Assembly (NCBI GenBank): GCA_947581795.1
Contig: CANPVS010000011.1
Location: 1 to 64,000 of the forward strand
Direction: 5' to 3'
From: an uncultured Oscillospiraceae bacterium
Lineage (GTDB): Bacteria; Bacillota; Clostridia; Oscillospirales; Oscillospiraceae
Length of the DNA: 64,000 nucleotides
Positions within the stretch are counted from its first letter, which is position 1. Each line of letters opens with the position of its first letter. Position numbers and translations under genes: made by a program. The notes below the pieces were generated by a model, which saw only the letters and a list, made by a program, of their open reading frames with translations, did no database searches and was not told the origin of the DNA. This document shows positions 1 to 64,000 of this stretch, one piece after another.

Positions 1-471
1 ATGCCCGAGGACGACAAGACCCACCCCATCCCCGACCTGACCGGCTACATCACCGAGGGCCAGATCATCCTGAGCCGTGAGCTGCACCGCAAGGGCATCG
101 TGCCCCCCGTGGACGTGCTGCCCAGCCTGTCCCGTCTGAAGGACAAGGGCGTAGGCGAGGGCCGGACCCGCGAGGACCACGCCGGTACCATGAACCAGCT
201 GTTCTCCGCTTACGCCGCCGGCAAGGAGGCCAAGGAGCTGATGACCATCCTGGGCGAGGCGGCCCTGTCCGAGACGGACAAGAAGTTCGCCAAGTTCGCC
301 GACGAGTTCGAGCAGCGCTACGTCAACCAGGGCAACCAGACCAACCGGTCCATCATCGAGACCCTGGACCTGGGCTGGGAGCTTTTGAGCCTGCTGCCCC
401 GCAGCGAGCTGAAGCGCCTGAAGGTGGAGCAGATCGAGAAGTATATGCCCAAGAAGGCGGAGGAAGAATGA
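1..471 (+). CDS. ntpB: V-type ATP synthase subunit B, 3' part (partial)
   Basis: This is the C-terminal 156 residues of the non-catalytic nucleotide-binding B subunit of the V1 head; the 5' part lies before the window, so the ATG at base 1 is internal. The segment with [19 protein letters not shown] and a C-terminal helical domain matches the family (about 460 residues in full). The B subunit alternates with A in the A3B3 ring that couples ATP synthesis or hydrolysis to Na+/H+ movement. It is followed 29 bases later by subunit D, the usual order of the ntp operon. The frame stays open to a TGA at 469-471 with no sign of damage. Confidence 0.93.
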
Positions 472-485
472 CCGCTGCGCGGTCA
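469..485 (+). other. Intercistronic hairpin between ATPase B and D genes
   Basis: A 7-bp perfect stem (TGACCGC/GCGGTCA, loop TGC) begins at the stop codon of subunit B and ends just before the GAGGTGAT ribosome site of subunit D. There is no T-run, so it is not a terminator. It may tune mRNA stability or the relative translation of B and D (inference). Confidence 0.4.
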
Positions 486-500
486 CTGTGAGGTGATCTT

Positions 501-1154
501 ATGCCAAAAAGTGCCGTGACGCCGACCCGGATGGTGCTCAACCAGCTGAAGGGACGGCTCCGTACCGCCAGCCGCGGCCACAAGCTCCTGAAGGACAAGC
601 GGGACGAGGAGATGCGCCAGTTCATGGACATCGTCCGCCGCAACAAGCTCCTGCGGGAGAAGGTGGACGAGGGCCTTTCCGGCGCCTTTGCCGCCATGAG
701 CATGGCCAGCGCCGTCATGAGCCCGGAGATGCTGGAGCAGAGCCTTCTCTATGCCCGGCAGCGGATGGAGCTGGACGTGGACTATAAGAACATCATGAGC
801 GTGAACGTGCCGGTGTACCACTTCGACCAGCAGTCCCCGGACGAGAGCGGCGAACTGCCCTACGGCTTCGCCCAGACCAGCGGCGAGCTGGACGACGCGC
901 TCCGGCAGCTCTACGACGTGTTCAACGACATGCTGGAGCTGGCGGAAGTGGAGAAGACCATGCAGCTGCTGGCGGAGGACATCGAGAAGACCCGCCGCCG
1001 CGTCAACGCCCTGGAGTACGTGATGATCCCGGAGCTGCAGGAGAATATCCGCTACATCACCATGAAGCTGGCGGAGAACGAGTCCGCCACAAAGGTCCGC
1101 CTCATGAAGGTGAAGGAGATGGTCCTCCAGCAGGCCCACCATTACGAGCGGTAA
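501..1154 (+). CDS. ntpD: V-type ATP synthase subunit D
   Basis: This 217-residue protein is the central-stalk rotor subunit D. It begins MPKSAVTPTRMVLNQLKGRL, the hallmark N-terminus, and consists of two long helices (about residues 1-75 and 130-210) that form the coiled-coil shaft inserted into the A3B3 ring. The length matches the family. The start is the ATG at 501 with GAGGTGAT upstream. It is the last gene of the operon, since a strong intrinsic terminator follows within 45 bases. Confidence 0.95.
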   Translation: MPKSAVTPTRMVLNQLKGRLRTASRGHKLLKDKRDEEMRQFMDIVRRNKLLREKVDEGLSGAFAAMSMASAVMSPEMLEQSLLYARQRMELDVDYKNIMSVNVPVYHFDQQSPDESGELPYGFAQTSGELDDALRQLYDVFNDMLELAEVEKTMQLLAEDIEKTRRRVNALEYVMIPELQENIRYITMKLAENESATKVRLMKVKEMVLQQAHHYER

Positions 1155-1173
1155 AAGCCATATACGACCAAGA

Positions 1174-1199
1174 CCCGCAGGCATCGCCTGCGGGTTTTT
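1174..1199 (+). terminator. Intrinsic terminator of the V-ATPase operon
   Basis: A perfect 9-bp stem (CCCGCAGGC, loop ATC, GCCTGCGGG) is followed by TTTTT. Confidence 0.92.
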
Positions 1200-1210
1200 C
1201 ATATTTCCTG

Positions 1211-1239
1211 TTGACAAACAGAAATGACAAGAGTATAAT
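1211..1239 (+). promoter_or_regulatory. Sigma-A promoter of the XRE/DUF3169 pair
   Basis: TTGACA at 1211-1216 and TATAAT at 1234-1239 are separated by exactly 17 bases, a consensus vegetative promoter. It sits inside a cluster of repressor half-sites (next entry). Confidence 0.88.
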
Positions 1240-1283
1240 GCAAAATGACAAGGATAATTGTCATTTAGACAATGATGATTGTC
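1213..1283 (+). promoter_or_regulatory. Operator array of GACAA/TTGTC half-sites
   Basis: GACAA occurs at 1213, 1226, 1247 and 1268 and its complement TTGTC at 1258 and 1279. The last three direct copies and the two inverted copies each repeat at 21 bases, i.e. two helical turns. They form two inverted repeats, AATGACAA-N6-TTGTCATT (1244-1265) and GACAAT-N4-ATTGTC (1268-1283). The array overlaps the -35 box and continues to the ribosome site, so the small XRE protein downstream probably represses its own transcription by cooperative binding (inference). Confidence 0.75.
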
Positions 1284-1298
1284 AAACGGAGGTATGCT

Positions 1299-1517
1299 AT
1301 GATCCTGTGCAACCGCCTGAAGGAACGCCGGGCCGCCCTGAACGTGAACCAGCAGGAGATGGGCAGGCTCTGCGGCGTGTCGAGGCAGACCATCAGCTTT
1401 ATTGAGCGGGGTGTCTACGCGCCTTCCGTCACCCTGGCCCTGACCATCGCGAAGGTCTGCGGGGTGGCGGTGGAGGAAGTATTCTATCTGAAGGAGGAAG
1501 AGGAGAATGGAAAATAA
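1299..1517 (+). CDS. Small XRE-family transcriptional regulator
   Basis: This 72-residue protein is little more than one helix-turn-helix domain (QEMGRLCGVSRQTISFIERG, about residues 19-38) and belongs to the short Cro/YdcL-like regulators. The ATG at 1299 is chosen because ACGGAGGT lies 6-13 bases upstream; an in-frame ATG at 1272 falls inside the operator array and lacks a ribosome site. The stop overlaps the next gene by 11 bases, so the two are translationally coupled. The downstream gene encodes a DUF3169 membrane protein, a common partnership. Autoregulation is inferred from the flanking half-sites. Confidence 0.9.
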   Translation: MILCNRLKERRAALNVNQQEMGRLCGVSRQTISFIERGVYAPSVTLALTIAKVCGVAVEEVFYLKEEEENGK

Positions 1518-2298
1518 CGAAGCGAAAATGGCCAACCGGAAGGCCCTGCCGAAGTTTTTATTGATTTTGGCCGCCGGCGCGGCCGTTGGCGGCGCGATAG
1601 GGTATCTCGCCGTCCGGTACGGCCTGGACGGGCTGAGGTCGCCCCTGAAAGCCGCCGGGGCGATATTCGGAAGCCGGGTGGCTCCCTGGCTGCTGGCGGC
1701 GATGGCGGTGATGGTGCCCGCAGCCGCCCTGCCGTTTTACCGGAAGGCGAAGAAGCTGCTGGCCGGCTGGGATGGGGAGGACGAGGCGGTATCTGACGCG
1801 GTGGACGAAAAGCTCTCCGCCGCTACATGGATCGTGAGCGCGGCGATCATCATCTCCTATTTTCTCATCGCCGCGGCCTATTCTGGGGGCTTTGCCGCCT
1901 TTGAGGACAAGAAGAACGCCTGGCTGGTCCTCGTCGGCATCGGAGGGTTCCTGGCGGTGCTGGCGGAGTGCGTGCTCATCCAGCAGAAATGCGTAGACGC
2001 CGTGAAAAAGACCAGCCCTGAGAAGACCGCGTCCGTCTACGACATGCGGTTTCAGAAGAAGTGGATGGAAAGCTGCGACGAGGCGGAAAAGGCCATGATC
2101 GGCAAGTGCGCCTTCAAGGCCTTCAGCGCCGCCAGCTCCGCCTGCAACGCCCTGGCCCTGGTATTCACTCTCTCGGCGCTCATCTTCGGGACCGGGTTCC
2201 TGCCCGTCCTGGCGGTGTGCATCGTCTGGCTGGTCAGCCAGTGCGTCTACTGCCGGGAGGGCATGAAGCTCAATAAGGCGGGGAATAAGATACAGTAA
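1507..2298 (+). CDS. DUF3169 family membrane protein
   Basis: A 263-residue integral membrane protein with about six hydrophobic segments (near residues 15-35, 58-78, 98-120, 135-155, 215-235 and 238-256). The FQKKWMESCDEAEKAMIGKC stretch before the last pair of membrane helices is typical of DUF3169 proteins. Its function is unknown. It overlaps the upstream XRE gene by 11 bases, and such regulator/DUF3169 cassettes recur in Firmicutes, which suggests a regulated membrane stress or defence role, but nothing in the sequence shows what it does. The family assignment is from motif memory. Confidence 0.75.
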   Translation: MENNEAKMANRKALPKFLLILAAGAAVGGAIGYLAVRYGLDGLRSPLKAAGAIFGSRVAPWLLAAMAVMVPAAALPFYRKAKKLLAGWDGEDEAVSDAVDEKLSAATWIVSAAIIISYFLIAAAYSGGFAAFEDKKNAWLVLVGIGGFLAVLAECVLIQQKCVDAVKKTSPEKTASVYDMRFQKKWMESCDEAEKAMIGKCAFKAFSAASSACNALALVFTLSALIFGTGFLPVLAVCIVWLVSQCVYCREGMKLNKAGNKIQ

Positions 2299-2334
2299 AA
2301 ATAGCGGGCCGCAGACGATTGTCTGCGGCCCGCT
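2297..2334 (-). terminator. Terminator of tRNA-Arg
   Basis: A 14-bp perfect inverted repeat (2303-2316 with 2321-2334, loop GATT) starts at the CCA end of the tRNA. Read on the minus strand it is followed by TATTTTTA. On the plus strand it lacks a T-run but could still stall transcripts leaving the DUF3169 gene. Confidence 0.8.
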
Positions 2335-2409
2335 GGCACCCCAGGGAGGAATCGAACCTCTGGCCCTTCGCTTAGGAGGCGAATGCTCTATCCGCTGAGC
2401 TACTGGGGC
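2334..2409 (-). tRNA. tRNA-Arg (anticodon CCT)
   Basis: On the minus strand the 76-nt sequence folds as a cloverleaf. The acceptor GCCCCAG pairs with CTGGGGT (one G-U pair at the end), the D-arm contains AGCTCAGC, and the anticodon stem TTCGC/GCGAA has loop CTCCTAA giving CCT. The T-arm is GGTTCGATTCC and the CCA end is encoded. It reads the rare AGG codon. Confidence 0.96.
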
Positions 2410-2421
2410 ATATGCGTTGCT

Positions 2422-2450
2422 ATTCTAAACGAAAACCGAGCCGCTGTCAA
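2422..2450 (-). promoter_or_regulatory. Promoter of tRNA-Arg
   Basis: Read on the minus strand, TTGACA (2450-2445) is followed by a 17-base spacer and TAGAAT (2427-2422), 12 bases before the tRNA. The -35 hexamer lies in the loop of a GCCGC/GCGGC hairpin that follows the upstream minus-strand gene and is trailed by GGTTTT, so the terminator and promoter are interleaved. Confidence 0.8.
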
Positions 2451-2468
2451 GGCGGCCCGGCGCTTGTT

Positions 2469-3323
2469 TTACAATACCGGATGGCTGGTGTCGCCGTGTT
2501 TTTCCAGAAGCTCCGGGTGGGCCAGAAACTCCTTCATCCGGGCAAAGGCCAGGGCGAAATAGTGGCCCGAGGCAATGCGCTCGTCCATGACGATGCCCAA
2601 GGGGATGCAGCGGACGGCCTCGATGGCGCCGTTCTTGCCGCGCTTCACCACGTCCCGCATATTGCCCATGGCGATGGCGATGGAGGTGGTGCCGAAGTCA
2701 TAGACATGGTGATAGATGTGGTTGGTGCGGATGCTGGCCAGATTGGTGATGAGGAAGCTGGCGTGGAAGGGGCTCACATCCAGCAGGGACTGGGGGATGA
2801 GGCCGTGCTTGTCGCCGAAGCGGAGGACCCAGCCGATGAAGTTGATGAGCCAGGGCATTTTCATGATAATGCCCATGATCTTTTCCATGTCGTTTTCGCC
2901 CTCATCGGCGCCGGCGGTGTTCTCCTCCAGGTACTTGTCTATCTTGTCCTGGATATCGAAGATGGTGTCCGAGAAGCTCAGGTCCAGCTTGGACTCGGTG
3001 TCGTCGTTGGCGCCGCCGCCGGCCCGCAGGACCGCCAGGGCCGCTTTCAGGTCCTTGTGCTCGTATATCCGCTTGTTCACCAAAAAGCGGTTCAGCAGCG
3101 GAAACTCGGCTACCGTGTGGACATAGGCTGTTATGATGAGGGCCATGTGGCTGATGTGCTTTCCCTCCCGGCGCTTGGCGTTCATGTATTGGCGCAGGGG
3201 CTCCACGGGTATGTCCACCGTGATCATGTTCATGGAGTCGTGGCGGTGCGGCATGAACTGGGGTATCAGATAGTATATCGGGTTAGAGGACTCCCGGACA
3301 CGGATGCCGTCAGGTCTTCCCAT
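2469..3323 (-). CDS. 2-oxoacid dehydrogenase E2-like acyltransferase fold protein, probably non-canonical
   Basis: A 284-residue protein covering only the trimeric CAT/E2 catalytic domain. There is no lipoyl or E1-binding domain and no dehydrogenase subunits nearby. Family landmarks include the FLITNLASI stretch, a GNMRD segment and the C-terminal active-site region. The E2 signature (H-R-x-x-D-G, supplying the catalytic His and Asp) reads D-E-R-I-A-S-G at about residues 247-253, so the His is Glu and the Asp is Ser. The protein therefore either lost acyl transfer or uses another chemistry. GGAAGGGAG precedes the ATG at 3323. Orphan E2-like genes of this kind occur in Clostridia, and their role is unknown. 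Confidence 0.8.
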   Translation of the reverse strand: MGRPDGIRVRESSNPIYYLIPQFMPHRHDSMNMITVDIPVEPLRQYMNAKRREGKHISHMALIITAYVHTVAEFPLLNRFLVNKRIYEHKDLKAALAVLRAGGGANDDTESKLDLSFSDTIFDIQDKIDKYLEENTAGADEGENDMEKIMGIIMKMPWLINFIGWVLRFGDKHGLIPQSLLDVSPFHASFLITNLASIRTNHIYHHVYDFGTTSIAIAMGNMRDVVKRGKNGAIEAVRCIPLGIVMDERIASGHYFALAFARMKEFLAHPELLEKHGDTSHPVL

Positions 3324-3489
3324 AGCTGGCGCTCCCTTCCTAATCAGGTTCGGATGAATACTTAAATATATTTAAGCACATTTTTCCCAATACTGCAATA
3401 GGGAATTTATGGGAGGGGGAAATAATACAGCGTCCGACAGACGGCGGCGGGGAAAATGGAATATTTTGCCGGATATCGATTTTATGCTA
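3324..3489. other. Intergenic region with a 16-bp perfect palindrome
   Basis: This divergent spacer is conspicuously AT-rich against its surroundings. It holds the palindrome CTTAAATATATTTAAG (3361-3376), about 40 bases upstream of the E2-like start. The palindrome could be an operator and also contains TA-rich -10-like sequence for the minus-strand gene. No gene is seen. Confidence 0.5.
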
Positions 3490-3518
3490 TTGACAAACAG
3501 GGGGCATGCCGATATAAT
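3490..3518 (+). promoter_or_regulatory. Consensus promoter of the pre-pot structured RNA
   Basis: TTGACA (3490-3495), a 17-base spacer and TATAAT (3513-3518) form a perfect vegetative promoter. The expected start is near 3525, almost 400 bases before the first codon of potA. Confidence 0.9.
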
Positions 3519-3524
3519 GATGCA

Positions 3525-3885
3525 GTCTCAATTGGAAGAACGGTAGTTTTTCCGAAGCAAGATGCGACCGCCGTTGCAAAACGGCCAAGGCCACACGGAC
3601 AGCCGGGTCGAATGCCGATCGCCGCGTGAGCGGCTGGCAGCGTGAGCTGCCTTATTGATTGAGTTGGGCCGTCAGGCCCAGGGCTCAAGTTTTATAAGTT
3701 GGTTACTTTATAACCGGTGCCGGGCGGCACACAAACTTGTAAAATGGTCAGTAAGAGTAGGTAAAGTCATCTTTGCTTTCAGAAAACTCTCAAATCCATT
3801 GGGACGGCGCGCCGTATCCCTGTCAGCGGCGGTCGGAACAGCATCGCAAGTGGAATGTGCCTGGGCATATTCCGCTTTTTCTTTT
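3525..3885 (+). ncRNA. Candidate structured RNA (about 360 nt) upstream of the pot operon
   Basis: No credible reading frame fills this stretch, but it is dense with hairpins. They are GCCGTT-GCAA-AACGGC (3570-3585), GCCGC-GTGA-GCGGC (3621-3634), GGCAGC-GTGA-GCTGCC (3636-3651), TGGGCC-GTCA-GGCCCA (3665-3680), GGTTA/TAACC (3701-3715) and GTGCC-GGGC-GGCAC (3717-3730). An enclosing CAAGTTT/AAACTTG helix also links 3686-3692 to 3733-3739, and three loops are GNRA tetraloops. CAGCCG (3600-3605) can instead pair with CGGCTG (3631-3636), dismantling two hairpins. The stretch has its own promoter and intrinsic terminator. It lacks the hallmarks of tmRNA, RNase P, SRP and 6S RNA and of riboswitch cores I can recall. 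It is either an independent ncRNA or a terminating leader controlling potABCD. Confidence 0.6.
3848..3885 (+). terminator. Intrinsic terminator between the structured RNA and potA
   Basis: A 13-bp stem (3848-3860 with 3865-3877, two G-U pairs, loop CTGG) runs into TTTTCTTTTT. It ends about 30 bases before the potA start, so the pot genes need read-through, antitermination or a second promoter. Confidence 0.85.
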
Positions 3886-3915
3886 TGCAAAAAAACGCCG
3901 CCGGAGGGAGCAGAC

Positions 3916-5034
3916 ATGGATAAGATCATCGAGCTGAAGAACATTACCAAGTCCTATGACAGGCAGGTGGTCCTGGACGACATCAGTCTGGACATCTACG
4001 ACAACGAGTTCATCACTCTTCTGGGCCCCTCCGGCTGCGGCAAGACCACGACGCTCCGGCTCATCGGCGGCTTTGAGACCCCCGACAGCGGCGAGATACT
4101 CTTCGGCGGCCAGCGCATCAACGACGTCCCGCCCCACAAGCGCAACGTGAACACCGTGTTCCAGCGGTATGCCCTGTTTCCCCATCTGAACGTGTTTGAG
4201 AACGTGGCTTTCCCCCTGCGGGAGCGGAAAACACCCCGGGAGGAGATAGACCAGCGGGTGGAGGAGATGCTCTCCATGGTGGCATTGAAGGGCTTTGAGC
4301 ACCGCGCCGTCACCAGCCTCTCCGGCGGCCAGCAGCAGCGGGTGGCCATCGCCCGGGCCCTGGTGGGCCGGCCCAAGGTCCTGCTTCTGGACGAGCCTCT
4401 CGCGGCCCTGGACTTAAAGCTCCGCAAGGACATGCAGCAGGAGCTCAAGAACATCCAGAAGGCCACGGGCATCACCTTCATCTTTGTCACCCATGACCAG
4501 GAGGAGGCCCTCAGCATGTCTGACACCGTCGTGGTCATGAGCGAGGGACGCATCCAGCAGATCGGCACCGGCCAGGACGTGTACAACGAGCCGAAAAACG
4601 CCTTTGTGGCGGACTTCATCGGCGAGAGCAACATCGTGGACGGCGTGATGCTCAAGGATAAGCTGGTCAGTTTTTCCGGCCACACCTTTGACTGCGTGGA
4701 CGGGGGCTTTGAGCCCAACGAGCCGGTGGACGTGGTGGTCCGGCCGGAGGACGTGGACATCGTGAGCGTGGACAAGGGGATGCTCCGGGGCGTGGTGACC
4801 TCCGTCACCTTTATGGGCGTGCATTACGAGGTCATCGTGGACATCGGCGGGTTCAAGTGGATGATCCAGACTACCGATTTCGTGGACGTGGACGAGCGCA
4901 TCGGCCTTTACATCGAGCCGGACGCCATCCATATTATGAAAAAGAGCGAGTACTCCGGCCTGTACGGGGATTACGCCTCCTTCTCCAACGAGTTCGACGA
5001 GCTCAGCGACGCGGAAAGCGAGGAGGAAGCATGA
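3916..5034 (+). CDS. potA: Spermidine/putrescine ABC transporter ATP-binding protein
   Basis: This 372-residue ATPase powers polyamine import. Walker [13 protein letters not shown] (about residues 37-48), the Q-loop, signature [10 protein letters not shown], Walker [12 protein letters not shown] and the switch His in VTHDQEEA are all present. A C-terminal TOBE-type regulatory domain follows (about 240-350), with an acidic tail. The start is the ATG at 3916 behind GGAGGGAG; the frame is open upstream but that part lies in the structured RNA. Its stop overlaps the potB start (ATGA), giving a potA-potB-potCD operon. Confidence 0.93.
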
Positions 5035-5918
5035 CGAAGAAAAGGACCCGCTCCTCCCTGGTGACGGGACTGGTGGGCGGCCCCTACGAGCTGTGGGCGC
5101 TGGTGTTCATCCTGGTGCCCCTGGGTTTCGTGGCCTACTACGCCTTCACGGACAACGCCTTCCGCTTCACCACCGACAACATCACCCGGTTCTTCACCGC
5201 TACCTCCTCGGTGACGGGGGCGGACGGCGCGGGGCGCGAGGTGCGCACGTACCTCGTCATCACCTGGCGGAGCCTGAAGCTGGCGGTGATATCCACGGTG
5301 GTGTGCCTGCTGCTGGGGTATCCCCTGGCCTACATCATCTCCCGGGCCTCGCCCCGGGCCCAGAAGACCATGATGACCCTCATCATGATCCCCATGTGGA
5401 TGAACTTTTTGATCCGCACCTACGCCTGGATGACCATTCTCCAGGACACGGGCATCCTCAATAACTTTCTGGCCAAGCTCCATCTCGGCCGGGTGCACAT
5501 CATCGGCACGGAGACGGCGGTGGTCATCGGCATGGTGTACGACTACCTGCCCTATATGATACTGCCGCTGTATTCCATCATGGCGAAGATGGACCCCAAG
5601 CTCTTTGAGGCGGCCCGGGACTTGGGCTGCGCGCCCGCGGGGGTGCTGCGCCGGGTGATCCTGCCGCTCAGTATGCCCGGGGTGGTCAACGGGGTGACCA
5701 TGGTGCTCATCCCCTCTATCAGCACGTTTTACATCTCCCAAAAGCTGGGCGACGGCATGTTCTTTCTGCTGGGCGACGCCATCGAGGGACAGTACACCGC
5801 CAACAACCTCCACTTCGCCGCGGCCATCGCCTTCATATTGATGGTGGCCCTGCTGGCGGCCATGGCGGTCATGCGAAAGCTGACGGACCGCTACACCTAT
5901 GGAGGGCAGGCGAAATGA
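5031..5918 (+). CDS. potB: Spermidine/putrescine ABC transporter permease PotB
   Basis: A 295-residue permease with six hydrophobic segments and the inner-membrane EAA loop ([20 protein letters not shown]) that contacts the ATPase. A large external loop follows the first membrane helix (about residues 40-75). It overlaps potA by four bases and the following potCD gene by four bases, so the three are translationally coupled. Length and motifs match PotB/PotH. Confidence 0.92.
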
Positions 5919-7888
5919 AGAGAGCTTCCAAAGTCTTTACCTTCCTGATGTTCGCGTTTCTGTTCGCGCCGCTGGTGATATTGCTGGTGTTCTCCTTCAA
6001 CGAGGCCAGGAGCCTTTCCGTGTTCTCCGGCTTTTCGCTGAAGTGGTACAAGGAGCTCTTCCGGGACACGGAGACGCTGAAGACCGTGCGCAATACCCTT
6101 GTGCTGGCCGTGTGCGCCGCCGGCGTGTCCACCGTCATGGGCACCGCAGCCGCCGTGGCTATTGATCGCATGCGCTCGAAGTACCTGCGTTCGGCCCTGG
6201 ACATGGTCACCAACATCCCCATGATCAACCCGGACATCATCACGGGCATCTCCATGATGCTCATGTTTGTGTTCGCGAGCCACCTGTTCGGCCTGGCCAA
6301 CAGCCTGAACTTTGTGACTCTCCTCATCGCCCACATCACCTTCTGCCTGCCCTATGTGATACTGCAGGTGCTGCCCCGGCTGCGGCAGATGGACAAGTCC
6401 CTGCCCGAGGCGGCCCTGGACCTGGGCTGCACCCCCTGGGGCGCCTTCTGGAAGGTGGAGCTGCCCGAGATCATGCCCGCGGTGGTCACCGGCATGATCA
6501 TGGCCTTCACTCTGAGCCTGGACGATTTCGTCATCAGCTATTTCACCACGGGCACCGGGTTCCAGACGCTGCCCATCCGCATCTACAACATGACGAAAAA
6601 GACGGTCACGCCGAAGATGTATGCCCTGGCCACCATCATCTTTTTCGTCATCCTGGCCCTGCTCCTTGTCTCCAACCTCACCGACAGCGAGGACAGCCAG
6701 CGCCTCCGTGCCGCCCGGAAGGCCAAGCGGGCCGCGGCTGGCAAGCCCCCCATGGACCCCCGCAAACAGCGGTTCCTCTACGCCGGGGGCGGATGCCTGG
6801 CCCTGGCGGCCCTTGTGGCGGCGCTCATTTTCACCGTTACCGAGACGGACAACAAGCCCCAGGTGCTGAACGTGTACAACTGGGGCGAGTATATCTCCGA
6901 CGGCTCCGAGGGCTCTATGGACGTGGTCAAGGAGTTTGAGAAGTGGTACGAGGAGGAGTACGGCCGGCCGGTGCAGGTCAACTACGAGACCTTTGCCAGC
7001 AATGAGGACATGTACGCGAAGCTGTCCAAGAACGCCATCAGCTACGACGTGATCATCCCCTCCGATTACATGATTGCCCGGATGATCGACGAGGACATGC
7101 TCCTGCCGCTGGACTTCGACAACATCCCCAACTATGAGCACATCGCAAAGGACTTCCACGGCCTTTATTACGACCCCGAGGATATGTACTCCGTGCCCTA
7201 TGCCTACGGCGTGGTGGGCGTCATCTACAACGCCAACGTGGTGGACGAGGCGGACGCCGGGTCCTGGGACCTGATGTGGAACGAGAAGTATGCCGGCAAT
7301 ATCCTTCAGTTCAACAACTCCCGGGACGCCTTCGGCACCGCCATGTATCGGGCGGGCCTGGATGTGAACACCGATGACCGTTCCCAGTGGGAGGCGGCTT
7401 TGCAGGACCTGCTGGCCCAGCGTCCCCTGGTGAAGAGCTACGTCATGGACGAGATATACAACATGATGGAGTCCGGGGAGGGGGCCATCGCCGCCTACTA
7501 TGCCGGCGACTACTTCACCATGCTGGATGCCCAGGCGGAAAACGTGGACCTGCGGTTTTACTACCCCGAGCGGACCAACTTCTACATCGACGCCATGTGC
7601 ATCCCCTCCTGCTGCCAGAACAAGGAGCTGGCGGAGATCTTCATCAACTACATGCTCTCCGCCGAGCCCGCCATCGCCAACGCGGAGTACACCTGGTATG
7701 CCTCGCCCAACGACCTGGTCTACACCGACGAGGGGTACATCGAGGAGATGGGTGAGGAGGCCATGGAGGTGCTCTATCCCGACTGGGGCGATTTCTCCGA
7801 GCAGTACAACGCCTACGCCTACCGGAACCTGGACCCGGACCTGCTGGACTACATCAACTCCCTCTGGGAGACGCTGAAGATCAACTGA
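5915..7888 (+). CDS. potCD: Fused polyamine permease PotC and substrate-binding protein PotD
   Basis: This 657-residue protein joins two normally separate subunits. Residues 1-260 are PotC (six membrane segments, EAA loop EAALDLGCTPWGAFWKVELP). A linker with a further membrane helix (about 287-310) follows, then a PotD-type periplasmic-binding domain (about 318-657) beginning NVYNWGEYISDGS. The extra helix places the binding domain outside, replacing the lipoprotein anchor used by free PotD. A single frame runs through the joint, so the fusion is real in this sequence. PotCD fusions are known in some Firmicutes. A strong terminator follows. Confidence 0.92.
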   Translation: MKRASKVFTFLMFAFLFAPLVILLVFSFNEARSLSVFSGFSLKWYKELFRDTETLKTVRNTLVLAVCAAGVSTVMGTAAAVAIDRMRSKYLRSALDMVTNIPMINPDIITGISMMLMFVFASHLFGLANSLNFVTLLIAHITFCLPYVILQVLPRLRQMDKSLPEAALDLGCTPWGAFWKVELPEIMPAVVTGMIMAFTLSLDDFVISYFTTGTGFQTLPIRIYNMTKKTVTPKMYALATIIFFVILALLLVSNLTDSEDSQRLRAARKAKRAAAGKPPMDPRKQRFLYAGGGCLALAALVAALIFTVTETDNKPQVLNVYNWGEYISDGSEGSMDVVKEFEKWYEEEYGRPVQVNYETFASNEDMYAKLSKNAISYDVIIPSDYMIARMIDEDMLLPLDFDNIPNYEHIAKDFHGLYYDPEDMYSVPYAYGVVGVIYNANVVDEADAGSWDLMWNEKYAGNILQFNNSRDAFGTAMYRAGLDVNTDDRSQWEAALQDLLAQRPLVKSYVMDEIYNMMESGEGAIAAYYAGDYFTMLDAQAENVDLRFYYPERTNFYIDAMCIPSCCQNKELAEIFINYMLSAEPAIANAEYTWYASPNDLVYTDEGYIEEMGEEAMEVLYPDWGDFSEQYNAYAYRNLDPDLLDYINSLWETLKIN

Positions 7889-7902
7889 ACCAACGCACGA
7901 AG

Positions 7903-7932
7903 AAAGCCCTGCCGCGAATACGGCAGGGCTTT
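7903..7932 (+). terminator. Terminator of the pot operon, possibly bidirectional
   Basis: A 12-bp stem AAAGCCCTGCCG/CGGCAGGGCTTT with loop CGAATA is followed by further Ts. The minus strand has only a short T-run but could also help stop the converging tauE transcript. Confidence 0.88.
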
Positions 7933-7948
7933 TTCATATGATCAGATC

Positions 7949-8731
7949 TCAGGCGGTATATTGCCAGAGGTTATAGAGACTCACGCAGATGATGACGGCC
8001 ATGAGGCCGAGAAAGAGCTTGTCCACGGCCCGGTCATCCATGCGCTTATTGCACATCCGGCCCACGATGCCGCCGCCGATGCCCCCGGCGATCATCAGCG
8101 CCAGGGCTGGCCATTGGAAGACGGGCACCGCCCGGGTGAGCAGCGTCACCAGGAAGCTGGCCAGCTGGCTGAAGAAGATGATGTACAGGCTGTTGGCCGC
8201 GGCCTTTTTCGTCTCCATGCTGAAGAAGTAGAAGAGGACCACCAGATTGATGGGCCCGCCGCCGATGCCGAGGAAGCTGCTCATGAGGCCCAGGGCCAGG
8301 CCGATGAGGGCGCTGGCCGCGGGGCTTTTCACGTGCTTGGTGTGTATCTTGGCCTTCCAAATGGTGTAGAGAAGCGTGCCCAGTGTCACCAGGGCGAGAC
8401 AGGCCGCCTGCACGGCGCTGACCGTCTGGGGCCTGGCCGCGGCGGCTTTCACCAGGGAGAACAGCCGGTTCCCGGCGAGACCGCCGATCACCGCCCCCGC
8501 GATGAGGGGCCCGCCGGTGCTTGCTTCCAGCTGCTTTTCCCCGGCCAGGCGGGACCTGCCCACCGAATAGGCGCTCATGGACAGGACCGTGCACCCGGAC
8601 AAAAACTGGATGGCCGCCACCGTCTCCAGGTGGAACAGGTCCAGCACGGGCTTGATGATGACGCCCCCGCCGATGCCGCATATGGCCCCCACCACGCTGG
8701 CCAGGAAGGCTACAAGGAAGAATACGATCAT
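7949..8731 (-). CDS. TauE/SafE-family anion (sulfite/sulfonate) exporter
   Basis: A 260-residue membrane protein with about eight hydrophobic helices and the two family repeats, each with a glycine-rich motif (GAICGIGGGVI near residue 16 and SFLGIGGGPIN near residue 155). The family exports sulfite, sulfoacetate or other organic anions, or takes up substrates, and the cargo cannot be read from sequence. It is the last gene of the fba-pfk-tpi-larA-like operon, six bases after the racemase. It has only a weak ribosome site, consistent with coupling. The context suggests it exports an end product of that pathway (inference). Confidence 0.85.
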   Translation of the reverse strand: MIVFFLVAFLASVVGAICGIGGGVIIKPVLDLFHLETVAAIQFLSGCTVLSMSAYSVGRSRLAGEKQLEASTGGPLIAGAVIGGLAGNRLFSLVKAAAARPQTVSAVQAACLALVTLGTLLYTIWKAKIHTKHVKSPAASALIGLALGLMSSFLGIGGGPINLVVLFYFFSMETKKAAANSLYIIFFSQLASFLVTLLTRAVPVFQWPALALMIAGGIGGGIVGRMCNKRMDDRAVDKLFLGLMAVIICVSLYNLWQYTA

Positions 8732-8737
8732 GACCGC

Positions 8738-10231
8738 TTATCCGCAGCAGCAGTGGCCCGCGCCGTCCCGGCTGTGGCTGTTCTGGGCGGGGTCCTTCAT
8801 GCAGAGATGGACAGCCGCGGTAGTGAAGGTCTTGGGAAGCGCAAGAATGTTGGGGCTTGGCCCCACATATTTCTTCATGGCGTCGGCCAGGGCCTCCTCC
8901 ACGGTGGCCCGGGTCTTGAGACCCATGCTCCGGGCGATGCCCGGTTCCCGGGCGCCCACGATGTAGATGGCGCTGGTGTGCTCCTCGGCCAAGTGGCCGC
9001 AGCTCATCATGGAAAAGCCGTGGAAGGGGTGGAAGGCGTTGGCGAAGCGGTATTTATCCGTGTACTCTTTCCGGGTGGCGAAATACTCGCCGTACCGGTC
9101 CATGTCCGGCAGGATGTTCATGCTGTCGTGCTGGAACATCTCGTACAGCTCCCGCAGGTAGGGCCAGCGCTCGTCGTGGAACCACCCGTCGCAGATACTG
9201 GGCACGATGAACACGCAGTGATCGGCCATTACCCGCTTGTGGCGGATGACCTGGGCGCTGAGGGCCTGCATCATCTGGATGGGGTTGGTGCCCATGCCCG
9301 CGCCGTAATGGAAGTTGGTGGGCATGCCGAAGACCATTACGTCGTACTTTTTCTCCGCCCAGTGGACGTAGGTGCGCTTGTCCGCTGTGGCCCAGGATAT
9401 GGGCTGCATCTCCTTGGCCCAGCCGGAGTTTATCTCGATCTGGCGGCTCTTCGTATCCAGCACGGCGTCGCAGCAGAAAAATTTCTTTCCCATCTTCTCC
9501 TCCATGAACATGCCCTGCTCGTCGAACTTGGAGCGCATGACGCTGGAGGTGGACACGGGGACGAAGTCGGGTTGGTGCATGACCCGGGGCACATGGTGGG
9601 CGGCGATGGAGCGCCAGTGGGTGATGCCGGTGGCGCAGTGCTTGTAGCCGCCGGAGTAACCGCCGTAGGGGTTGCCCTGGGTGTGGCCGATGAGGATGGG
9701 TACGTCCGCCTCAAAGACGTATTTGTTCATGATCACGTGATCGCCGGAGGCGGTATGACCCAGGTCCACCAGGTGGTCGTAGTCCTCGCCGTCGTGGCTG
9801 GTGATCTGCCCAGAGGGGTAGAACTCGTTAAAGAGCCCGTCGCCTAAAATGGTGCGCATCTCCTGGACGGTGGCCCGGGGGTGCAGGCCGTTGGAGAACA
9901 GGAGCAGGACGTCCTTTTTCTCCACGCCCACGCTGTACAGCTCGTCCAGACAGGCCCGAATGGCCACCTTCCGGTGGCTGGTGGGCTGGTTGCCGCCCTT
10001 CACGATGTCGGGGATGACGATGACCACCTTGTCTCCCGCCTTGGCGATGTCCCGAAGGGCGGGCATGCCGATGGGGTGGCGGATGGAGTCCAGCGTCGCG
10101 GCGTAGAGACTGTCCCAGTCCTGAGGAAGGCAGGCCGGATCGGGCACCGTCTCGCCGGGGATGAACACGTCGGTGCTGTCGGGAAGCTCCGCGCTCATAA
10201 AGCCGTTTCCGTATTCAAAATCCAGTTTCAT
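8738..10231 (-). CDS. LarA-family nickel-dependent 2-hydroxyacid racemase/epimerase
   Basis: This 497-residue protein belongs to the LarA (DUF2088) superfamily, which uses the nickel-pincer nucleotide to racemise or epimerise 2-hydroxyacids by hydride transfer. It has the NGLHPRAT segment and GGYSGGYKHCATGITHW. In LarA the equivalent Lys carries the pincer cofactor, and nearby His residues act as acid/base. It is longer than lactate racemase (about 425) and diverges in the C-terminal half, so lactate is not assured. The C-terminus ends GAGHCCCG, an unusual His/Cys cluster. Cofactor-making larBCE genes lie at 53-56 kb. The gap to the upstream tpi-like gene is four bases and AGGAGAGTGAT precedes the ATG. 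Confidence 0.85.
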   Translation of the reverse strand: MKLDFEYGNGFMSAELPDSTDVFIPGETVPDPACLPQDWDSLYAATLDSIRHPIGMPALRDIAKAGDKVVIVIPDIVKGGNQPTSHRKVAIRACLDELYSVGVEKKDVLLLFSNGLHPRATVQEMRTILGDGLFNEFYPSGQITSHDGEDYDHLVDLGHTASGDHVIMNKYVFEADVPILIGHTQGNPYGGYSGGYKHCATGITHWRSIAAHHVPRVMHQPDFVPVSTSSVMRSKFDEQGMFMEEKMGKKFFCCDAVLDTKSRQIEINSGWAKEMQPISWATADKRTYVHWAEKKYDVMVFGMPTNFHYGAGMGTNPIQMMQALSAQVIRHKRVMADHCVFIVPSICDGWFHDERWPYLRELYEMFQHDSMNILPDMDRYGEYFATRKEYTDKYRFANAFHPFHGFSMMSCGHLAEEHTSAIYIVGAREPGIARSMGLKTRATVEEALADAMKKYVGPSPNILALPKTFTTAAVHLCMKDPAQNSHSRDGAGHCCCG

Positions 10232-10235
10232 GGTA

Positions 10236-11072
10236 TCACTCTCCTAAATACAGCCGGATGATCTCCAGGTATTGTTCGGGGTAGAATCCGATCTCGCCCG
10301 TGAACTGCGTCAGGGCGATGAGACCGCCGTCGATCTCGTCGATGGAGGCCAGCATGGCGGCATTGTCAGCCTTGAGACCGCCGCCGTAGACCACGTCCAG
10401 ACCGCCGGTGCGCTCCTTCACGAACCGGGCGATCTTCTGGATGTAGGGCTTATCGGCGGGGGTCTTGCCGGGGCCGATGGACCACACCGGCTCGTAGCCG
10501 ATGACCACGTGGGCCTTGTCCACGCCCTTGAGCCCCTCGTCCAGCTGGCGGCCCAGGACGTTCTCCCAGTCGGCCTGCTCCTCGCTTGTCTCGCCGATGC
10601 AGTAGAGCACGTCCAGACCCTGGGCCTGGGCGCACTTGATCTCCTGGTTCAAAAGCCGGTCCACCGCGGACATGTCCGTGCAGCCGGCCTCGGCCAGGAC
10701 GCCCTTTTTGTCGTTTCGCTCCTCGCAGTGGCCGATGAGGGTCCCGGCGCAGCCTATGGCCTTCACGATGGAGGCGGGGCGGTTGGTGGTGAAGGCGCCG
10801 AAGTTGCCGCCCACGGCCGTGTCCATGCGATACACGCCCTGGCTGCCCAGCTTCACGGGGCTGTTCTCAGAGAGGGCCGCCGCGGCGGAGAGCAGGTGGG
10901 CCTCCGGCAGATACTGGACGAACTCCACCTTGGCGGGGTCGTACTTTTTGAGGGCCTCCTGGGTGCCCTTCACCACGGCCGCGCCCCAGTCCTTCACCGG
11001 GGCCAGCCGGTTCACGCCGCCGAATTCCGGCGGTACGTCAAAGCGCTTTAAGTTGAGATAAATGTGTTTCAT
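10236..11072 (-). CDS. Divergent triosephosphate-isomerase-family protein
   Basis: A 278-residue TIM barrel. Catalytic landmarks are kept: Asn/Lys in LNLKRF, the electrophile His in GHCEER and the base Glu in GYEPVWSIGPGKTP. The two substrate-phosphate loops differ from real TPI. Loop 7 YGGS is YGGG, and the C-terminal GGASL loop is replaced by an insertion around LTQFTGEIGFYP. This suggests a changed substrate, as in the TPI-like tetrulose-phosphate isomerases. It is preceded by the phosphofructokinase gene (six-base gap) and followed by the LarA-like gene (four-base gap). Confidence 0.8.
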   Translation of the reverse strand: MKHIYLNLKRFDVPPEFGGVNRLAPVKDWGAAVVKGTQEALKKYDPAKVEFVQYLPEAHLLSAAAALSENSPVKLGSQGVYRMDTAVGGNFGAFTTNRPASIVKAIGCAGTLIGHCEERNDKKGVLAEAGCTDMSAVDRLLNQEIKCAQAQGLDVLYCIGETSEEQADWENVLGRQLDEGLKGVDKAHVVIGYEPVWSIGPGKTPADKPYIQKIARFVKERTGGLDVVYGGGLKADNAAMLASIDEIDGGLIALTQFTGEIGFYPEQYLEIIRLYLGE

Positions 11073-11078
11073 ATCGTC

Positions 11079-12242
11079 TCACTTTCTCAGTATGGCGTAC
11101 TGGGGCAGATCCCCGCCGATGAGGGGCAGGGCGTAATCGAAAAAGGCGTCAGATATCCGATTGCCGCCTTCGATCCACTCCAGGGGGAACTTCTTTTCCG
11201 CGTTGGCCACCTCCGCCAGAGGCACGAAGCCCATGCCGCTCTGGTAGCGGGACTCCCGGGTGGCCTCGATGGAGACCATGTAACCGCTCTTTCCGGCCAG
11301 GGCCGCCTTTACGGCCGCCCAGCCCACGGCGTACGCCTCCTCCCGGTCCACCGGGGAGGCATAGGGGATGGAGGCCCGGCCCAGAAGGCCCGGCTTTTCC
11401 GCCCGGGCCTTCAGACCCAGCTTCCGGATGATGGCGTCGGCGATATGCTGGGCGGTGCCGCCGGGGACCGTGTGGCCGAAGCCGTCCACGATGCCCGTGT
11501 CCGCGAGAGGCTTGCCGTCGGGTCCGCACACGCCCTCGCTCACCGTCACCAGAAGGCCGTTTCCTTTTGCGTAGGCCGCCTCGATGTCGGCCAGCATTTT
11601 ATCCTCATCCACGGGAAGCTCGGGAAGGTAGGTCAGCACCTCGCAGTTGGTGAGCCGCGCCGCCAGGGCGCTGGCCGCCGTGACCCAGCCGGCGTTCCGG
11701 CCCATGAGCTCCAGAACCACCACATGGATGGGCAGGGCGGAGGCGTCCAGGGCCAGCTCCGAGGCGCTCAGCGCCGCGTACCGGGCGGCGGAGCCAAAGC
11801 CGGGACAGTGGTCCGTCAGGACCAGGTCGTTGTCCATGGTCTTGGGGATGCCGATGACCCGCAGGTCCAGGCCCTCCCGTTTGGCCAGTTCGTTGACCTT
11901 GTGGCAGGTGTCCATGGAGTCGTTGCCGCCGTTGTAGAAGAAAGCGCCGATGTTGAAGTTCTTTAAAGTCTCCAGCACGGTGGGGTAGTCCGCGTCCCCC
12001 AGCTTCCGCCGGCAGGAGCCGATGGCGGAGGCGGGGGTGTCGCCCAGGCGGGTGATGATAGCGGGGCTCACGTCGGTGAGGTCCAGAAGATCTCCGGCCA
12101 GGATGCCCTCCGCGCCGAAGCGGGCGGCGTATATCTTATCCACCTGGCCCGAGGCGCGGGCCGCCTCCACCACGCCCTGCAGGGAGCGGTTGATGACGGC
12201 GGTGGGGCCGCCGCCGTGGGCCACGAGAATGTTCATGCCCAT
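11079..12242 (-). CDS. Phosphofructokinase family, probably PPi-dependent
   Basis: A 387-residue PFK-A fold enzyme. The GGGPTAVIN N-terminus, GGNDSMDT (where ATP-PFKs have GGDGS), PKTMDND with the catalytic Asp, and MGRNAGWVTA are visible. Asp in place of the second Gly of GGDGS is the signature of pyrophosphate-dependent phosphofructokinases, which act reversibly on fructose 6-phosphate or related ketose phosphates such as sedoheptulose 7-phosphate. The start codon lies one base after the aldolase stop, behind AAGGGA. The physiological substrate in this operon is uncertain because the neighbouring isomerase is divergent. Confidence 0.88.
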   Translation of the reverse strand: MGMNILVAHGGGPTAVINRSLQGVVEAARASGQVDKIYAARFGAEGILAGDLLDLTDVSPAIITRLGDTPASAIGSCRRKLGDADYPTVLETLKNFNIGAFFYNGGNDSMDTCHKVNELAKREGLDLRVIGIPKTMDNDLVLTDHCPGFGSAARYAALSASELALDASALPIHVVVLELMGRNAGWVTAASALAARLTNCEVLTYLPELPVDEDKMLADIEAAYAKGNGLLVTVSEGVCGPDGKPLADTGIVDGFGHTVPGGTAQHIADAIIRKLGLKARAEKPGLLGRASIPYASPVDREEAYAVGWAAVKAALAGKSGYMVSIEATRESRYQSGMGFVPLAEVANAEKKFPLEWIEGGNRISDAFFDYALPLIGGDLPQYAILRK

Positions 12243-12243
12243 C

Positions 12244-13401
12244 TTATATTCCCTTCTTGCGGTAAAATTCCGCCATCTCGTCCAGAGTGACCGGCTTGAT
12301 GAGGGGGGCCTTGCCCACGGAGTCGAACTCCACGATGAGGGTGCCCACCACTTCCTTCACGCCCCGTTCGATGCAGTCCACGATCCGGGCCACGTCCTCG
12401 TCGGGCACATTGCCGTACATGACCGTGTCCATGATGGGCGGGAAAAACACCCGGGGGTCAAAGGCGCTGGGGTTGGCGCAGAGAAGCTCATAGATACCGC
12501 CGATGGAGGCGCTGTCCCGGAGCTTGGGCTCGTCCCGGAAAAGCTCCCGGAGGTTCCGGGTCACGGCCAGGCGGATGTCCGTGTCCACGTTGATTTTCCG
12601 GATGCCCAGCTTGGAGACTTCCTTCAATTGCTCCTTCTTGATGCCGTAGGCGTCGTGGATGTCGCCGCCCAGGGCGTTGATCTCGGAGACGATGTACTGG
12701 GGCACGGTGGAGGAGCCGTGGCTCACCAGAGTGCCCTCGATGCCGGCGTGCATCATGCATTCTTTCGTCGCGATGGCGATCTCCTTGCGGATGACCGTGT
12801 CCTTGCCCTTATTGGCGCCGTGCTTGGTGCCGTAGCTGATGGCCAGGGCGTCCACGCCGGTCTTTTTGAAGAACTCCACCGCGTCCAGGGGGTTGGTGTA
12901 GGTGCTGTTGGCGGCGAAGACGTGGTCCTCCACGCCCGCCAGGACGCCAAGCTCGCCCTCCACGGTCACGCCCCGCTCATGGGCGTACTTCACCACCTCG
13001 CGGGTCAGCTCCACATTCTCGTCGAAGGGCAGGGAGGAGCCGTCGATCATCACGGAGGTGTAGCCCCCGGCGATGGCGGCCTCGCAGGCCTCGAAGCTCT
13101 TGCCGTGGTCCAGGTGCAGGGCCACGGGGATGGGGCTGTCCACGGCGTATTTTTTGACGGCATTGGCAATGTTGATGGCGCCCTTTTTCTTGTCCTCCAG
13201 GGTGCCGTTGGCGAAATCTGTCCGGCCGCCCATGAAGGCGTTGGCCAGGTCCGCGCCCTGCAAAATGGCGGCGGAGCGGAACATCTCGTGCACCTCTATC
13301 ACCGCCTTGGCCTGACAGACCGCGTTGACGTTGAAGGCGCCCTGGGCGTAGTTATAGGTCTCGGTGGCGTCCAAAATGGCTTTCATAGGGACTAGGGGCA
13401 T
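12244..13401 (-). CDS. Class II (zinc) ketose-bisphosphate aldolase, long CbbA-like type
   Basis: A 385-residue class II aldolase. Metal and catalytic motifs are present: GAFNVN, HLDHGKSFE (Zn His and Asp), VEGELG, SYGTKHG and SHGSSTVPQ. The HGSS-VPQ version of the phosphate loop and the length resemble CbbA-type fructose-bisphosphate aldolases rather than FbaA. It is first in the five-gene minus-strand operon. The start is the ATG at 13401 behind AAGGAGGT, giving MPLVPMKA. With the PPi-PFK downstream it would cleave a ketose bisphosphate to DHAP and an aldehyde. Confidence 0.88.
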   Translation of the reverse strand: MPLVPMKAILDATETYNYAQGAFNVNAVCQAKAVIEVHEMFRSAAILQGADLANAFMGGRTDFANGTLEDKKKGAINIANAVKKYAVDSPIPVALHLDHGKSFEACEAAIAGGYTSVMIDGSSLPFDENVELTREVVKYAHERGVTVEGELGVLAGVEDHVFAANSTYTNPLDAVEFFKKTGVDALAISYGTKHGANKGKDTVIRKEIAIATKECMMHAGIEGTLVSHGSSTVPQYIVSEINALGGDIHDAYGIKKEQLKEVSKLGIRKINVDTDIRLAVTRNLRELFRDEPKLRDSASIGGIYELLCANPSAFDPRVFFPPIMDTVMYGNVPDEDVARIVDCIERGVKEVVGTLIVEFDSVGKAPLIKPVTLDEMAEFYRKKGI

Positions 13402-13425
13402 GACAAATGTACCTCCTTGAATAAA

Positions 13426-13447
13426 AATCGGGTCAGAATCGGGTCAA
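13426..13447 (-). promoter_or_regulatory. Tandem 11-bp repeats in the aldolase-operon leader
   Basis: AATCGGGTCAG and AATCGGGTCAA lie head to tail, and a third partial copy (AATC) follows. They lie between the -10 box and the ribosome site of the aldolase operon, a position suited to a repressor or an RNA-binding regulator. The one-turn spacing suggests a protein contacting one face of DNA. Confidence 0.5.
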
Positions 13448-13467
13448 AATCTGGCATTATTGCCTAT

Positions 13468-13497
13468 ATTTTACCCTGTCCCAGGGGGAAAAGTCAA
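13468..13497 (-). promoter_or_regulatory. Promoter of the aldolase-PFK-TPI-LarA-TauE operon
   Basis: On the minus strand TTGACT (13497-13492), an 18-base spacer and TAAAAT (13473-13468) form a good vegetative promoter 67 bases before the aldolase ATG. Confidence 0.7.
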
Positions 13498-13568
13498 CCC
13501 CGGAAGGGGACAAACAGACAACTAAATGGACCGGGGCAAAGATGGCCGTTTTCCGGGGGTATAAAGTC

Positions 13569-13597
13569 TTAACATTTACGGCCGGATATGCTATAAT
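13569..13597 (+). promoter_or_regulatory. Promoter of the methionine synthase operon
   Basis: TTAACA (13569-13574), a 17-base spacer and TATAAT (13592-13597) precede the first gene. I see no SAM or cobalamin riboswitch core between the promoter and the start codon, since the leader is only about 40 nt. Confidence 0.8.
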
Positions 13598-13645
13598 TTG
13601 CCATGGTATCTTATAGATAAAGTATGGATAAAGGAGGCGGCGGCT

Positions 13646-14314
13646 GTGGAGCCCAGACTGACGGGGATAGACCGGCGGGAGGCCCTGCGGTATCTGGGCG
13701 TGCGCGGCGATAAGCCGCCCGCGGATGTGGCCGCCTCATTGGATAAGTGGGAGGCGGCGCTCCTCAAAACCGCCCGTCCCCGGGCGGTGTGGCGGCTTTT
13801 TGACCTGGCGCCCGACGGGACCCTGGCCGGGACGGCGTTTCGCCCGGCGGGGGAGGATATCCGACGGCACCTGGCGGGGTGCGGCCGGGTGGTGCTCATG
13901 GCGGCGACATTGGGAGCGGAGGCGGACGGGCTTCTCCGCAGGACCCAGGTGGAGGATATGGCCCAGGCGGTGATACTGGACGCCGCCGCCGGGGCGGCCA
14001 TCGAGAACGTGTGCGATAACCTCTGCGCCGATCTGGCGGCGGAGATGGCCCCGGCCTTCCTCACGGGGCGGTTCAGCCCCGGCTACGGCGATATGCCCCT
14101 GGAGCAGCAGGGCGAGATGTGCCGGGTGCTGGATACGGCCCGGCGCATCGGCGTGGGCCTGACGCCCGGGGGGCTCATGACCCCCATGAAATCCGTCACC
14201 GCCCTGATCGGCGTGGCGGACACGCCCCGGGAAAAGGGCGAAGGCGGCTGTAAAAACTGCGCGCAGTACGAAAACTGCGGGATACGAAAGGCGGGCGGAA
14301 GCTGTGGAAGATAA
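13646..14314 (+). CDS. Stand-alone methionine synthase reactivation-domain protein
   Basis: A 222-residue protein matching the C-terminal SAM-binding activation domain of MetH, encoded here as a separate gene. It would reductively remethylate oxidised cob(II)alamin using SAM. The C-terminus has paired cysteines (CKNCAQYENC) that are not part of the classical domain and could bind a metal or Fe-S cluster. GTG at 13646 is chosen because AAGGAGG lies nine bases upstream; the in-frame ATG at 13598 overlaps the -10 region. It overlaps metH by 11 bases. Confidence 0.85.
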   Translation: MEPRLTGIDRREALRYLGVRGDKPPADVAASLDKWEAALLKTARPRAVWRLFDLAPDGTLAGTAFRPAGEDIRRHLAGCGRVVLMAATLGAEADGLLRRTQVEDMAQAVILDAAAGAAIENVCDNLCADLAAEMAPAFLTGRFSPGYGDMPLEQQGEMCRVLDTARRIGVGLTPGGLMTPMKSVTALIGVADTPREKGEGGCKNCAQYENCGIRKAGGSCGR

Positions 14315-16646
14315 ATTCATCATCCTGGACGGGGCCATGGGCACCATGCTCCAGGCGGCGGGCCTGCCTGTGGGCCAGAGCCCGGAGGTCTGGAACGTCA
14401 CGGACCCGGAGAAGGTGGCCGCCGTCCACCGGCAGTATGTGGACGCGGGCACCCGCCTGGTGTGCTCCAACACCTTCGGCGCCAACCGCCATAAGCTGGC
14501 GGGCTGCGGCTACAGCTCGGCGGAGCTCATCGCGGCGGGCATCCAACTGGCCAAAAAGGCGGTGGGGCCCGGCGTGAAGGTGGCCCTGGACGTGGGACCC
14601 ATCGGGCAGCTGCTGGCGCCCCTGGGGACCCTCTCCTTCGAGGAGGCCTACGACATATTCAAAGAGATGGTCACGGCGGGGGAGACCGCCGGGGCGGACC
14701 TTGTGTTCTTCGAGACCATGAGCGACCTCTATGAGCTGAAGGCGGGTGTCCTGGCGGCGAAGGAGAACACCCACCTGCCTGTGTGGGCCTCCATGACCTT
14801 TGAGTCGTCTGGCCGGACCTTCCTGGGGACCACCGTCCCGGCCATGGCCCTGACGCTGGAAGCCTTAAGCGTAGACGCCATGGGCTTCAACTGCAGCCTG
14901 GGGCCGGCGGAGCTTATGCCTCTGGTGGAGGAGCTGGCCCGTTGGACGGATAAGCCCATCATCCTCAAGCCCAACGCGGGCCTGCCCGACCCGGCCACGG
15001 GGAAGTACCACATGACGGCGATCGATTTCGCCAAGGCCATGGCCCCGGCGGCGGAACTGGGCGTGGGGGCCGTGGGCGGCTGCTGCGGCACCACCCCGGA
15101 TTTCATCCGGGCCACGGCAGATATATTCCAAGATAAAACGCCCGCTGTCCGGTCCAAGGCGGACCGGCGGGGCGTGTGTTCCGCCGCCCGAACAGTGGAA
15201 TTGGATGGGGTGCGGGTCATCGGCGAGCGCATCAATCCCACGGGTAAGAAGCGGTTCCAGCAGGCCCTCCGGGAGGGGGATATGGACTACATCTTGGCCC
15301 GTGCCGTGGAGCAGCAGGACGGGGGAGCGGACATCCTGGACGTGAACGTGGGCCTGCCGGGGCTGGACGAGCCCGCCATGATGGCAAAGGTGGTCCGGGC
15401 GGTCCAGTCCGTGTCGGACCTGCCCGTCCAGATCGATTCCTCCGACCCGGCCGCCGTGGAGGCGGGCCTGCGGGCCGTGAATGGCCGGGCCATCGTCAAC
15501 TCTGTGAACGGGGAGCGGGCCGTGCTGGACGCCATCCTGCCCCTGTGCAAAAAGTACGGCGCGGCGGTGGTGGGCCTCACCATGGATAAAAACGGCATCC
15601 CGCCCACGGCGGAGGACCGCTTCGCCATAGCGGAGCGCATCCTGGACGCGGCCCTGGGCTATGGCATCCCCAAAGAGGACGTGTACATCGACTGCCTTAC
15701 TCTGACCGTGTCCGCCCAGCAGGACCAGGCGGCGGAGACGCTGAAGGCGGTCCGCATGGTCCGGGAGGAGCTGGGCCTGCACACGGTGCTGGGGGTGAGC
15801 AACATCTCCTTCGGCCTGCCGGCAAGAGAACACGTGACCGTGAGCTTCCTCACCCAGGCACTGGCCGCGGGGCTGGACCTGCCCATATTGAATCCCAACC
15901 AGGCCGCCGTCATGGACGCGGTGGCGGCCTACAGGGTGCTGTCCGGGGAGGATAAGGACAGCGCGGCCTACATAGAGCGCTTTGCCGCCGCCCAAGAGAC
16001 GAAGACAGTCTCCGCCCCGGAGGCAGATATGACCCTGGACACGGCCATCGCCAAGGGCATGAAGGCGGAGACCGCCGCCCTCACGGAAAAGGCGCTGGAC
16101 GCCATGGGGGAGATGGACGTGGTGAACAGCCTGCTCATCCCCGCGCTGGACAAGGTGGGGGACCGGTACGAGCGGGGGGAGATCTTCCTGCCCCAGCTCA
16201 TCAACGCCGCCAACGCCGCCTGCGAGGGGTTTGAGGCCGTCAAAAAGCGCATCGCCCGGCGGGGCGGCGAGACGGTGTCCCGTGGTAAGATCATCCTGGC
16301 TACCGTCCAGGGGGACATCCACGACATCGGCAAGAACATCGTCCGGGTGGTGCTGGAGAACTACGGCTACACCGTCATCGACCTGGGCCGGGACGTGGCC
16401 CCGGAGGCAGTGGTGGAGGCGGCCATCAAAGAGGACGCGCGCCTGGTGGGCCTTTCGGCCCTTATGACCACCACCGTGCCCGCCATGGAGAAGACCATCC
16501 AGGCCCTGCGGGCCAGCGGCCATGACTGCAAGGTCATGGTGGGCGGCGCGGTGCTCACGGAGGAATACGCCATGGCCATCGGCGCGGACTACTATTCCAG
16601 GGATGCCAAGCAGTCGGCGGATATCGCCCGGCTGGTGCTGGGATAA
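14304..16646 (+). CDS. metH: Cobalamin-dependent methionine synthase lacking the activation domain
   Basis: This 780-residue enzyme transfers the methyl group of 5-methyl-THF to homocysteine. It has an N-terminal homocysteine/zinc domain (about 1-280; zinc Cys in FNCSLGP and GGCCGTTPD), a pterin-binding domain (about 290-550; GERINPTGKK), a B12 cap (about 565-650) and a B12-binding Rossmann domain with DIHDIGKNIV (His ligand) near residue 675. It ends there, about 400 residues short of E. coli MetH, because reactivation is supplied by the preceding gene. Translation begins at GTG 14304, within the end of the upstream gene. metF follows. Confidence 0.93.
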   Translation: MEDKFIILDGAMGTMLQAAGLPVGQSPEVWNVTDPEKVAAVHRQYVDAGTRLVCSNTFGANRHKLAGCGYSSAELIAAGIQLAKKAVGPGVKVALDVGPIGQLLAPLGTLSFEEAYDIFKEMVTAGETAGADLVFFETMSDLYELKAGVLAAKENTHLPVWASMTFESSGRTFLGTTVPAMALTLEALSVDAMGFNCSLGPAELMPLVEELARWTDKPIILKPNAGLPDPATGKYHMTAIDFAKAMAPAAELGVGAVGGCCGTTPDFIRATADIFQDKTPAVRSKADRRGVCSAARTVELDGVRVIGERINPTGKKRFQQALREGDMDYILARAVEQQDGGADILDVNVGLPGLDEPAMMAKVVRAVQSVSDLPVQIDSSDPAAVEAGLRAVNGRAIVNSVNGERAVLDAILPLCKKYGAAVVGLTMDKNGIPPTAEDRFAIAERILDAALGYGIPKEDVYIDCLTLTVSAQQDQAAETLKAVRMVREELGLHTVLGVSNISFGLPAREHVTVSFLTQALAAGLDLPILNPNQAAVMDAVAAYRVLSGEDKDSAAYIERFAAAQETKTVSAPEADMTLDTAIAKGMKAETAALTEKALDAMGEMDVVNSLLIPALDKVGDRYERGEIFLPQLINAANAACEGFEAVKKRIARRGGETVSRGKIILATVQGDIHDIGKNIVRVVLENYGYTVIDLGRDVAPEAVVEAAIKEDARLVGLSALMTTTVPAMEKTIQALRASGHDCKVMVGGAVLTEEYAMAIGADYYSRDAKQSADIARLVLG

Positions 16647-16656
16647 GGAGAGAGAT

Positions 16657-17520
16657 ATGGAAAATGGTTTTTGGGAGGCTTTGAACGACCCGGCGAAAAA
16701 GCCCATCGCCGTGGAACTGGACGCGCCGGACAGCCCGGACCTGACCGGCTATCTGGCCGGGGCGAAGGAGCTGGTAGACGCCGGTGCGGCGCTCATCACC
16801 GTGGCGGACTGCCCCAACGGCAAGCCCGGCCTGGACTCCAGCATGGCCGCCGCCAGGCTCCACAGGGACCTGGGCGTGCAGGCCATGCCCCATCTGACCT
16901 GCCGGGACCGCAACCGCAACGCCGCCCGGGCGCTGCTGCTGGGCCTGGGGTCCGAGGGGGTGGAGCAGGTGCTCCTGGTCACCGGGGACCCCATCCCCGC
17001 GGAGCAGCGGGAGACCATCCACGCCGTGTACGATTTCACCAGCCGCACCTTCATCCGCTACGCGGCGGAGACGGGCCTTTTCCACATCTTCGGGGCCCTC
17101 AACGTGAATGTGCGCAATTTCGACCACCAGCTGGAACTGGCCCGGCAGAAGCTGGAAAACGGCGCGGTCGGCTTTTTCACCCAGCCGGTGCTCACGGCCC
17201 GGGCGCTGGAGAATCTGAAAAAGGCCTATGAGACCCTGGACGGCAGGATCATGGGCGGCATCATCCCCGTGGTGAGCCAGCGCAACGCCCTTTTTATGAA
17301 CGAGCACATCGCGGGCGTCGACGTGGACCCCGAGATCGTGGCCCTCTACGAGGGGGCGGACCGGGCCCGGGGCGAGGAGATCGCCGAGAGGGTGAGCATG
17401 GCCGTGGCCCGGGAGATCGCGCCCTATATCGACGGGTTCTATCTCATGACCCCCTTCGGCAGGACCGGGCTCATGGCCCGGATCATGGGGGGACTGAAGA
17501 CGGAAGGCCTGGCGCAGTAA
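16657..17520 (+). CDS. metF: Methylenetetrahydrofolate reductase family protein
   Basis: A 287-residue TIM-barrel enzyme of the MetF family, which reduces 5,10-methylene-THF to 5-methyl-THF with a flavin cofactor. Family features include the early catalytic-region Glu (VELDAPDSPD), HLTCRDRNR, LLVTGDP and FFTQPV. It is short and bacterial-type, with no C-terminal regulatory domain. AAGGAGA precedes the ATG by a few bases, and it follows metH by ten bases. Position in the operon supports supply of the methyl donor to MetH. Confidence 0.88.
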   Translation: MENGFWEALNDPAKKPIAVELDAPDSPDLTGYLAGAKELVDAGAALITVADCPNGKPGLDSSMAAARLHRDLGVQAMPHLTCRDRNRNAARALLLGLGSEGVEQVLLVTGDPIPAEQRETIHAVYDFTSRTFIRYAAETGLFHIFGALNVNVRNFDHQLELARQKLENGAVGFFTQPVLTARALENLKKAYETLDGRIMGGIIPVVSQRNALFMNEHIAGVDVDPEIVALYEGADRARGEEIAERVSMAVAREIAPYIDGFYLMTPFGRTGLMARIMGGLKTEGLAQ

Positions 17521-17557
17521 GAAGAGAGCAACAAATAAACATAGAGGAGAAGGAAAA

Positions 17558-18943
17558 ATGAAACTGACCCGTTCCCAGACCGCGGCCTTCGGCATCGGCG
17601 CCGTGGGCAAGGACATGGTGTACGCCCTGTCCGCCAGCTACGTGATGTACTTCTACCAGGACATCCTGGGCCTGTCGGCCACCTTCGTGGGGCTCATCCT
17701 CATGATCGCCCGGGTGTTCGACGCCCTGAACGACCCCTTCATGGGCATCCTGGTGGCCAAGACCCGCACCAAATGGGGCCGGTTCCGGCCCTGGCTCATC
17801 AGCGGCACGGTGCTGAACGCCCTGGTGCTGTACGCCCTGTTCGCCGCGCCGGACCTGCACGGCACGGGCCTGATGGTCTATTTCGGCGTGATCTACATCC
17901 TCTGGGGCGTGACCTACACCATGATGGACATCCCCTACTGGTCCATGATCCCCGCCGTCACCGATACCCCCAAGGACCGGGAGAACCTGTCCGTGGTGGG
18001 CCGCACCTGCGCGGGCATCGGCTCGGCGGTCATCCAGGTGGGGACCCTGCTGGCCGTGGCCGCCCTGGGCGGCGGCAATGAGCGGGTGGGCTTCGGCCGC
18101 ATCGCCATGATCGTGGCGGCCATATTCGTGGTGGCGGAGATCGTCTGCTGCGCCAAGGTGAAGGAGCACGACATAGGCAGGATGGAGACCTCCTCCGTGA
18201 AGGATATGTTCAAGGCCCTGTTCCGCAACGACCAGGCCATGATCACCGTCCTGGCCATCCTCCTCATCAACGGGGCGCTGTACCTCACCAGCAACCTGGT
18301 CATCTATTTCTTCAAGTATGACTTCGGCGGGACCGGCTGGATGGGCAGCTACACACTGTTCACCACCGTGGGCGGCGCCTGCCAGATCCTGGGCATGATG
18401 GTGGTGTACCCCCTGCTTCACAAAAAGCTGGGCAACACCAGCCTCTTCAAGGTGGCCCTCACCATGGCCATGGCGGGCTACGCCCTCATCCTGGCCGTGT
18501 GCTTTTTGGGGCTGGGCTCCAATATCATCCTGCTGTGCGTGTGCGGGGCGCTGGTGTTCGCCGCCAACGGTATCCTCACCGTGCTCACCACCGTGTTCCT
18601 GTCCAGCTCCGTGGACTACGGCCAGCTGAAGACCGGCCGCCGTGAGGAGAGCGTCATCTTCTCCATGCAGACCTTCGTGGTGAAGGCGGCCTCCGGCGTG
18701 GCGGTGTTCATCACCGGCATCGGTCTGGACCTCATTGGTCTCGTGGGCGACAGCTCCGAGACCGGCGCGGCGGTGGCCCAGAGCGCCAGCACCATCATGG
18801 GCCTGCGGCTTTTGATGACCATCCTGCCCATCCTGGGGCTCACGATCGCGTTCATCTTCTTCGTGAAGAAGTTCACCCTCACCGATGAGCGGGTGCAGCA
18901 GATCGCCGACCAGCTCCGGGGGAAGAAGAATACCGACGCCTGA
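17558..18943 (+). CDS. GPH-family sugar:cation symporter (MelB-like)
   Basis: A 461-residue major-facilitator transporter with twelve hydrophobic helices. The N-terminal GKDMVYALSASYVMYFYQD, with membrane Asp residues, and the DALNDPFMG plus RTKWGRFRPW motifs are diagnostic of the glycoside-pentoside-hexuronide family. Substrate cannot be predicted. It lies 37 bases after metF on the same strand with its own GGAGAAGGA site, so it may be co-transcribed, though a functional tie to methionine synthesis is not obvious. Confidence 0.88.
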   Translation: MKLTRSQTAAFGIGAVGKDMVYALSASYVMYFYQDILGLSATFVGLILMIARVFDALNDPFMGILVAKTRTKWGRFRPWLISGTVLNALVLYALFAAPDLHGTGLMVYFGVIYILWGVTYTMMDIPYWSMIPAVTDTPKDRENLSVVGRTCAGIGSAVIQVGTLLAVAALGGGNERVGFGRIAMIVAAIFVVAEIVCCAKVKEHDIGRMETSSVKDMFKALFRNDQAMITVLAILLINGALYLTSNLVIYFFKYDFGGTGWMGSYTLFTTVGGACQILGMMVVYPLLHKKLGNTSLFKVALTMAMAGYALILAVCFLGLGSNIILLCVCGALVFAANGILTVLTTVFLSSSVDYGQLKTGRREESVIFSMQTFVVKAASGVAVFITGIGLDLIGLVGDSSETGAAVAQSASTIMGLRLLMTILPILGLTIAFIFFVKKFTLTDERVQQIADQLRGKKNTDA

Positions 18944-18995
18944 CCGATAGGCCATGGTTTTTCTTCCCGTCAGGACTGGAAAACCGGAAAAAACA

Positions 18996-19004
18996 TGCTA
19001 TAAT
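18996..19004 (+). promoter_or_regulatory. Extended -10 promoter of plsY
   Basis: TGC-TATAAT (an extended -10 element) lies about 50 bases before plsY. No good -35 hexamer is seen at the right distance (CTGGAA). Confidence 0.6.
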
Positions 19005-19056
19005 AGCCGCTGGCATTTATTAGTATCAACGCGAAAGTGCGGAGGAACATATCGAT

Positions 19057-19659
19057 ATGAGTCTGCTTCTCTCGGCGGTCATCAGCTACCTCATCGGCTC
19101 GGTCAACAGCGCGATCCTGCTGGTGCGGGGCTTCTTCCACAAGGATATACGCTCCTCCGGCAGCGGCAACGCCGGGGCCACCAACGCAGGGCGGTCCTAT
19201 GGCGCCGGCGTGGGCGTGCTGACGCTTTTGTGCGACGTGCTGAAGGCGGTGGCCTCCTGCGCCGTGGGCCGGGCGCTGGCAGGGGAGAACGGCCAGGCCG
19301 TGGCGGGGCTCTTCTGCCTGGTGGGCCACTGCTGGCCGGTGTTCTTCCACTTCCGGGGCGGCAAGGGCATGGCCGTGGGCGCGGGGACGGTGTTTTTCCT
19401 GGACTTGCGGGCCGGGCTCATCATGGTGGCCGTGTTCGCCGTCGTGTTCCTCATCGGGCGGCGGGTGTCTCTCAGCACCATCGTGACCGCGCTGGCGTTC
19501 CCGGCGGTCTATTACGCCCTGCACCGGACCTTTGACGTGAACCTGGCTCTCACCGCCGTGATGGTGGTGCTCATCGTGTTCCAGCACCGGAGCAACATCG
19601 CCCGGATCCTGAACGGAACAGAGCCCAAATTTGCATTCAAACACACCGGCAAGAAGTAA
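19057..19659 (+). CDS. plsY: Glycerol-3-phosphate acyltransferase PlsY
   Basis: A 200-residue, five-to-six-helix membrane enzyme that acylates glycerol 3-phosphate with acyl phosphate in phospholipid synthesis. It retains the three active-site motifs: SGNAGATNAGR, GHCWPVFFHFRGGKGMAVG and the region near the C-terminal FQHRSNIARIL. Length fits the family. The ATG at 19057 follows a GCGGAGGAA ribosome site. Confidence 0.92.
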   Translation: MSLLLSAVISYLIGSVNSAILLVRGFFHKDIRSSGSGNAGATNAGRSYGAGVGVLTLLCDVLKAVASCAVGRALAGENGQAVAGLFCLVGHCWPVFFHFRGGKGMAVGAGTVFFLDLRAGLIMVAVFAVVFLIGRRVSLSTIVTALAFPAVYYALHRTFDVNLALTAVMVVLIVFQHRSNIARILNGTEPKFAFKHTGKK

Positions 19660-19709
19660 GCCGGGCTGCATCGGGCGCGGACGGGCGTCCGGGAGAGAAG
19701 GAATCTGTT

Positions 19710-22067
19710 TTGACCCTGAAAGAACTGCCGATAGGGAAGAAGGCCACCGTCGCCGCCGTGGGCGGCGAGGGGGCGCTGCGTCAGCACTTCCTGGACATGG
19801 GCGTCATCCCCGGCTCGGACATCGTGCTGGTGAAGTACGCGCCCATGGGCGACCCCATGGAATTTATGATCCATGGCTATGAGCTGACGCTGCGGGTGGC
19901 GGACGCGGAGCGCATCCAGATCAAGGACGTCCGGGACCCGGAGCAGAACGCCCCCGGCCGGGTGGAGTACCGGGGCCGTCGCAAGGAACACCCGGGCCTC
20001 GGCGAGAGTGGCAAGTACCACGAGAAGGCCACGGAAAATCCCCTGCCCGACTCGGAAAAGCTGACCTTCGCCCTGGCGGGCAACCAGAACTCCGGCAAGA
20101 CCACCCTCTTCAACCAGCTCACCGGCTCCAGCCAGCACGTGGGCAACTTCCCCGGCGTCACCGTGGACCGGAAGGACGGCGTTATCAAGGGCCACGAAAA
20201 CACCCTCATCACCGACCTGCCGGGCATCTACTCCCTTTCGCCCTACACCAGCGAGGAGATCATCACCCGCTCCTTCATCCTGGACGAGAAGCCCCGGGGC
20301 ATCATCAATATCGTGGACGCATCCAATATCGAGCGGAACCTGTACCTGACCATGCAGCTCATGGAGCTGGACGTGCCCATGGTGCTGGCCCTCAACATGA
20401 TGGACGAGGTCCGTGGAAACGGCGGGTCCGTCAAGATCAATGAGATGGAGGACCTGCTGGGCATCCCCGTGGTGCCCATCTCCGCGGCCAAAAACGAGGG
20501 CATCGACGAGCTGGTGAGCCACGCCCTGCACGTGGCCAAGTACCAGGAGCCGCCCCGGCGCATCGACTTCTGCCGGGAGGACAAAAACGGCGGCGCGGTG
20601 CACCGGTGCCTGCACGCCATCATGCACCTCATCGAGGACCATGCCGCGGCCGCCGGTATCCCCGTCCGCTTCGCCGCCAGCAAGCTGGCCGAGGGGGACG
20701 AGCGCATCGCCGAGGCCCTGCGTCTGGACCAGAACGAGACGGAGATGCTGGAGCACATCGTGTGCCAGATGGAGGCGGAGAGCGGTATGGACCGGGCCGC
20801 CGCCATCGCGGATATGCGTTTCGCGTTCATCAAGGACGTGTGCGCCGCCACGGTGGTGAAGCCCCACGAGAGCAAGGAGCGGGCCCGCAGCGCGGGCATT
20901 GATAAGATACTCACCGGCAAGTACACCGCCATACCCTGCTTCATCGCCATCATGGCATTGGTGTTCTGGCTCACCTTCGACGTGGTGGGCGCCTACCTCC
21001 AGGACGGACTGGATATGCTCATCCAGTGGCTGGCCGGGCGTGTGGACGCCCTGCTTGTGGCCATGAGCGCCGGCGCGGGGGTGCGCTCGCTGGTGATGGA
21101 CGGCATATTCGCCGGGGTGGGGAGCGTGCTGAGCTTCCTGCCGGTGATCGTGGTGCTGTTTTTCTTCCTGTCCCTCATGGAGGACAGCGGGTACATTGCC
21201 CGGGTGGCCTTCGTGATGGATAAACTCCTGCGAAAGCTGGGCCTCTCCGGCCGGAGCATCGTGCCCATGCTGCTGGGCTTCGGCTGCACCGTGCCGGGCA
21301 TCATGGCCACCAGGACCCTCCCCTCGGAGCGGGACAGAAAGCTGACCATACTGCTGACGCCCTTCATGAGCTGCAGCGCCAAGCTGCCGGTATACGCCTT
21401 CTTTACGGCGGCCTTCTTCCCGGCCCGCCGGGGCGTCATCATGATCGGGCTCTATATCCTGGGCATCCTCCTGGGCATCCTGTTCGCGGTGCTCCTGAAG
21501 GGGACGGTGTTCAAGGGCGAGGCGGTGCCCTTCGTCATGGAGCTTCCCAACTACCGCATGCCCGGGGCCAAAAACGTGCTGCACCTGATGTGGGACAAGG
21601 CCAAGGACTTCCTCCAGCGGGCCTTTACCATCATCTTCGTGGCCAGCATCGTCATATGGTTTTTGCAGACCTTTGATTTCCACCTGAACGTGGCCAGAAC
21701 CTCCCAGGACAGCGTGCTGGCGTCCCTGGCGGGGCTCATCGCGCCGGTGCTGGCGCCCCTGGGCCTGGGGGACTGGCGCATATGCGTGGCCCTCATCACC
21801 GGGTTCATGGCCAAGGAGAGCGTGGTGTCCACCCTGTCGGTGCTGTTCGGCGCCGAGATGGCCATCCAGTCCGTGCTGACGCCTCTCGGGGCGGTGAGCC
21901 TTCTGGTGTTCTGCCTGCTGTACACCCCCTGCGTGGCGGCCATCGCCGCCGTGCGCCGGGAGATGGGCGGCAAATGGGCCGCCGGCGTGGTGGTGGGCCA
22001 GTGCGCCATCGCGTGGGTGGCCGCCCTGGCCGCCCGGCTCATCGGCATCGCCGCGGGTCTGGGCTGA
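19710..22067 (+). CDS. feoB: Fused FeoA-FeoB ferrous iron transporter
   Basis: A 785-residue protein with an N-terminal FeoA SH3-like domain (about 1-75), then the FeoB G-domain with G1 GNQNSGKTTLF (near residue 127), G2 NFPGVTVD, G3 DLPG and G4-like NMMD. A C-terminal membrane channel of about ten helices follows with the GCTVPGI and CSAKLPVY cysteine motifs of the gates. It imports Fe2+ in anaerobes. Translation appears to start at TTG 19710 behind GAGAGAAGGA. FeoA-FeoB fusions are common in Clostridia. No FeoC is seen. Confidence 0.93.
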   Translation: MTLKELPIGKKATVAAVGGEGALRQHFLDMGVIPGSDIVLVKYAPMGDPMEFMIHGYELTLRVADAERIQIKDVRDPEQNAPGRVEYRGRRKEHPGLGESGKYHEKATENPLPDSEKLTFALAGNQNSGKTTLFNQLTGSSQHVGNFPGVTVDRKDGVIKGHENTLITDLPGIYSLSPYTSEEIITRSFILDEKPRGIINIVDASNIERNLYLTMQLMELDVPMVLALNMMDEVRGNGGSVKINEMEDLLGIPVVPISAAKNEGIDELVSHALHVAKYQEPPRRIDFCREDKNGGAVHRCLHAIMHLIEDHAAAAGIPVRFAASKLAEGDERIAEALRLDQNETEMLEHIVCQMEAESGMDRAAAIADMRFAFIKDVCAATVVKPHESKERARSAGIDKILTGKYTAIPCFIAIMALVFWLTFDVVGAYLQDGLDMLIQWLAGRVDALLVAMSAGAGVRSLVMDGIFAGVGSVLSFLPVIVVLFFFLSLMEDSGYIARVAFVMDKLLRKLGLSGRSIVPMLLGFGCTVPGIMATRTLPSERDRKLTILLTPFMSCSAKLPVYAFFTAAFFPARRGVIMIGLYILGILLGILFAVLLKGTVFKGEAVPFVMELPNYRMPGAKNVLHLMWDKAKDFLQRAFTIIFVASIVIWFLQTFDFHLNVARTSQDSVLASLAGLIAPVLAPLGLGDWRICVALITGFMAKESVVSTLSVLFGAEMAIQSVLTPLGAVSLLVFCLLYTPCVAAIAAVRREMGGKWAAGVVVGQCAIAWVAALAARLIGIAAGLG

Positions 22068-22096
22068 CAGCCTAAAATTCAACTTTTGGAGAGACT

Positions 22097-23470
22097 ATGG
22101 ACAAACTGAACGTATGCCTCTTGAACGATTCCTTCCCGCCCTGCATCGACGGGGTGGCCAACGCCGTCACCAACTACGCCGGGGTCATCTCGGCGGGGCT
22201 TGGCAGGGCCGCGGTGGTCACGCCCGCCTATCCGGAGGCGGACGACAGCGTCTTCCCGTTCCCCGTGCTGCGCTATCCCAGTCTGGACGTGACCAAACTG
22301 GTGGGCTACCGGGCGGGGCTTCCCTTTGACGCGGAGACCATGGGGAAGATGGAGAACGCCGGCTTCGACGTCATCCACAGCCATTGCCCCATCAGCTCCA
22401 CCGTCCTGGCCCGGGCTCTCCGGGACCGGATCGACCGGCCGGTCATCATGACCTACCACACCAAGTTCGACATCGACATCGCCAACGCTGTCCGGGGAAA
22501 GCTCCTGCGGGACGAGGCGGCCAAGTTCCTGGTCCACAACATTGCCGCCTGCGACGAGGTGTGGTGCGTGAGCCGGGGCGCGGGGGAGAACCTACGGTCC
22601 CTGGGCTACGAGGGGGAGTACGTGGTCATGCCCAACGGCGTGGACCTGCCCCGGGGCCGGGTAGACCAGTCCCTCATCGACAAGGCTACGGCGGGCCTGG
22701 ACCTGCCCGCGAACGTGCCCGTGTTCCTGTTCGTGGGCCGGATGATGTGGTACAAGGGCCTGCGCATCACCCTGGACGCCCTGGCCAAGCTCATGGCTGC
22801 CGGGCGGGACTTCCGCATGGTGTTCGTGGGCGGCGGCGCGGACCTGGACGAGGTGAAGGAGTACGCCTCCTCCCTGGGACTGGAGGGGAAGGCCCTGTTC
22901 GTGGGTCCCGTCCAGGACCGGGAGCTCATCCGGGCCTGGTACTGCCGGGCGGACCTTTTCTTGTTCCCCTCCACCTTCGACACCAACGGCCTGGTGGTCC
23001 GGGAGGCGGCGGCCTGCGCCCTGGCCAGCGTGCTGGTGACGGGAAGCTGCGCCGCGGAGGACGTGGAGGACGGCCGGACCGGGTTCCTTATTGAGGAGAA
23101 TGCCGAGTCCATGGCCGCAAAGCTGACCGCGCTCATGGACGAGCCGGAGGCCATGGCACGGGTGGGTGAGACCGCCCAGCGGGACCTGTACATGTCCTGG
23201 GACCAGGCGGTGCACAGGGCCTATGAGCGCTACGGCGTGGTAGTGGAGAATTACCGCAGCCACCGGCTCGAGCACGACACGGTGACCGACAATCTCCTTC
23301 ATGGCATGGCCCTGGCCATGGACGGCCTCAACAGGAGCCGGGAGCTGTTCCGCCAGGTGGGGGACGAGCTTATAGGCGGCTATGAGGAGCTGAAGGCCGG
23401 CATTGGAGACGAGACCCGCCGTATCGCGGATTGGGTGGAGGACTTGATGAAGCACGGCGGTCAGGAATGA
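22097..23470 (+). CDS. GT4-family glycosyltransferase, diacylglycerol-glycosyltransferase-like
   Basis: A 457-residue GT-B fold enzyme. The N-terminal NDSFPPCIDGVANAV acceptor loop and VIHSHCP, the central YHTKFDID, and the C-terminal GRMMWYKGL and FDTNGLVVREAAAC (E-x7-E donor-nucleotide motif) place it with GT4 enzymes that glycosylate membrane lipids. A C-terminal helical extension of about 60 residues is not part of the catalytic core. The product (a glycolipid) is inferred from similarity. GGAGAGACT precedes the ATG. Confidence 0.85.
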   Translation: MDKLNVCLLNDSFPPCIDGVANAVTNYAGVISAGLGRAAVVTPAYPEADDSVFPFPVLRYPSLDVTKLVGYRAGLPFDAETMGKMENAGFDVIHSHCPISSTVLARALRDRIDRPVIMTYHTKFDIDIANAVRGKLLRDEAAKFLVHNIAACDEVWCVSRGAGENLRSLGYEGEYVVMPNGVDLPRGRVDQSLIDKATAGLDLPANVPVFLFVGRMMWYKGLRITLDALAKLMAAGRDFRMVFVGGGADLDEVKEYASSLGLEGKALFVGPVQDRELIRAWYCRADLFLFPSTFDTNGLVVREAAACALASVLVTGSCAAEDVEDGRTGFLIEENAESMAAKLTALMDEPEAMARVGETAQRDLYMSWDQAVHRAYERYGVVVENYRSHRLEHDTVTDNLLHGMALAMDGLNRSRELFRQVGDELIGGYEELKAGIGDETRRIADWVEDLMKHGGQE

Positions 23471-23491
23471 CAGAAAGAATAAGTATAACAA

Positions 23492-23522
23492 CACCCGCGG
23501 CCGGGAAAACTGGCTGCGGGTG
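23492..23522 (+). promoter_or_regulatory. Hairpin overlapping the ribosome site of the TepA-like gene
   Basis: An 11-bp stem (23492-23502 with 23512-23522, one G-U, nine-base loop) ends seven bases before the ATG at 23529. It contains the only purine-rich GCGGGTGA stretch, so initiation would require opening it. No T-run follows, so it is not a terminator. Confidence 0.55.
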
Positions 23523-23528
23523 AATTTA

Positions 23529-24167
23529 ATGGATGAGAACAGGCGGGAAGAGATAAGAGAGCTGGGCACGGCGGCCCCCTCCCAGATACAGGTGCTCACC
23601 ATCATCGGCCAGATCGAGGGCCATCAGGTGCTGGGGGAGGAGAACAAGACCACCAAGTACGAGCACGTGCTGCCCCTGCTGGCGGCGGTGGAGGAGTCCC
23701 CGGACGTGAAGGGCCTGCTCATCCTCCTGAACACCGTGGGCGGGGACATCGAGGCGGGCCTCGCCATCGCGGAGCTCATCGCGGGCATGGCCAAGCCCAC
23801 CGCGTCATTGGTGCTGGGGGGCGGTCACTCCATCGGCGTGCCCCTGGCTGTGGCCGCCCGGCGCAGCTTCATCGCGCCCTCCGCCTCCATGACCATCCAT
23901 CCCGTGCGCATGAACGGCACGGTCATCGGCGTGAGCCAGACCTATGAATACTTCGCCCGGACCCAGGAGCGCATCGTCCGGTTCGTCACCGCCAACTCCC
24001 ACATCGGCCGGGAGCGGTTTTTGGACTATATGCTCCGCACGGGGGAGCTGGCCAACGACGTGGGAAGCATCATCGACGGCCAGGAGGCGGTGGCCTGCGG
24101 CCTCATGGACAGCCTGGGGAGCCTTGCCGACGCCCTGCGCTGGCTGCATGACCAGGCGAGGGAGTGA
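23529..24167 (+). CDS. tepA: TepA/YmfB-type ClpP-like serine protease
   Basis: A 212-residue ClpP/crotonase-fold protease resembling B. subtilis TepA (YmfB). The oxyanion strand LLNTVGGDIEAG, nucleophile Ser in GGGHSIGVPLA and His in MTIHPVR are present; the Asp cannot be assigned with confidence. TepA-type proteins act without a Clp ATPase partner in germinating spores or in degrading short proteins. ATG 23529 is preferred, though an in-frame GTG at 23520 exists. Neither has a free strong ribosome site because of the hairpin upstream. Confidence 0.83.
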   Translation: MDENRREEIRELGTAAPSQIQVLTIIGQIEGHQVLGEENKTTKYEHVLPLLAAVEESPDVKGLLILLNTVGGDIEAGLAIAELIAGMAKPTASLVLGGGHSIGVPLAVAARRSFIAPSASMTIHPVRMNGTVIGVSQTYEYFARTQERIVRFVTANSHIGRERFLDYMLRTGELANDVGSIIDGQEAVACGLMDSLGSLADALRWLHDQARE

Positions 24168-24254
24168 AAAGGCGCTGTTTTGCAACACTTTTGCAACAGT
24201 CCAATTGGGTAAGGCAAGGGAAAAATAAAGGGAAAACACCATGTGAACATAAAC

Positions 24255-24293
24255 AGCAAAAGCCCGGAAACACGTGGTTTCCGGGCTTTTGCT
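24255..24293. terminator. Bidirectional terminator between the tepA-like gene and tRNA-Gln
   Basis: A perfect 17-bp inverted repeat (24255-24271 with 24277-24293) has A-rich and T-rich flanks (GCTTTTGCTTTA on plus, GCTTTTGCTG on minus). It would stop both the plus-strand protease transcript and the minus-strand tRNA. Confidence 0.88.
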
Positions 24294-24296
24294 TTA

Positions 24297-24370
24297 TGGC
24301 AGCGGGAGAAGGATTCGAACCCTCACATACGGAGTCAGAGTCCGCTGTGCTACCTTTACACAATCCCGCT
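24297..24370 (-). tRNA. tRNA-Gln (anticodon CTG)
   Basis: On the minus strand a 74-nt cloverleaf is seen. The acceptor AGCGGGA pairs with TCCCGCT, the anticodon stem GCGGA/TCCGT carries loop CTCTGAC giving CTG, the T-arm is GGTTCGAATCC, the discriminator base is G and CCA is encoded. Confidence 0.95.
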
Positions 24371-24386
24371 ACGCTGAACGTTGTGT

Positions 24387-24415
24387 ATTATGCCACCAAA
24401 CGGGCAAAATGTCAA
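24387..24415 (-). promoter_or_regulatory. Promoter of tRNA-Gln
   Basis: On the minus strand TTGACA (24415-24410), a 17-base spacer and CATAAT (24392-24387) lie 16 bases before the tRNA. Confidence 0.85.
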
Positions 24416-24495
24416 GAATTTTTTACCTCATTTTCCGCACACCGATATTTTTTGCCTTAATGCGATTATTATGTGGTCGGAGAAATGCCAACAAT

Positions 24496-24529
24496 AAAGA
24501 AAGAGAGCGCCGGGGCGCTCTCTTTCTTT
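24496..24529 (-). terminator. Terminator of asnB
   Basis: A perfect 16-bp repeat AAAGAAAGAGAGCGCC/GGCGCTCTCTTTCTTT overlaps the asnB stop codon. On the minus strand it ends in TTTCTTT followed by ATTG. Confidence 0.8.
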
Positions 24530-26360
24530 ATACCAGCCTTACCTTATACGTCTCCAGCCAGTGGTTCACCTGGAGCATATAGGCGATGGTCTGGGGCGTT
24601 GTCATGAGCTGGCCGTACCAGGGCTGTGCCTTGTCGTCGTTCAAAAGCGATTCCAGGGCGTCCCGGCGGACGATGTCCAAAAGGGGCGCGTGGGGCTGGG
24701 CCAGCACGGCACGGAGCCGCCTGGACACCTCCTGCATGTAGGCGGGGTTATGGGTCTTGGGGTAGGGGCTCTTCTTCCGCCAGAGGATCTCATCGGGCAG
24801 ATAGTCTTTCATGGCCTCCCGCAGCAGGCCCTTTTCATAGTGGCGGTAGTCCTTCATCTCCCAGGGCACGGAGTAGAGATACTCCGCGATCCGGTGGTCG
24901 CAGAAGGGGACCCGGACCTCCAGGGCGGACCACATGCTCATCCGGTCCTTCCTGTCCAGGAGCGTCTGCATGAACCAGTCGGTGTTGAGGCGCATCATCT
25001 CCCGCATCCTTTTATCAACCGGGCTGTCGGTGTCCAGCGTATCCGTATCCGCCAGGGTCAGGCGGTACTTCTCCATGAGGTATTCCCGGGGATCCAGGCC
25101 CCTGGCGTGTTCCGGGCGGAGGAATCCGGCCCGGTACTGGATGGACTGGGCCCAGGGGAAGCCCTCCGCGGCTCGTATCTTCTCGTCCCGGAACCAGGGG
25201 TAGCCGCCGAAAATCTCGTCGGCGCACTCCCCGGACAGGGCCACGGTCACCTGCTCCTTGATGGGCTTGCAGAACTGGAGAAGCGACGAGTCCACGTCGC
25301 TCATGCCGGGCAGGTCCCGGGCTTCCACTGCCTCATAGAGGCCGTCCGCCAGTTCCATGGTGTCCAGCACGGTCAGGTGGTTCTCGCACCCCAGCCACTG
25401 GGCCAGTTTGGGGATATACACCGTGTCGCTGGTGGGCTGGAATTTCGTCTCGTGGAAGTATTTGAGGTGGTCCTTGTAGTCCACGGAGAAGGTGTGGAGC
25501 GTCTCGCCCCGCTCCTTCATATGCCGGTTCGCCACAGAGCTGATGATGCCGGAGTCCAGGCCGCCGGAGAGGAACGTGCCGATGGGCACGTCGGAGACCA
25601 GCTGCCGGCGGATGGCGTCGGTGACGAGATAGCGCACCGTGTCGATGGTGGCGGGCAGGTCGTCTTTATGCTCCCGGGCCGTCAGCTTCCAGTACCGCTC
25701 CGTGCGCAGACCCCGCTCGTCAAACCAGCCCCGCCAGCCGGGGCGCAGCTCGTACACGTCCTTGAACACCCCGCAGCCCGGGGTCCGGCCCGGGCCGGTG
25801 AGGACCACCTCCAGTACGCTCTCCCGGTCCGCCAGGGGCTCCACCAAGGGGTGGGCCAGCAGTCCTTTGAGCTCCGAGGCGAACAGGAACGCGCCCCGGC
25901 GGATGGCGTAGAAAAAGGGCTTTACCCCCATCCGGTCCCGGGCGATGAAGAGCCGCCGCTCGCCGCTGTCCCAGACGGCAAAGGCGAAGATGCCGTTCAG
26001 GTGGTCCACGCACTTTTCGCCCCACTGGATAAAGCTTCGCAGGACCACCTCCGTGTCAGAATGGCCCGTGAAGGCGTGGCCCAGGGCGATGAGGTCGTCC
26101 CGGACCTCGCCGGTGTTGTATATCTCGCCGTTATAGACGATGGTGCAGGTACGATGGCCGTCTCCGGCCGTCATGGGCTGGCGGCCGTTCTCGATGTCGA
26201 TGACGGCGAGCCGGTCGTGCAGCAGCGCCGCGTGCTCCGATATGTACTCGCCCTTCTGGTCCGGGCCCCGCCGGACCATGGCCCGCTGCATGGCCCGCAG
26301 AGCCTGGGTCTGGCCCCGCAGATCCGTCTGAAAATCGATCGCTCCCGCAATGGAACACAT
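24528..26360 (-). CDS. asnB: Asparagine synthase (glutamine-hydrolysing)
   Basis: A 610-residue two-domain enzyme converting aspartate, glutamine and ATP to asparagine. The N-terminal class II glutaminase domain starts with Cys2 (MCSIAG). That is why ATG 26360 is chosen over an upstream ATG: processing must expose the Cys nucleophile, and GAGGTGAT precedes it. The synthetase domain (about 210-560) has the PP-loop SGGLDSGI and SGECADEIFGGY. Monocistronic, with its own terminator. Confidence 0.93.
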   Translation of the reverse strand: MCSIAGAIDFQTDLRGQTQALRAMQRAMVRRGPDQKGEYISEHAALLHDRLAVIDIENGRQPMTAGDGHRTCTIVYNGEIYNTGEVRDDLIALGHAFTGHSDTEVVLRSFIQWGEKCVDHLNGIFAFAVWDSGERRLFIARDRMGVKPFFYAIRRGAFLFASELKGLLAHPLVEPLADRESVLEVVLTGPGRTPGCGVFKDVYELRPGWRGWFDERGLRTERYWKLTAREHKDDLPATIDTVRYLVTDAIRRQLVSDVPIGTFLSGGLDSGIISSVANRHMKERGETLHTFSVDYKDHLKYFHETKFQPTSDTVYIPKLAQWLGCENHLTVLDTMELADGLYEAVEARDLPGMSDVDSSLLQFCKPIKEQVTVALSGECADEIFGGYPWFRDEKIRAAEGFPWAQSIQYRAGFLRPEHARGLDPREYLMEKYRLTLADTDTLDTDSPVDKRMREMMRLNTDWFMQTLLDRKDRMSMWSALEVRVPFCDHRIAEYLYSVPWEMKDYRHYEKGLLREAMKDYLPDEILWRKKSPYPKTHNPAYMQEVSRRLRAVLAQPHAPLLDIVRRDALESLLNDDKAQPWYGQLMTTPQTIAYMLQVNHWLETYKVRLV

Positions 26361-26469
26361 ACGTATCACCTCATATCCAAATGAAAGGGGCGCAGTCCGC
26401 CGTCTGCGGTCCGTGCCCTTTGTTCAGTTCAGTATATGCGCCGCGGGGGAGAGGGTGCGGCCCGCCGGT

Positions 26470-26486
26470 TTTACGGCGGCTTTACA
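26470..26486 (+). promoter_or_regulatory. Pho-box-like repeats before the two-component operon
   Basis: TTTACG (26470-26475), a five-base gap and TTTACA (26481-26486) match the 11-base-period TT(A/C/T)A(C/T)A PhoP repeats of B. subtilis. They lie 17 bases upstream of a likely -35 box, as for an activator. Confidence 0.65.
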
Positions 26487-26503
26487 AAAACATGATAGAA
26501 GAC

Positions 26504-26532
26504 TTGACGCCGGATGGTGTATGCTGTATCCA
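26504..26532 (+). promoter_or_regulatory. Likely promoter of the phoP/phoR-like operon
   Basis: TTGACG (26504-26509), a 17-base spacer and a weak TATCCA (26527-26532) suggest an activator-dependent promoter. Confidence 0.5.
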
Positions 26533-26600
26533 CCGGGAGAATATCAAAGTGGACACATGAAGGAAAATATACTACACTTACGATAGGAGGAGGTGACGCC

Positions 26601-27281
26601 ATGAGCCTGATCTACTGCCTGGAGGACGACGACGCCATCCGCAATCTCATCCTCTACACCCTGAACGCCGCCGGGTTTGAGAGCCGTGGGTTCGCCGAGA
26701 GCGGGAGCTTTTGGGAGGCGGTGAAGGAGACGGTCCCCCAGCTGGTCCTGCTGGACATCATGCTGCCCGGGGAGGACGGCCTGCAGGTGCTGGAAAAGCT
26801 GCGGGCCCGGCCCGCCACGGCGGATATCCCCATCATCATGGCCACGGCCAAGGGCACGGAATTCGATAAGGTGACGGGCCTGGACCGGGGCGCGGACGAC
26901 TACCTGGCCAAGCCCTTCGGCATGATGGAGATGGTCTCTCGTGTCAAGGCGGTGCTGCGCCGGGCGGGACCGGGGGAGACGGCGGCCGTACTGCGTGTGG
27001 GCGAGCTTGTTTTGGATACCTCGGAACACACCGTGACGGCCCAGGGAAAGCGGGTGGAGCTGACGCTGAAGGAATATGAACTGCTGCGGCTCATGATGGC
27101 CCATCCGGGAAAAGCCTTCGACCGGGAGAGCCTGCTGAGCAATATATGGGGAGCGGATTTCGTGGGTGAGACCAGGACCGTGGACGTGCACGTGAGCTCC
27201 CTGCGCCTGAAGCTGGGTCCATGCGGGGAGTATATCCGCACGGTCCGGGGCGTGGGGTACAGGATGGAGGCGGCCCCATGA
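26601..27281 (+). CDS. OmpR/PhoB-family response regulator (PhoP-like)
   Basis: A 226-residue two-domain regulator. The receiver (about 1-120) has the acidic pocket LEDDD, the phosphoacceptor Asp in LLDIMLPGEDG and Lys in LAKPFG. The winged-helix DNA-binding domain (about 130-224) includes LTLKEYELLRLM and RTVDVHVSSLRLKL. GGAGGAGGTG precedes the ATG at 26601. It is coupled (ATGA) to the histidine kinase. The phosphate role is inferred from Pho-box repeats here and before the Na/Pi transporter downstream. Confidence 0.9.
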   Translation: MSLIYCLEDDDAIRNLILYTLNAAGFESRGFAESGSFWEAVKETVPQLVLLDIMLPGEDGLQVLEKLRARPATADIPIIMATAKGTEFDKVTGLDRGADDYLAKPFGMMEMVSRVKAVLRRAGPGETAAVLRVGELVLDTSEHTVTAQGKRVELTLKEYELLRLMMAHPGKAFDRESLLSNIWGADFVGETRTVDVHVSSLRLKLGPCGEYIRTVRGVGYRMEAAP

Positions 27282-28642
27282 CGAAGAAAATATTCAAGGC
27301 GCTGTGTCTCGTGGCCTTCACTGTGTTTCTCGCGTCGGTGGTGCTTATCATGGCGGTGCTGTACGGGTACTTCTCCCGCGTTCAGCAGACCCAGCTTCGC
27401 ATGCAGACCCAGCTTGCCGCCCAGGGCGTGGAACTGGGCGGGATGGCGTATTTTGACGGCATGGACGTTCGGGACTACCGCATCACCTGGATAGACAGGG
27501 ACGGCAGCGTCCTTTACGACAGCGACGCGGACAGCGACGCCATGGCCAACCACCTGGAGCGGGAGGAGGTACAAAAGGCCCTGGCGAACGGCTTCGGGGA
27601 GAGCCACCGGTACTCCTCCACCCTCATGGCCCGCTTTCTCTACACGGCCCAGCGGCTATCTGACGGGACGGTATTGCGCCTCGCCATCGCCCAGAACACC
27701 GTGCTCACCATGCTCCTGGGCGTGGGGCAGGGGTTCGCCGCGGTCATCGTTCTCGCGCTCATACTGTCCGTGCTTCTTGCCCGGCGGCTCTCCAGGCGCA
27801 TCGTACAGCCCCTCAATGAGGTGGACCTGGACCGGCCCCTGGCCAACGAAGGATACGAGGAGATAGCCCCGCTTTTATATCGCCTGGACAACCAGCAGCG
27901 GCAGCTGCGGGCCCAGGCGGAGCAGCTGGAGCTGGACATGGCGGAAAAGGCCGAGGCGGAGCGGATGCGCCGGGAGTTCACCGCGAACGTCTCTCACGAG
28001 CTGAAAACACCCCTGCAGACCATCTCCGGCTACGCAGAGCTCATCGAAAACGGCGTGGCGAAGCCGGAGGATGTGCGGCCCTTTGCCGGGAAGATCTGCG
28101 CCGAGTCCCAGCGGATGATACAGCTGGTAAGCGACGTCATCAGCCTGTCCCACCTGGACGAGGGAATGGGGGACATGCGCTTTGAGGATACGGACCTGTA
28201 CGGGGTGGCCGGGGCCGTGGTCCGGGATCTGCAGGCCAAGGCGGACAAGGCGGGCGTGACTCTCGCCCTCACCGGCGGGCCGGCCCCCATGAGCGCCATC
28301 CCCCAGCTGGCGCACAGCATCGTGTTCAACCTCTGCGACAACGCCATCAAATATAACCGCGAGGGCGGCCATATGACCGTAGACGCCCACAGGGAGGGCA
28401 CGGACGCGGTCCTCACCGTGACCGATGACGGCATCGGCATCCCGGCGGAGCAGCAGGAGCGCATTTTTGAGCGCTTTTACCGGGTGGACAAGAGCCGCAG
28501 CAAGGCCATCGGCGGCACGGGGCTGGGCCTTTCCATCGTAAAGCATGCTGCGTTGGTCCTGGGGGCGAATATCCGCTTGCAGAGCGAGGTGGGGAAAGGC
28601 ACGGCCGTCACGGTGCGCTTTCCACCGCGAAACGATGATTGA
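27278..28642 (+). CDS. PhoR-like sensor histidine kinase
   Basis: A 454-residue membrane kinase with an N-terminal transmembrane helix (about 8-30), an extracytoplasmic sensor (about 35-145) and a second helix (about 150-172). A HAMP-like/coil segment follows, then a DHp domain with the phosphoacceptor His in FTANVSHELKTPLQ and a catalytic domain with N-box NLCDNAIKYN, G1 DDGIGIP and G2 GGTGLGLSIV. No PAS domain is evident. It overlaps the regulator gene by four bases. It probably senses phosphate status. Confidence 0.9.
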   Translation: MTKKIFKALCLVAFTVFLASVVLIMAVLYGYFSRVQQTQLRMQTQLAAQGVELGGMAYFDGMDVRDYRITWIDRDGSVLYDSDADSDAMANHLEREEVQKALANGFGESHRYSSTLMARFLYTAQRLSDGTVLRLAIAQNTVLTMLLGVGQGFAAVIVLALILSVLLARRLSRRIVQPLNEVDLDRPLANEGYEEIAPLLYRLDNQQRQLRAQAEQLELDMAEKAEAERMRREFTANVSHELKTPLQTISGYAELIENGVAKPEDVRPFAGKICAESQRMIQLVSDVISLSHLDEGMGDMRFEDTDLYGVAGAVVRDLQAKADKAGVTLALTGGPAPMSAIPQLAHSIVFNLCDNAIKYNREGGHMTVDAHREGTDAVLTVTDDGIGIPAEQQERIFERFYRVDKSRSKAIGGTGLGLSIVKHAALVLGANIRLQSEVGKGTAVTVRFPPRNDD

Positions 28643-28702
28643 TGGGAAATGAAACATAATGACGGCCGCCGGAGACGCAAAACGCGCTCCGGCGGCTATC
28701 GC

Positions 28703-28742
28703 TTTACACGGATTTAACACGGCCCCGGTGGCGGACTTTACA
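28703..28742 (+). promoter_or_regulatory. Pho-box-like repeats before the Na/Pi transporter
   Basis: TTTACA (28703-28708), five bases and TTAACA (28714-28719) form a good 11-base-period PhoP site, with a third TTTACA at 28737-28742. A TAGAAT -10 box follows at 28767-28772 without a good -35, typical of an activated promoter. Confidence 0.72.
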
Positions 28743-28793
28743 GTGCCACGGTACCATGGAGACAGATAGAATGCCACAAATAGGAGAGAGCAT

Positions 28794-29825
28794 ATGGACA
28801 TTTTCGATCTTCTGTCTCTGCTGGGCGGGCTCAGTCTGTTCCTGTTCGGGATGAACGTGATGGGTCAGGCCCTGGAGCGCCGGGCGGGGAACAGCCTGCG
28901 CGCTCTGTTGGGGAAGATGACCACCAAAAAGGCGGCGGGTCTTCTCACCGGCCTTGGTATCACGGCGGTCATCCAGAGCTCCTCCGCCACGACTGTCATG
29001 GTGGTGGGCTTCGTAAGCTCCGGGCTCATGACATTGAAGCAGGCCATCAACGTGATCATGGGCGCCAACATCGGCACCACGGTGACGGCCTGGATATTGT
29101 CCCTCGCGGGGATCGACGGGGGAAATGTGTTCGTGCAGCTTTTGAAGCCCTCGTCTTTCACGCCGGTGGTAGCTCTGGTGGGTATCGTGTTCCATATGTT
29201 CTGCCGCAGCGACAAGAAGAAGGACACGGGCATGATCCTGCTGGGCTTCGCCACGCTGATGTTCGGGATGGAGACCATGAGCGGCGCGGTGGCCGGGCTC
29301 CGGAACGTGCCCGGGTTCCAGCGGCTGTTCCTCCTGTTCAAAAACCCGCTGCTGGGCGTGCTGGCCGGGGCGGTGCTGACGGCGGTCATCCAGTCCAGTT
29401 CCGCGTCGGTGGGCATCCTGCAAGCCCTGGCGGTGACGGGGCAAGTGAGCTACGGCGCCGCCATCCCCATCATCATGGGCCAAAACATCGGCACCTGCGT
29501 CACGGCGCTTCTCTCCGCCGTGGGGGCCAACAAAAACGCGAAACGGGCCGCGCTGGTGCATCTGTCCTTCAACGTGATCGGCACGGCGGTGTGGCTCGCG
29601 GTGTTTGGACTGATGAAAGTGCTGGCTGCCCCGGCGGTGCTGAACGAGAGCGCCACCCTTCTGGGCATCGCCGTGGCACACTCGGTGTTCAACGTGCTAT
29701 GCACGGCGCTGATGCTGCCTATGTCCGGCCTGCTGGAGAGGCTGGTGTGTCATCTGGTCCCTGACACCAAGCGCCCGGAAACCCAGAGCGGGAAGGATGA
29801 GTGGCTTCTGTCGTCTGATATATAA
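28794..29825 (+). CDS. Na+/phosphate cotransporter family protein without PhoU domain
   Basis: A 343-residue inverted-repeat transporter with two QSSSA motifs (VIQSSSATTV near residue 60 and VIQSSSASVG near residue 197) and paired MGxNIGT sequences that form the Na/Pi site. Most bacterial members (about 550 residues) continue into a cytoplasmic PhoU-like domain. Here the protein stops at DEWLLSSDI, in the linker where that domain would begin. No PhoU remnant is seen downstream. Pho-box repeats upstream and the preceding PhoPR-like pair support phosphate import. Confidence 0.87.
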   Translation: MDIFDLLSLLGGLSLFLFGMNVMGQALERRAGNSLRALLGKMTTKKAAGLLTGLGITAVIQSSSATTVMVVGFVSSGLMTLKQAINVIMGANIGTTVTAWILSLAGIDGGNVFVQLLKPSSFTPVVALVGIVFHMFCRSDKKKDTGMILLGFATLMFGMETMSGAVAGLRNVPGFQRLFLLFKNPLLGVLAGAVLTAVIQSSSASVGILQALAVTGQVSYGAAIPIIMGQNIGTCVTALLSAVGANKNAKRAALVHLSFNVIGTAVWLAVFGLMKVLAAPAVLNESATLLGIAVAHSVFNVLCTALMLPMSGLLERLVCHLVPDTKRPETQSGKDEWLLSSDI

Positions 29826-29830
29826 GGCCC

Positions 29831-29953
29831 TTTACCCGCTCCGTGTCCTGTTATTCTTCCTGTGTCTGTGGTATCATAGCAGCAAGACTGCTATGATACA
29901 TCAAGATACCGGTCGCGCTCTCGGCTGACGCCGAAACCGCGCGACATGGTATC
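29831..29953 (+). promoter_or_regulatory. Structured promoter region of the first XRE regulator
   Basis: A TTTACCCG-N5-TGTCCTG motif (29831-29850) is followed at fixed distance by a TATCAT -10-like box (29872-29877). That box lies in the 12-bp inverted repeat GTATCATAGCAG/CTGCTATGATAC (29871-29899). A second nested hairpin follows (GATACC, GTCGCGC and TCGG pairing with CCGA, GCGCGAC and GGTATC, 29905-29953). The repeated GTATC(AT) suggests operator sites. Confidence 0.55.
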
Positions 29954-29984
29954 ATGAACGGGATAACGGAAGTGGAGGCGGGCC

Positions 29985-30740
29985 ATGGATCAGGAAAAGA
30001 TCGGACAGTTTATCGCGGGCCTTCGCAGGGAGCAGGGCATGACCCAGGAGCAGTTGGGAGAGCGGTTAGGCGTCTCCCAGCGGACGGTCTCCCGCTGGGA
30101 GACGGGCCGGAACATGCCGGATATAGGACTGCTTTCACCTCTGACAAAGGCGCTGGGCGTGACGGTGTCGGAACTGTTGGAGGGCCGCAGGCTGGAGCAA
30201 ACAGAGAGCATGAGCCCGGAAGAGGCGGAGGCACTGGTCAAAAAAGTGTTGAGCCTCTCGGAGGGCCCGGACCGGGGCGGCCCGGATAGGAAAAAGTGGG
30301 GCCTGCGCTATGGCCTGTGCCTCATTTTGTCGCTGGTCGAGACGGGGACGCTCATCTTACTGATGGCCCGTGACCCGGACAACTGGAGCGTATATTATCC
30401 CGCGGCGCTGGTAACGGGCCTGGCCGCCGGTTTCGGCGCCTATTTCTGCCTGTTCGCCAAGACGCGTCTGCCATGGTACCACGATGTGGAGCACATCAAC
30501 ATGTACTATGACGGGCCGCTGCGCATGAACGTGCCGGGGGTGCGGTTTCATAACCGCAACTGGCCTCACATCCTGAAGTGGGTGCGGGTATGGTGCCTGC
30601 TGTCCATGACCCTGAGCGGGGCCCTGTGCCTGGGGGCAAGGGCGCTGCTGGGACCGGGGCCTGTGGCCCAGTGGCTGCCCATGGAGTCCCTGGCGGGGCT
30701 GCTGGCGGCGGTGTACGTGCCGGGGAAGAAGTACGAATAA
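29985..30740 (+). CDS. XRE regulator with C-terminal membrane domain (paralogue 1)
   Basis: A 251-residue protein. Residues 1-65 are a helix-turn-helix domain (TQEQLGERLGVSQRTVSRWETGRNMPD). Residues 105-250 contain about four hydrophobic helices, so the DNA-binding domain is membrane-tethered. The HTH domain is nearly identical in type to the regulator at 34046, but the membrane parts are unrelated. A sensing role at the membrane is inferred; the signal is unknown. GGAGGCGGGCC precedes the ATG. Confidence 0.82.
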   Translation: MDQEKIGQFIAGLRREQGMTQEQLGERLGVSQRTVSRWETGRNMPDIGLLSPLTKALGVTVSELLEGRRLEQTESMSPEEAEALVKKVLSLSEGPDRGGPDRKKWGLRYGLCLILSLVETGTLILLMARDPDNWSVYYPAALVTGLAAGFGAYFCLFAKTRLPWYHDVEHINMYYDGPLRMNVPGVRFHNRNWPHILKWVRVWCLLSMTLSGALCLGARALLGPGPVAQWLPMESLAGLLAAVYVPGKKYE

Positions 30741-30774
30741 AGCGGAGCGCCTCTTGAAAAGGGGGCGCTCCGCT
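30741..30774. terminator. Convergent hairpin between XRE and GH5-type genes
   Basis: AGCGGAGCGCC (30741-30751) pairs with GGCGCTCCGCT (30764-30774). T-runs are weak on both sides, so it may act as a shared, inefficient terminator. Confidence 0.55.
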
Positions 30775-30796
30775 CATATGTTTTGTGGAGATATCG

Positions 30797-32689
30797 TCAG
30801 CTGTTGAATTCCTGGAACCACTTCAGCATGGTCTGGTCGATGTAGCACGCATGATCCCCGACCTGCTCATAGGTGGTGGCGGTGATGACGGGATAGGCCG
30901 ACTCGATGCCCAGGCTGCCGTACCAAACGCCATTGCACCAGCCGTAGCCATTTTCCGCCATGGTATCGGTCATGTCCTTATAAAAGGCGTAGAGCGTTTC
31001 ATCCGGGTAGCGGTTGCTGGGGAAGCCGTCGCAGAACACACCCCATTCCCCGATCATGAAGCCGACGCCGTATTCTTTGGCGAGCGCCGCCAGCTCGTTG
31101 GCGGAAGGTCTGACCGGGGTGCTGAAAGCCAGCACGGCCTCAGCGTCATACGTCCTCCCATCGGCGTCGGTATAGGGCCACGTCACGCCGCTCAGATACG
31201 CCGCGTCGTTCTGATTCCCCGGATTCAGGGCGCAAAACACCCGCGGGTCATACGCGTGGAAAGAGAGGGCGACCCCCATCTCCGCCATCGGCCTGCCAGT
31301 CAGGGTGTCGCTGTGGATGTCCGCAATGATGCAGCGCTCCGGCGAAGCCTCGCGGATGGCCGTGACAGCCGGGCCGAAGAACGCGGCGTACTGCTCGTCA
31401 GACTGGCTTAGCGGTTCAATAAACAGGTTGAAGCTCAGATAGCGGTTGGAGATCCCGGCATACCGCTGCGCCAGTGCCTTCCACAGGGCGGCAAATTCGC
31501 CGGCATAGCCCGTGTCGTTGACGCCGGCCCCATTCCAATCCCACCAGTCGTCAAAGGAATCGCTCCGCTTGAATCCGCCCAGACCGGCGCAGCGCAGGTC
31601 CACGTGGATGTCCCGCTGGATGCACCAGGCGATGACCTGATCCAGCTGCTTCAGGCGCGTCTCATTGAGCTTGCCCTCCTCGGGAACGGGCCCTTGCAGG
31701 ACGGAGAAATCGAAGGCCAGACCGATAAAGTTGAAGCCGGCATCCTGGACGGCCTGGATCTCATACTCATAGATCTGCTTGTCCAGCTCGCGGGCGGTCG
31801 ATTGATTCGTGACCCGCCCCATGTCGAACATCAGAACGCCGTGCCATTCGGCGGGGAGCGAGGCGCAGCTGGCGTCGGGCAGGGCGGTCTCCTTTTCCAG
31901 CAGCGCAGGCGTGATGATGGAGGAATCAAAGGCGGCGGTCTCCTCATACGGAACCATCTGCGCCGCCGGCTCAAAGGAGTTGTAGTACCGCAGGGCCGCC
32001 TCGGCGGCCTGCGCCACCGTCATCGTCTCATAGGGACGGAAGTTGCCGTCCTCATCCAGCGAGAGAACCCTTGTGCCGTACGTGCGGTCATAGACGAGCA
32101 GAGCATAGTTGACGGCGGGCACGAAGCCAAAATCGAGCCACCAGTTCCGAAGTTCATCTGCGTTTTCTGGATGCTGGATCTCATCCAGGTCACGGCAGCG
32201 GGTCCAAATGTCGCCGCCATCCACAACGCCCTCTGCGTCGGGACCAAGCAGTATGGAATCCGGCCAAATGGTCGGCTGCTCATTTGCTTCACAATAGCCG
32301 GCCCAGGCGTCCCAGCTTTCATAGGGGGCGTCGTAAAAGCTCTCCATCGCGGAAAAATACATCGCCTGCGCAAAATAATAGCGGGTGGCGGCATCGTCCG
32401 AGCCGGCCACGGCCGGGTCGTTCAGATAGCGGCTGTCGAAGCCATAGCGCAGTTTGTGGACCTGCGCCAGCATGGCGGCGGCCTCCCGCCGGGTGCAGAT
32501 GTCGTCCCCACGGCGCAGGGTCTCTTCGTTGGCAATGCCCAGGTCGCAGGCCTGCTGCAGGGTCTCCGGCAGCGCCGGCTGCGCGGCAGCGGACGCGCTG
32601 CTCTCCGCAGAGCGCAGACCAAAGCCGGACAACAGACTGATCAACAGGGCGGCGGTCAAGAGAAGAGCTGAGATCCGATAGCTTTTCAT
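30797..32689 (-). CDS. Secreted protein with GH5-like cellulase domain
   Basis: A 630-residue exported protein. It has a signal peptide (about 1-33), an N-terminal region of about 240 residues with repeated EAAAMLAQ/QAAEAALRYY helices that recall S-layer-homology segments but are not clear-cut, and a C-terminal GH5-like barrel (about 285-620). The barrel shows HVDLRCAGLGGF, the acid/base Glu in LFIEPL (near residue 424, where GH5 usually has NEP) and the nucleophile Glu in MIGEWG (near 548). The substrate is unknown. Its base composition looks less GC-skewed than its neighbours, which hints at transfer. Confidence 0.78.
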   Translation of the reverse strand: MKSYRISALLLTAALLISLLSGFGLRSAESSASAAAQPALPETLQQACDLGIANEETLRRGDDICTRREAAAMLAQVHKLRYGFDSRYLNDPAVAGSDDAATRYYFAQAMYFSAMESFYDAPYESWDAWAGYCEANEQPTIWPDSILLGPDAEGVVDGGDIWTRCRDLDEIQHPENADELRNWWLDFGFVPAVNYALLVYDRTYGTRVLSLDEDGNFRPYETMTVAQAAEAALRYYNSFEPAAQMVPYEETAAFDSSIITPALLEKETALPDASCASLPAEWHGVLMFDMGRVTNQSTARELDKQIYEYEIQAVQDAGFNFIGLAFDFSVLQGPVPEEGKLNETRLKQLDQVIAWCIQRDIHVDLRCAGLGGFKRSDSFDDWWDWNGAGVNDTGYAGEFAALWKALAQRYAGISNRYLSFNLFIEPLSQSDEQYAAFFGPAVTAIREASPERCIIADIHSDTLTGRPMAEMGVALSFHAYDPRVFCALNPGNQNDAAYLSGVTWPYTDADGRTYDAEAVLAFSTPVRPSANELAALAKEYGVGFMIGEWGVFCDGFPSNRYPDETLYAFYKDMTDTMAENGYGWCNGVWYGSLGIESAYPVITATTYEQVGDHACYIDQTMLKWFQEFNS

Positions 32690-32770
32690 AGAATACCCTC
32701 GCTTTCATGGAATTGCGACTGCCTGCGGTGAAATACCGCCGGCAGACGCCGGATCGCAGAACGCTTTTAT

Positions 32771-32799
32771 ATTGTAAGCAAGGAAATGGGGCTTGTCAA
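32771..32799 (-). promoter_or_regulatory. Promoter of the GH5-type gene
   Basis: On the minus strand TTGACA (32799-32794), a 17-base spacer and TACAAT (32776-32771) lie about 80 bases before the ATG. The leader contains a GC-rich imperfect hairpin around 32720-32755. Confidence 0.85.
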
Positions 32800-32818
32800 T
32801 GACCATCGACATTGGAAG

Positions 32819-32852
32819 GAGCGCTGGATCCAAACGATCCAGCGCTCTTTTT
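32819..32852 (+). terminator. Plus-oriented terminator with no assigned gene
   Basis: A perfect 12-bp stem GAGCGCTGGATC/GATCCAGCGCTC with loop CAAAC is followed by TTTTT on the plus strand only. Both flanking genes run on the minus strand, so its transcript is unassigned, though the stem may still protect the 3' end of degV mRNA. Confidence 0.7.
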
Positions 32853-32867
32853 GGCCGCGGTATTGTC

Positions 32868-33707
32868 TCAGTAGGTGATGATGACGCCTTGCTGCTGGGC
32901 GTAGAAGCTGCACAGGCCCGCCAAAGGAATGACCGTGATCTTCGCCTTGGCCCAGCGGGCCAATATCTCCCGGCGGAGGGCCTCGGCGGCCTCGGGGTTG
33001 AGGCAGTGGCCGATGACCACCGGGCGGGTGCCGTCATAGCCGGTGCTCTCCATCTCCTCCAATATCCGGGCCAGGACCCGGTGCTCGCCCCGGGTCTTGA
33101 AGAAGAAGTCGATGCGCCCGTCCGCTGTGCGGCGGCCCAGGACCCGCATGTGCAGGTGCCCGGCGATGAAGCCCACCACCCGGCTGACCCGGCCGTTCTT
33201 CACCAGGTTTTCAAAGCTGGACAGGGCGAACATGATATGGCCGGCGTCGTTGAACGCCTTGATGGCTTTGCATATGGCGTCGAAATCCTTGCCCTCACCG
33301 ATGAGGCGATTGGCAAGCTCCGCCGCGCTGGCCAGCGCTCCCGCGTCGCTCAGGGTGTCCAGGACGAATATCCTCTTGTTGGGCGAGGCTTCCAGAACGA
33401 TGTCCCGGGCCGCCATGGCGGCGGCGTAGCTGCCCGAGAGGTTGCTGCTGATGGTGAGGGCGATGACGTTGTCCGCCTTCTCGAACCAGGTGGCCCACTC
33501 CCCGGGGCTGGGGCAGGCGCTGGTGCTGGCGCCCTCGTGCTCTGTCATGGCCTGGAGCATGGCCGCCGTGTCCAGGCCGGGCAGGTCCACGAATTCTTTG
33601 TCGCCGATATTGATCTTGAAGGGCACCAGACCGAACTCTACGCCGGGGGCGAGGCCGTCCAGGGTCCGGATGTCACAGGAGCTGTCGGATACGATGAGCC
33701 ACTTCAT
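32868..33707 (-). CDS. DegV family fatty-acid-binding protein
   Basis: A 279-residue DegV protein (a FakB relative), which binds a fatty acid for phosphorylation by FakA or for transport. It begins MKWLIVSDSSCD, and has TSACPSPGEW, the ISSNLSGSY motif that holds the carboxylate and HLHMRVLG. ATG 33707 is preferred, as AAAGGA lies nine bases upstream; an ATG two codons earlier is also possible. No fakA is present in the window. Confidence 0.88.
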   Translation of the reverse strand: MKWLIVSDSSCDIRTLDGLAPGVEFGLVPFKINIGDKEFVDLPGLDTAAMLQAMTEHEGASTSACPSPGEWATWFEKADNVIALTISSNLSGSYAAAMAARDIVLEASPNKRIFVLDTLSDAGALASAAELANRLIGEGKDFDAICKAIKAFNDAGHIMFALSSFENLVKNGRVSRVVGFIAGHLHMRVLGRRTADGRIDFFFKTRGEHRVLARILEEMESTGYDGTRPVVIGHCLNPEAAEALRREILARWAKAKITVIPLAGLCSFYAQQQGVIITY

Positions 33708-33773
33708 CTGCATATGTCCTTTCCGCGCAAAGCGCCTCCTATTCCTTCCATCTTATGTTACCGCGGCAAGGGC

Positions 33774-33802
33774 AAAAAAGCGACCCACGGTTCCGTCCGT
33801 GG
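33774..33802 (-). terminator. Minus-strand terminator upstream of degV
   Basis: On the minus strand a CCACGG/CCGTGG hairpin is followed by GTCGC and TTTTTT. It points away from the plus-strand XRE gene and lies before degV, so it would end an unidentified minus-strand transcript from the 33.8-34.0 kb spacer. Confidence 0.5.
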
Positions 33803-33970
33803 CTCTACCAAAGGTTCGACCGGGGTCTCTCCGATTCGTAGAATCCCCGAAATAGGGGCATTTGCGGGCAAAATAAGGCGGCGCGCGTCAAAAGACGCGC
33901 ACCGTCTGGACTTTATGCAATTTAGTGAAGCCCGGACAGGGCGAGCCGCGCGTCAAAGCGAAAAAGGTGC

Positions 33971-34017
33971 TTTACCCGTGCTATGTCCTGGCAAAGACGG
34001 GGCGGACATGCTATGAT
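33971..34017 (+). promoter_or_regulatory. Conserved promoter block of the second XRE regulator
   Basis: TTTACCCG-N5-TGTCCTG (33971-33990) and TATGAT (34012-34017) reproduce the block before the paralogous regulator at 29985, with the same 41-base offset. Confidence 0.6.
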
Positions 34018-34045
34018 GATGGCGGCGGGAAAGGAGGGACAGCCT

Positions 34046-35038
34046 ATGGAACAGGAAAAGATCGGCCGTTTTTTGGGGCAGGTGCGCCGGGAGCAGGGGC
34101 TTACCCAGGAGCAGCTTGGCGAGCTCCTGGGCGTCAGCCAGCGTACGGTGTCACGGTGGGAGACAGGCCGCAATATGCCGGACATATCCATACTGACGGC
34201 GCTGTGCGCTCGGCTGGATATCACCGTGGCGGAGCTGCTGGCCGGGCGGCGGATAGAGGGGGAGACCATCACCAAGACCGACGCCTCCGACCTGGCGGAG
34301 CGGCTCATTGGCCTGGCAAGGCGGAAAAACGGCCTCCGCCGTCTTCTGAGCGCCCTGGCGGCGCTGGTGCTCACCCTGGCCTGCATGGCAGGGCTCTATG
34401 GCTATGAGTTCCATGTGAACGTAACTTCCACGGTGGAACTGGAGGCGGCCATCGACGCATGGGCCGCTGACGGCGGGATGCGAGCGGACGTGTTGGAGCG
34501 CGCCGCCGCGGGAAACAGGCTTTACGTGCTGTGCCGGGACGAACTGCATCCGGGCGACGGGTGTCTGGCGGTGCTGGAGCGAGGCCTTTTTGGCCGGTAT
34601 CGGATGGTGCGGACAGACCTTTTCGACGATCCGCTGTGCATCGCCAATATCGAGCGCGTCGGCGGGCGGGAGTATCTGCTGACATTTTGCCTGAACGATC
34701 TGCCCGGCGTGGCCTCCGTAGTCATCTATGACAGATACGACGACGGTTTCCAGTCCGTCACACCGACGGCCGTCAGCATCCAGCGGGTAGAAAAGGCACC
34801 CTTTCTCCATGTGGAGCGGCTGGCGGAGGGGACGTCGGTGGCGCCCTTCAGCGCCAAATATTTCGACGGGGCGGGGGAGGAGATACCTAGCGCCGACCTG
34901 CTGACCCGGGCCGAACACGAAGGCGGCGCTTCTTACGCCGGCGGCCATGCCGCAGTGGAGCTGTGGATGGTGTACGTGCTGGAGGGCATCATAGCGCTGT
35001 TCGGCCTGGTGTTCATCCGATACTTTCTGACATTGTAA
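34046..35038 (+). CDS. XRE regulator with membrane-anchored external domain (paralogue 2)
   Basis: A 330-residue protein. The N-terminal HTH (about 1-65, TQEQLGELLGVSQRTVSRWETGRNMPD) is a close paralogue of that at 29985. A transmembrane helix near 112-132, a presumably external domain of about 175 residues with no recognised family, and a second helix near 308-328 follow. Start ATG 34046 is chosen for the GGAAAGGAGGG site and the MEQEKIG match to the paralogue. It probably couples an envelope signal to transcription. Confidence 0.82.
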   Translation: MEQEKIGRFLGQVRREQGLTQEQLGELLGVSQRTVSRWETGRNMPDISILTALCARLDITVAELLAGRRIEGETITKTDASDLAERLIGLARRKNGLRRLLSALAALVLTLACMAGLYGYEFHVNVTSTVELEAAIDAWAADGGMRADVLERAAAGNRLYVLCRDELHPGDGCLAVLERGLFGRYRMVRTDLFDDPLCIANIERVGGREYLLTFCLNDLPGVASVVIYDRYDDGFQSVTPTAVSIQRVEKAPFLHVERLAEGTSVAPFSAKYFDGAGEEIPSADLLTRAEHEGGASYAGGHAAVELWMVYVLEGIIALFGLVFIRYFLTL

Positions 35039-35043
35039 ACAGA

Positions 35044-35074
35044 GGCCTGCTGCCGTCCGGCAGCAGGCCCTTTT
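35044..35074 (+). terminator. Terminator after the second XRE gene
   Basis: GGCCTGCTGCC-GTCC-GGCAGCAGGCC is followed by CTTTTGG. Confidence 0.8.
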
Positions 35075-35077
35075 GGC

Positions 35078-36358
<1,281 letters not shown>

Positions 36359-36387
36359 ATCAATTCACCTGATAGGTAGTATACCCG

Positions 36388-36422
36388 CAAAAAGAAAAGC
36401 GGGGCGGTTTTCACCGCCCCGC
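36388..36422 (-). terminator. Terminator of rplU-rpmA
   Basis: On the minus strand GCGGGGCGGT/ACCGCCCCGC (loop of four) is followed by TTTTCTTTTT, separating the ribosomal protein genes from obgE. Confidence 0.88.
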
Positions 36423-36430
36423 GCTGTCAG

Positions 36431-36691
36431 TTACTGCTGGACCTCGTAAACGGAGACCTTCTTGCGGTCAGCGCCGAGGCGCTCGAACTTCACGATGCCG
36501 TCCGCTTTCGCATACAGCGTGTCGTCGCCGCCGATACCAACGTTGGTGCCGGGGTGGATCTTGGTGCCGCGCTGGCGAACAAGGATGTTGCCGGCCAGGA
36601 CGAACTGACCGTCAGCCCGCTTGGCGCCCAGGCGCTTGGAATTACTGTCGCGACCGTTTTTGGTGGAGCCGCCGCCCTTTTTATGTGCCAT
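36431..36691 (-). CDS. rpmA: 50S ribosomal protein L27
   Basis: An 86-residue L27 beginning [20 protein letters not shown]. Many Firmicute L27 proteins carry an N-terminal extension removed by the protease Prp, whose gene usually lies between rplU and rpmA. Here there is no extension, and only 18 bases separate the two genes, so the Prp gene is absent from this site as well. Confidence 0.96.
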
Positions 36692-36709
36692 TTCAGATTC
36701 CCTCCTTGC

Positions 36710-37021
36710 TCAGCCGATGGTGCCGATCTCGACCTTGGTATAAGGCTGACGATGGCCTTGGGTCTTGCGATAGCCCTTCTTGGGCTTCATGTGGTAGACG
36801 CGGATCTTCTTCGCCTTGCCCTGCTTCACGACGGTGCCGGTCACGGTCTTGCCGTCGATGTAGGGGGCGCCGAAGGTGTTCTCACCCTCGCCGGTGATGG
36901 CCAGGACCTTGTCGAAGGTCACGGTGGCGCCGGCCTCGGCGTCCAGCTTTTCCACGAAGATCACGTCGCCGGACGTCACGCGGTACTGCTTGCCGCCGGT
37001 CTCGATGATAGCGTGCTTCAT
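36710..37021 (-). CDS. rplU: 50S ribosomal protein L21
   Basis: A 103-residue L21 starting MKHAIIETGGKQYRV, behind GAAAGGAAGGAA. The upstream leader of about 80 nt contains a GC-rich stem (GCCGGGG/CCCCG type near 37060-37078) that could be the L21 autoregulatory leader known from Firmicutes, though I cannot verify the consensus. Confidence 0.95.
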   Translation of the reverse strand: MKHAIIETGGKQYRVTSGDVIFVEKLDAEAGATVTFDKVLAITGEGENTFGAPYIDGKTVTGTVVKQGKAKKIRVYHMKPKKGYRKTQGHRQPYTKVEIGTIG

Positions 37022-37106
37022 GTTTGAAAATTCCTTCCTTTCGGGCTCGCTGTCCCGGGTGCGGGGCCGGGCCCCGGCTTGCATACCCTTTCAAAGCGGC
37101 TACAGT

Positions 37107-37135
37107 ATATTATCATTAATTATCCGCCCTGTCAA
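37107..37135 (-). promoter_or_regulatory. Promoter of rplU-rpmA
   Basis: On the minus strand TTGACA (37135-37130), a 17-base spacer and TAATAT (37112-37107). Confidence 0.85.
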
Positions 37136-37184
37136 CTATTTTTCGCGAGGCAACTATTTAGAATTAATGGGGAGGGAAAGGCAG

Positions 37185-37213
37185 TTGAATTTGAAGTCCG
37201 GCTTTGCTATACT
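37185..37213 (+). promoter_or_regulatory. Promoter of the secreted two-repeat protein
   Basis: TTGAAT (37185-37190), a 17-base spacer and TATACT (37208-37213), 31 bases before the ATG. Confidence 0.75.
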
Positions 37214-37244
37214 TTTTCCGTCGGAAAGGCATAAGGAGGAAGTT

Positions 37245-38438
37245 ATGAAAAAGCTCGTATCTTTTCTTTTGATCGGCGCGCTGGTCCTGTGTCTGGGCGC
37301 GGCGGCCCTCGCGGCGGAGGGGCAGGAAGCCCCGGAGGACGGCGAGGAAGAACGGACCCTGAGCGACGATATCTACAGTTTCCAGCTGGTGCTGGACGGG
37401 GAACTGTACGCCTTCCCCATGCCCTTTGCGGACTTCACCGCCATGGGCTGGGAATATGACGGCGACGCCGACGCCGCGGTCATGGCCCCCTATGAGTACA
37501 CGGTGGTGGAGCGCTTCACCAAGGGCGATCTGGAGATATACGCCACCATGGCCAACATGGGCATCAATACCGCGCCCTTTTCGGCCTGCTCCGTGGTGGG
37601 CATCTCCGTGGACCCCTATCAGTTCGAGGACGCCCCGGACACCGAGATCGTCTTTCCGGGCGGCCTGGCCTATGGTGCCGCCACGGCGGAGGATATCCAG
37701 GACGCCTATGGCACTCCCTCCGACGTCTACGAGGGCGACCTCTATACGAAGCTGACCTATGAGTACGACTACTACCGCGACTGGGAGTTCTACATTTATA
37801 AGGAGAGCGGCACCCTGGACGAGTTCGAGGTGACCAATATAATGCCCGACGAGGAGGCCAACGCGGCGGCCGCCGAGCTTGTGACGGACGAGCCCACCGA
37901 GGAGGTGCTGGCCTATGAGGCGCCCGGGGAGCTGGGGGACGACCCCATGAGCTTCGTGGTGGAGTACGCCGGGGACCTCTACCGGCTGCCCGCACCGGTG
38001 AGCGCGTTTCTTGAAAACGGCTGGACATTGAAAGAGGTCCAGTCCGACGCCGTTGTCTGCGGCGGGGACTACGGCTGGGTGACCCTCATGAAAGACAACC
38101 AGGAGCTGTCCGCGTCCATGCAGAACTACAGCCCCGACGCCGCGGCCATCGTCAACTGCTTCGTCACCAGCGTGGAGAGCGACGACATGGGCGCCGACCT
38201 GCCCCTCAACCTGCCCGGCGGCATCGCCCGGGACATGACGGAGGGGGACCTTCTGTCTGCCCTGGAGGGCATGGGATATGAGACCGACAACGACAGCGAC
38301 TACTTTACCTACTATAAGCTCCAGGACCCGGACGGGCTCTGGGACTATGTGAAGATCCGGGTGTCGAAGGAGACCGGCACGGTCACTTCCATTGAGGTGA
38401 GCCACGAGCCCGACGAGCTGCCGCTGCCGGAAAAGTAA
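37245..38438 (+). CDS. Secreted protein with internal duplication, function unknown
   Basis: A 397-residue acidic exported protein with a signal peptide (about 1-24, cleavage after ALA). Residues 40-205 and 220-392 are two diverged copies of one unit: each begins with a D-x-SF-x-(L/V)V-type strand and a Y-x-(F/L)P motif, and contains a GW sequence, a (F/N)PGG(L/I)A motif and a W-containing C-terminal strand (WEFYIYKESGTL; WDYVKIRVSKETGTV). I do not recognise the family. AAGGAGGA precedes ATG 37245. The C-terminus LPLPEK resembles that of the anti-sigma-like protein downstream. Confidence 0.8.
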   Translation: MKKLVSFLLIGALVLCLGAAALAAEGQEAPEDGEEERTLSDDIYSFQLVLDGELYAFPMPFADFTAMGWEYDGDADAAVMAPYEYTVVERFTKGDLEIYATMANMGINTAPFSACSVVGISVDPYQFEDAPDTEIVFPGGLAYGAATAEDIQDAYGTPSDVYEGDLYTKLTYEYDYYRDWEFYIYKESGTLDEFEVTNIMPDEEANAAAAELVTDEPTEEVLAYEAPGELGDDPMSFVVEYAGDLYRLPAPVSAFLENGWTLKEVQSDAVVCGGDYGWVTLMKDNQELSASMQNYSPDAAAIVNCFVTSVESDDMGADLPLNLPGGIARDMTEGDLLSALEGMGYETDNDSDYFTYYKLQDPDGLWDYVKIRVSKETGTVTSIEVSHEPDELPLPEK

Positions 38439-38455
38439 AATGAACGATGATAGCG

Positions 38456-38485
38456 GAGCCGCGGAAAAATCCGCGGCTCTTTTTT
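38456..38485 (+). terminator. Terminator after the secreted two-repeat protein
   Basis: GAGCCGCGGA-AAAA-TCCGCGGCTC followed by TTTTTT. Confidence 0.92.
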
Positions 38486-38550
38486 GTTGAGGTGAAATAT
38501 CCGGGACCGGAACGGTACTATATAGTTGTGGGCGGAAAGGAGGCGGCGGC

Positions 38551-39108
38551 ATGGACGACAGCGATATCATCGCCCTGTTCTTTGAGCGCTCGGAGCAGGC
38601 GGTGGCGGAGCTGGAGCGCAAGTACGGCCCCGCGGTCCGGCGCCTCGCGGCCAACATGCTGGGCGACGGCCGGGACGCGGAGGAGTGCGTGAGCGACGCC
38701 TATTTCGCCCTGTGGAACGCCATCCCGCCGGCGCGGCCGGCGTCCCTGGGGGGATACTTTTGCCGCGCCGTGCGGAACATCGCCGCCAAGCGCTGCCGGG
38801 CCGATACCGCCCAGAAGCGGAACGCCCGCTATGACGCGGCGCTGGACGAGCTGGCCCAATGCCTGGCCGCGCCGGGGAGCGTGGAGGACGCTGTGAGCGT
38901 GAAGGAGCTGACGGCGGCTATCGACCGGTTTTTAGGCGGTCTCGACTATACGGACCGGTACCTCTTCATGCGCCGGTATTGGTACGGGGACGACCTGGCG
39001 GCTATAGCCGATGAGACCGGCCTTTCTGCCCGGCGCATCAGCGTGCACCTTTTCCGTCTGCGGGAGAGACTCAAAAAACAGCTTGTAAAGGAGGGTATGC
39101 TCTCATGA
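38551..39108 (+). CDS. ECF-type RNA polymerase sigma factor
   Basis: A 185-residue sigma-70-family factor with region 2 (about 15-80, MLGDGRDAEECVSDAYFALW) and region 4 (about 130-178, LDYTDRYLFMRRYWYGDDLAAIADETG with the HTH) and nothing between, as in ECF factors. GGAAAGGAGG precedes the ATG. It overlaps the next gene, a membrane-anchored putative anti-sigma factor, by four bases. Confidence 0.87.
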   Translation: MDDSDIIALFFERSEQAVAELERKYGPAVRRLAANMLGDGRDAEECVSDAYFALWNAIPPARPASLGGYFCRAVRNIAAKRCRADTAQKRNARYDAALDELAQCLAAPGSVEDAVSVKELTAAIDRFLGGLDYTDRYLFMRRYWYGDDLAAIADETGLSARRISVHLFRLRERLKKQLVKEGMLS

Positions 39109-40214
39109 CGCGGGAAGAACTGACGGGTGCATTGAGCGGCGTGGCCGACAAGTACGTGACCGCCGCGCTCCGCTTTGACCCGGAGGACGCATATCTTCGG
39201 GAGGGAGACGAAAAGATGGGGAAAAGAAAACACATCAAACGCGCAGCCGTGCTGGCCCTGGCCGCCGCGCTGGTGCTGGCGTTGGGGGCCACGGCCTACG
39301 CGGCTCTGGACGGGGCGGCGTGGTTCAAAAGCTGGTTCGCCGCTGCGGGCCAGTCGGAGCTCACTGAGGGACAGATGGCGTACATCGACCAGGCCGCTGT
39401 GGGCGTCGGTCAGTCCGTCACCGCCGGAGGCTGGACTGTGACGCTTCAGTCAGCCATGACCGACGGGCAGTACTGCTACATGAAGCTGGATGTCCAGGCC
39501 CCGGAGGGGACCGAGCCGGTCACGCCCTTCCCGGATTGGACACTTGTCAGCACAGACCCCAACGCGCCGGATGACCTCTTTTCCGGCGGCGGGTACAGCC
39601 CCCTGGACAATGGGACAGACGGCGTATGCAGCTTTCTGCTGGAAGAGAGCATCCCTGCGGGACTGGCCGCCCAGGCAGTGGACTGGTCTTATCCGCTGAC
39701 GCTGACACTGACCGGACTGAAGGACTGGCCGGGAGAGGATGTTTTCCTGTCCGAAGGCCCCTGGGCATTCCAGTTCACAGTGACCCCGCCGGAGCAGGAG
39801 GAAGTGGAGCTGGTGGCGGAGCCCTTTGCCGCCAAGGGCAGGATAACTCGCACCTATTACAAGGGCGTTCCCCTGGAGCTGACGGAGTTGGAGCCGGACG
39901 CTGCACTGAACGTCCGCGCCGGCCTCAAGACAAAGACGGAGGAGGTGGACATCAAAGTCACATCCCTGAAGCTGTCCCCCATGGGCGCGGTGTGTACCTA
40001 TGAATTCCAGCCCCGGGAAGAGCAGACCGTGGTGGATCCCTGGGATCTGGAGATCACCTTCGCCGGCAGCACGGTGGAACTGGCCGGCATCCGAAACCAC
40101 TGGCCGGCGGAGGGCGTGTGCGCCATGTCCATCGAGTTCGCCGCGCCCATCGACTTGGACGGGGTCACCTCTGTCACCTTCCAGGGCCATGAGCTGGCGC
40201 TGCCGGAAAAGTAA
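39105..40214 (+). CDS. Putative membrane-anchored anti-sigma factor / secreted sensor
   Basis: A 369-residue protein with a short cytoplasmic N-terminus (about 1-42), one transmembrane helix (about 45-66) and a large external beta-rich region (about 70-369). Coupling to the ECF gene and the topology indicate an anti-sigma factor of the DUF4179-like type, though no ZAS motif is seen and the N-terminal sigma-binding part is minimal. The external domain presumably senses an envelope signal. The last 25-26 bases almost duplicate the 3' end of the gene at 37245. Confidence 0.7.
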   Translation: MTREELTGALSGVADKYVTAALRFDPEDAYLREGDEKMGKRKHIKRAAVLALAAALVLALGATAYAALDGAAWFKSWFAAAGQSELTEGQMAYIDQAAVGVGQSVTAGGWTVTLQSAMTDGQYCYMKLDVQAPEGTEPVTPFPDWTLVSTDPNAPDDLFSGGGYSPLDNGTDGVCSFLLEESIPAGLAAQAVDWSYPLTLTLTGLKDWPGEDVFLSEGPWAFQFTVTPPEQEEVELVAEPFAAKGRITRTYYKGVPLELTELEPDAALNVRAGLKTKTEEVDIKVTSLKLSPMGAVCTYEFQPREEQTVVDPWDLEITFAGSTVELAGIRNHWPAEGVCAMSIEFAAPIDLDGVTSVTFQGHELALPEK

Positions 40215-40231
40215 AAACGGCAGATAGAAAC

Positions 40232-40257
40232 AGGGCGCGGGAACGATCCCGCGCCCT
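40232..40257. terminator. Convergent terminator (anti-sigma gene / GNAT gene)
   Basis: AGGGCGCGGGA-ACGA-TCCCGCGCCCT, followed by AATTTATT on plus and GTTTCTATC on minus. Confidence 0.72.
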
Positions 40258-40260
40258 AAT

Positions 40261-40842
40261 TTATTGCGGACGGCCCGTTTCGCGATCTTCCGCCCGGTAG
40301 TCATCCTTCAGTATGGCGTACCACACCTCGTCGATCACGCCCTTGTTGCAGCGGCCGGCCCGGCGCATCGTGCCCTCGTAGCGCATGCCCAGCTTCTGCA
40401 TGACCCGGCCGGATTTGGGGTTGCCCACGGCGTGGACGGCGGCGACGCGCGCAAAGCCCACTTCGTCGAAAAGATAGCGCAGCACGGCCTGCCCGGCCTC
40501 CGGCATGATGCCCCGGCCCCACCAGGCCGAGCCCATGCACCAGCCCAGCTCACAGCCGGCCACCGCGGGCTTCTGGGGGCCAACGGTGATGCTGCCGATG
40601 ACCTGGCCCAGCTCCTTGAGTTCGATGGCCCAGTTGTAATAATCGGCCTGTTCATAGGCCGCGGTCCAATCGGACAGCACCGCCCGCGTCACCTCCACGC
40701 TCTCATGGGTGGGCCAGGTGAGGTATTCGGTCACGGCGTCCTCCGAGGCCCAGTTTTTGTACATGGTCTCGGCGTCGTCTAAGGTGAACCGCCGGAGGAC
40801 GAGCCGGTCCGTCTCCAGCGTTATGGTTCCTTTGTGATCCAT
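40261..40842 (-). CDS. GNAT-family N-acetyltransferase (RimJ/RimL-like)
   Basis: A 193-residue acetyltransferase. LETDRLVLRRFTLDDAETMYKNW at the N-terminus, GSITVGPQ, the acetyl-CoA-binding region WWGRGIMPEAGQAVLRY and NPKSGRVMQKLGMRYEGTMR match the RimJ/RimL subgroup that acetylates protein N-termini or small amines. The substrate is unknown. AAGGAGACAAT precedes the ATG. Confidence 0.88.
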   Translation of the reverse strand: MDHKGTITLETDRLVLRRFTLDDAETMYKNWASEDAVTEYLTWPTHESVEVTRAVLSDWTAAYEQADYYNWAIELKELGQVIGSITVGPQKPAVAGCELGWCMGSAWWGRGIMPEAGQAVLRYLFDEVGFARVAAVHAVGNPKSGRVMQKLGMRYEGTMRRAGRCNKGVIDEVWYAILKDDYRAEDRETGRPQ

Positions 40843-41063
40843 TGAAATTGTCTCCTTCCGTATGGATATAAAAAAACCCGGAGCGGCGCGAGCTTGTCAA
40901 AAAACAAGTTTTTGACCGCTTGATTGAATCTGCTCGGCGAGAGTGAATCCCGCCGGCATAATCCAAAAGCCTGGTGTATTGCGGCTTTTGGATTGACGCG
41001 CGGGAATGCCGCGCGGCTCGGCCTGACCGGCCTTCGCTCCCCTCTAATTATTTTTTGACAGAC
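40843..41063. other. Hairpin-rich spacer between the GNAT gene and ackA
   Basis: No gene is evident. Two perfect inverted repeats stand out, GTCAAAAA-ACAAG-TTTTTGAC (40896-40916) and AATCCAAAAGCC/GGCTTTTGGATT (40960-40994). The block CCCGGAGCGGCG at 40877-40888, after a run of As, repeats the left arm of the ackA terminator at 41071, as if the intervening 190 bases had entered next to a duplicated terminator fragment. Confidence 0.5.
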
Positions 41064-41096
41064 AAAAACGCCCGGAGCGGCGCTCCGGGCGTTTTT
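41064..41096 (-). terminator. Terminator of ackA, bidirectional in form
   Basis: A perfect 15-bp repeat AAAAACGCCCGGAGC/GCTCCGGGCGTTTTT with loop GGC. Confidence 0.9.
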
Positions 41097-41112
41097 ATAT
41101 GCCGGTCGTCGC

Positions 41113-42309
41113 TTATTTTTCCACAAGGGCCTTGGTGTCCCGGGCGATGACCAGCTCCTCGTTGGTGGGGATGACCATGAGCTTCACCTTGCTGTCCTGC
41201 TTGGAGATGAACCGGTCTCCGCCCCGCTTGGCGTTGCAGCCCGGGCACAGCTCCGCGCCGAGATACGTGAGATACTGGCAGATATCGGCCCGCATCTCGG
41301 CGTCGTTCTCGCCCACGCCGGCGGTGAAGATGATGCCGTCCACGCCGTTCATGGCCGCGGCGTAAGCGCCCACGGTCTTGGCCACGGAATAGGCGAACAT
41401 ATCCCGGGCCAGGGCGGCCCGCTGGTTGCCCTCCTCGGCGGCCTTGGTCAGGTCCCGGAAGTCGGAGCTCACGCCGGAAACGCCCAGCACGCCGGACTTC
41501 TTATTGAGCTCATTGGTGATGGTGGTCACGTCCTTGCCCGTGTTCTGGCAGAGGTAATCGGGGATGGACACGTCGATGTCGCCGCAGCGGGTGCCCATGG
41601 GCAGGCCCGCGATGGGGGTGAAGCCCATGGAGGTGTCCACGCACTTGCCGCCGTCGATGGCGCAGATGGAACTGCCGTTGCCCATGTGGCAGGAGATGAG
41701 CTTCAGCTCCTCGATAGGCTTTTCCATCAGCTTCGCGGCCTGGCCGGAGACATAGCGGTGGCTGGTGCCATGGAAGCCGTAGCGCCGGACCTTCAGGTCG
41801 GTATAGTACTCATAGGGGATGGCGTACATGAAGGCCTTGCCGGGCATGGTCTGGTGGAAGGCGGTGTCGAATACCGCCACCTGGGGCACGCTGCCGAAGA
41901 CCTGCTTGCAGGCGTTGATGCCGGTGATGTTGGCGGGGTTGTGAAGGGGGGCCAGGGGTACGCACTCCTCTATGGCGGCCATGACGGCGTCGTCGATGAC
42001 CACGGAGGCGGCGAACTTCTCCCCGCCGTGGACCACCCGGTGGCCCACCGCGCCGATTTCGGACATATCCGCCACCACGCCGTATTCGGCGCTGGTGAGC
42101 TTATCCAGCACCGCGGCGATGGCCTCGGTGTGGGTGGGCATGGGCACGTCCTCGTCAAAGACGGGCTTGCCGTTCTGGGGCTGGTGCTTCAGATGGCCGT
42201 CGATGCCGATGCGCTCGCACAGGCCCTTGGCCAGCAGCGCCTCATTGTCCATGTCCAGCAGCTGGTATTTCAGGGAGGAACTGCCGCAGTTGATCACAAG
42301 AATTTTCAT
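41113..42309 (-). CDS. ackA: Acetate kinase
   Basis: A 398-residue enzyme making ATP from acetyl phosphate. MKILVINCGSSSLKYQL (phosphate 1 motif), the catalytic region HRVVHGGEKF, FDTAFHQTMP, GFHGTSHRYVS, HMGNGSSICAIDGGKCVDTSMGFTP and the C-terminal FTAGVGEND are all intact. No pta gene is adjacent. It is divergent from tmcAL across 108 bases. Start 42309 is set by homology, with GGAAGGGGT upstream. Confidence 0.96.
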   Translation of the reverse strand: MKILVINCGSSSLKYQLLDMDNEALLAKGLCERIGIDGHLKHQPQNGKPVFDEDVPMPTHTEAIAAVLDKLTSAEYGVVADMSEIGAVGHRVVHGGEKFAASVVIDDAVMAAIEECVPLAPLHNPANITGINACKQVFGSVPQVAVFDTAFHQTMPGKAFMYAIPYEYYTDLKVRRYGFHGTSHRYVSGQAAKLMEKPIEELKLISCHMGNGSSICAIDGGKCVDTSMGFTPIAGLPMGTRCGDIDVSIPDYLCQNTGKDVTTITNELNKKSGVLGVSGVSSDFRDLTKAAEEGNQRAALARDMFAYSVAKTVGAYAAAMNGVDGIIFTAGVGENDAEMRADICQYLTYLGAELCPGCNAKRGGDRFISKQDSKVKLMVIPTNEELVIARDTKALVEK

Positions 42310-42417
42310 GGTTGACCCCTTCCTCTTGTAAAAAATTAAAATCTGTGTAAAATGATAAGTAAAGGATACTATAGCCATTTTAACGCTTTTTTGCGAAAAC
42401 GCAAGAGGGAGACCGCT

Positions 42418-43614
42418 ATGAATGTGATCGGCGTCGTGGGGGAGTTCAACCCCTTCCACTTGGGACATTTTGAGCATTTCGCCGCCAGCCGGGAACAGCT
42501 GGGGGAGGACGCCCCCATCGTGTGCGTCATGAGCGGGGACTTCGTCCAGCGGGGCGGCCCCGCCTGCTTCGACAAGCACGTCCGGGCCAAAATGGCCGCC
42601 CAGTGCGGCGCGGACTTGGTATTGGAGCTGCCGCTTCCCTGGTGCACCCTCTCGGCGGAGGGGTTCGCCATGGGGGCGGTGGGCCTTCTGGACGCCCTGG
42701 GGGTGGTGACCCACCTGTCCTTCGGCAGCGAAGCAGGCTCTCTCGCGCCCCTGACCGCTCTCGCCATCGCGGCGGCGGAGCCCGCCAACATCGAGCGTAT
42801 AAAGTCAGAAATGGCGGACGGCCTGCCCTTCGCGGCCGCCCGGGAGAAGGTGCTCCACGAGACGTTGGGGGAGGAGTCGGTCCTTTTGCAGACGCCCAAC
42901 AACATCCTGGCCGTGGAGTACATCAAAGCCCTCTTTGCCCTCCACAGCCCCATGCAGGCCATGACCACCCTGCGTCGGGAGTCGGTCCACGACGCCATGG
43001 CCGGGGGGCGGCTTCGCAGCGCGGCCCAGCTCCGGGCCATGCTGGAATCGGGGGAGGATGTGACCCCCTTCATGCCCGGGGAGGCCGCCCGGCTGGCGAC
43101 CCGGGAGATGGCGGCGGGTCGGGGACCTGTAACCCTGGAAAGCCTGGAGCAAGGCGTTATGGCCCGGCTGCGGGCCATGAGCCAGGCGGATTTTGCCGCC
43201 CTGCCGGACGCCACGGAGGGGCTGGAAAACCGTCTTTACAAGGCCGTGCGGGAGGAGGGGAGCCTCCTCAGTGTGCTGGCGGCGGTGAAGACGAAGCGGT
43301 ATCCCCTGAGCCGCCTGCGCCGGATGGTGATGTGCGCCGCGCTGGGCGTGAAGGCGGACATGGCGGGCCCCGTGCCGCCCTATGCCCGCATTTTGGCCAG
43401 CACCGAACGGGGCCGGGAGCTGGTGCGCAAAATGGACGGCAAGGCGAAAGTACCTGTGGTGACGAAGCCCGCCGCGGTGCGGGAGCTGCCCGCCCCGGCG
43501 GAGGAGGTATTCGCCCTCAATGCCGCCGCACGGGACTTCTACGTGCTGGGCTACGAGGCGGCGGAGGAGAGGACCGGCGGCTCCGACTGGCGGACCAGCC
43601 CGGCGACAATATAG
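42418..43614 (+). CDS. tmcAL: tRNA(Met) cytidine acetate ligase TmcAL
   Basis: A 398-residue nucleotidyltransferase-superfamily enzyme with the N-terminal GVVGEFNPFHLGHFEHF (HxGH motif), SGDFVQRGGPACFDKHVRA and TPNNILAVEYIKAL. TmcAL uses ATP and free acetate to form N4-acetylcytidine at the wobble position of elongator tRNA-Met. It sits divergent from acetate kinase, the other acetate-handling enzyme here. AAGAGGGAG precedes the ATG at 42418. Confidence 0.9.
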   Translation: MNVIGVVGEFNPFHLGHFEHFAASREQLGEDAPIVCVMSGDFVQRGGPACFDKHVRAKMAAQCGADLVLELPLPWCTLSAEGFAMGAVGLLDALGVVTHLSFGSEAGSLAPLTALAIAAAEPANIERIKSEMADGLPFAAAREKVLHETLGEESVLLQTPNNILAVEYIKALFALHSPMQAMTTLRRESVHDAMAGGRLRSAAQLRAMLESGEDVTPFMPGEAARLATREMAAGRGPVTLESLEQGVMARLRAMSQADFAALPDATEGLENRLYKAVREEGSLLSVLAAVKTKRYPLSRLRRMVMCAALGVKADMAGPVPPYARILASTERGRELVRKMDGKAKVPVVTKPAAVRELPAPAEEVFALNAAARDFYVLGYEAAEERTGGSDWRTSPATI

Positions 43615-43660
43615 CGGCGCGGGGCAAAAGATCGTTGCTGCGTATGAACTGGGTAATTCG

Positions 43661-43783
43661 CCTCCCTCTGACGAGGGAGGTGGCTCGGCCGACAGGCCGA
43701 GACGGAGGGAGAGATATGGCAGGATTGTTTTTCTCTCCCTCAGTCAGCGCCAAAGGCGCTGACAGCCCCCTCGTCAGAGGGGG
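43661..43783. repeat. Multi-hairpin intergenic repeat, copy 1
   Basis: This unit of about 123 bases is built from inverted repeats: CCTCCCTC-TGAC-GAGGGAGG at the left, CTCGGCC-GACA-GGCCGAG, GGAGGGAGAG pairing with CTCTCCCTC across a T-rich loop, GTCAGCGCC-AAA-GGCGCTGAC, and CCCCCTC-GTCA-GAGGGGG at the right. The ends are near inverted copies of each other. A related copy lies at 48691-48808. It has no coding capacity, so it is a non-autonomous MITE or REP-like element. It ends about 35 bases before prfA. Confidence 0.85.
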
Positions 43784-43818
43784 CCGGATTCTTAGCTTAT
43801 ATACTTTTGGTATTGCCT

Positions 43819-44889
43819 ATGGATGAAAAACTATTGCAAATAGAGGAAAAATACGAGCGGCTGGCCGCCCGGATGGAGGACCCGGACACCTACGCCGAGC
43901 CGGGGCTCTACGGGACCCTTGCCAAGGAGCGGAAGGACCTGGAACCGGTGGTGGAGGCCTGGCGGGCGGTAAAGCGCCTGCGGGCCGCGGCCGCCGAGGC
44001 GGAGGGGATGCTGGCTGAGGAGGACCCGGAGCTGCGCACCCTGGCCCGGCAGGAACTGGACGACGCCCGGGAGGCGCTGCCCGAAGCGGAGCGGAAGCTG
44101 AAGACGCTGCTGCTGCCCCGCGACCCCAACGACGGCAAGAACGTCATCGTGGAGATCCGGGGCGGCGTGGGCGGCGAGGAGTCGGCCCTGTTTGCCGCCA
44201 GCCTCTACCGGATGTACGCCATGTACGCCGAGAGCCGGGGCTGGACCGTGTCCATCGCCAACCTGAACGAGACGGACCTGGGCGGCATCAAGGAGATCAG
44301 CTTTGTGGTGGAGGGCGAGGGCGCCTGGTCCCGCTTCAAATTCGAGAGCGGCGTTCACCGGGTCCAGCGGGTCCCGGAGACGGAGACCCAAGGAAGAGTA
44401 CACACCTCCACCGCCACCGTGGCGGTGCTGCCGGAGGCGGACGAGACGGAGTACGAGCTGGACATGAGCCAGGTGCGCATCGATGTGTTCCGCTCCTCCG
44501 GGGCCGGGGGGCAGAAGGTGAACAAGACCTCCAGCGCCATCCGGGTGACCCACATCCCCACCGGCACGGTGGTGGAGTGCCAGGACGAGCGCAGCCAGTA
44601 TAAGAACAAGGCCCGGGCGCTGTCCATCCTGGCCTCGCGGCTGGCCCAGGCGGAGCGGGAAAAGCTTGCCGCGGAGCGGGCCGACGAGCGCCGCAGCCAG
44701 GTGGGCACCGGCATGCGCAACGAGCGCATCCGCACCTACAACTTCCCCCAGGGCCGGGTCACGGACCACCGCATCGGCCTCACCATATACCGCATCGACG
44801 CGGTGATGAACGGGGACTTGGACGAGATCATCGACGCGCTGGTCACGGCCGACCAGGCGGAGCGCCTACAAGAGGAGGAGCGGGCTTGA
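43819..44889 (+). CDS. prfA: Peptide chain release factor 1
   Basis: A 356-residue RF1 that terminates at UAA/UAG. It has the recognition P-x-T motif (VPETETQGRVHTS) and the catalytic GGQ in SSGAGGQKVNKTSSA. The first domain is a long coiled coil. The ATG at 43819 has no obvious Shine-Dalgarno; the intergenic repeat ends just upstream and may have displaced the native leader. The glutamine methyltransferase gene prmC, often next to prfA, is not here; the next gene overlaps by four bases. Confidence 0.94.
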   Translation: MDEKLLQIEEKYERLAARMEDPDTYAEPGLYGTLAKERKDLEPVVEAWRAVKRLRAAAAEAEGMLAEEDPELRTLARQELDDAREALPEAERKLKTLLLPRDPNDGKNVIVEIRGGVGGEESALFAASLYRMYAMYAESRGWTVSIANLNETDLGGIKEISFVVEGEGAWSRFKFESGVHRVQRVPETETQGRVHTSTATVAVLPEADETEYELDMSQVRIDVFRSSGAGGQKVNKTSSAIRVTHIPTGTVVECQDERSQYKNKARALSILASRLAQAEREKLAAERADERRSQVGTGMRNERIRTYNFPQGRVTDHRIGLTIYRIDAVMNGDLDEIIDALVTADQAERLQEEERA

Positions 44890-46091
44890 ACACAGAGCGC
44901 ATCACGGCCGGCATCGCCCGGGCGGCGGAGATCATCCGCGCCGGGGGCTTGGCAGCCGTGCCCACGGAGACGGTGTACGGCCTGGCCGCCAACGGCCTGG
45001 CCGCATCCGCCGTGGAGAGGATATACGAGGTGAAGGGCCGGCCCGCGGCCAAGCCCCTGAGCCTGATGGTGCCGGGGCCCGAGGCCCTGGACGTGTACGG
45101 GCGGAACATCCCCCGGGGCGCGCGGGTGCTGGCGGAGGCCTTCTGGCCTGGGCCGCTGACCATAGTGGTGGAAGCGGACCAGAAAATACCGGCAATTGTC
45201 CTGGCGGGTGGGGACACAGTGGGGCTCAGGTGTCCGGATTCGCCCAAAACGCTGGAACTATTGAAACTGGCGGGCGTGCCTCTGGCGGCCCCCTCCGCCA
45301 ACCCCTCCGGGGCCCCCAGCCCCAAGACCGCAGAGGACGTGCTGGCCTATTTTGACGGGAAAATAGAGGCCGTCATCGACGGCGGCCCCTGCGGCATCGG
45401 CACGGAGAGCACCATCATCGACCTGACGGTAAGCCCCTATCGGATCCTGCGCCAAGGGGCGCTGGCGGAAGAGGATATCCGCCGGGCGCTGGTAGACAGC
45501 CTCACGGTGGTGGGGGTCACCGGCGGCACCGGGGCGGGCAAGACCACGGCATTGGAATCGCTGGAGGCCATGGGCGCGCTGGTGCTGGACGCGGACGCGG
45601 TGTATCACGAGCTGTGTGAGCAGGGCGGGCCCATGCTGGACGCCATCGCCGCCCGGTTCCCCGGCTCGGTAGAGAATGGCATTCTCCAGCGGAAAAAGCT
45701 GGGCAACCTGGTGTTTTCCGACCCCGCCGCCCTGGCGGACCTGGACCGGATCACCATCCACCACGTGGTGGCCGAACTGGACGAGAGGATGGCCCAATTC
45801 GCCGCCGCGGGCGGGCGGTATGCCGCCATCGACGCCATCAACCTTATCGGCACGGAGGCGGAAAGCCGCCTGGACCATCTGGTGGGCGTGCTGGCCCCGG
45901 AAGAAGTGCGGGCGGCGCGGCTGGTGGCCCGGGAGGGCGTGAGCATGGACTACGCCCTGAAGCGCATCCGGGCCCAGAAGCCGGACAGCTTTTTCATAGA
46001 GCACTGCGGCCATATTTTGCACAACGACGGCAGCCGGGAGGACTTCCGGCGGGCCTGCGACGAACTCTTTAAGAATATTCTGGAGGGATAA
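44886..46091 (+). CDS. Fusion of threonylcarbamoyl-AMP synthase (Sua5/YrdC) and dephospho-CoA kinase (CoaE)
   Basis: A 401-residue protein with two complete domains in one frame. Residues 1-200 are a YrdC domain (VPTETVYGLAANG, KGRPAAKPLSLM, APSANPSG and a GIGTESTIIDL strand), which makes threonylcarbamoyl-AMP for t6A37 of ANN-reading tRNAs. Residues 204-401 are CoaE-like, with P-loop GVTGGTGAGKTT, the LDADAVYHEL substrate loop and the lid region VSMDYALKRIRAQ, for the last step of CoA synthesis. It overlaps prfA by four bases. The CoaE DxPLLFE segment reads IDAINLIGTE, so that half is somewhat divergent. Confidence 0.88.
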   Translation: MNTERITAGIARAAEIIRAGGLAAVPTETVYGLAANGLAASAVERIYEVKGRPAAKPLSLMVPGPEALDVYGRNIPRGARVLAEAFWPGPLTIVVEADQKIPAIVLAGGDTVGLRCPDSPKTLELLKLAGVPLAAPSANPSGAPSPKTAEDVLAYFDGKIEAVIDGGPCGIGTESTIIDLTVSPYRILRQGALAEEDIRRALVDSLTVVGVTGGTGAGKTTALESLEAMGALVLDADAVYHELCEQGGPMLDAIAARFPGSVENGILQRKKLGNLVFSDPAALADLDRITIHHVVAELDERMAQFAAAGGRYAAIDAINLIGTEAESRLDHLVGVLAPEEVRAARLVAREGVSMDYALKRIRAQKPDSFFIEHCGHILHNDGSREDFRRACDELFKNILEG

Positions 46092-46094
46092 ACC

Positions 46095-47480
46095 ATGGAC
46101 GAGATGAAAAAGGCGCTGTTTTACCAGCAGAAGAACGGCTACGACCTGATGGACGCCGCGGAGCGGCTGGCCCTGGAGGACTACTGCCGGGGGTATATGC
46201 GCTATCTGGACGCCGCCCGCACGGAGCGGGAGGCGGTGAAGGAGGCCGTGAAGCTGGCGGAGGCGGCGGGGTTCGTGAGCGCGGAGAACCTGGATGGCCC
46301 CATTCAGCCGGGGCAGAAGGTGTATTGGAGCAACCGGGGCAAGGCCCTGCTGCTGGCCGTGGGCGGGAAAAAGCCCATGAGCGCCGGGTTCGTGGTGGAA
46401 GCGGCCCACGTGGACGCGCCCCGTCTGGACCTGAAGCAGCTGCCCCTTTTCGAGGACTCGGAGCTGGGCTACTTCCGCACCCACTATTACGGCGGCATCA
46501 AGAAATACCAGTGGACGGCCATCCCCCTGGAGATCCACGGCGTGGTGTCCCTCAAAGACGGCACCACCCAGGAGGTGGTGATCGGCCGGGAGCCGGATGA
46601 CCCCCAGTTCGTGATCACGGACCTGCTGCCCCACCTGGCCGCGGACCAGATGCAGAAGACCCTGGCCAAGGGCATAGAGGGGGAGAAGCTCTGCATCCTG
46701 GCGGGCAGCGTGCCCTACGCCGGGGAGGGCTCCGACCGGGTGAAGCTGGCTATTATGAGCCTTCTCAATGACCGATACGGCATCACCGAGGCGGACCTTA
46801 TCTCCGCCGAGCTGGAGGCGGTGCCCGCCTTCCAGGTGCGGGAGCTGGGCCTGGACCGGAGCCTCATCGGCGGCTACGGCCAGGACGACCGGGTCTGCGC
46901 CTACGCGGAGCTGGCGGCCGTGCTGGAGACGGAAGAGCCGGAGCGCACGGCGGTGTGCATCCTGGCGGACAAGGAGGAGATCGGCTCCATGGGCGTGTCC
47001 GGCATGCAGAGCCGGGCCTTCGAGCGGTTCATCGAAAAGCTCTGCGGCGGCACCTGCTCCGTGCAGGAGGCCTTCTCCCACAGCTTCTGCGTGTCCGCGG
47101 ACGTGACGGCGGCCCTGGACCCCATGTACCCCGAGGTCAGCGAGAAGCAGAACGCCTCCCGCATCAACTACGGCGTGGCCTTCTGCAAGTACACCGGCTC
47201 CCGGGGCAAGTCCGGGGCCAGCGACGCCTCGGCGGAGCTGGTGGGCTATCTGCGCCGCCTGTGCGACGAGGGCGGCGTCACCTGGCAGATGTGCGAGCTG
47301 GGCAAGGTGGACCAGGGCGGCGGCGGCACGGTGGCCCTCTATATGGCTGACCGGGACATCGACACCATCGACGCGGGGGTCCCGGTGCTTTCCATGCATG
47401 CCCCCTTCGAGACTACCTCAAAATTCGACTGCTACATGACCTATAAGTGCATGAAGGCGGCCTACAACGCCAAAGACTAA
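46095..47480 (+). CDS. M18-family aminopeptidase
   Basis: A 461-residue dinuclear zinc aminopeptidase of the aspartyl aminopeptidase family. Metal and catalytic residues are visible: H and D in AAHVDAPR, D in GYGQDDRV, EE in DKEEIGSMG, D in FCVSADV and H in SMHAPFE. It follows the YrdC-CoaE fusion by three bases and is probably in the prfA transcript. Likely cytoplasmic peptide turnover. Confidence 0.9.
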   Translation: MDEMKKALFYQQKNGYDLMDAAERLALEDYCRGYMRYLDAARTEREAVKEAVKLAEAAGFVSAENLDGPIQPGQKVYWSNRGKALLLAVGGKKPMSAGFVVEAAHVDAPRLDLKQLPLFEDSELGYFRTHYYGGIKKYQWTAIPLEIHGVVSLKDGTTQEVVIGREPDDPQFVITDLLPHLAADQMQKTLAKGIEGEKLCILAGSVPYAGEGSDRVKLAIMSLLNDRYGITEADLISAELEAVPAFQVRELGLDRSLIGGYGQDDRVCAYAELAAVLETEEPERTAVCILADKEEIGSMGVSGMQSRAFERFIEKLCGGTCSVQEAFSHSFCVSADVTAALDPMYPEVSEKQNASRINYGVAFCKYTGSRGKSGASDASAELVGYLRRLCDEGGVTWQMCELGKVDQGGGGTVALYMADRDIDTIDAGVPVLSMHAPFETTSKFDCYMTYKCMKAAYNAKD

Positions 47481-47502
47481 AATATTAATAGGAGGGACCC
47501 CA

Positions 47503-48618
47503 ATGGCAGACCATTACGGCAAGAATATCCCCAAGCTGGGCTTCGGGCTCATGCGCCTGCCCGGAAAGGGCGTGGGCATCGACGTGGACCAGACCGGGGC
47601 CATGGCGGACAAATTCCTGGCCGCCGGGTTCACCTATCTGGACACCGCCTTCGTCTATCCCGGCTCCGAGGCCGCGGCAAAGAAGGCCATCGTGGACCGG
47701 CATCCCCGGGAGAACTTCCTGCTGGCCAGCAAGCTGAACGCCGGCATCGCGGTGACGGAGCGGGCCGCGAAAAAGCAGTTCGCCACCTCCCTGGAGCGGT
47801 CCGGGGCAGGGTACTTCGACCACTACCTGCTCCACGCTCTTCAGGAGAACAACGTCCGGCGCTACGACAAGTTCCACCTGTGGGACTTCGTCCTGGACAA
47901 GAAGGAACAGGGGCTCATCAAGCACGTGGGCTTTTCCTTCCACGGAAAGCCCGCCCTGCTGGACCAGCTCCTCACCGACCACCCGGAGGTGGAATTCGTC
48001 CAGCTGCAGATCAACTACGCCGACTGGGAGAACCCCGACGTGGTGAGCCGGGCAAACTACGAGACGGCCCGCAAGCACGATAAGGGCGTGGTCATCATGG
48101 AGCCGGTGAAGGGCGGCCGCCTGGCCGACCCGCCAGAAGAGGTCAAAAAGCTCTTTAAGGACTACGCTCCTGACGCCTCCTGCGCCTCCTGGGCCATCCG
48201 CTTTGCCGCCAGCCTGGACGGGGTCATAACCGTCCTGTCCGGCATGAGCAATATGGAGCAGATGGAAAACAACCTCTCCGTGATGGGCGATTTCAAGCCC
48301 CTGAACGACGAGGAGCAGCATATCATCGCCCAGGCCCAGAAGATACTGGGTAACTCCGCCGCCATCCCCTGCACGGCGTGCCATTACTGCACCGAGGGCT
48401 GCCCTCAGAGCATCCCCATCCCCGACATCTTCGCCGCCGCCAATAAGCAGCTCTCCGGCGGCCAGATGGCCCAGGCGAAGGATGCCTACGCCGCTGCGGT
48501 AAAGGATACCGGCAGGGCCTCGGACTGCATCGCCTGCGGCCAGTGCGAGCGGGCCTGCCCCCAGCACATCCAAGTCATCGATAACCTGAAGAAGTGCGCG
48601 GAGATGCTGGAGAAGTAA
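47503..48618 (+). CDS. Aldo/keto reductase with C-terminal ferredoxin-like domain
   Basis: A 371-residue protein. The AKR barrel (about 1-275) has Asp and Tyr in DTAFVY, Lys in ASKLN and His in YLLHAL. The C-terminal extension (about 285-371) has two four-cysteine sets, CTACHYCTEGCP and CIACGQCERACP, for two [4Fe-4S] clusters. Such AKRs are common in anaerobes and probably take electrons from or give them to ferredoxin; the carbonyl substrate is unknown. GGAGGGACCCC precedes the ATG. Confidence 0.9.
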   Translation: MADHYGKNIPKLGFGLMRLPGKGVGIDVDQTGAMADKFLAAGFTYLDTAFVYPGSEAAAKKAIVDRHPRENFLLASKLNAGIAVTERAAKKQFATSLERSGAGYFDHYLLHALQENNVRRYDKFHLWDFVLDKKEQGLIKHVGFSFHGKPALLDQLLTDHPEVEFVQLQINYADWENPDVVSRANYETARKHDKGVVIMEPVKGGRLADPPEEVKKLFKDYAPDASCASWAIRFAASLDGVITVLSGMSNMEQMENNLSVMGDFKPLNDEEQHIIAQAQKILGNSAAIPCTACHYCTEGCPQSIPIPDIFAAANKQLSGGQMAQAKDAYAAAVKDTGRASDCIACGQCERACPQHIQVIDNLKKCAEMLEK

Positions 48619-48650
48619 TTACATATCATAATTGATATCATAATTGAGTG
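48619..48650. repeat. Perfect 12-bp tandem repeat
   Basis: ATATCATAATTG occurs twice head to tail (48623-48634, 48635-48646), immediately before a terminator hairpin. It is AT-rich and of unknown role. Confidence 0.6.
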
Positions 48651-48684
48651 GTAGGGCGCGTTGCGAAACGCGCCCTACAGTTTT
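48651..48684 (+). terminator. Terminator of the prfA-to-AKR transcript
   Basis: A perfect 12-bp stem GTAGGGCGCGTT-GCGA-AACGCGCCCTAC with a GNRA tetraloop is followed by AGTTTTTA. Confidence 0.85.
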
Positions 48685-48690
48685 TAAAGG

Positions 48691-48808
48691 CTCCCTCTGA
48701 CGAGGGAGCTGTCGAGCGAAGCAAGACTGAGGGAGAGATACGCCAAACTGTAGGTTTTCTCTCCCCCAGTCAGCGCCAGGGCGCTGACAGCCCCCTCGTC
48801 AGAGGGGG
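48691..48808. repeat. Multi-hairpin intergenic repeat, copy 2
   Basis: The same architecture as at 43661: CTCCCTC-TGAC-GAGGGAG left end, GAGGGAGAG/CTCTCCC inner arms, GTCAGCGCC/GGCGCTGAC and CCCCCTC-GTCA-GAGGGGG right end. The second hairpin of copy 1 is replaced by GTCGAGCGAAGCAAGAC. High identity at the ends and divergence in the middle suggest a dispersed family. Confidence 0.85.
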
Positions 48809-48839
48809 CCATATTTATGACTCAAATGGGCATTATCCA

Positions 48840-49036
48840 TGAATATTCATTTTTAGATGAATAGTCGATTTAGACAAGAAAGAATGAATTATTCATTTTC
48901 GAGTGAATAATCTCCGCAAGTTGCCGGAGGTTTGGTGAAAATGTGCATAAAACAAGGGCTAAAATCGGGGCGGGTCTTTGTGCGGGAGAGATAAACTATT
49001 CAGATTTTGCGAATAAAATTCATTTTTGGGTTGACA
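48840..49036 (+). promoter_or_regulatory. Three ATTCATTTT operator-like repeats, the last at the -35 box
   Basis: ATTCATTTTTAGATGAATA (48845-48863), ATTCATTTTCGAGTGAATA (48891-48909) and ATTCATTTTTGGG running into TTGACA (49018-49036) are related. The first two are also inverted repeats of ATTCA/TGAAT, preceded by TGAATATTCA and TGAATTATTCA. TGAAT/ATTCA half-sites resemble ArgR/AhrC ARG boxes, which would suit an amino-acid transporter, but the spacing is not canonical. The rest of the 517-base gap holds no gene. Confidence 0.6.
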
Positions 49037-49059
49037 TAGGAGCGCATGGGGGATATACT
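49031..49059 (+). promoter_or_regulatory. Promoter of the amino-acid ABC transporter operon
   Basis: TTGACA (49031-49036), a 17-base spacer and TATACT (49054-49059), about 75 bases before the start codon. Confidence 0.88.
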
Positions 49060-49135
49060 TGCCTCACGATCAAGTTTGACCGAGCGATGGATAACAACAT
49101 CGACAAATCTTTTTTCTACGAGGAGTATAAAAACC

Positions 49136-50029
49136 ATGAAGAAGATCCTTTCTATGATCCTTGCCGTTCTGATGCTCGCCAGCGTGGCGGTCGTCGCTTC
49201 CGCTGATGAGGAGAAGGAGACCCTGACCGTGGCCCTGAGCCCCGACTTCTCCCCCATGGAGTTCGTGGACACCTCCAAGACCGGCCAGGACCAGTACGTT
49301 GGCTTTGACGTGTCCCTGGCCCAGTACATCGCCGAGCAGATGGATAAAGAGCTGGTCATCAAGCCCATGAGCTTCGATGCCTGCCAGGCCGCCGTGCAGA
49401 CCGGCAGCGTGGATATGTCCATCTCCGGCTTCTCCAAGACCGATGAGCGCGCTGAGAACTTCAACCTGTCCGACTTCTACTATGCCGGCGACAACGAGAC
49501 CGAGCAGGCCATCATCACCCTGAAGGAGAACGAGGGCAAGTGGACCAAGGCCGAGGACTTCTCCGGCCTGACCGTGGGCGCCCAGACCGCCTCCCTGCAG
49601 CTGAACCTGTGCGAGAGCCAGCTGCCTGAGGACTGCACCATCAAGCAGTACGTGGACATCGGCACCGGCGTGGAGGCCCTCCGGAACGGCCAGTACGACG
49701 CCATCGCCGTGGCCAAGGGCAACGGTGACGCCATCATCGCCAGCAACGACGCCATCGCCTTCACCGGCTTCATGTTCGAGGTCGACGAGGACCAGCAGTA
49801 CAACGTCATCCTTATGAAGAAGGGCGCCGACGAGCTGACCGCCCAGGTCAACGAGATCCTGGCCCAGGCCTATGAGGCCGGCCTGTACGGCGAGTGGTAC
49901 GCCGCGGCCGAGGAGCTGGCCGGCATCGAGTCTGCCGAGGACATCTCCTATGATGACGAGGGCAACGTGGTCGTTGAGGAAGAGGCCCCCGCCGAGGCGG
50001 CCGAAGGCGAAGAGGCCGCTGCCGAATAA
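49136..50029 (+). CDS. Amino-acid ABC transporter substrate-binding protein
   Basis: A 297-residue family 3 solute-binding protein (polar/basic amino acids). The signal peptide (about 1-27) ends ASA-D with no lipobox Cys, unusual for a Gram-positive binding protein, which is normally a lipoprotein. The binding domain (about 35-260) includes SPDFSPMEFVD, GFDVSLAQYIA and SISGFSKTDERAENF. The last 30 residues are a Glu/Ala-rich tail. ATG 49136 follows GAGGAG. A hairpin separates it from the permease gene, favouring excess binding protein. Confidence 0.9.
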   Translation: MKKILSMILAVLMLASVAVVASADEEKETLTVALSPDFSPMEFVDTSKTGQDQYVGFDVSLAQYIAEQMDKELVIKPMSFDACQAAVQTGSVDMSISGFSKTDERAENFNLSDFYYAGDNETEQAIITLKENEGKWTKAEDFSGLTVGAQTASLQLNLCESQLPEDCTIKQYVDIGTGVEALRNGQYDAIAVAKGNGDAIIASNDAIAFTGFMFEVDEDQQYNVILMKKGADELTAQVNEILAQAYEAGLYGEWYAAAEELAGIESAEDISYDDEGNVVVEEEAPAEAAEGEEAAAE

Positions 50030-50045
50030 TTTCCCGGTTCAATAA

Positions 50046-50073
50046 GCGCATGGCCGGAATCCCGGCCATGCGC
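50046..50073 (+). terminator. Intercistronic hairpin / attenuator after the binding-protein gene
   Basis: GCGCATGGCCGG-AATC-CCGGCCATGCGC followed only by TTT: probably partial termination or 3'-end stabilisation of the binding-protein mRNA. Confidence 0.65.
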
Positions 50074-50113
50074 TTTGCATGCCGGCCGCCGACAGGAAAG
50101 AGGAGGTCCGTTT

Positions 50114-50785
50114 TTGGAATACTTCAATAACATCGTAAAAATACTGCACGACTACTGGCGGGTGTTTCTCATCACCGGCGTGGGCTATACGCTGCTGCTG
50201 TCCCTGGTGACGGTGGCCGCCGGCTCCATCCTGGGCGTGTTTCTGTGCCTGGGGCGCATGGCGAGGTTCAAGCCCCTGAACTGGCTGGTCATGGCCATCG
50301 TGGAGATCGTCCGCGGAACGCCCATGCTGCTGCAGCTGTACATAGGCTACTTTCTGGTGCCCAAGCTGCTGCCCTTCAACGTGCCGGAGATTGTGAGCAT
50401 CGGCGTGGCCCTGGTGATCAACTCCGCCTGCTATGTGTCGGAGGTGTTCCGTTCCGGCATCCAGGCGGTGGACCGGGGCCAGACCGAGGCGGCCCGGAGC
50501 TTGGGCATGAACGGCAAGCAGACCATGATAAAGATCGTCCTGCCCCAGGCCATCAAGAACATCCTGCCCGCCCTGGGCAACGAGTTCGTCACCGTCATCA
50601 AGGAGACCTCCATGGCGTCCACCTTCTTCGTGGGCGAGCTGATGACCAGCTACCTGATCGTGAAGGGCCGCACCTTCCTGACCATGGAGTGCCTGTTCAT
50701 CGTGGGCGTGCTCTATTTCGTGCTGAACTTCGTGCTGACCCGGCTGCTGGGTGTGTTTGAGAGGAGGCTGAAGGCCAGTGACTGA
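50114..50785 (+). CDS. Amino-acid ABC transporter permease
   Basis: A 223-residue HisMQ/GlnP-type permease with five hydrophobic segments, [14 protein letters not shown] and the EAA loop [22 protein letters not shown]. Translation probably starts at TTG 50114 (giving [10 protein letters not shown]), seven bases after AGGAGG; no good ATG is available. It overlaps the ATPase gene by eight bases. Confidence 0.9.
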
Positions 50786-51533
50786 TACCGAAATGATACG
50801 GACGGAGAACCTCCACAAGAGCTTTCAAATTGAGGGAAAGCCCCCGCTGCACGTCCTGAAAGGCGTGACCGAGCACATCAATAAGGGCGAGGTGGTGTCC
50901 ATCATCGGCCCCTCCGGCGGCGGCAAAAGCACCTTCCTGCGCTGCCTGAACCTGCTGGAGACTCCGGAGGAGGGCCAGATCTTCTTCGAGGGCGTGGAGA
51001 TCACGAGCGCCAAGGTGGACATCAACCTCCATCGCCAGAAGATGGGCATGGTGTTCCAGCACTTCAACGTGTTCCCCCACCTGTCCGTGAAGGAGAACAT
51101 CACCATCGCCCCCACCATGGTGAAGAAGATAGACCCCAAGCAGGCGGACGAGAAGGCCATGGAGCTTTTGAACCGGGTGGGCCTGGCCGACAAGGCCAAT
51201 GAGCATCCCAGCCGTCTCTCCGGCGGCCAGAAACAGCGTCTTGCCATCGTGCGTGCCCTGGCCATGGAGCCGGACGTGATGCTCTTCGACGAGCCCACCT
51301 CCGCTCTGGACCCGGAGATGGTGGGCGAGGTGCTGGAGGTCATCAAGGGCCTGGTGAAGACGGGCATGACCTCCGTCATCGTGACCCATGAGATGGGCTT
51401 TGCCCGGGAGGTGTCCAACCGGGTGCTGTTCATGGACGGGGGCGTCATCGCCGAGAGCGGCAAGCCCGACGAGGTCTTCCAGAACCCCCAGAACCCCCGC
51501 ACCAAGGAATTTTTGAGCAAGGTACTCTACTGA
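50778..51533 (+). CDS. Amino-acid ABC transporter ATP-binding protein
   Basis: A 251-residue GlnQ/ArtP-like ATPase with Walker [11 protein letters not shown]-loop FQHFNVFPH, signature LSGGQKQR, Walker [13 protein letters not shown] and switch His in [11 protein letters not shown] start at 50778 within the end of the permease gene. It completes a three-gene importer for polar amino acids such as glutamine, cystine or arginine; the ligand cannot be decided. Confidence 0.92.
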
Positions 51534-51553
51534 TCTAATGATATGATTCACCC

Positions 51554-51586
51554 GCAAGGCCGTCGTTTTCGGACGGCCTTGCCGTC
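51554..51586 (+). terminator. Hairpin after the amino-acid ABC operon
   Basis: GCAAGGCCGTC (51554-51564) pairs with GACGGCCTTGC (51572-51582). There is no T-run, so termination may be partial and the M20 gene may be read through. Confidence 0.6.
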
Positions 51587-51605
51587 TCAAAAAGGAGCAT
51601 GCGTT

Positions 51606-53063
51606 ATGGATATGCAGGAGATAAAAAAGGCCATCGGGGCCTATGTGGACGCCCACGCCCAGGAGTATATAGATCTCGCGAACAGCGTCTGGGGATACGC
51701 GGAGCTGTCGCTGAAGGAGCACCAGTCCGCGGCGCTCTATGAAAAGCTCCTGGAGCAGGAGGGCTTCGCCGTGGAGAAGGGTCTGGCCGGCATCGACACG
51801 GCCTTTTCCGGCAGCTACGGCTCCGGCCGGCCCCATATCGGCATCCTGGGGGAGTTCGACGCCCTGTCCGGCCTCTCCCAGAAGGGCGGCAGCGTCCAGC
51901 GGGAGGAGCTGGTGAAGAACGGTTCCGGCCACGGCTGCGGCCACAACCTGCTGGGAGCGGGCGCCTTCGGGGCGGCCTGCGCCGTGAAGGACTTTCTCCA
52001 GAAGACCGGCCTGCCCGGGACAGTGACCTTCTACGGCTGCCCCGGCGAGGAGGGCGGCGCCGCCAAGGCGTACATGGCCCGGGACGGGGTGTGGAAGGAG
52101 CTGGACTGCGCTTTGAGCTGGCACCCCGGCGACACCAACGAGCTTATGACCGGCACCAACAACTCCTGCACCCAGGTGCTGTATAAGTTCAAAGGCGTGG
52201 CGGCCCACGCCGCCGGCAACCCCCAGGACGGCCGCTCCGCCCTGGACGCGGTGGAGCTGATGAACATAGGCGTGCAGTATCTGCGGGAGCACATGCCGCC
52301 CCAGGGCCGGGTCCACTATGCCATGATCGACGGCGGCGGGGCCTCCCCCAACGTGGTGCAGCCCCATGCGTCGGTGCTGTACATGGTCCGGTCCCAGAAG
52401 GTGAAGGACACCCTGGAGCTCCAGCGGCGGGTGGACCTGATCGCCCAGGGCGCGGCCATGATGACGGAGACCACCTACGAGCGCATCTTCGTGGACGGCA
52501 CGGCGGACCTGCTGCCCAACACGGCGCTGGAGAAGGTGCTGCACGCCAATATGCTGGCCGCGCAGCTGCCCCAGTACACGAAAGAGGAGTGGGCCTTCGC
52601 CGAGGACCTCAAAAAGACCTTCCCCGCCCGGGATAAGCTCCCCGGCGACGCCCCCATGTGGTCGGAGGAGATCAAGGCGTTCGTGCAGGAGACGACGGAC
52701 GGCGGGAAGCGGGCCATCAACGATTTCGTCATGCCCTTCTTCTCCAGCAACGAGTTCACCCCCGGCTCCACGGACGTGGGCGACGTGAGCCGGCTCACCC
52801 CTACCAGCCAGCTCACCGCGGCCACCTGGCCCTCTGGCTCTCCCGGCCACTCCTGGCAGAACGTGTCCTGCGGGGCCACCTCCATCGGCCACAAGGGAAT
52901 GCTCTACGCGGCCAAGGTCCTGGCCGGCGCGGCGGCGGACCTGTTCGCGGACCACGGCCTCATCGACCTGGCCAAGGCGGAGTTCGCCGAGAGAACAAAG
53001 GACGGCAACGGCTACGTGTGCCCCATCCCCGCGGACGCGGTGCCTTACGTGATAGAGGATTAA
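51606..53063 (+). CDS. M20-family amidohydrolase (AbgB-like)
   Basis: A 485-residue metal-dependent hydrolase. Metal-binding motifs HGCGHNLLGAG, GEFDALSGL, CPGEEGGA and SWHPGD are present with the dimerisation domain (about 200-320). AbgB-like members cleave p-aminobenzoyl-glutamate or other N-acyl amino acids. It lies 72 bases after the amino-acid transporter and could feed or use the imported compound (inference). AAAGGAGCATGCGTT precedes ATG 51606. Confidence 0.87.
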   Translation: MDMQEIKKAIGAYVDAHAQEYIDLANSVWGYAELSLKEHQSAALYEKLLEQEGFAVEKGLAGIDTAFSGSYGSGRPHIGILGEFDALSGLSQKGGSVQREELVKNGSGHGCGHNLLGAGAFGAACAVKDFLQKTGLPGTVTFYGCPGEEGGAAKAYMARDGVWKELDCALSWHPGDTNELMTGTNNSCTQVLYKFKGVAAHAAGNPQDGRSALDAVELMNIGVQYLREHMPPQGRVHYAMIDGGGASPNVVQPHASVLYMVRSQKVKDTLELQRRVDLIAQGAAMMTETTYERIFVDGTADLLPNTALEKVLHANMLAAQLPQYTKEEWAFAEDLKKTFPARDKLPGDAPMWSEEIKAFVQETTDGGKRAINDFVMPFFSSNEFTPGSTDVGDVSRLTPTSQLTAATWPSGSPGHSWQNVSCGATSIGHKGMLYAAKVLAGAAADLFADHGLIDLAKAEFAERTKDGNGYVCPIPADAVPYVIED

Positions 53064-53070
53064 AAAACCA

Positions 53071-53115
53071 GCCGTCTGTCATATCCCCCCAGGGGGGACT
53101 TGACAGGCGGCTTTT
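53071..53115 (+). terminator. Terminator of the M20 gene
   Basis: GCCGTCTGTCA (53071-53081) pairs with TGACAGGCGGC (53101-53111, one G-U), enclosing a C6/G6 hairpin and followed by TTTT. Its 3' arm contains the -35 box of the lar promoter. Confidence 0.85.
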
Positions 53116-53129
53116 CCTCATGGTACTAT
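53100..53129 (+). promoter_or_regulatory. Promoter of larBCE
   Basis: TTGACA (53100-53105), an 18-base spacer and TACTAT (53124-53129). The -35 box overlaps the upstream terminator. Confidence 0.75.
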
Positions 53130-53132
53130 TTT

Positions 53133-53253
53133 CCCGGCGGACAGGAAGTCCGTCCGGGGCGCAGAAGCGCCGGACCCGGCAAGAGTTGAACGCATAACAG
53201 TACTAAGAAGGTACTTGCCCCGCAGAAGCGGGGCGGTGCCTTCCTGCTTTTTT
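53133..53253 (+). promoter_or_regulatory. Putative attenuator/riboswitch leader of larBCE
   Basis: Two mutually exclusive hairpins are possible: CCCGG-CGGAC-AGGAA-GTCCG-(T)-CCGGG (53133-53158), and GTCC..GGCGC-AGAA-GCGCC-GGAC (53152-53175). A third hairpin (AAGGTAC..GCCCCGC-AGAA-GCGGGGC..GTGCCTT, 53208-53242) is followed by a run of six Ts (53248-53253). It is an intrinsic terminator that abuts the GGAGG of larB. A metal- or cofactor-responsive leader would fit a nickel-cofactor operon; I could not match it to a known riboswitch from memory. Confidence 0.6.
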
Positions 53254-53265
53254 GGAGGACATGCC

Positions 53266-54021
53266 ATGCGAAGCGAGGCGAAAAGAATTTTGGAGGCGGT
53301 GCGGGACGGGACTGTGACCGTGGACGAGGCGCTTTTGAAGCTGAAGACCGCCCCCTATGAGGACATCGGCTACGCCAAGGTGGACCTGCACCGGAAGGTG
53401 CGCCAGGGGGCCCCGGAGGTCATCTACGGCGCGGGGAAGACCCCGGAGCAGATCGCGGGCATATGCGACGCCATGGCGAAAAACGGCCAGGAGCGGGTCC
53501 TTATCACCCGTCTCTCCCCGGAGGCGGCCGAGATCGTGGGCCGGGGCCGGGGGCTGGACTACCACCCGGACGCGAGGTTGGGCATCCTGGGCGACTTCCC
53601 GGAGCCGGACGGCATCGGCACCGTGGTGGTGGCCACCGGCGGCACCAGCGACATCCCCGTGGCGGAGGAGGCGGCCCTCACCGCCCAGGTCCATGGAAAC
53701 GCCGTGACCCGGCTTTACGACGTGGGCGTGGCGGGGCTGCACCGGCTCCTGGACCGGAAGGAGGACATCATGAGCGCCAGCGTCATCATCGCCATCGCGG
53801 GGATGGAGGGGGCGCTGGCCAGCGTGATAGGGGGCCTTGCCGACTGTCCCGTGATCGCCGTGCCCACCAGCGTGGGCTATGGGGCGGCCTTCCAGGGCCT
53901 GAGCGCCCTTCTCAGCATGCTCAACTCCTGCGCCAGCGGCGTGTCTGTAGTCAACATCGACAACGGCTTCGGCGCTGGGTATCTGGCCGGGATGATAAAC
54001 CACATGGAGGCGAAAAAATGA
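53266..54021 (+). CDS. larB: Pyridinium-3,5-biscarboxylic acid mononucleotide synthase
   Basis: A 251-residue LarB. The C-terminal two thirds form a PurE-like fold (ATGGTSDIPVAEEA, IAGMEGALASVIGGL, VPTSVGYG), preceded by an N-terminal helical part (about 1-80). LarB carboxylates nicotinic acid adenine dinucleotide at C5 and releases AMP, the first step of nickel-pincer nucleotide synthesis. ATG 53266 is seven bases after GGAGG; an ATG five bases earlier is out of frame. It overlaps larC by four bases. Confidence 0.93.
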   Translation: MRSEAKRILEAVRDGTVTVDEALLKLKTAPYEDIGYAKVDLHRKVRQGAPEVIYGAGKTPEQIAGICDAMAKNGQERVLITRLSPEAAEIVGRGRGLDYHPDARLGILGDFPEPDGIGTVVVATGGTSDIPVAEEAALTAQVHGNAVTRLYDVGVAGLHRLLDRKEDIMSASVIIAIAGMEGALASVIGGLADCPVIAVPTSVGYGAAFQGLSALLSMLNSCASGVSVVNIDNGFGAGYLAGMINHMEAKK

Positions 54022-55220
54022 GAACACTGTATCTGGACTGCGCCATGGGCGCGGCGGGGGATATGCTGGCGGCGGCGCTCATAGAGCTGCTGCCGGACCC
54101 GGACGGGTTCGTGAAGAAATTGAACGATCTGGGCATCCCCGGCGTGGAGTATAAGCTGGAGCCCGCCGTGAAGCGCGGCGTCACGGGAAGCCACATGTCC
54201 GTGCTGGTCGATGGGAAAGAAGAGGACGAGGCCATGCACCAGCACCCACATGACCATGACCGTGAACACAACCATCACAGCGCCATGTACGACATCGAGT
54301 ACCTGGTCGGGCACTATCTGCCCCTGCCGGAGAGCGTGCGGGAGCACGTGCTGGCCGTGTACGATCTCATCGCGGAGGCGGAGAGCCATGTGCACGGCGT
54401 GCCCATCGATGAAGTACACTTCCACGAGGTGGGGTCTCTGGACGCGGTGGCGGACGTGACGGCGGTGTGCCTGGCCATGGCGGAGCTCTCTCCCGTGGAG
54501 GTGGTGGCCTCGCCCATCCACGTGGGCAGCGGGCAGGTGCGGTGCGCCCACGGGCTGCTCCCGGTGCCCGCCCCGGCCACGGCGTATCTTTTGCGGGACG
54601 CGCCCATCTACGGCGGGACGATACAGGGAGAGCTGTGCACCCCCACGGGGGCGGCCCTTTTGAAGCACTTCGCCCGCCGCTTCGGGCCCATGCCCCCTAT
54701 GCGGCCCAAGGCCATCGGCTACGGCATGGGCAGGCGGGAATACCCCGACGCTGCCAACTGCGTGCGGGCCATCCTGGGCGAGAGCGTGGCCGGGGGCGTC
54801 GATACGATGCTGGAACTGAGCTGCAACGTGGACGACATGACCGCCGAGGCGGTAGGCTTTGCCATGGAGCGGCTCTTTGAGGCCGGGGCCCGGGAAGTCT
54901 ACACCGTGCCCATCGGGATGAAAAAGTCCCGGCCTGGGACGCTGCTGCGGGTCATCTGCAGCCAGACGGACCGGGAGGAGATGGTCCGGCTCCTCTTCGC
55001 CCACACCACCACCCTCGGCGTCCGGGAGACGGAGACCCGGCGGTACGTCCTGGACCGCCGGGAGGAGAAGGTGGACACCCCCTGCGGCCCCGTGAGGCGG
55101 AAGATCTCCCGGGGGTACGGGGTGACCCGGACGAAGTACGAGTACGAGGACCTGGCCCGCATCGCCCGGGAAAAGGGCGTGGGCCTGGCCGAGGCGGAAA
55201 AGCTGGCGGAGGGGAGATAA
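54018..55220 (+). CDS. larC: Nickel-pincer cofactor nickel insertase LarC (single frame)
   Basis: A 400-residue CTP-dependent cyclometallase that inserts nickel into the pincer. It starts with CAMGAAGDMLAAAL and has a His-rich metal loop (MHQHPHDHDREHNHH, about residues 73-87), the HFHEVGSLDAVADV segment and a C-terminal LarC2-like domain. In Lactiplantibacillus larC is split into larC1/larC2 joined by programmed frameshifting; here the two halves are one continuous frame. Stop and larE start overlap (TAATG). Confidence 0.93.
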   Translation: MRTLYLDCAMGAAGDMLAAALIELLPDPDGFVKKLNDLGIPGVEYKLEPAVKRGVTGSHMSVLVDGKEEDEAMHQHPHDHDREHNHHSAMYDIEYLVGHYLPLPESVREHVLAVYDLIAEAESHVHGVPIDEVHFHEVGSLDAVADVTAVCLAMAELSPVEVVASPIHVGSGQVRCAHGLLPVPAPATAYLLRDAPIYGGTIQGELCTPTGAALLKHFARRFGPMPPMRPKAIGYGMGRREYPDAANCVRAILGESVAGGVDTMLELSCNVDDMTAEAVGFAMERLFEAGAREVYTVPIGMKKSRPGTLLRVICSQTDREEMVRLLFAHTTTLGVRETETRRYVLDRREEKVDTPCGPVRRKISRGYGVTRTKYEYEDLARIAREKGVGLAEAEKLAEGR

Positions 55221-56020
55221 TGGACGCGCTGCACGAAAAAATGAAAGCTTTGGAGGCGTACCTCCGGGAGCTGGGGAGCGTGGCGGTGGCCTTCTCCTCG
55301 GGGGTGGACTCCACGTTCCTTTTGAAGGCCGCCCACGACGTGCTGGGGGACAGGGCCGTCGCCGTGACGGCGAAAAGCTGTTCCTTCCCGGCAAGGGAGC
55401 TGAACGACGCCCGGTCCTTCTGCCGGACGGAGGGCGTCCGGCAGATAGAGATAGAGTCGGAGGAGCTGGCTATCGAGGGCTTCCGCCAGAACCCGAAAAA
55501 CCGCTGTTACCTCTGCAAGAAAGAGCTGTTTGGAAAGATTATCGCTGTTGCGAAGGAACAGGGGATAGATCACGTGGCCGAGGGGTCCAATATGGACGAC
55601 CTGGGCGACTACCGGCCCGGCCTCCAGGCCATCAAGGAGCTGGGCGTCCTGAGCCCCCTGCGGGAAGCGGGGCTCACCAAGGCAGACATCCGGGCCCTGT
55701 CCCGGGAGTTGGGGCTGGACACCTGGGACAAGCCCTCCTATGCCTGCCTTGCCAGCCGGTTCGTCTACGGCGAGCCCATCACGGAGGAGAAGCTCGCCAT
55801 GGTGGACCGGGCGGAGCAGAAGCTGATGGACTGGGGCTTTCGCCAGGTGCGGGTCCGGGTCCACGGGGACCTGGCCCGGGTGGAGGTGCTGCCGGAGGAA
55901 TTCTCCCGGCTCATCGTCCACGCGAAAGAACTGGACGAGTTTTTGCGGGGCCTGGGCTTTGCCTACGCCGCCATGGACCTGGGGGGCTATCAGACCGGCA
56001 GCATGAACCGGACATTGTAA
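55220..56020 (+). CDS. larE: Pyridinium-3,5-bisthiocarboxylic acid mononucleotide synthase
   Basis: A 266-residue PP-loop ATPase/sulfur transferase. FSSGVDSTFLLKA is the ATP-binding PP-loop. WDKPSYACLASR holds the Cys that donates sulfur in the sacrificial L. plantarum enzyme. A second pair, NRCYLCKKELF (C-x-x-C), is present too. Together these could ligate a [4Fe-4S] cluster as in catalytic cluster-type LarE. It completes larBCE and is followed by a terminator. Confidence 0.92.
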   Translation: MDALHEKMKALEAYLRELGSVAVAFSSGVDSTFLLKAAHDVLGDRAVAVTAKSCSFPARELNDARSFCRTEGVRQIEIESEELAIEGFRQNPKNRCYLCKKELFGKIIAVAKEQGIDHVAEGSNMDDLGDYRPGLQAIKELGVLSPLREAGLTKADIRALSRELGLDTWDKPSYACLASRFVYGEPITEEKLAMVDRAEQKLMDWGFRQVRVRVHGDLARVEVLPEEFSRLIVHAKELDEFLRGLGFAYAAMDLGGYQTGSMNRTL

Positions 56021-56033
56021 TAAATGAACATGC

Positions 56034-56068
56034 CAGCCGCGGGGACATTTTTCCCGCGGCTGTTTTTT
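56034..56068 (+). terminator. Terminator of larBCE
   Basis: CAGCCGCGGG/CCCGCGGCTG stem followed by TTTTTT. Confidence 0.92.
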
Positions 56069-56072
56069 CTGC

Positions 56073-56126
56073 TTGACAAGACTGTCTATTGGTGATAGAC
56101 TGTGTTTGTCTATTGAGAATAGACAA
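56073..56126 (+). promoter_or_regulatory. BlaI-type promoter with two operators
   Basis: TTGACA (56073-56078), a 17-base spacer and TAGACT (56096-56101). Operator 1, GTCTATTGGTGATAGAC (56084-56100), covers the spacer and -10; operator 2, GTCTATTGAGAATAGAC (56108-56124), lies downstream, centres 24 bases apart. Both are 6-5-6 inverted repeats, as expected for dimeric BlaI/MecI repressors. Confidence 0.88.
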
Positions 56127-56140
56127 AAGGAGGTGCCCCT

Positions 56141-56500
56141 ATGGAACACAGACTGGGCGCGGTGGAATCCCGGTTCGCGGACATCGTCTGGAGCCACGCG
56201 CCGGTGTCCACCGGCGAGCTGGTGAAGCTGTGCGCGGAGGAGCTCAACTGGAAGCGGACAACCACCTATACCGTGCTGAAAAAACTGGGGGAGCAGGGCC
56301 TGTTCCGCCTGGAGAACGGGACCGTGACGGCCCTCGTCTCCCGGGAGGACTACTACGCTTCCCAGAGCGAGCAGTACGTGGCGGAGACCTTCGATGGCTC
56401 CCTGCCGGCGTTCATCGCGGCCTTCACCCGGAAGAAGGTCCTGTCCCGGTCGGAGATCGACGAGATCAAACGCATGATCGACGGCTGGGGGGAGGAGTAA
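56141..56500 (+). CDS. BlaI/MecI/CopY-family repressor
   Basis: A 119-residue repressor. The winged helix (about 1-75, FADIVWSHAPVSTGELVKL, WKRTTTYTVLKKLGEQGLF) and a short C-terminal dimerisation tail match the family. GGAGGTGCCCC precedes ATG 56141. It should bind the two GTCTAT-N5-ATAGAC sites upstream and be released when the partner M56 protease cleaves it. The usual cleavage region lies in the second domain but was not pinned down. Confidence 0.92.
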   Translation: MEHRLGAVESRFADIVWSHAPVSTGELVKLCAEELNWKRTTTYTVLKKLGEQGLFRLENGTVTALVSREDYYASQSEQYVAETFDGSLPAFIAAFTRKKVLSRSEIDEIKRMIDGWGEE

Positions 56501-56502
56501 CG

Positions 56503-57945
56503 GTGCTGGCCCGGCTCATAGACACCGCCATATCCGCGAGCTGGCTCATATTGGCGGTCATAATCCTGCGGGCGGTGTTCCGGCGGGCGCCCCGGGGGAT
56601 GATATGCCTTCTGTGGGCCCTTGTGGCCCTGCGGCTGGCGTGCCCCTTCTCCATCCGGAGCCCCCTCAGCCTGGTGCCTGACACGGAGGCGGTGGTGGAG
56701 CGGGTCGTCTCTCTCACCGCGCCGGTGAGGGAACAGACGGACGTTGTGGAGCCAGAGACGGTCCTGCCTGTCCCTGCGACAGACGGGAATACACAGACCT
56801 CCGGCCCGGATATTGCCGCCTGGGCCACGGCCGCGTGGGCCGCCGGGACGGCGGGGATGCTGGGCTATGCCACGGTGAGCTATTTCCGCCTGCGGCGGCG
56901 GGTGGCGGCCTCCGTGCGGGTGAAGGGGAACATCTTCCTCTGCGACTGGATCAACACGCCCTTCATCCTGGGCGTTTTCCGGCCCCGGATATACCTGCCG
57001 TCGGCCATGGACCGGGAACAGTATACCTGCGTGCTGGCCCACGAGACAGCCCATTTGAAGCGGCGTGACCACTGGTGGAAACCCCTGGGGTTCCTCCTAT
57101 TGGCGGTCTATTGGTTCGATCCGCTGGCCTGGGCGGCCTACATCCTGTTCTGCCGGGATATGGAGCTGGCCTGCGACGAGCGGGTGGTCCGGGACATGGG
57201 TCTTGCGGAGCGGAAGGAGTACTCGCAAATACTCCTTGACTGCGCCGCCGGGACAATGCCCTCGGTCTGCCCTGTCCGCTTCGGCGGGGTGGGGGTGAAG
57301 GCCCGGATAAAGTCCGTGCTCCGGTACCGGCGTCCTGCTCTGGGGGCTGTAATCGCCGGGGGAGTGGCGGCCGTGGCGCTGGCGGTGTGCTTTCTCACGG
57401 ACCCGGCAGAGAGCCTGGCCGCCGTGGCGGAAGAGCCCGCGCCCTCGCCTGTGACCCACCGGGTGACGGGGGAGGAGGTGGCCGCCCGGAACGGCGAGGA
57501 GAACTTTGCCGCCATGCTGGCGGAGGAGTGGACCTCGGAGGGGTACGAGGCCATGACCTATGAGGAGTTCGCGGCCCGATATGACGAAGCCCTGGTGCCG
57601 CTGGACGACCCTCCGGCGGGGTATAAAAACCTGGGCGCGGTATTCGTCCGGCCGGATGAGGTCGGGGATATCTTGATCGTCCAGGTGCTGTACAACGCCA
57701 ATATCGAGGCGGCGGTCACCGTCCAGCAGTGGCGGACCGACGACGGGGACACCCAGCCGTTTTTCACCTATTCCGACTGCGACGAGATAGGCAGGCCCCT
57801 GGCGGATGAATGCTGGTATTCCTGGCTGGCAGGCTATGACGGGAACGTCGGGGGCACGACCGTCAACATGATGCTGTGTTCTGTCCAAAAGCTGGGGGGC
57901 AGGAGCTGCTGGCTCACCCTGCAAAATCTGTGGCCGGAGTGGTAA
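56503..57945 (+). CDS. BlaR1-like M56 membrane metalloprotease/sensor
   Basis: A 480-residue protein starting at GTG 56503, two bases after the repressor stop. Four hydrophobic helices surround an M56 gluzincin domain with HETAH (His180 to His184) and the downstream Glu in CRDMELACDERV. After the last helix (about 283-305) the external part (about 310-480) is not a penicillin-binding sensor (no SxxK/SxN/KTG seen) but an unknown domain with FYTYSD-like and W-rich strands. So it probably senses something other than a beta-lactam and then cleaves the repressor. Confidence 0.85.
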   Translation: MLARLIDTAISASWLILAVIILRAVFRRAPRGMICLLWALVALRLACPFSIRSPLSLVPDTEAVVERVVSLTAPVREQTDVVEPETVLPVPATDGNTQTSGPDIAAWATAAWAAGTAGMLGYATVSYFRLRRRVAASVRVKGNIFLCDWINTPFILGVFRPRIYLPSAMDREQYTCVLAHETAHLKRRDHWWKPLGFLLLAVYWFDPLAWAAYILFCRDMELACDERVVRDMGLAERKEYSQILLDCAAGTMPSVCPVRFGGVGVKARIKSVLRYRRPALGAVIAGGVAAVALAVCFLTDPAESLAAVAEEPAPSPVTHRVTGEEVAARNGEENFAAMLAEEWTSEGYEAMTYEEFAARYDEALVPLDDPPAGYKNLGAVFVRPDEVGDILIVQVLYNANIEAAVTVQQWRTDDGDTQPFFTYSDCDEIGRPLADECWYSWLAGYDGNVGGTTVNMMLCSVQKLGGRSCWLTLQNLWPEW

Positions 57946-57959
57946 AGGAGGAGATTCTA

Positions 57960-58859
57960 ATGAAAAAGCGTATCATCGCGGTGGCCCTGGCGCTGTTCAT
58001 CGTTCTTGCCCTGGGCGCGTCTGCCCTGGGGGCGGAACAGCCCCGGCTCACGGGCGTGAATGTATATGTGGACGGGGAGCTGGCCATCCAGTACACCTAC
58101 ACTTATGAGGACGGGCCCCTGCCCACGGCCGGGCGGATGCACATGCTCACAGAACGGACCATGGTCAGGAACGGCCAGGTCCTGGAGGCGGTCCCCCCGG
58201 ACACGGTGTATGCCTACGCATACGACGCCGCGGGCAGGCTGGTGCGCTATGAGGCGTCCGTCGACGACGGTTCCGGGAGCACCTCCGCCCACACCAGGGA
58301 ATACGGCGAGGACGGGCGGCTCCTGCGGGACACCTGGACCAGCGATATGGCGAGCGGCGGCAGTGGGTCCAGCTACATCTATGACGAGGCCGGGCGGCTT
58401 ATAAGAAGCATGGACGAGGACGAGTACGGCATCGTCCGGTATGTGACCGAGTACGACTGCGACGAGGCCGGGCGCGTCATTTCCCACCGGCTCTACGATG
58501 TCATGGACTGGGACGAGGCAGGTGAGCCTACGGTCTGGGGACCGGACCCCGTCAGCGAGGTCCGCTGTGGCTATGACGACGCCGGGCGGATGAACTATCA
58601 GATGGATCTCTATAACGGCATGGTAAACGGCGAGACCTTTTACACCTACGGTGAGGACTCATACTTCACCCTGCGCTATGGCGAGATACACGACTACATG
58701 AACAGCGAGGTAAAAAACGAATTTACAGTCATCCCCAGTGACGACGGACCGCTGACCTTTACCATGCCCGGAACGCCGGAGCTGACCCGGGACGAGGCGG
58801 GCAGACTCATCCGGGCGGAGACAGAGGATAGAGTCATGGCGTTCGTTTGGGACGATTGA
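57960..58859 (+). CDS. Secreted YD-repeat protein
   Basis: A 299-residue exported protein with a signal peptide (about 1-25, ALG-AE). At least five RHS/YD-type repeats of the form (Y/C)xYDxAGRL follow (YAYDAAGRLVR, REYGEDGRLLR, YIYDEAGRLIR, YDCDEAGRVI, CGYDDAGRM, LTRDEAGRLIR). YD repeats form beta-shell cages, but this is far shorter than a toxin-type RHS and has no C-terminal toxin. It follows the M56 gene by 14 bases with AAAGGAGGAG, so it is co-regulated by the BlaI-like repressor. Confidence 0.83.
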   Translation: MKKRIIAVALALFIVLALGASALGAEQPRLTGVNVYVDGELAIQYTYTYEDGPLPTAGRMHMLTERTMVRNGQVLEAVPPDTVYAYAYDAAGRLVRYEASVDDGSGSTSAHTREYGEDGRLLRDTWTSDMASGGSGSSYIYDEAGRLIRSMDEDEYGIVRYVTEYDCDEAGRVISHRLYDVMDWDEAGEPTVWGPDPVSEVRCGYDDAGRMNYQMDLYNGMVNGETFYTYGEDSYFTLRYGEIHDYMNSEVKNEFTVIPSDDGPLTFTMPGTPELTRDEAGRLIRAETEDRVMAFVWDD

Positions 58860-58861
58860 TC

Positions 58862-58896
58862 AAAATCCCCTCTCCTGCGGGAGAGGGGATTTTTGC
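58862..58896. terminator. Convergent bidirectional terminator
   Basis: A perfect 13-bp AAAATCCCCTCTC/GAGAGGGGATTTT stem with loop CTGCGG serves the YD-protein operon and the peptide/nickel transporter operon. Confidence 0.92.
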
Positions 58897-58902
58897 GTCT
58901 GC

Positions 58903-59787
58903 TTATAGATTGCTGTGCTTTTTGTTGGAGCTGCCCCGGAGCCAGTTGCCGATCTCCGTGACGGCGAGGAGCGTGGCTGCCAGAAACAGGCCGGGTATCA
59001 GAATGATCCACCAAGCGCCGGAGGTGAGGGCGGTTTGGGCGAGGCTCAGCATGCTGCCCCAGGAGACTACCTCCAGGGGAAGGCCCACGCCCAGGAAGCT
59101 CAAAGTGGACTCGGCCACGATGGCCCCGCGCACGTTCATCACCACCATGAACATGATGGAGGGGAAGAAGTTGGGGGCCAGGTGGCGGCGCAGGATGTGG
59201 AAAAACCCGCCGCCCGCGGCCCGGGCCGCCAGAATATACTCGCTCCGTCGGAGGGTGAGCACCTCCGTGCGCACCACCTTCGCGACGCCGGCCCAGCCGG
59301 TGAGGCCCAGCACCAGCGCCAGGCTCCATACGGTGGCCTTTCCCAGCGCGGCATGAAGGAGCATCACCAGAAGCAGGCTGGGGACGCTCAAAAATATCTC
59401 CGTGAGGCGCATGATGCATGTGTCCAGCCACCGGGGGGCCAGACCGCTGGCCGCGCCGACCACTACGGCGAGGAGGGCGGACAGCGCCGCGGCCAGAAGG
59501 CCGACGGCCAGGGAGACCCGCCCGCCGTACCAGATCATGGAGAAGATGTCCCGGCCCATGGTGTCCGTGCCGAAGAGGAAGGTCCTGTCGGGGCGGCGGG
59601 CGTAATTGGAAAGGTCCATATAGGCGGGGTCGTGGGTCATGATAAGAGGGCAGAAGAGGCACCCCAGCACCACCAGCGCCAGAAAGGCGAATGCGAGAAG
59701 GGGTTTGCCCCTATACCAGGGACGTTTGTTAAGAGTCCCTTTCGGCGAGGCGGGACGGACGCCCACCAGGGCGAAGCGTTCATCCAT
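58903..59787 (-). CDS. Peptide/nickel ABC transporter permease, C-type
   Basis: A 294-residue DppC/NikC-type permease: an N-terminal helix, a FLFGTDTMGRDIFSMIWYGGRVSLAVG motif and the EAA-like loop AARAAGGGFFHILRRHLAPN. ATG 59787 (MDERF) lies eight bases inside the end of the upstream permease gene. It is the last gene of a five-gene operon. Confidence 0.9.
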   Translation of the reverse strand: MDERFALVGVRPASPKGTLNKRPWYRGKPLLAFAFLALVVLGCLFCPLIMTHDPAYMDLSNYARRPDRTFLFGTDTMGRDIFSMIWYGGRVSLAVGLLAAALSALLAVVVGAASGLAPRWLDTCIMRLTEIFLSVPSLLLVMLLHAALGKATVWSLALVLGLTGWAGVAKVVRTEVLTLRRSEYILAARAAGGGFFHILRRHLAPNFFPSIMFMVVMNVRGAIVAESTLSFLGVGLPLEVVSWGSMLSLAQTALTSGAWWIILIPGLFLAATLLAVTEIGNWLRGSSNKKHSNL

Positions 59788-60766
59788 GGCGGTCCGCCCC
59801 CTTTCCGCCCGTGGCCTCCCGGGCCCGCACCCGGGGGTCGACGTGCTCGCTGACGGTCTGGGCCAGCATATTGGAAAGGATGACCGCGCCACCGGAGAGA
59901 AGACACAGGACCATGAGCAAATTGTAGTCCTGATACCGGGCGCTCTCGTAGGCCAGCGTCCCGATGCCGGGGTAGGAGAACACCGTCTCCACGATGTACG
60001 TCCCACCCATGATGTGGGGCACGGATATGGCCATGAGGCTGAGGTAAGAGGGCAGGGCGTTTCGCAGGCAGTGGCGGAGCATGACCCGCCGCCGGGCGAG
60101 CCCCTCGGACCGGGCCAGCAGCACATAGTCCGCGCGGACTTCCTCCAAAAGGCGGTTGCGGAGCATGTAGGCGTAGTACCACAGATGGCCCGTCACCACC
60201 ACGGTCAGGGGCAAAATGAGGTGCCGCGCCCTATCCGCCGCGTCCCCGCCGCCAACAGACCAGGCCCCGGAGCTGGGCAGCACGCGCAGATACACCGCGA
60301 AAATAAGGATGAGCAGAAGACTCAGCCAGAACTCCGGGATGCAGCTGGTGATCGTCCCAAGTTTACATAACGCTTTATCCAGGGGCTTATCCTCCTGCCA
60401 GGCGCAGAGAAGGCCCAGCCCCAGGGCCAGGGAGAAGATGAGGGCAAATCCGATGCCGCCCAAAAGCAGGGTGTTTCCCACCCGGCCCCGGATGACCTCC
60501 AGCACGCCGGTCTTGTACTTGAAAGACATGCCGAAGTCGCCGTGGATGGCGTTTCGGAGCCAGCGGACATATTGCATGTGGATGGGCTGGTCCAGGCCCA
60601 ATCGGGCCTCGGCCGCCGCCCGCTCTTCCGGCGTCAGCCGTTCCGCCCGCTCCCCGTACCAGGACGCCAGCGGGTCGCCGGGGGCGAGGCGTGCGGCGTA
60701 GAACACCGCCAGGGACAAAATGAGCAGGCTGACGGTGAGGACCAGCAGTTTTTTGAGAAGCTTCAT
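59780..60766 (-). CDS. Peptide/nickel ABC transporter permease, B-type
   Basis: A 328-residue DppB/NikB-type permease with RLAPGDPL near the N-terminus, LGLDQPIHMQYVRWL, GDFGMSF and the EAA loop LARSEGLARRRVMLRHCLRNA. Six membrane helices. It overlaps both neighbours by a few bases. Confidence 0.9.
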   Translation of the reverse strand: MKLLKKLLVLTVSLLILSLAVFYAARLAPGDPLASWYGERAERLTPEERAAAEARLGLDQPIHMQYVRWLRNAIHGDFGMSFKYKTGVLEVIRGRVGNTLLLGGIGFALIFSLALGLGLLCAWQEDKPLDKALCKLGTITSCIPEFWLSLLLILIFAVYLRVLPSSGAWSVGGGDAADRARHLILPLTVVVTGHLWYYAYMLRNRLLEEVRADYVLLARSEGLARRRVMLRHCLRNALPSYLSLMAISVPHIMGGTYIVETVFSYPGIGTLAYESARYQDYNLLMVLCLLSGGAVILSNMLAQTVSEHVDPRVRAREATGGKGADRHG

Positions 60767-61665
60767 TTTCCCGCCTCCTCTCCGCCCAGAACAAAGTGCC
60801 CCGGCGACACCTCCGTGAAGGGGGCGTCCCTATGGAAGGCCGCCTCGTCAAAGGCATAGAGGGGGCGGGCCCGCTCCCGCCGGGGGTCGGGGATGGGGAT
60901 GGCGGACAGCAGTGCTTTGGTATAGGGGTGACGGGGATGCGAAAATAGCTCCTCCGTGGGGGCCAGCTCCGTGAGCTTTCCCTTGTAGAGGACGCCCACC
61001 CGGTCGCAGAGATAGCGCACCACGGCCAGGTCGTGGGCGATGAACAGGAAGGTAAATCCGTGCTCCGCCTGCAGGTGCTTGAACAGGTTGAGGATCTGGG
61101 CCTGGATGGACACGTCCAGGGCGGCGATGGGCTCGTCCGCCACCAGCAGGGACGGCTCCATGGCGAGAGCCCGGGCGATGGCCACCCGCTGGCGCTGGCC
61201 GCCGGACAGCTCCGGTGGATACCGGTCAAGATAAGAGGGGTCCATGCCTACGTATTTCAGTTGAAATTCCGCCTCGGCCCGGAGGGAGCCGCGAGGGGGC
61301 TTTATGTGGTTCACCGCCATGGGCTCGGCAATGATGTCCGCCGCCCTCATGCGTGGGTCCAGGCTGGAGGTGGAGTCCTGGAAGATGATCTGCCGGTCGG
61401 TCTGCAAAAGCCGCCGGTTGGCCCGGACCTGGGCCGGGTCGGTGACGTCGATCCCCTTGTAAAGGATATGCCCCGCCTGGGGCCGGAGCAGGCCCATGAC
61501 GCACCGGGCCAGAGTGGACTTGCCGGAGCCGGACTCGCCCACCAGGCCGAATATCTCGCCTTCCCGTATCTGGAAGGACACGCCGTCCAGCGCCCGGACC
61601 GTTACGTCTTTCGTAAGGGGAAAGCTGTGGCTTAAGTCCCGCACGTCCAGAATCACGTCATCCAC
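60763..61665 (-). CDS. Peptide/nickel ABC transporter ATP-binding protein, F-type
   Basis: A 300-residue DppF/OppF-type ATPase with Walker A GESGSGKST, signature LSGGQRQR, Walker B LLVADEPIAALD and the C-terminal oligopeptide/dipeptide extension with HPRHPYTKALL. It lacks the Cys cluster of the usual Fe-S-type DppF tail. Overlaps both neighbours. Confidence 0.9.
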   Translation of the reverse strand: MDDVILDVRDLSHSFPLTKDVTVRALDGVSFQIREGEIFGLVGESGSGKSTLARCVMGLLRPQAGHILYKGIDVTDPAQVRANRRLLQTDRQIIFQDSTSSLDPRMRAADIIAEPMAVNHIKPPRGSLRAEAEFQLKYVGMDPSYLDRYPPELSGGQRQRVAIARALAMEPSLLVADEPIAALDVSIQAQILNLFKHLQAEHGFTFLFIAHDLAVVRYLCDRVGVLYKGKLTELAPTEELFSHPRHPYTKALLSAIPIPDPRRERARPLYAFDEAAFHRDAPFTEVSPGHFVLGGEEAGK

Positions 61666-62671
61666 GGAGACTACCTCCTATGGGCGGGGCGATTTTCGGC
61701 GCCCGGGGGTCTAAGAGCCAGGTGGCGGCGAAATGGGTACCGCTCACCTGAAACATGGGCGGCGCCTCCTCATAGTCGATGGCGAGAGCGTACTCGTTCC
61801 GACCGGCGAAGGCGTCCCCCTTGGGGGGCGGCGCGAGAGTGGGGGGCATGCCGGGCAGGGCGTAAAGGGGCTCGCCGGGCCTGGCGAGGGAGGGGAGGCT
61901 CCGAAGCAGCGCCCAGGTATAGGGGTGGCGGGGGTCGTAAAAGACGTCCTCCGCGGTGCCCAGCTCCACCAGCTTCCCCGCGTACATCACCGCCACCCTA
62001 TCCGCCGCCCGGGCCACCACGCCCAGGTCGTGTGTCACCAGCACCGTGGCGGTGCCCAGTTTCCGCTGAAGATCCCGGAGAAGGTCCAGTATCTGGGCCT
62101 GGACGGTCACATCCAGAGCGGTGGTGGGCTCGTCGGCGAAGAGGAGTTTGGGCTCCGAGGCCAGCGCGATGGCCATCACCACCCGCTGGCGCTGGCCGCC
62201 GGAGAGCTCATGGGGGTAGAGCTTTTGCCTGGCCCCGGCGTCGTCCAGTCCCACCAGGTCCATGAGCTCTAACACCCGGGCCCGGACCGCCTCCCGGGCC
62301 ATTTGGGGCCGGTGGGCCAGCACCGCCTCGGCGATCTGCGCCCCCACGGTGTAAGTGGGGTCCAGGGCGGTCATGGGGTCCTGAAAGACCATGGAGAACA
62401 CCCGACCCCGGAGGGCGCGCATGTCCTTCTCCCGGAGGGCGCGGATATCCGTCCCGTCCACCGCGAGGCGGGCCGCCTCCACCTGGGCGTGGGCGGGCAG
62501 CAGGCCCATAAGGGCCCGGCACAGCACGCTCTTGCCGCACCCCGACTCGCCCACCAGAGCCAGTATCTCCCCGGGGGCCAGGTCGAAGGACACGTCCCGC
62601 ACGGCCTCCACGGTCCCGCAGGGGCCGTGGAAGGTGACGGACAGATGTTCTATTTCCAGTAGCTTGTTCAT
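61658..62671 (-). CDS. Peptide/nickel ABC transporter ATP-binding protein, D-type
   Basis: A 337-residue DppD/OppD-type ATPase with Walker [10 protein letters not shown], signature LSGGQRQR, Walker [13 protein letters not shown] and the C-terminal extension with [18 protein letters not shown] 62671 overlaps the binding-protein stop (ATGA), which is why it is preferred to an ATG four codons upstream. Confidence 0.9.
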
Positions 62672-64000
62672 TCGATCGTCCAATCGATGATGTTCCAGAA
62701 GATGCCCACGCCGTGATGGCCCAGGACTTTGTCCGGGTCGACGCCGTGAATGGTGTCCTTCGCCACGTAATCGGCGTCGATATAACAGATGAAGGTAAAG
62801 GCCGGGTCGTCCGCCAGGGCCCTCTGGAAGCCGGCGTAGGCTTCGGCCCGGACGGCCGGGTCGTCGGACCGTCGGGCTTCGGTGAGGTATCTGTCCACGT
62901 CGGCGTTGGAGTAGCCGCTGTAGTTGGCGCCCTTGTCCGTGCCGAAGACCTTGTAAGTGTGGTCGTCCGCGTCGAAGGGGCTGCCCCAGCCGATGAGGTA
63001 GGCCATCTGGCTGCCCCAGTCCACCACCGCCGGGATCTCCACGGTCACGTCCAGCCCCACCGCCCGCAGCTGCTGGGCCGCGGCCTGGGCCATGTCCAGG
63101 CGCACCTGGTCCCCGGCGGCCACGTCGATGACAAAGCCCAGTTTTTCACCGTTCCTGTAGTAGAACCCGTCGTCCTGTTTCTCCGCGCCGGCGGCGGTCA
63201 GGATGCTCTCCGCTCGGGCGGGGTCATAGTCATAATGGTCCACGTCAGAAAAGTTGTAGACGTTCCGCTGCAGGGGGCCGTAGGCCGTCTCCCCGTGGCC
63301 CAGGAGCACGCTCTCCAGGATGGCCTCCCGGTCGATGGCGCAGCACACGGCGGGGATGACGTCCCGGTTCTCGGTCCAGTAGGGGTTCCGGAAGTTGAAG
63401 AGGATGCCCCGGTAGTCGGAGGTCTTCATGTTGTAGACGTCGTAGCCCTCCAGGCCCGTAAAGGTCTCCCCGTCCCGGGGGGTGAGCAGGGCCAGGTCCA
63501 GCTCGCCGGAGCGCATCTGCATGGCCCGGGCGCTGTCGTCGGGGACGATCTTGAAGACGATGCGGTCGATATGGGCGGGACCCTTGAAGTAGTCCGGGTT
63601 CTTTACCAGCGTGATGGCCTGGCCCTCGTCCCAGCGCTCCAGCTTATAAGGGCCGGTGCCAACTGGATGACGGAAGAAATCGGCAGTCTGAAAGTCCTCG
63701 CCCGCCAGAAGGTGCTCCGGCAGCACCGCCATGGTCATATAGTCCAGGAACGCCACATTGGGCGCGGCCAGGGTGAACCGGATAGTGTGCTCGTCCACCA
63801 CGTCGATGGCCGTCACATCCTCGAAGTTGGGGGCGTTTTCCGACAGGTTCGCTGGGTCCATGATGGCCTCTATGGTGAACTTCACGTCCTCCGCGGTGAC
63901 CGGCTCCCCGTCGTGCCAGGTGACGCCATGGCGCATATGAAAGGTGTAGGCGCAGGTCTCCTCGTCGAACGCCCAGCTCTCGGCCAGGCCGGGGACGACG
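62668..64000 (-). CDS. Peptide/nickel ABC transporter substrate-binding protein (5' end outside window)
   Basis: The C-terminal 443 residues of a family 5 solute-binding protein; the frame is open to the window edge, so the N-terminus and lipobox are missing. TFHMRHGVTWHDGEPVTAEDVKF, GTGPYKLERWDEGQAITLVKNPDY and the C-terminal lobe match Dpp/Opp/Nik-type proteins. The ligand (peptide, Ni or Ni-chelate) cannot be told from this part. The larBCE operon nearby creates nickel demand, but this is only contextual. Confidence 0.9.
   Translation of the reverse strand, partial: VVPGLAESWAFDEETCAYTFHMRHGVTWHDGEPVTAEDVKFTIEAIMDPANLSENAPNFEDVTAIDVVDEHTIRFTLAAPNVAFLDYMTMAVLPEHLLAGEDFQTADFFRHPVGTGPYKLERWDEGQAITLVKNPDYFKGPAHIDRIVFKIVPDDSARAMQMRSGELDLALLTPRDGETFTGLEGYDVYNMKTSDYRGILFNFRNPYWTENRDVIPAVCCAIDREAILESVLLGHGETAYGPLQRNVYNFSDVDHYDYDPARAESILTAAGAEKQDDGFYYRNGEKLGFVIDVAAGDQVRLDMAQAAAQQLRAVGLDVTVEIPAVVDWGSQMAYLIGWGSPFDADDHTYKVFGTDKGANYSGYSNADVDRYLTEARRSDDPAVRAEAYAGFQRALADDPAFTFICYIDADYVAKDTIHGVDPDKVLGHHGVGIFWNIIDWTIE

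Follow-up and report, generated by a model that had tools for sequence, protein, structure and literature searches.

The window, i.e., the whole 64,000-nt stretch of Oscillospiraceae DNA analysed here, carries on its forward strand a polyamine importer operon behind a long 5' leader. The first gene is potA (3916..5034), which encodes the 372-aa ATPase of a spermidine/putrescine ABC transporter (equivalog NF043075, 569.3 bits, above cut-off). It is followed by a gene for a potB-like permease (5031..5918; best PotB model NF007044, 185.1 bits, below the cut-off of 348) and by one for a 657-aa PotC-PotD fusion (5915..7888), in which residues 4-257 match NF007047 and residues 297-599 match NF007048, both below the respective cut-offs. 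That is, the permease PotC and the substrate-binding PotD are fused in the window; some relatives encode them as separate genes. The potA frame stays open far upstream, across terminator and leader, with a TTG at 3655. The start at 3916, preceded by GGAGGGAGC, is the likelier of the two. Two tRNA genes (2337-2409 and 24300-24370) are found on the minus strand of the window.

Upstream of the leader lies a sigma-A type promoter, TTGACA-17-TATAAT (3490..3518, forward strand), which an earlier note on this DNA had pointed out and which matches the consensus in 12/12 positions. Judged from the promoter position, transcription probably starts near 3524. Promoter-like sites were also identified 5' of 158/188 relatives, compared with 48/188 after mononucleotide shuffling. 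The MFE of positions 3524-3885 is -156.8 kcal/mol vs. -119.2 +/- 5.6 kcal/mol for 100 dinucleotide shuffles (z -6.7; 0/100 as good). An intrinsic terminator (3848..3886, forward strand), composed of a stem at 3848-3877 and a T-rich tail, ends 29 nt 5' of the potA ATG. The structured region of about 360 nt described in the earlier note is thus borne out by fold energy, several hairpins and a conservation in other species far above chance, and so is its intrinsic terminator some 30 bases before potA. Its three GNRA loops reduce to two when reading the sequence, both of them GUGA (in the hairpins at 3621-3634 and 3636-3651). Two further loops, GUCA (within 3659-3688) and GGUA (within 3534-3553), deviate from the GNRA pattern. 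The GGUA loop closes a 5' hairpin of the MFE fold, P0 (GGAAGAAC-GGUA-GUUUUUCC; 3534..3553, forward strand), and similar hairpins were seen by eye in relatives.

A search of positions 3400-3960 against Rfam 15 with E values up to 1 returned a single family, namely RF02440 (SpF59_sRNA, 'ldcC RNA'), which matches positions 3565-3618 with 69.7 bits (gathering cut-off 37.2) over the full model (1-54/54). Respective matches to raiA, T-box, SAM-I or any other Rfam family were absent from this region, such that the raiA RNA considered possible by the earlier note is dropped. The note had recognized no riboswitch core and missed the RF02440 entry. Its term 'undescribed' is only partly right, since this 54-nt piece is an Rfam family and pneumococcal F59/srn235 appears on published sRNA lists. 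Rfam types RF02440 as 'Gene; sRNA' and not as cis-regulatory; for the label 'ldcC RNA' we did not find the origin in the literature searched. Matches of the family occur in 69/295 genomes of the same order (66 above cut-off), in 18/398 genomes of the phylum and in 1/14 control genomes (Lactococcus lactis).

The pneumococcal RNA behind the family name has the synonyms F59, srn235, SN20 and Spd_sr49. In the available text of its description, F59 is an 82-nt RNA between SP0915 and SP0916, and srn235 and SN20 mutants show a lung fitness of 0.05 in Tn-seq (PMC3395615). Within the part available of another list, srn235/F59 is entry M7 (869478-869804) with 327 nt (PMC12323649). Given this length, a long leader is plausible in pneumococcus as well, as far as the listed coordinates tell.

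Among aligned loci, conservation reaches far past the 54 nt of RF02440. We modelled the whole conserved element with a covariance model, R1 (213 positions, 47 pairs), built from 44 loci, to which the window does not belong, and without gene information. R1 matches 239 nt of the window (3553..3791, forward strand) with 144.4 bits (E 4.1e-38); the window's next-best match has an E value of 0.56. Matches were found in 25/398 genomes of the phylum and 16/61 of the family, always one per genome. Searching named genomes with a pattern drawn from the most conserved part gave at least 119 stretches. The matches listed include Oscillospiraceae, Lachnospiraceae, Acetobacterium, Paenibacillus, Bacillus, Aquibacillus and Faecalibacterium; neither an exact pattern search of viral contigs nor a blastn search of plasmids gave a match. 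We used 199/203 oriented loci, leaving out three in which the core was not found and one at a contig end. Five pairs of loci have identical cores.

In 33/203 loci, several of them cut by a contig end, the 3' core comes without an RF02440 anchor. R1 matches 20/20 of such loci that were tested with it (79-142 bits). When 18 of these 20, chosen for missing the RF02440 domain, were given to Rfam, none matched RF02440; their R1 scores range from 112 to 142 bits. That is, RF02440 models an optional accessory domain (3565..3618 in the window, forward strand), since short forms without it are still recognized by R1, and the Rfam model leaves out the core and the expression platform as well as the variety of associated polyamine genes. 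In examples of short forms, P4 follows almost directly 3' of P1, and three of the loci keep other or degenerate sequence in between. Two loci show minimal forms reduced to P1 and the 3' core, in which the promoter nearly abuts P1; these are useful for defining the smallest working domain. As further variants, the P8 hairpin and its flank look partly duplicated in tandem in two loci, and four Bacillaceae loci have a shorter accessory-domain loop, e.g., GGCAGCGGUUCGCC, in which the CGG of the pseudoknot is kept.

The proposed structure comprises 11 helices with 56 pairs, all given here for the forward strand. P1 (5' strand 3555..3564, partner 3768-3778) shows changes on both sides in 5/5 modelled pairs. 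The accessory domain consists of P2 (3565-3569/3606-3610) and the hairpin P3 (3570-3585), both with covariation, of P3b (3589-3591/3602-3604), with nominal support in a segment-wise alignment, and of the pseudoknot PK1 (3596-3601/3613-3617), which is paired in 97.0% of the cells with 0 double changes. The GUGA-loop hairpin at 3621..3634 was identified by reading the sequence; it lies outside the family consensus, within an insertion of the R1 alignment. It is followed by the hairpin P4 (3636..3651; GGCAGC-GUGA-GCUGCC), where 6/6 pairs change on both sides. P5, with the 5' strand UUAUUGA (3652..3658) and its partner at 3748-3754, is nearly invariant (98.9% of the cells paired, 0 double changes). 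The hairpin P6 (3659..3688; UUGAG/CUCAA) changes on both sides in 4/5 pairs and carries in the window an extra GGGCC/GGCCC extension. P7 (3694-3700/3734-3740; 97.0% paired, 0 double changes) encloses both P8 (3701-3715; 96.7% paired, double changes in 4/4 modelled pairs) and P9 (about 3717-3730), for which the segment folds below the shuffled mean in 142/149 distinct sequences. The most conserved part is the 3' core (3735..3791), which also hosts the pseudoknot P10 (GAGU/ACUC; 3755-3758/3786-3789) with 99.0% paired cells and double changes in 2/4 pairs.

P7 is the long-range helix of the earlier note. The helix is real and its 5' strand had been misplaced, i.e., in relatives AUAAGUU (3694-3700) pairs with AACUUGU (3734-3740). 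The note's competing CAGCCG/CGGCTG pairing turned out not to be a feature of the family, with CGGCTG (3631-3636) overlapping a hairpin that is missing from the family consensus. Two helix candidates of our own were discarded. A pseudoknot PK2 between the P8 loop and AAAGU pairs in many cells, yet shows 0 double changes, and a 5' extension of P1 (AGAGUC/GACUCU) is unsupported, its 3' strand being a better fit for the GAGU of the core (P10).

To the alignment of 100 chosen loci, all of which matched R1, the caveat applies that it leans towards R1's own structure. Here, the 56 pairs are formed in 96.6% of the cells. Changes on both sides are observed for 31 pairs in 8/11 helices, compared with 13.5 pairs after shuffling, and the covariation score is 0.215 vs. 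0.096 (shuffled) and at most 0.066 (slid versions). We also evaluated a segment-wise alignment against a tree-based null, using 145 of 164 long forms that were divisible into segments. Nominal support (uncorrected p < 0.05) was found for pairs in P2, P3, P3b, P4, P6, P8 and P10 and for one pair in P1. Under a stricter test of all pairs, just 4 reach E <= 0.3, and each of these lies in P2 or P3. P5, P7 and PK1 are hardly tested by covariation because they are nearly invariant. Taken together, the element is a conserved structured 5'-leader domain backed by covariation.

The loci had been selected by RNA sequence and not by gene. A downstream gene was readable for 192/199 loci, given that 5 ended too early and 2 had no ORF. 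In 191/192 loci, this first gene belongs to a polyamine cluster: speD (72), an Orn/Lys/Arg decarboxylase (60), carboxynorspermidine dehydrogenase (30) or potA (29), with 1 other. The groups are BLAST clusters, checked with NCBIfam for the window's potA and one representative of each other group. speD and potA score above their cut-offs, the dehydrogenase reaches 421.8 bits (below the cut-off of 800), and the decarboxylase representative shows only a weak family resemblance (best 58 bits). The exception lies upstream of a peptidase-like gene; this copy has a terminator of its own and a 3' core that has diverged, and decay or re-purposing is the reading we offer for it. Similar numbers are obtained for the R1 matches, many of whose genomes overlap the 192 loci and which include the window's genome in both samples. 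A polyamine gene follows in 25/25 cases of the phylum sample (speD 10, decarboxylase 7, dehydrogenase 7, potA 1) and in 15/16 of the family sample (speD 8, potA 6, decarboxylase 1), where the copy before the peptidase-like gene is again the exception. Seven of the phylum matches are new with R1, i.e., missed by RF02440, and lie upstream of speD or decarboxylase. For 104 loci with enough sequence, the operons read speD-decarboxylase-speE-agmatinase, decarboxylase-speE-agmatinase, dehydrogenase with a second gene, or potA with further pot genes. Here, speE, agmatinase and the partner of the dehydrogenase bear names that we presume from their sequences.

A terminator-like hairpin within 330 nt 3' of the core was found for 187/193 loci vs. 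42/193 after mononucleotide shuffling. Its 5' arm often resembles GCAAGUgAUGUGC and is complementary to the 3' strand of P9/P7. We compared the pairing energy of each locus' own arm and partner with permuted combinations, using 95 deduplicated of 185 loci. Own combinations average -13.6 kcal/mol, permuted ones -10.9 kcal/mol (z -10.8, 0/10000), and the variable part alone still gives z -5.8. As controls, the 3' arm (z -2.5), the reversed arm (z -3.5) and the upstream region (z -0.3) were used, the first two of which are themselves shifted. The own arm beats the median partner in 73% of the loci and is within the best 10% in only 32%. Given the fit of own strands, an antiterminator is implied. 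In the window, its 5' strand would be the 3' strands of P9 and P7 (GGCAC..ACUUGU, 3726..3740) and its 3' strand the terminator's 5' arm (GCAAGU..GUGCC, 3846..3861; both on the forward strand), with a predicted duplex energy of -15.2 kcal/mol. Forcing the whole window RNA into this state makes it 21 kcal/mol less stable, and P7 already forms in the predicted folds of truncated transcripts. Equilibrium folding therefore predicts termination by default. Since the energies disfavour the antiterminator in the window, co-transcriptional timing or effects of a ligand must be assumed.

We also studied which polyamine routes are present in the carrier genomes. In the six genomes of the family sample with the RNA before potA, three of which are 69-85% complete, neither AdoMet decarboxylase (speD; 0/6) nor carboxynorspermidine dehydrogenase (0/6) was found. 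None of the six has a strong speE: 4/6 are without any spermidine-synthase match and 2/6 show weak speE-family matches of 40-44 bits, i.e., above the Pfam cut-off, where true relatives reach 217 bits. A match to Orn/Lys/Arg decarboxylase is present in 5/6 (17-116 bits, 4 above cut-off), such that putrescine or cadaverine may be made there. Two genomes with the RNA before speD have, beside speD, a strong speE. Four genomes with the RNA before the dehydrogenase encode speD elsewhere without a second RNA match, and the link to spermidine supply is thus imperfect. What all these cases have in common is polyamine supply; the signal is most likely spermidine, and putrescine or cadaverine may also qualify.

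With its conservation, covariation in 8/11 helices, gene association, terminator and family-wide antiterminator signal, we consider the element a real, widespread cis-regulatory RNA. The best explanation, to which we assign a probability of about 0.64, is a polyamine switch that acts in cis and turns expression off by terminating transcription, with spermidine as the probable ligand. The ligand, its direct binding and the direction of the response are what we infer; the OFF direction is favoured because supply genes stand behind the terminator. Transcription would begin near 3524, and the nascent RNA would fold into P1-P10, a multi-branched pseudoknotted domain supported by conservation and covariation. 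When polyamine is plentiful, it (most likely spermidine) may bind and stabilise this domain. The P9/P7 3' strand (3726-3740) would then be held paired inside the ligand-bound domain, such that the terminator (3848-3886) could form and transcription halt before potA. When polyamine is scarce, 3726-3740 would pair with 3846-3861 instead, a pairing supported by the family at a presumed timing, and the importer operon would be transcribed. Most relatives would use this switch in front of genes for spermidine synthesis instead. This agrees with one of two options of the earlier note, a terminating, perhaps polyamine-responsive leader, which is strongly supported by the gene association and the terminator/antiterminator analysis; we do not favour its other option, an ncRNA standing on its own.

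The same cis leader could respond to a different effector, i.e., a protein or a small molecule that is not an end product (S-adenosylmethionine, decarboxylated SAM, methylthioadenosine, arginine or agmatine). speD and speE do work with SAM derivatives, and an agmatinase-like gene is frequent in the decarboxylase operons. On the other hand, the polyamine is common to the importer and both synthesis routes, and the products of the SpeD/SpeE route would be a poor signal in the six potA-associated genomes, which are without speD and strong speE. A core this large and invariant would suit an aptamer, yet it may also be a protein site. Overall, we regard such an effector as unlikely.

A role as trans-acting small RNA, with the terminated leader as the functional product, appears quite improbable despite the 'Gene; sRNA' type of RF02440, the place of F59/srn235 on pneumococcal sRNA lists and the lung defect of the srn235 and SN20 mutants. 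Against it, the RNA keeps to one position in nearly all loci, in front of a polyamine gene of one of four kinds. SP0916 presumably encodes a polyamine-type decarboxylase, in which case the defect seen by Tn-seq could be polar. The last candidate, an attenuator with a leader peptide, was rejected as very improbable. Most relatives have a CUUGUG whose GUG could start the peptide V-K-x-S-I-R-V-V-K-V; of 199 loci, 91 give VKRSIRVVKV, 29 give VKWSIRVVKV and 15 give VKQSIRVVKV. However, the start codon is missing in 17/199 loci including the window (CUUGUA), the frame is shifted in 6 loci (VKRSIKSSKS), and the ORF ends are not conserved, i.e., lengths scatter over 14 aa (39 loci), 17 aa (20), 13 aa (16), 10 aa (14) and at least 60 aa (13). 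No Shine-Dalgarno sequence was noticed by eye. Near invariance of the RNA at this site explains the frame.

Polyamines bind RNA generally, and the existence of natural riboswitches for them was long in doubt. The potC RNA motif is, we presume, associated with the polyamine transporter gene potC. In the text available to us, it is listed as marine only (RF01751; Weinberg et al. 2010, PMC2864571), and it gave no Rfam match within 3400-3960 of the window. The available part of Salvail et al. 2023 (PMC10853860) describes a SAM-I variant as a spermidine riboswitch, a rare class of 13 examples with a narrow distribution. It controls ldcC, speE and speB and is an OFF switch, i.e., spermidine leads to transcription termination. 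Polyamine genes downstream and a terminator platform are common to this riboswitch and the RNA studied here. In contrast to its four-stem SAM-I architecture, the present RNA matches no SAM family at E up to 1 and is thus not a member of that variant; stretches from named genomes that carry it number at least 119, compared with the 13 examples. The same text states that further polyamine riboswitch classes surely remain undiscovered. For the spermidine importer operon of Borrelia burgdorferi, the accessible text reports less full-length potA/B mRNA and more of the short 5' RNAs in response to spermidine (PMC10319736). This potB 5' RNA, likened to ours by description only, has its 3' end inside the potB ORF. 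Two candidate RNA motifs at polyamine-related genes, odc1 (labelled a uORF element) and potE (labelled a weak riboswitch candidate), are likewise set beside the present RNA by their descriptions in the excerpted text (PMC8632094). Within the openly licensed literature searched (CC0, CC BY, CC BY-SA), we found no description of the leader as a polyamine switch.

A wider reading goes further and is tentative, at slightly less than even odds: the element would represent a large pseudoknotted class of spermidine riboswitches, unrelated to the SAM-I variant and widespread in Bacillota, that guards three supply routes (SpeD/SpeE, carboxynorspermidine-type synthesis and import), and the database piece would be its optional domain labelled as sRNA. 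The element is a common polyamine-switch candidate whose gene logic is clear, whose core is defined and whose expression platform can be tested. If this holds true, a family filed as sRNA, including a pneumococcal member with a strong lung Tn-seq defect in the available text of PMC3395615, would be reassigned to the cis control of polyamine supply.
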